Assembly: GCA_965371325.1 (NCBI GenBank)
Contig: CBDUXZ010000024.1
Span: 1-11,658 of the forward strand
DNA length: 11,658 bases
Origin: CBDUXZ01 sp965371325 [NCBI: uncultured bacterium]
GTDB lineage: Bacteria > JAUYMQ01
Direction: 5' to 3'
Below the pieces are notes generated by a model. It made no database searches. It was given only the letters and a program-made list of their open reading frames with translations, and had not been told where the DNA came from. The first letter of the stretch is position 1; every line of letters starts with the position of its first letter. This document shows, piece by piece, positions 1 to 11,658 of the stretch. A program made the translations under genes and the position numbers.

Positions 1-1142
1 GCGGTGGCCTCGGGGAGCTTCCAGTAGCCCTGCATGACCTGCTCGCCCCGGGCGATGATCTCGCCGATCTCGCCCCGCGGCACTTCATTTCCCTTCTCGT
101 CGACGATCTTGATCTCCGTTTCGGAGAGGGCACGGCCGCAGGACTCCAGACGGCGGACTTTCTCGGGCGGTCCGTCGAAGACGTGATCCTCGGGCATGAG
201 CATTGACAGCACGGCGACGGACTCGGTCTGCCCGAATCCCTGGAGGAACTTGCACCCGAAGATCTGCATGGCCTTTCGGAGGACTTCAAGCGGAATCGCC
301 GAGGCGCCGTAGATCACGTACCTGAGGGTGCCGAAGTTGACCTTCTCGATGCCGGGCATGTTGAGGAGGAAGAGGATCATCGCGGGGACAAGCAGGGTGT
401 GCGTGACGCCCTCCTCGTTGAAGGCCGTGATGACCTCGGGGGGAATGAAGTCGCTCTTGACGATCAGCGTTGCGCCCTGGGAGAGCGTCGTGCAGGAGGT
501 GATAACGGCGGCGGCGTGGTAGACCGGCGCGACGATAAGCATGCGATCGCCGGGTGCGCTCGGGAACTCCCGCGCCACCTGCTTGATGTTGGTCATGAGG
601 TTGTGGTGGGTGATCATCGCGCCCTTGGGGCGCCCCGTGGTGCCGCTGGTGTACATCTGCCAGACGAGATCCTTCTCGTTCACTTCCACGTCCGGCTCAG
701 CGGGGGAGGCGGCCGCGATCCACGCCTCGTAGTCCAGATAGCCCTGGTGCGAACCGCCAATGCAGATGTAGTGGCGCACCTTGGGGAGGAGATGCTTGAT
801 CTCGCCGATGACGGGCGCGAAGTTGTCGGCCACGATGATTGCCACGGCCTCGCTGTTGGTGATGATGTACTCGAGCTCGACCGGCGTGAGCCGGTAGTTG
901 AGCGGCGTGGTCACGGTGCCGGCCTTCCCGTTGGCAAAGTAGAGCTCGATGAACTGGTTGCAGTTCTGCGACAGCACGGCGACCCGCTCACCCTTCTTGA
1001 TCCCGAGATCGATGAGCGCATTCGCGGTGCGGTTCACGCGCTCACTCAGCTGCGCGTAGGTGTATTCCTTCCCGCCGAAGGTCATCGCGATGTCGTTGGG
1101 GCGGGTCTGGAGTTGTTGGCGGATCAGGTCGCCTGCGCTCAT
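1..1142 (-). CDS. AMP-dependent acyl-CoA synthetase (fatty-acid/carboxylate CoA ligase), 3' end beyond window
   Basis: This is the N-terminal 380 residues of an ANL-superfamily adenylate-forming enzyme. Such enzymes activate a carboxylic acid with ATP and then transfer it to CoA in the cytoplasm. The P-loop-like motif YTSGTTGRPKG lies at residues 164-174, the A4/A5 region YGAS...GFGQTES at about 278-308, and the region GEIIARGEQVMQGYW at about 360-374. The motif order and spacing match long- or medium-chain fatty acyl-CoA ligases, usually about 500-550 aa, so roughly the last quarter with the hinge and catalytic lysine lies off the left edge. The ATG start (complement of 1140-1142) follows an AAGGAG ribosome site (complement of 1150-1155) by 7 nt. 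The gene is divergent from the transporter. The acyl substrate cannot be read from the sequence; a benzoate-, cyclohexanecarboxylate- or other carboxylate-CoA ligase is possible. Confidence 0.93.
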   Translation of the reverse strand, partial: MSAGDLIRQQLQTRPNDIAMTFGGKEYTYAQLSERVNRTANALIDLGIKKGERVAVLSQNCNQFIELYFANGKAGTVTTPLNYRLTPVELEYIITNSEAVAIIVADNFAPVIGEIKHLLPKVRHYICIGGSHQGYLDYEAWIAAASPAEPDVEVNEKDLVWQMYTSGTTGRPKGAMITHHNLMTNIKQVAREFPSAPGDRMLIVAPVYHAAAVITSCTTLSQGATLIVKSDFIPPEVITAFNEEGVTHTLLVPAMILFLLNMPGIEKVNFGTLRYVIYGASAIPLEVLRKAMQIFGCKFLQGFGQTESVAVLSMLMPEDHVFDGPPEKVRRLESCGRALSETEIKIVDEKGNEVPRGEIGEIIARGEQVMQGYWKLPEAT

Positions 1143-1178
1143 GGGGGGTCTCCTTTTTTCTGAGAAGTTCTTCCTCCC

Positions 1179-1208
1179 CTTATAAATGAACCCCGCTCAG
1201 GAGATCAA
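1179..1208 (-). promoter_or_regulatory. sigma-70-like promoter for the acyl-CoA synthetase gene
   Basis: Read on the minus strand, TTGATC (complement of 1203-1208, 4/6 to consensus) is followed after 18 nt by TATAAG (complement of 1179-1184, 5/6). Initiation would fall near 1172, leaving a leader of about 30 nt that contains the AAGGAG ribosome site. The placement fits well, but this is inferred from sequence only. Confidence 0.5.
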
Positions 1209-1221
1209 GGCGTCCGGCGCC

Positions 1222-1251
1222 TTGCAACCCCGGCGCAGCAATGGGTATAAG
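1222..1251 (+). promoter_or_regulatory. sigma-70-like promoter for the Nramp-family gene
   Basis: TTGCAA (1222-1227, 4/6) and TATAAG (1246-1251, 5/6) are separated by 18 nt and point toward the transporter. Initiation would be near 1258. The in-frame ATG at 1241 lies within this promoter, so it could not be the translated start, which supports the ATG at 1337. Spacer length and -10 hexamer are the same as in the opposing promoter 14 nt away. Confidence 0.45.
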
Positions 1252-1325
1252 GGCCCCACTTACCGCATTCCCGGAATGGACCCATCCCCCGAGGTGCCGA
1301 TGGGGGCTGTTCGCGGGCCGATCGC

Positions 1326-1333
1326 GGAAAGGA
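1326..1333 (+). promoter_or_regulatory. ribosome binding site deciding the transporter start
   Basis: GGAAAGGA lies just upstream of the ATG at 1337, with a 3-nt gap after GGA and about 7 nt from the AAAGG core centre. The upstream in-frame ATG at 1241 has no comparable site, and its extra 32 residues look non-native (rich in Pro, Arg and Trp). Confidence 0.5.
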
Positions 1334-1336
1334 CGG

Positions 1337-2755
1337 ATGCCCCTGAAACTCCCTGTTTTTCGCCGCGCCTCTCTTCCGGCGTTTCCCGGATGGAAGCTCA
1401 TGCTGGGCCCTGGCATCGTCTGGGCGGCCCTCGCCCAGGGCACGGGGGAGCTAATTTTCTGGCCCGCCATCACGGCAAAATATGGCGCGTGGTTCCTCTG
1501 GCTCATCATTCCCGCCAGCCTCATGCAGTTCGGCGCCTCGGTGGAGATCGGCCGCTATACGATCATTACAGGCGAGACGATCTTCACGGGATTCACGCGC
1601 CTGCGCCCGGTGGCCGCGGGTCTTCTCTGGGCGGGCATGCTGGCCGCGACGCTCTGGTTCGGCGCCTTCGCGAGCGCGGGCGGCACGGCCCTTGCCACGC
1701 TCACCAACTTTCCGCCGGGGTGGGATGATCGCGCGCGCACCATCTTCTGGGCGGAGGCGACGGTCGCCGTTTTCTTCTGCGTTCTTGTGGGGAGCCGCTA
1801 TGTCTACGGCTTCATCGAGCGCTTCATGATGGCCGTGGCGGCAATCAGCCTCATCGGCGTTGCTGTCGCCGCCACGCATCCCCGCGTGCTGGCGGAGGCG
1901 GGAGGCTTCTGGGGCGCCATCGTGACGCCGCACGCGGGATTCCCGCCCGACTGGGAATCGAACGACATCGAGAACTTCCTGACGAGCCTTGTCTACGTGG
2001 GGCTCGGAGGTTTCTACACCTTCATGTACGCCTACTGGCTGCGGGAGAAGGGCGCGGGCATGGCGGGGCGGATGGGGCGCTTGTCGGGGCTTCGGGGAGG
2101 GGGGGAGCGGGTGGAGCTTTCGGGCTTTCTCTTCGACGACACGGGTGAGAACCGCAGCGCGTTCACCCGCTGGCTTCGCTACGTGAAGATCGACAACGGG
2201 ATCGGGGTCGCGATCAATCTCGTGACGGTGCTTCTCATGTGCTGGCTGGCCTACGCGCTCTTGCTTCCCGAGGGGCTGGTGCCGAAGGACTGGGAGCTGG
2301 CCGTTGTGCAGGCGAAGTTCTTCGAGGTGAGCTGGGGGCCCCTGGGGAAGATGCTCTTCCTGTTCGTGGCGGCCGCGTTTCTGGCCGATACCTGGGTGGG
2401 GGTGACCGACGGGTTCGCCCACATGCACGCCGACTGGACCTGCTCGAATTTTTCCTGGGCGCAGCGCGCGGGGCTGCGGAAGGTTTATCTCGGCTGGGTC
2501 GGCCTCATCACCCTGGGCTCGGCCGTCACAATTCCGCTTGCGCCGCCCGGGCCCCTCATCGCCATCGGCGGCACGATCAACTTCTTTTCGATGGCGGTCT
2601 ACATTCCGGTGTTGTTTCTTTTGAACCACGTCTACCTGGCCCGGGAGCTTCCCGGGTGGACTCGCCCCTCCTGGGTGTGGTTCCTGTACCTCGGTATCAG
2701 CTGGCTGTTCTATCTCAGCGTATCGATCTGGTACCTGAGCGTGCGTCTCGGGTAG
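1337..2755 (+). CDS. divergent Nramp-superfamily membrane transporter
   Basis: A 472-aa integral membrane protein of the Nramp (SLC11-like, LeuT-fold) superfamily, with about 10-11 hydrophobic segments. The first begins GPGIVWAALAQGTGELI at residues 24-40. In classical Mn/Fe transporters this helix carries DPGN, which contributes metal ligands; here the aligned position reads GTGE (35-38). The equivalent of helix 6 (about 217-236, GLGGFYTFMYAYWLREKG) lacks the MPH metal motif. A loop at about 240-275 is rich in Gly and Arg. The protein is therefore a member of a non-canonical subfamily, and Mn/Fe transport should not be assumed; another cation or proton-coupled solute is possible. ATG 1337 is chosen from the ribosome site and the promoter position. 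The gene is single, divergent from the acyl-CoA synthetase and followed by tRNA genes, so the context says nothing about substrate. Confidence 0.8.
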   Translation: MPLKLPVFRRASLPAFPGWKLMLGPGIVWAALAQGTGELIFWPAITAKYGAWFLWLIIPASLMQFGASVEIGRYTIITGETIFTGFTRLRPVAAGLLWAGMLAATLWFGAFASAGGTALATLTNFPPGWDDRARTIFWAEATVAVFFCVLVGSRYVYGFIERFMMAVAAISLIGVAVAATHPRVLAEAGGFWGAIVTPHAGFPPDWESNDIENFLTSLVYVGLGGFYTFMYAYWLREKGAGMAGRMGRLSGLRGGGERVELSGFLFDDTGENRSAFTRWLRYVKIDNGIGVAINLVTVLLMCWLAYALLLPEGLVPKDWELAVVQAKFFEVSWGPLGKMLFLFVAAAFLADTWVGVTDGFAHMHADWTCSNFSWAQRAGLRKVYLGWVGLITLGSAVTIPLAPPGPLIAIGGTINFFSMAVYIPVLFLLNHVYLARELPGWTRPSWVWFLYLGISWLFYLSVSIWYLSVRLG

Positions 2756-2802
2756 GGGAGGGCGGCGCAGAGGGAGGGGCCGGGGCGATCCTGCCGCGGC
2801 CC

Positions 2803-2830
2803 TTGAAATCCGCCGGGGGCGGGTTATCCT
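2803..2830 (+). promoter_or_regulatory. promoter for the tRNA-Val/tRNA-Arg pair
   Basis: TTGAAA (2803-2808, 5/6) and TATCCT (2825-2830, 4/6) are spaced by 16 nt. Transcription would start near 2837, about 7 nt before the mature tRNA-Val 5' end, a short leader typical of tRNA genes. Confidence 0.5.
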
Positions 2831-2843
2831 AGCTCTCCCTTGG

Positions 2844-2918
2844 GGGCGCGTAACTCAGCGGAAGAGTGCCATCCTCACACGGTGGAAGTCGCAGGTTCAA
2901 ATCCTGCCGCGCCCACCA
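2844..2918 (+). tRNA. tRNA-Val (anticodon CAC)
   Basis: A complete cloverleaf can be folded. The acceptor stem pairs GGGCGCG (2844-2850) with CGCGCCC (2908-2914), the D stem is ACTC/GAGT, and the anticodon stem is CCATC/GGTGG around the loop CTCACAC. The anticodon CAC is at 2876-2878. The T arm is GCAGG-TTCAAAT-CCTGC at 2891-2907. The discriminator is A at 2915, and CCA is encoded at 2916-2918. CAC reads GUG (Val), a codon common in this GC-rich sequence. Confidence 0.95.
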
Positions 2919-2931
2919 TTTTTCAGCTCAT

Positions 2932-3008
2932 GGCCCAGTAGCTCAGTTGGATAGAGCGGCAGCCTCCGGAGCTGTAGGTCGCAGGTTCGAATCCTGCCTG
3001 GGTCACCA
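2932..3008 (+). tRNA. tRNA-Arg (anticodon CCG)
   Basis: The acceptor stem pairs GGCCCAG (2932-2938) with CTGGGTC (2998-3004), including one G-U pair. The D stem is GCTC/GAGC and the anticodon stem is GCAGC/GCTGT around the loop CTCCGGA, with anticodon CCG at 2966-2968. The T arm is GCAGG-TTCGAAT-CCTGC at 2981-2997. The discriminator is A at 3005, and CCA is encoded at 3006-3008. It lies 13 nt after tRNA-Val and is probably cotranscribed. CCG reads CGG (Arg). Confidence 0.95.
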
Positions 3009-3012
3009 TTAT

Positions 3013-3057
3013 TAAAAGGGGACGTTGCCCTTTTTAAAAGGGCAACGTCCCCTTTTA
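3013..3057 (+). terminator. near-loopless 22-bp inverted repeat, probable bidirectional terminator of the tRNA unit
   Basis: The left arm 3013-3034 (core GGGGACGTTGCCC flanked by A4 and T4) and the right arm 3036-3057 (core GGGCAACGTCCCC) are perfect reverse complements around a single T at 3035. The hairpin begins 5 nt after the encoded CCA of tRNA-Arg. Its A-run/T-run flanks give the shape of an intrinsic terminator in either direction. It could equally be a REP- or MITE-like mobile palindrome, because one arm recurs 31 nt downstream. Confidence 0.6.
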
Positions 3058-3128
3058 CATTAGGAGATCGTGGGGGCATTCCGTCATAAAAAGGGCAACG
3101 TCCCCTTTTACATGGGGGCATTCCGTCA
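3036..3128. repeat. tandem direct repeats: 25-nt palindrome arm and a 16-nt unit
   Basis: The sequence at 3036-3060 (AAAAGGGCAACGTCCCC followed by TTTTACAT) recurs exactly at 3089-3113. The interleaved unit TGGGGGCATTCCGTCA occurs at 3071-3086 and 3113-3128. The order is therefore arm, spacer, unit, arm, unit, which suggests a local duplication of a composite repeat of about 42 nt, with extra bases (TTAGGAGATCG) in the first copy. The downstream arm can pair with 3013-3034 as an alternative to the terminator hairpin. No transposase gene is visible. Confidence 0.7.
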
Positions 3129-3564
3129 CTCGGCGGACACCGTAAGTTCAACTCAAGCAATGCCGGATCGGACCGATTTCATAAGTAGAAGTGGATAGAT
3201 CTTTTAGGAACGCATGGCGGGACCTGCTGCAAATTGTGCGCATCGGCTGCGAATCAATGAATAACCTGCATGGCGGATACCGCAACAGCGCAGGATCGTT
3301 ACGAAACGAGAATAGGCACGGATCTTGCTCGCAAAAAGGGGTCTACAACGCGTTGATAAAAGGCCCCCCTGGGAGAGGCCGGGGATGGGGTTTCTTCCAC
3401 GGCTCGAATCCCATGGAATGGCCGTCCGGCCTCAGGGTAGCCGAGGGCCGGCATCCAACTCGGTTTCTTTTTCCTCGTGAGGTGGTCTCCCCACGGTTGA
3501 GCAAGGCACGGAGGGGGCTGGCCCGCATGCACGACCGGGACCTATCCGACAAGGATTCGGAACC
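3129..3564. other. intergenic stretch without a supported gene, upstream of the oxidoreductase operon
   Basis: About 436 nt with no open frame that looks like a protein. The first half (to about 3350) is less GC-rich than its surroundings. The segment around 3363-3390 is purine-rich, GGCCCCCCTGGGAGAGGCC-like, and resembles the intergenic repeats that give spurious PHPRPLP-type peptides in many genomes. The promoter of the operon should lie here, but I found no pair of hexamers good enough to call. A short stem CCGAG/CTCGG near 3442-3465 is followed by a pyrimidine-rich run and is at most a weak terminator-like element. Confidence 0.5.
3545..3564 (+). promoter_or_regulatory. ribosome binding site in the loop of a small hairpin before the TTG start of korA
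   Basis: AAGGA at 3551-3555 sits 9 nt before the TTG at 3565. The flanking TCCGA (3545-3549) and TCGGA (3557-3561) are reverse complements and could hold the site in a 7-nt loop. No ATG or GTG precedes the conserved domain in this frame back to the stop at 3478-3480, so the TTG is the best start. Confidence 0.4.
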
Positions 3565-5481
3565 TTGAAGCAAATACCCTCGCTCTCTTGCCCCGACGGT
3601 GATCCTGCCGACGGGGCGCCGCCCGAGCCCTGCCACCAGCGGCTTTCCGAGCACACCATCGAGGTGGTTTCCGACTCCGGAGAAGGCGCGCAGAAGTGCG
3701 GCCAGATCTTCGGGCAGGCCTCCGCACGCATGGGTAACGGCGTCTGGACGGTCGAGATCATCCCGGCCGAGATACAGCCTCCGGCGCGCACCTCGGCCGG
3801 GGGAAGCGGCAACAGAATCCGGATCGGGAGCGCGCCTGTCACGAACTGGGGCGACCAGGCGAACCTTGTGGTCGCCTTCAACGAACAGGTCCTCCTGGGG
3901 CGCCACCGTCTGGACGCGCTGGCCAAAGATGCGATCATCCTGCTGGATAACTGCTGGGCCACACATGACGACGAGATCATCCGTGACCAGTGGCAGCAGG
4001 CCATGAAGGAGCTGGCGGGCCAATCCTACAGGTTGATAGAGGTCCCTATAGAGGAGACGTGCCTCGATCTCATGGAAACGCCTCGCCGCGGCAAGAACAT
4101 GTTCGTCCTGGGCCTGCTGGCCTGGATCTACCAGCGGGACGTCCCGCTGATCCGGGATCTCATCGCGGAGTCCTTCCGCAAAAAATCGGCCGAGGTCGTA
4201 AAGGTCAACCACGCACTGCTGGATCTGGGATATCAGTGGGCGGACGAACATCTGGATATGCGCTTCGAGATCCCGTGCACCAAGCCGGACCGGCCGATGG
4301 TGGTTACCAACGGCAACCAGGCCGTGGCGCTCGGTGCGATCGCGGCCGGGATGGATCTTTGTGCGATGTATCCCATTACACCGGCGACCTCCGTCAGCCA
4401 CTACCTCGGAGATATCTTCGAGGAGTTCGGCGGCATGGTGCACCAGGCCGAAGATGAAATCGCCGCTGCGGGCGTGGCGATCGGCGCGTCCTACGCGGGG
4501 AAGGTCGCCTTCACGGTCACCTCGGGCCCCGGGCTGGCGCTGAAGACTGAATTTATCGGCCTTGCCGTTATGGGCGAGATTCCTCTCGTGGTCGTGGACG
4601 TGCAGCGGGGAGGGCCGAGCACGGGGTTGCCGACGAAGGTGGAGCAGTCCGATCTGCTCGCGGCGCTGTACGCCCAGCCCGGCGACGCGCCGCGTGTGGT
4701 GATCGCGCCCGCCACTATCGAGGAGTGTTTCCACTTCATGATCACCGCGCGCCGAATCGCGGAGACGTTCCGGTGTGTCGTCATCATTCTCTCGGACGCA
4801 AACCTCGCCTCGGGGGTTCAGCCCTATGATCGACCTGAGATCGATCCGCGGTGGATGGCGGCACCGGTGGATCAGAGCCCCGTGCCCCCGGGCACCCGGC
4901 CCTACGATTGGGATCCCAGGACCGGCCTGTCGCGCCGGGTCATACCCGGCCAGCCGGGAGGAATGTTTACCCTCACGGGCCTCGCCCATGACGAGTCGAG
5001 CCAGGTCGCCTACGAACCGGAAATCCACGAACGCAGCTCCGCCATGCGGAGCCGGAAGCTCGCGGTGCTCCAGAGCACGCTGCTGCCGCCGCCGGTCTAC
5101 GGCGACCCGGAAGGGGATCTGCTGATCGTGGGGTGGGGCAGCACCAAGGGCGCTATCGAGGAAGCGGTGGATCGCGCGCGGGCCCAGGAACTTCGGGTCT
5201 CCTCGACCCACGTTACCTTTCTCTCGCCGCTCCAGCCGGGACTGAAAGAAATCTTCGGCCGCTTCGACCGCGTCATGACGGTCGAGATCAACTACAGCGA
5301 CGCGCCCGACGCGCCCTTCATCACGCCGGAGAACCGGCGGATGGGCCAGCTCGCCTGGCTTCTCCGGGCGCATACCCTGGTGGACGTCGACTGCTGGAGC
5401 CGTGTGCCGGGCCAGCCGCTTCAGCCAAGACGGATCCACGAAGCCATACGGACTACTCTGAAAAGGGGGACGAGCGCATGA
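3565..5481 (+). CDS. korA: 2-oxoacid:ferredoxin oxidoreductase, fused gamma-alpha subunit (KorA-type, probably 2-oxoglutarate)
   Basis: A 638-aa subunit of a CoA-dependent 2-oxoacid:ferredoxin oxidoreductase, which interconverts a 2-oxoacid + CoA with acyl-CoA + CO2 and reduced ferredoxin in the cytoplasm. The gamma domain comes first (about 31-215, opening IEVVSDSGEGAQKCGQ). The alpha domain follows (about 244-635), with YPITPAT at 269-275, TSGPG at 319-323 and VQRGGPSTGLPTK at 346-358, the hallmark motifs of KorA. Length and gamma-alpha order match two-subunit KorAB enzymes, including those used in reductive TCA cycles and in oxygen-tolerant bacteria. The start is TTG, with about 28 residues before the first conserved strand. 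The end overlaps korB by 4 nt (ATGA), so translational coupling is likely. A 2-oxoglutarate substrate is inferred from architecture; a 2-oxoisovalerate or pyruvate enzyme cannot be excluded. Confidence 0.9.
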   Translation: MKQIPSLSCPDGDPADGAPPEPCHQRLSEHTIEVVSDSGEGAQKCGQIFGQASARMGNGVWTVEIIPAEIQPPARTSAGGSGNRIRIGSAPVTNWGDQANLVVAFNEQVLLGRHRLDALAKDAIILLDNCWATHDDEIIRDQWQQAMKELAGQSYRLIEVPIEETCLDLMETPRRGKNMFVLGLLAWIYQRDVPLIRDLIAESFRKKSAEVVKVNHALLDLGYQWADEHLDMRFEIPCTKPDRPMVVTNGNQAVALGAIAAGMDLCAMYPITPATSVSHYLGDIFEEFGGMVHQAEDEIAAAGVAIGASYAGKVAFTVTSGPGLALKTEFIGLAVMGEIPLVVVDVQRGGPSTGLPTKVEQSDLLAALYAQPGDAPRVVIAPATIEECFHFMITARRIAETFRCVVIILSDANLASGVQPYDRPEIDPRWMAAPVDQSPVPPGTRPYDWDPRTGLSRRVIPGQPGGMFTLTGLAHDESSQVAYEPEIHERSSAMRSRKLAVLQSTLLPPPVYGDPEGDLLIVGWGSTKGAIEEAVDRARAQELRVSSTHVTFLSPLQPGLKEIFGRFDRVMTVEINYSDAPDAPFITPENRRMGQLAWLLRAHTLVDVDCWSRVPGQPLQPRRIHEAIRTTLKRGTSA

Positions 5482-6431
5482 GGGGCGACAGCTGCTCCCT
5501 CCTCACGGTGGGCGTTGACGAGGAGCGCGAGTACAGCCTGCCGGACTATACGGGCGCCACGCCGCGCTGGTGCGCCGGCTGCGGCGACCACGGTATTCTG
5601 ACATCGGTGGAGCGCCTGCTCGAGGCAGAGCAGCTCCCACCCGAGCGGATCGTCTTCGTGTCGGGCATCGGCTGCTCGAGCCGGCTCCCCCACTACGTGA
5701 AGGCCTACGGGTTCCATGGTATCCACGGCCGGGCGCTGCCGGTTGCGACCGGCATCAAGCTGCACCGTCCCGACCTTAACGTTTTTGCCGTCATGGGCGA
5801 TGGCGACTGCTGCTCGATAGGCACAGCCCACTGGATACACGCCATCCGCTACAACATGGACATGGTGGTGCTGATGCTCGACAACGAGATCTACGGCCTC
5901 ACCAAGAACCAGACCTCACCGACGACGCCCCAGGGGTTCCCGAGCAACACGCAGCCCCGCGGAAGCTATCTCCCCGCCCTGAATCCCATCGAGACGACGC
6001 TCGGCGTGAACAACGCTTCCTTCGTCGCACAGACGGCCGACTGGGCGCCGGCGCATCTCTACGCAGTCATCCAGGCGGCTTACCGGCACCGCGGATTTTC
6101 CTTCGTGAGGATCCTGCAGCGTTGCCCGCACTACTCGACCCCCATTTTCGAGCCGATGATTCGCGATCCTTCGCGGGTGGAACTGCTCGTCCACGATAAC
6201 GGCGTGATCGTGCCCGATCTCGAAGGCATCTACGAGAACCAGCGCCGACACGATCCCTCCAACCTCGACGAGGCCCGCAGGCTCGCCGGGGACGAAGAAA
6301 AAGTGCGCCTGGGTGTCTTCTACCGCAACGAAAGCCTCCCCCGTTATGAGGAGACACGGCACCTGCCGTCGCGTTCGGTCGAGGATCGGATCAGGTTGCT
6401 GAACCAGGAGTTCGACCGCCATGCCGTCTGA
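5478..6431 (+). CDS. korB: 2-oxoacid:ferredoxin oxidoreductase, beta (TPP-binding) subunit (KorB-type)
   Basis: A 317-aa catalytic partner of the upstream gamma-alpha subunit, supplying thiamine diphosphate and one [4Fe-4S] cluster. WCAGCGDHG at residues 31-39 and GIGCSSR at 63-69 are family signatures. The TPP/Mg motif GDGDCCSIG at 107-115 continues into DNEIYGLTKNQ (135-145). Cys32, Cys35, Cys66 and Cys216 (in RCPHY) have the spacing expected for the four cluster ligands in structurally known archaeal 2-oxoacid oxidoreductases, so the electron path looks intact. The ATG at 5478 is preceded by an AGGGGGA site, and the gene overlaps korA by 4 nt. The 3' end overlaps the next gene by 11 nt. 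There is no ferredoxin-like delta domain, as usual for KorAB. Confidence 0.93.
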   Translation: MRGDSCSLLTVGVDEEREYSLPDYTGATPRWCAGCGDHGILTSVERLLEAEQLPPERIVFVSGIGCSSRLPHYVKAYGFHGIHGRALPVATGIKLHRPDLNVFAVMGDGDCCSIGTAHWIHAIRYNMDMVVLMLDNEIYGLTKNQTSPTTPQGFPSNTQPRGSYLPALNPIETTLGVNNASFVAQTADWAPAHLYAVIQAAYRHRGFSFVRILQRCPHYSTPIFEPMIRDPSRVELLVHDNGVIVPDLEGIYENQRRHDPSNLDEARRLAGDEEKVRLGVFYRNESLPRYEETRHLPSRSVEDRIRLLNQEFDRHAV

Positions 6432-7428
6432 AGCCGATCGTCTCGATCTCGTGGGCGAGGCCCTGGGACGCCTCTGGACGGACTATAAGGAAGCGGCCGC
6501 CCTCGGGGCCGACGAAGTGGACGGGCTTCTTCGATCGACGGGAGCCACGGCGGAGGAGAACGGCCGGCCCGCCTTCGCGGCAACGCTGGGTTCACTCGGC
6601 AGCGCGTACTTCGACGTCGACCGTCTCGCACCGCTGTTGGCGGGAGAGGCAGCCCCCGAAGGACAGGCCCTCGAGGCGATGAAAGCCGCGGGAGCCGTGC
6701 TGCGGGAGATCGCCCGCGAGCCGGATCCATGCTCGGTCAATCTCCCCGCGGGCGGAAGCCTCGCAGACGCCGTCGAAGGCGCACTCGCCCGCCTGGGGCG
6801 CGCTTTCGGCGCGGCGCACGTCGTGGCGCTTGCGCGGGCGGGGCGCTACGAGAAAAAAGAGCACCACGATTGGCTCGCCTCCTATCCGTTCTTCCGCTGG
6901 ACGCGGCGGGAGCGCCAACGCGTGCCTCCCCTCGTCGTGACCCTCGTGGGCGCGGACCTGCGGGCGGGTGGCCTGGCTGAGTTTCTCGACGGTAGGATGA
7001 AGCTCGTGCTGCTCGGCCGGGACGACACGGCCCCTCCCGCGCCCCTCGTGCGACTCACCTCCCCCGGGATCTATCTCGCCCAAACCCACGACGGCGCCCA
7101 GCTGAAAAACCTTTCCGCCTGGTCCGGGCCCGGCATCGTGGCGTGGGTGCCTGAAAGCAGCGCGGCCTTCGTACACGATCCCGCTGCGGGCCCGGCTCTC
7201 GGCGCCCGAATTCAGATGCTCTCCGAAGCGAGCGCGCCGCGCCGCGGACTGGGCGGACTCAGCGCCGCGCAACTGGCCGATGAGCTGCGCCAGCTCGAGG
7301 CGCTTGCCTCCGCGACGATGTCCGATGCCGCGCTCGCCGGGAGGTCGAACAAGGACCCTGTCGATCGGCTGGCCGCGTGGATCCTGAGCCAGGCGAACGT
7401 GGCCGACGACGCCGCCAAGAACGAATAA
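6421..7428 (+). CDS. unknown protein of the oxidoreductase operon
   Basis: A 335-aa protein I do not recognise. It has no signal peptide, no membrane segment and only one cysteine (Cys104), so it does not bind a classical Fe-S cluster by itself. Residues 1-140 look mostly helical and are rich in Ala, Glu and Leu. Residues 165-260 alternate hydrophobic strands and turns (VPPLVVTLVGADL, MKLVLLGRDD, PGIYLAQTHDG, GPGIVAWVPES) and suggest an alpha/beta domain. Residues 270-335 are helical again. The GRYEKKEHHDW stretch (141-151) is charged. It starts inside the korB end, after AGGAG at 6406-6410, and ends in TAATG shared with the RnfB-like gene. That tight embedding argues for a role with the enzymes: assembly, a scaffold, or regulation of electron transfer. 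Function is inferred from position only. Confidence 0.85.
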   Translation: MPSEADRLDLVGEALGRLWTDYKEAAALGADEVDGLLRSTGATAEENGRPAFAATLGSLGSAYFDVDRLAPLLAGEAAPEGQALEAMKAAGAVLREIAREPDPCSVNLPAGGSLADAVEGALARLGRAFGAAHVVALARAGRYEKKEHHDWLASYPFFRWTRRERQRVPPLVVTLVGADLRAGGLAEFLDGRMKLVLLGRDDTAPPAPLVRLTSPGIYLAQTHDGAQLKNLSAWSGPGIVAWVPESSAAFVHDPAAGPALGARIQMLSEASAPRRGLGGLSAAQLADELRQLEALASATMSDAALAGRSNKDPVDRLAAWILSQANVADDAAKNE

Positions 7429-8276
7429 TGAACCCGGCCTCCCTCGTGCTATCCGCCGGCATACTGGGCGGCGTGGGGCTGGCGTTCGCGCTCCTGATTG
7501 CGTTTGCCCATCGCCAGTTCCATGTCTGGGAAGATCCCCGCTTCGAGGGCGTGACGCAGCTGCTTCCCGGAAACAACTGCGGCGCCTGCGGTTTTCCCGG
7601 GTGCCGGGGTTTTGCCGAAGAGCTGGTGACGGGGAAGACCAATCCGGCCACCTGCACGGTGATGAGCGCGGAGCAGCGTGAGGACGTCGCCGATTACCTG
7701 GGCGTCGAGGTCGGCACGGCTATTGAGCGGGTGGCGCGCGTGCTGTGCGCCGGCGGCCGGGACGTGGCCGTGCAGCGGGCCGCATACGTAGGCCTCGAAA
7801 CCTGCGCATCGGCGGCCGCGGTCGCTTCGGGAGGGAAGGGGTGCACCTGGGGCTGCGTGGGTCTTGGCGATTGCGCGCGCGTGTGCACCTTCGACGCGAT
7901 TTGGATGAGCGACAACGGTTTGCCGGTGGTGGTGCCAGAGCTGTGTACGGCCTGCGGCGACTGCGTGGAAGCCTGCCCGAAGGATCTTTTCGTCCTCATG
8001 CCGGAGGAGCAGAAGCTGCTCGTGCAGTGCCGGAACCAATTGGAGGGGGAGGCGGCCACCGACCTCTGCCAGGTCGCCTGTAACGCCTGCAAGCGCTGTG
8101 AAGCGGATGCGCCGGGCCTTATCACCATCCGCAACGGCCTCGCGGTGATCGACTACGAGCGGTACGATCTGGCCAGCCCGGGCGCGACGGCCCGCTGCCC
8201 CACGGATTGCCTCGTGTGGGTGGAGGGACAGCAGTTCCGGGAGGGCTCGGAACAACTCAAGAGAGCGGCATCATGA
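7428..8276 (+). CDS. RnfB-like membrane-anchored polyferredoxin
   Basis: A 282-aa protein with the full layout of RnfB, the ferredoxin-interacting subunit of Rnf complexes. There is an N-terminal membrane helix (about 5-27), then a four-cysteine Fe-S domain (Cys51, 54, 59 and 76, in NNCGACGFPGC), then ferredoxin modules. The first pair is intact: Cys139/143/149/153 in CTWGCVGLGDCARVC, and Cys173/176/179/183 in CTACGDCVEACP. The second pair is degenerate. Its first motif has Cys218/221/224 but Ala228 in place of the fourth cysteine; the last motif keeps only CP at 257-258. Three [4Fe-4S] clusters plus the N-terminal one are predicted. It sits between two 2-oxoacid oxidoreductase genes and overlaps both neighbours (TAATG, ATGA), so it probably exchanges electrons with them at the membrane. 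No other rnf gene is in view. Confidence 0.9.
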   Translation: MNPASLVLSAGILGGVGLAFALLIAFAHRQFHVWEDPRFEGVTQLLPGNNCGACGFPGCRGFAEELVTGKTNPATCTVMSAEQREDVADYLGVEVGTAIERVARVLCAGGRDVAVQRAAYVGLETCASAAAVASGGKGCTWGCVGLGDCARVCTFDAIWMSDNGLPVVVPELCTACGDCVEACPKDLFVLMPEEQKLLVQCRNQLEGEAATDLCQVACNACKRCEADAPGLITIRNGLAVIDYERYDLASPGATARCPTDCLVWVEGQQFREGSEQLKRAAS

Positions 8277-11200
8277 AGTTCGGGAGGCAGAAAAACAAGG
8301 GCGCGGAACCGCCGCGCTTTCCGGGTATTCCGGTGGCGCTCGACGGCAGTCAGGCCGTGGTCGAGATGGAGACGGCCGCGAGCGATGCCGCCGGGGCATA
8401 CCCGATCACGCCGGCGACACAGATGGGCGAAGGCTGGGCGGTCGCCGTTGCGCAGGGAAAACTGAACGTCAACGGAAGACGGCTCCTTTTCTTCGAGCCC
8501 GAAGGCGAGCATGCCGCCGCCGCGGTGACGGCCGGCATGAGCATGGTGGGGCTCCGGGCCACGAACTTCTCCAGCGGCCAGGGAATTGCCTACATGCACG
8601 AGTCGCTCTATGCGGCGGTGGGCAAGCGGCTCACATACGTGTTGAACGTGGCCTGCCGGGCGATGACCAAGCAGGCGCTGAACATCCATGCCGGCCATGA
8701 CGACTATCACGCCGTCGACGACACCGGTTTCTTCCAGCTGTTCGCCAAGAACGCGCAGGAAATTGCGGACCTGAACCTTATCTCCCACCGCGTGGCCGAG
8801 CTGTCGCTCAATCCCGGCATCTGCGCGCAGGACGGATTCCTCACGAGCCACGTCGTCGAGTCGGTCATGCTGCCCGAGCCCGAACTCGTCAAGGCGTTCC
8901 TCGGCGATCCCGCAGACACTATCGCGTCGCCCACGCCGGCCCAGAAAATGGTCTTCGGGGAGAGGCGCCGGCGGATTCCCGAAATGTTCGATCTCGACTA
9001 TCCCGCGATGATCGGCGTGGTGCAGAACCAGGACAGCTATGCCCAGGGCGTGGCGGCGCAGCGTCCGTTCTACTTCGATCACATCAGGGAGATCGCCGAC
9101 GGCGCATTCGACGAGTACGCGACACTGACGGGCCGGCGCTACGCGCGGGCCAGCGGGTACCGCCTCGATGACGCCGAATACGTCCTGGTCGGCCAGGGCT
9201 CGATCGTGTGGAACGCCGAGGCGGTCTGCGACTACCTGCGCGAAACCCGGAAGCTCCGCATTGGCGTTCTTAACGTGACGATGTTCCGTCCCTTCCCCTG
9301 CGACCTTATCGCGGCCCTCCTGCGCGGGAAGAAGGCCGTCACGGTGCTGGAGCGGGCGGATCAACCGCTTGCGGCCGACGCACCGCTTCTGCGGGAGATC
9401 CGCGTTGCCCTCGCGAAGGGGGTCGAGAACGGCCGTTCCGGAGAGAATGTGTCCCACGCCGGCGTGCCATCGCTACGTCCGGCGGAAGTGCCTGATTTCT
9501 TCTCCGGTTGCTTCGGGCTCGGCAGCCGCGACGTACAGCCCGGCGAGCTGGTCGCGGCGGTGGAGAACATGCTTTCCGCAGGGCGCCGGCAGCGCCAGTT
9601 CTATCTCGGAATCGACTTCGTGCGCCCGGGCACGCGTCTGCCGAAGCTCGAAATCTGGCAGCAAGAGTTGCTGGCTGCCTACCCGCGTCTGCCGGATCTT
9701 TCCATCCACGCGACTGAACATCTCGATCTCCTGCCGAAGGGCTCACTGGCGATCCGGATCCACTCCGTGGGGGGCTGGGGCGCTATCACGATGGGGAAAA
9801 ACCTCGCCCTTACGGCCTCCGAGCTTCTCGGCCTGCACATTCAGGCCAACCCCAAGTACGGGTCGGAGAAGAAGGGGCAGCCCACCACCTTCTACGCGAC
9901 GCTTGCGCCGGAGCCGATCCGGATCAATGCCGAGCTTCGCCACGTGGACGTCAGCCTCTCGCCCGATCCCAATGTTTTCCGCCACTCGGATCCGATCGCG
10001 GGGCTGGCGGAAGGGGGCGTCTTCGTTCTGCAGAGCGATCAGGAGCCTGGGATATTGTGGGAGAGCCTGCCGGCGGTGACGCAGCGGGAGATCCGGATGC
10101 GGAAGATACGCTTCTTCGCGGTCGACGGATTCTCGATCGCGGCCGCGGAGGCATCTGATGTGGAGCACCGGTACCGGATGCAGGGAGCCGCGTTCATGGG
10201 GGCCTTCTTTCGCACCTCACCGCTGCTCGATCGGGGCGGGCTCGACGAGTCCCGCCTTTTCGAGGAAATCCGCAAGCAGCTCTCGAAGAAGTTCGGACAC
10301 TTGGGGGTGCGGGTGGTGGAGGACAACCTGCGCGTTATTCGCCGCGGCTATGACGAAGTGCGCGAAGTGGACTACGCAGCGCTCACCGACAAGCAGGACG
10401 AGCAGGGCGCACTGCCGGTGATGCCGACGGCGCTCGAAGCCGGCCAGGTGGCAGCGGGCATGCAGAACGCCGGCCGGTTCTGGGAGCAGGTAGGATTTCT
10501 CTACAAGACGGGAGAGGACGGAATTGCCGACCCCTTTGCAGCGATCAGCGCCATTCCCGCCGCGACGAGCACCCTGCGCGACATGACCGACGTACGGTTC
10601 GAGGTTCCGGAGTTCGTGGCCGAGAGCTGTACCGGCTGCGCGAAGTGCTGGGTGCAGTGTCCCGATGCGGCCATCCCGGGCCTTGTGAACAGCGTTGAGG
10701 ATCTTCTCCAGGCCGCCGTGGCCGAGTACTCCAATGGACGGACCTTCGACCGGCTCCGTCCCGTGCTGCGCCCCCTCGCGCGTGAAACGCAGCGCCTGCT
10801 GGCCGGGCCGATGCGCGACATTCCCGAGGCGCTGGGCCAGGCCTACACCGCCGTCGCTGACCGGATGGGAATGGAACCCGAACGCCGCACCGCCACGGAT
10901 GCGGAGTTCGCGGTGATCCGCGCCGCCCTCGCCGAGTTCCCGCTTGCCAAGACCTCGCCATTCTTCGAACTACCGGAGTCGAAGGAGAAGGGGAGCGGGG
11001 GGCTGCTCTCGATCACTATCAACCCCGAGGCCTGCAAGGGGTGCAACATCTGCGTCGAGGTCTGTCCCGACGGCGCGCTGATCCCCGTCAAGCAGAACGA
11101 GGCGATCATCGATCGGCTGAGACGGAACTGGGCCCTCTGGCAACGTTTGCCCGACACCGACGACCGCTACTTGAACGTGCGGGACCTCGAGGAGGGAATT

Positions 11201-11658
11201 GGCGTCCTCAGCTCGCTTCTTCTCAAGAAGGATAACTATCACTCGCTGTTCGGCGGTGACGGGGCCTGTATGGGCTGCGGCGAGAAGACCGCCATCCATC
11301 TTGTCTACTCGGCAGTCAACGCCCTCATGCAGCCGCGCGTCGCAAGTCATCTGGATCGGATTGAAGATCTGATCTCACGCCTGGACCGCAGGGCCCGCGA
11401 ACTTCTCGCGGCCGACGCCGATCTCGAACAGATCGAGAGGGCCGACCCGGACAGGGCATCGGTCCCCCTCGGGCAGGAAAAGCGCGAGGTGGTCGAGCGG
11501 CTGGCCCGGATTCTCCACGACCTGAAGGACCTTCGCTGGCGCTACACCGAGGGCCCGAGCGGCAAGGGGCGCGCAACACTCGCCATTACCAACGCAACCG
11601 GTTGCTCTTCGGTCTGGGGGAGCACCTATCCCTACAACCCTTACCCGTACCCCTGGGT
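8273..11658 (+). CDS. large single-chain pyruvate:ferredoxin oxidoreductase-like enzyme, 3' end beyond window
   Basis: The first 1128 residues of a NifJ/PFOR-type fused 2-oxoacid oxidoreductase. The domain order is canonical. Alpha domain I (about 20-290) has YPITPATQMGE at 43-53 and SSGQG at 100-104. Domain II follows (to about 420), then FGLGSRD and the gamma domain (about 490-720, SVGGWGAITMGKN). A 2x[4Fe-4S] domain has Cys786/789/792/796 and Cys921/924/927/931. The TPP/beta domain starts at ACMGCGEKT (Cys999, Cys1002), with ATGCSS at Cys1111. Thr46 and Arg129 are 83 residues apart, the same as Thr31 and Arg114, which bind pyruvate in the Desulfovibrio africanus enzyme; this supports a pyruvate-like substrate. 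Two insertions, about 79 residues between the cluster motifs and about 84 in the beta domain, make it longer than ordinary PFOR. It overlaps the RnfB-like gene by 4 nt (ATGA). Confidence 0.9.
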   Translation, partial: MKFGRQKNKGAEPPRFPGIPVALDGSQAVVEMETAASDAAGAYPITPATQMGEGWAVAVAQGKLNVNGRRLLFFEPEGEHAAAAVTAGMSMVGLRATNFSSGQGIAYMHESLYAAVGKRLTYVLNVACRAMTKQALNIHAGHDDYHAVDDTGFFQLFAKNAQEIADLNLISHRVAELSLNPGICAQDGFLTSHVVESVMLPEPELVKAFLGDPADTIASPTPAQKMVFGERRRRIPEMFDLDYPAMIGVVQNQDSYAQGVAAQRPFYFDHIREIADGAFDEYATLTGRRYARASGYRLDDAEYVLVGQGSIVWNAEAVCDYLRETRKLRIGVLNVTMFRPFPCDLIAALLRGKKAVTVLERADQPLAADAPLLREIRVALAKGVENGRSGENVSHAGVPSLRPAEVPDFFSGCFGLGSRDVQPGELVAAVENMLSAGRRQRQFYLGIDFVRPGTRLPKLEIWQQELLAAYPRLPDLSIHATEHLDLLPKGSLAIRIHSVGGWGAITMGKNLALTASELLGLHIQANPKYGSEKKGQPTTFYATLAPEPIRINAELRHVDVSLSPDPNVFRHSDPIAGLAEGGVFVLQSDQEPGILWESLPAVTQREIRMRKIRFFAVDGFSIAAAEASDVEHRYRMQGAAFMGAFFRTSPLLDRGGLDESRLFEEIRKQLSKKFGHLGVRVVEDNLRVIRRGYDEVREVDYAALTDKQDEQGALPVMPTALEAGQVAAGMQNAGRFWEQVGFLYKTGEDGIADPFAAISAIPAATSTLRDMTDVRFEVPEFVAESCTGCAKCWVQCPDAAIPGLVNSVEDLLQAAVAEYSNGRTFDRLRPVLRPLARETQRLLAGPMRDIPEALGQAYTAVADRMGMEPERRTATDAEFAVIRAALAEFPLAKTSPFFELPESKEKGSGGLLSITINPEACKGCNICVEVCPDGALIPVKQNEAIIDRLRRNWALWQRLPDTDDRYLNVRDLEEGIGVLSSLLLKKDNYHSLFGGDGACMGCGEKTAIHLVYSAVNALMQPRVASHLDRIEDLISRLDRRARELLAADADLEQIERADPDRASVPLGQEKREVVERLARILHDLKDLRWRYTEGPSGKGRATLAITNATGCSSVWGSTYPYNPYPYPW

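Follow-up and report, generated by a model that had tools for sequence, protein, structure and literature searches.

The Rnf complex (RnfABCDGE) is a Na+/H+-translocating ferredoxin:NAD+ oxidoreductase. In anaerobes, ferredoxin-linked oxidation of 2-oxoacids precedes Rnf (PMC12174285, PMC9588780). Among described gene clusters, the rTCA clusters of tubeworm symbionts and Thioflavicoccus likewise combine genes for a 2-oxoglutarate:ferredoxin oxidoreductase with rnfABCDGE, within one cluster or close by (PMC6315080; PMC11636981). They differ in that flx-hdr genes and those for ATP citrate lyase are interspersed with korABCD, and the dimeric korAB is found at another site among TCA genes and is coregulated with a “PFOR-like” gene. 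We found no description of a KOR-PFOR-Rnf operon in the open-access literature, preprints excluded.

The 11,658-nucleotide stretch of DNA analyzed here (the window) carries the first five genes of a longer operon, which in relatives runs on past a giant PFOR-like gene into rnfC-D-G-E-A. A sequence-only reading of the window had described five genes overlapping by 1 to 11 nt, and all five ORFs indeed lie on the + strand, with overlaps, from ORF coordinates, of 4, 11, 1, and 4 nt along korA, korB, UNK, rnfB, and the giant. Its description of two different 2-oxoacid oxidoreductases flanking a membrane-anchored Fe-S protein agrees with the family matches, which place KorAB before RnfB and the giant after it. 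An upstream DNA repeat (3013-3113) is absent from all 134 loci searched. The features are as follows.

3565-5481, + strand: korA, with POR and POR_N Pfam domains and a TIGR03710 match; its TTG start is uncertain.
5478-6431, + strand: korB, with TPP_enzyme_C and PFO_beta_C domains; ATG at 5478, preceded by an A/G-rich stretch.
6421-7428, + strand: UNK (335 aa), without Pfam or NCBIfam match and characterized by profile matches, an AlphaFold model, and PDB neighbors.
7428-8276, + strand: rnfB, with FeS and Fer4 domains, a TIGR01944 match, and 21 Cys.
8273 to past 11658, + strand: giant PFOR-like enzyme, with POR_N, PFOR_II, POR, and Fer4 domains.
10628-10660, + strand: ferredoxin-type [4Fe-4S] motif 1 of the giant, CxxCxxCxxxC (Cys 786-796), from Cys positions and the motif table.
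11033-11065, + strand: ferredoxin-type [4Fe-4S] motif 2 of the giant (Cys 921-931), from the same sources.
11267-11278, + strand: CxxC of the giant (Cys 999 and 1002) at the start of the thiamine domain, again from Cys positions and the motif table, which we take from PFOR anatomy to be the proximal-cluster motif.

KorA scored 535.9 bits against TIGR03710, above the cutoff of 482.75, and is the fused gamma-alpha subunit of a 2-oxoacid:acceptor oxidoreductase, the 2-oxoacid being probably 2-oxoglutarate. KorB reached 236.5 bits against TIGR02177, under the cutoff of 261.9, yet this is its best-matching family, and it is the predicted catalytic beta (thiamine) subunit. The fused gamma-alpha plus beta composition is that of the two-subunit KorAB 2-oxoglutarate:ferredoxin oxidoreductase of the Mycobacterium tuberculosis type, from which the present pair differs in its fixed partner, UNK or the longer homologue X, and in its linkage to rnfB. 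The product of rnfB, with 81.2 bits against TIGR01944 (cutoff, 68.7) and both Fe-S and Fer4 domains, is by family assignment the membrane-anchored polyferredoxin that serves as the electron-input subunit of Rnf.

The window covers the first 1,128 residues of the giant, whose full length in relatives is ∼1,675 amino acids. With these 1,128 residues scored, it reached 313.4 bits against TIGR02176 (the NifJ equivalog), far under the cutoff of 911.35; we therefore file it as PFOR-like and not as NifJ, and its substrate may differ from pyruvate. As in NifJ-type PFORs (6cin, 1b0p, and 7plm), the domain order I-II-III-V-VI is present together with the thiamine and three cluster motifs (phmmer E value against 6cin, 2.4e-84); the thiamine GDG motif, which the window does not reach, was identified in L001 and in 52/52 rows of A2. 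Giants of types A and B keep the PFOR motifs and are, on that basis, competent-looking catalysts. In contrast to NifJ-type PFORs, the giant is ∼500 residues longer and ends in a Fer4_13 ferredoxin, which hangs on an Ala/Pro-rich tether of ∼50 amino acids (Ala+Pro, 46%, versus 18% across the whole protein); in the predicted structure, residues 558-608 are disordered and are followed by a confident ferredoxin domain. The tethered ferredoxin is confined to one gene per locus, either the giant or X, in 20/20 loci examined, and locus L124 has three ferredoxins in tandem. In G151, G182, and G207, the giant looks divided between two distant genes, but this was rejected as a natural arrangement, the breaks being 100-N scaffold gaps, where the apparent gene losses in L013 also lie.

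UNK, initially listed as an unknown protein, matches no Pfam or NCBIfam family, and its ancestry emerged from a profile search with a reversed-sequence control and from comparison of an AlphaFold model (pLDDT 90.9) with the PDB. Among 8,669 ORFs (E < 0.01), 40 of the 41 nonorthologous matches, which are not all independent because loci overlap, fell within giant or X homologues, and the reversed-sequence control gave 0 matches. The structural neighbors of the model in the PDB had Z scores of 7.7 to 8.5, which are weak if taken alone. The fold link to PFOR is a remote one, since the UNK profile retrieved no PFOR from PDB sequences (the sole match, at E 0.43, is due to chance, and another search of UNK against PDB sequences had no match) and Foldseek returned an E value of 1.6e-3 with a TM score of 0.23. 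UNK has no conserved Cys (no Cys column is >60% conserved across 66 rows) and therefore cannot hold a cluster, which rules it out as an Fe-S protein, and its GDG region fails to align as the thiamine GDG motif. As judged from the profile and the predicted fold, UNK and the PFOR thiamine domain (domain VI/PorB) are paralogues, UNK being the decayed one; given that it lacks the GDG motif and the cluster cysteines, it is a pseudo-subunit rather than PorB. Identity to the window UNK is 31 to 53% in 64/65 aligned homologues and 70% in the remaining one; by record titles, the family occurs in Gemmatimonadota, Planctomycetota, Rokubacteria, and others.

The gene order in relatives is korA-korB-UNK-rnfB-giant PFOR-rnfC-D-G-E-A. 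For synteny, we used the best 80 of 171 relatives, nearly all of them MAGs, with several loci from one genome or near identical (L014/L078; L031/L078, one assembly). KorA, KorB, UNK, and RnfB stand before the giant in 61/80 of these best-scoring loci, many of the others being short contigs, so that the synteny on which the sequence-only reading would depend is conserved; all ten genes are in place in 35/80 of the same sample, in which many contigs end early. Where the contig has room, by our own offset estimate, the expected gene is in place in 53/53 (KorA), 62/62 (KorB), 67/68 (UNK), and 73/74 (RnfB) loci, and rnfC lies 3′ of the giant in 51/52. Two loci depart from the order: in L043, the first rnfC lies at +12.7 kb, and L049 has neither rnfB nor other rnf genes. 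L045 has one RnfB in place and another 11 kb downstream. The five-gene arrangement exceeds chance. A survey of 249 genomes from a single phylum (Gemmatimonadota, judging by locus titles) gave UNK together with RnfC in 46, UNK only in 3, RnfC only in 8, and neither in 192; the numbers of genomes with a match are lower bounds, as only part of the first-look candidates was scored in many genomes; 31 of 33 same-contig pairs of UNK and RnfC in Gemmatimonadota genomes are 6.6 to 7.2 kb apart on the same strand.

Relatives thus carry a full rnf set without its own rnfB directly 3′ of the giant. NCBIfam models placed RnfC, D, E, and G of L002 above their cutoffs (G barely, with 102.1 versus 102) and its RnfA under (211.4 bits; cutoff, 229.3), and named RnfC-D-G-A in L054, where RnfA, with 237.3 bits, is above the cutoff. 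The genome of the closest relative (giant 83% identical) shows the tail of the giant followed by rnfC, rnfD, and rnfG on another contig (L127). The rnfB of the window is the subunit missing from these downstream genes, and the earlier proposal that the system works without a complete Rnf complex is therefore wrong; a downstream rnf cluster of this kind is what that proposal itself had given as grounds for refutation. That RnfB alone would act as the membrane acceptor for both enzymes, feeding the quinone pool without Rnf, would fit the 5 kb between rnfB and the remaining rnf genes, but it is highly improbable and is ruled out for relatives, given the rnfC-D-G-E-A genes after the giant and an RnfD above the cutoff in 42/44 genomes examined, including 23/23 type A hosts. 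All six subunit families of the Rnf complex are thus present in the operon of relatives, rnfB included; in contrast to known Rnf, rnfB is split from rnfCDGEA by the giant PFOR, korAB and the pseudo-PFOR subunit precede rnfB, and a ferredoxin is fused to an enzyme.

Some Gammaproteobacteria have a dead PFOR, of which only the two ferredoxin-type clusters are left: GDG and the proximal-cluster Cys are lost and both ferredoxin-type motifs are kept in 5/5 dead giants. There the tethered ferredoxin is carried by X, as it is in 8/8 type C/D loci examined. This places the UNK/X family in the electron path and argues against UNK acting in the assembly or regulation of KOR outside that path, a role that we consider unlikely, although it would agree with the lack of conserved Cys and with the rapid divergence of the family. 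The related gammaproteobacterial operon also includes FrdAB-like and SucCD genes and, in L129, a malate dehydrogenase gene. Together these enzymes cover a large part of the reductive route that leads from oxaloacetate to 2-oxoglutarate, although they can also run oxidatively. One gammaproteobacterial genome, G774 (locus L124), has korAB and the longer UNK homologue and gave no rnfD match.

The gene content of the operon is firm. From it we infer, with a probability of about 0.58, that KOR and PFOR are physically coupled to Rnf, trading electrons with it through a tethered ferredoxin that docks on RnfB. The proposal that RnfB is a dedicated membrane electron partner of both enzymes is strengthened by the deep synteny and is now the best reading. 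The operon would then encode a dedicated 2-oxoacid:NAD+ ion-pumping system, with KorAB and the giant PFOR wired to Rnf. Electrons would move between the Fe-S clusters of the giant and the tethered ferredoxin, which the clusters of KorAB would reach via UNK as a pseudo-subunit adaptor; the ferredoxin would swing onto RnfB, so that a diffusing ferredoxin would be unnecessary. In the oxidative mode, Rnf would pass electrons to NAD+ and export Na+ or H+; in reverse, NADH and the ion gradient would be spent on reductive carboxylation of acetyl-CoA and succinyl-CoA. A more far-reaching version, which we offer tentatively at somewhat under even odds, is an Rnf supercomplex in which an Ala/Pro-tethered, swinging ferredoxin arm replaces diffusing ferredoxin and serves KOR and PFOR via the pseudo-beta adaptor, the dead PFOR of the related lineage being an electron wire from KOR to RnfB; it would work reversibly, spending the ion gradient on these carboxylations in oxidase-bearing bacteria. 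The E2 component of pyruvate dehydrogenase has swinging lipoyl domains. By analogy, the arm of such a supercomplex would be their electron counterpart, both being small carrier domains on an Ala/Pro-rich linker and sometimes repeated; the two are not homologous, and the arm proposed here would carry electrons on an Fe-S ferredoxin.

Against coupling, cotranscription is no proof of contact, and the need for the system is in doubt given that hosts usually keep OGDH (24/34). The locus could also be an ordinary metabolic operon, in which soluble KOR and PFOR use free ferredoxin that Rnf reoxidizes or reduces and clustering reflects coregulation only. This would be the textbook route of anaerobes (PMC12174285, PMC9588780), and the gene data give no sign of contact. 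However, such an operon would not account for an rnfB that sits between KOR and PFOR and apart from rnfCDGEA (61/80 of the best-scoring loci), for a ferredoxin fused on a tether, or for the retention of both a decayed thiamine domain and a PFOR that has no active site and still carries two ferredoxin-type clusters; we regard it as distinctly unlikely.

Host gene content was examined in a set of 34 genomes that we selected from the 80 loci, 23 of which were reused for the RnfD check; here too, the numbers of genomes with a match are lower bounds. OGDH E1 is above the cutoff in 24/34 hosts, which rules out KOR as a simple OGDH replacement as a general rule; 3 more have long partial matches split by contig ends, and 7/34, the closest relative (G001) among them, show no full or large partial OGDH E1. 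The haem-copper oxidase family was found in 34/34. An rTCA cycle with ATP-citrate lyase is not general, PF16114 being above the cutoff in 3/34 (58, 32, and 29 bits) in a search that gave no match in its 14 control genomes and hence has no positive control. An exclusively oxidative system, standing in for PDH and OGDH under anoxic or low-oxygen conditions and gaining extra ions per 2-oxoacid, would rely on the best-known, forward reaction of Rnf and would suit the seven hosts that show no full or large partial OGDH E1, but the OGDH of 24/34 hosts, the oxidases of 34/34, and the gathering of reductive-arm genes in the gammaproteobacterial operon speak against it. We consider it a serious possibility, though a doubtful one, and lean slightly toward reductive or bidirectional use.

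Bacteria that have respiratory oxidases are considered to have difficulty protecting low-potential ferredoxin chemistry. If the coupled reading is true, the tether would hold low-potential electrons inside the complex, shielded from oxygen, and in oxidase-bearing bacteria the enzymes of central carbon metabolism would be directly connected to a primary ion pump, a new mode of coupling central metabolism to membrane energy, while the unannotated UNK family would gain both an ancestry and a role. It would also open to test how one specific enzyme loads Rnf and whether oxidase-bearing bacteria that do not run the ATP-citrate-lyase cycle draw on the ion gradient to carboxylate reductively.

The five genes described in the sequence-only reading do overlap, with neighboring genes sharing 4, 11, 1, and 4 nt. 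Domain and family searches identify the first two products, KorA and KorB, as a two-subunit 2-oxoacid:acceptor oxidoreductase, and RnfB, the fourth, scores over the curated cutoff. The fifth, a giant PFOR-like enzyme, carries POR_N, PFOR_II, POR, and Fer4 domains, and its gene continues past the window end. The third product, a 335-amino-acid protein referred to as UNK here, has no relative in Pfam, NCBIfam, or PDB sequences.

Features ahead of the operon (coordinates, strand where given, feature)
3-1142, minus strand, AMP-binding acyl-CoA ligase, cut by the left edge
1241-2755, plus strand, Nramp-family transporter
Within 2844-3008, tRNA-Val(cac) and tRNA-Arg(ccg), directly upstream of the operon
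3013-3113, perfect 22- to 24-nt palindromic repeat beside the tRNAs, third copy AAAAGGGCAACGTCCCCTTTT

Neither the ligase nor the transporter was seen as an operon member, and the palindromic repeat was found in none of the 134 fetched loci. An opposite-strand ORF at 2897-3160, which overlaps the tRNA-Arg gene, was rejected as spurious.

Querying species genomes with the giant yielded 171 relatives, and the top-ranked 80 were retrieved. Synteny is conserved, with KorA, KorB, UNK, and RnfB in place ahead of the giant in 61 of these 80 loci, and 35 show the complete ten-gene order korA-korB-UNK-rnfB-giant-rnfC-D-G-E-A (type A, the arrangement to which the window belongs). Among the loci that we estimated to be long enough, the giant is followed by rnfC in 51 of 52 (in L043 at a distance of 12.7 kb), rnfD in 45 of 48, rnfG in 44 of 47, rnfE in 42 of 45, rnfA in 42 of 44, and apbE in 28 of 39. 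NCBIfam models name RnfC, D, G, E, and A in L002 and RnfC, D, G, and A in L054, some with scores below the cutoffs; the fifth L054 gene carries an Rnf-Nqr domain. In the closest relative of the window (L001), the giant (83% identical) extends up to the contig end, and a separate contig of that genome (L127) begins with a giant tail followed by rnfC (81% identical to that of L002), rnfD, and rnfG. Given that relatives, including the closest one, continue from the giant into rnf genes, it is very likely that the window covers the first half of this operon. The downstream rnf cluster of the relatives has no rnfB of its own, which contradicts the earlier proposal that RnfB may serve both oxidoreductases without a complete Rnf complex and is the outcome that the sequence-only reading had itself listed as grounds for rejection. 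Exactly one RnfD over the cutoff was found in 17 of the 23 type A genomes searched, and thus the Rnf of these genomes is usually the operon's own.

Apparent giant splits in G151, G182, and G207 and apparent losses of rnf genes in L013 were set aside as assembly artifacts, as 100-N scaffold gaps lie there. L049, on a contig titled Dehalococcoidia, contains korB, UNK, and the giant; its 10.9 kb, uninterrupted by N gaps, carry neither rnfB nor any other rnf gene. L045 carries a second rnfB plus rnfC at ∼21.5 to 22.4 kb, ∼11 to 12 kb past the giant, beside a complete type A cluster.

UNK and Rnf also occur together at the genome level. Among 249 genomes from the phylum of G010 (Gemmatimonadota by title), UNK was found in 49 and RnfC over the cutoff in 54; 46 contained both, 3 UNK only, 8 RnfC only, and 192 neither. 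Two of the UNK-only genomes have partial RnfC matches on the same contig, and in the third the contig stops inside rnfB. Five of the eight RnfC-only genomes were looked at: G045 and G035 hold a more distant Rnf alone (RnfC 41 to 43% identical), and G150 and G207 hold giant-rnf fragments broken by a contig end or N gap. Where UNK and RnfC share a contig, they are on one strand and separated by 6.6 to 7.2 kb in 31 of 33 cases, both outliers being broken at 100-N gaps. UNK was also found in 8 of 95 genomes from the phylum of G005 (Rokubacteria title). Strong matches occur in 10 of 199 genomes from the phylum of G009 (Planctomycetes title; 5 more weak matches) and in 1 of 274 from the class of G031 (Lysobacterales title), where most of the 12 additional weak matches fall inside giant PFORs. 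For the closest relative, the corresponding phylum search covered a single genome.

The AlphaFold model of UNK is confident (mean pLDDT, 90.9). Foldseek gave no PDB match at an E value of ≤0.001; the top two rows are both PFOR structures (E values of 1.6e-3 and 2.1e-3, TM of 0.23 to 0.24), and the third row already has an E value of 0.98. With VIA-align, seven PFOR entries rank first, all matched over residues ∼811 to 1171, the thiamine domain (179 to 198 residues, rmsd of 6.0 to 8.2), with Z scores of 7.7 to 8.5 that, by the tool's own note, could taken alone reflect a common arrangement; beta subunits of oxalate and pyruvate oxidoreductases rank below. Alignment with hhalign against the giant's thiamine domain gave a local E value of 1.6e-5 (probability, 79) and a colinear global alignment (probability, 92). 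We also searched the UNK profile against the 8,669 ORFs of all 134 loci, several of which overlap, so that not all matches are independent. This yielded 79 strong orthologs and 41 other matches at an E value of <0.01, with none among the reversed ORFs used as a control. Forty of the 41 are giants or proteins of a longer UNK homolog, X, with 39 mapping to residues ∼1113 to 1185 of the L002 giant; the remaining one is a short ORF located where UNK would sit in L077. Searched against PDB sequences, the UNK profile did not recover PFOR, and no Cys column of the UNK alignment is conserved above 60%. Based on the structure and profile matches to the PFOR thiamine domain and the lack of a conserved Cys, we conclude that UNK is a pseudo-beta subunit.

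Type A giants keep the PFOR motifs. The type A motif table has 62 rows, including 2 partial ones; 59 show the pyruvate-site motif AYPITPS/AT and 61 show CMGCGEK, and every one of the 52 A2 rows has GDG. The window giant shows AYPITPAT, both ferredoxin-type motifs, CMGCGEK, and TGCSS; its GDG would lie beyond the window and is intact in L001. Full-length giants have ∼1,675 amino acids versus ∼1,170 to 1,230 for NifJ-type entries and end in a Fer4_13 ferredoxin behind a linker (median, 48 residues) with 46% Ala plus Pro versus 18% across the whole protein. A motif search detected this arm in 58 of 60 giants, missing L006 (variant motif) and L041 (ends early). In a model of the last 690 residues of a giant, positions 558 to 608 are disordered and followed by a confident domain (610 to 690), while two inner loops also have low confidence.

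Two further arrangements occur in Gammaproteobacteria. Type B, rnfB-giant-rnfCDGEA (L105, L106, L108, L109, L111, and L125), has no korAB within the fetched stretch, and its giants keep all motifs (7/7). Type C, korA-korB-X-rnfB-pseudogiant followed by rnfC-D-G-E-A, was found in 6 of 274 genomes and is contiguous in five; in G659, rnf is on another contig. Here, X (811 to 849 amino acids) occupies the UNK place and matches the C-terminal half of the giant (33% identity, E value of 1.6e-67 in G031). All five pseudogiants read have lost GDG, YSNTGG, and the proximal-cluster Cys. The pyruvate motif is likewise missing from all four in which the corresponding region was read. Both ferredoxin-type CxxCxxCxxxC motifs nevertheless remain in all five, and the C-terminal ferredoxin, absent from these proteins, is carried by X instead. 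In each of the 20 loci examined, a single gene carries the tethered ferredoxin, namely, the giant in 12 loci of type A or B and X in 8 loci of type C or a related arrangement, including L126 (giant off contig) and L124 (no giant). L124 (8137-11067, genome G774) encodes, next to korAB, an X with three ferredoxins in tandem, joined by Ala/Pro linkers; no rnfD match was found in this genome. G779 and G728 each contain both operons, type B with an active giant (L106 and L125) and type C (L107 and L123).

Most type C loci have FrdB-like, FrdA-like, and NuoF-like genes ahead of korA and sucC between the pseudogiant and rnfC; in L129, sucD joins sucC, and a malate dehydrogenase gene lies at the end. 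The stretch seen of the G728 type C locus is without Frd-like, NuoF-like, and sucC genes. A gammaproteobacterial operon of FrdAB-like, NuoF-like, KorAB, X, RnfB, dead PFOR, SucCD, and Rnf genes (L107, L113, L120 to L123, and L128 to L133) is possibly a TCA arm wired to Rnf. Earlier work describes clusters mixing 2-oxoglutarate oxidoreductase with Rnf in tubeworm symbionts and Thioflavicoccus (PMC6315080), and korAB and a "PFOR-like" gene that both drop under sulfide limitation in Riftia symbionts (PMC11636981); these could be type C. Searches of an open-access library, preprints excluded, turned up no account of the type A operon, its pseudo-subunit, or a tethered ferredoxin of this sort. The operon is a variation on Rnf and PFOR/KOR systems, and its chemistry is not new in kind.

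RnfB has been described as the module through which electrons enter Rnf (PMC12174285). The operon supplies a ferredoxin domain on a tether, and it is difficult to account for a PFOR reduced to its ferredoxin-type clusters unless it serves as an electron path or scaffold. From these two features, we infer a KorAB-giant-RnfB complex, in which both contact and electron flow are proposed: KorAB and the giant would share one swinging ferredoxin that meets RnfB, and UNK or X would act as adaptor.

All 34 host genomes examined, selected from the 80 loci, have a member over the cutoff of the heme-copper oxidase family, which also includes NO reductases. OGDH scores over the cutoff in 24 of these 34 hosts and 15 of 21 type B, type C, or related genomes; no full or large partial OGDH was found in 7 of the 34, including the closest relative of the window. 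Nor is ATP citrate lyase a general feature of the hosts. The enzymes gathered in type C suit a reductive arm, though they are able to run both ways. Oxidative use of the operon would gain ions from 2-oxoacid oxidation, while reductive use would spend the gradient on making pyruvate and 2-oxoglutarate.
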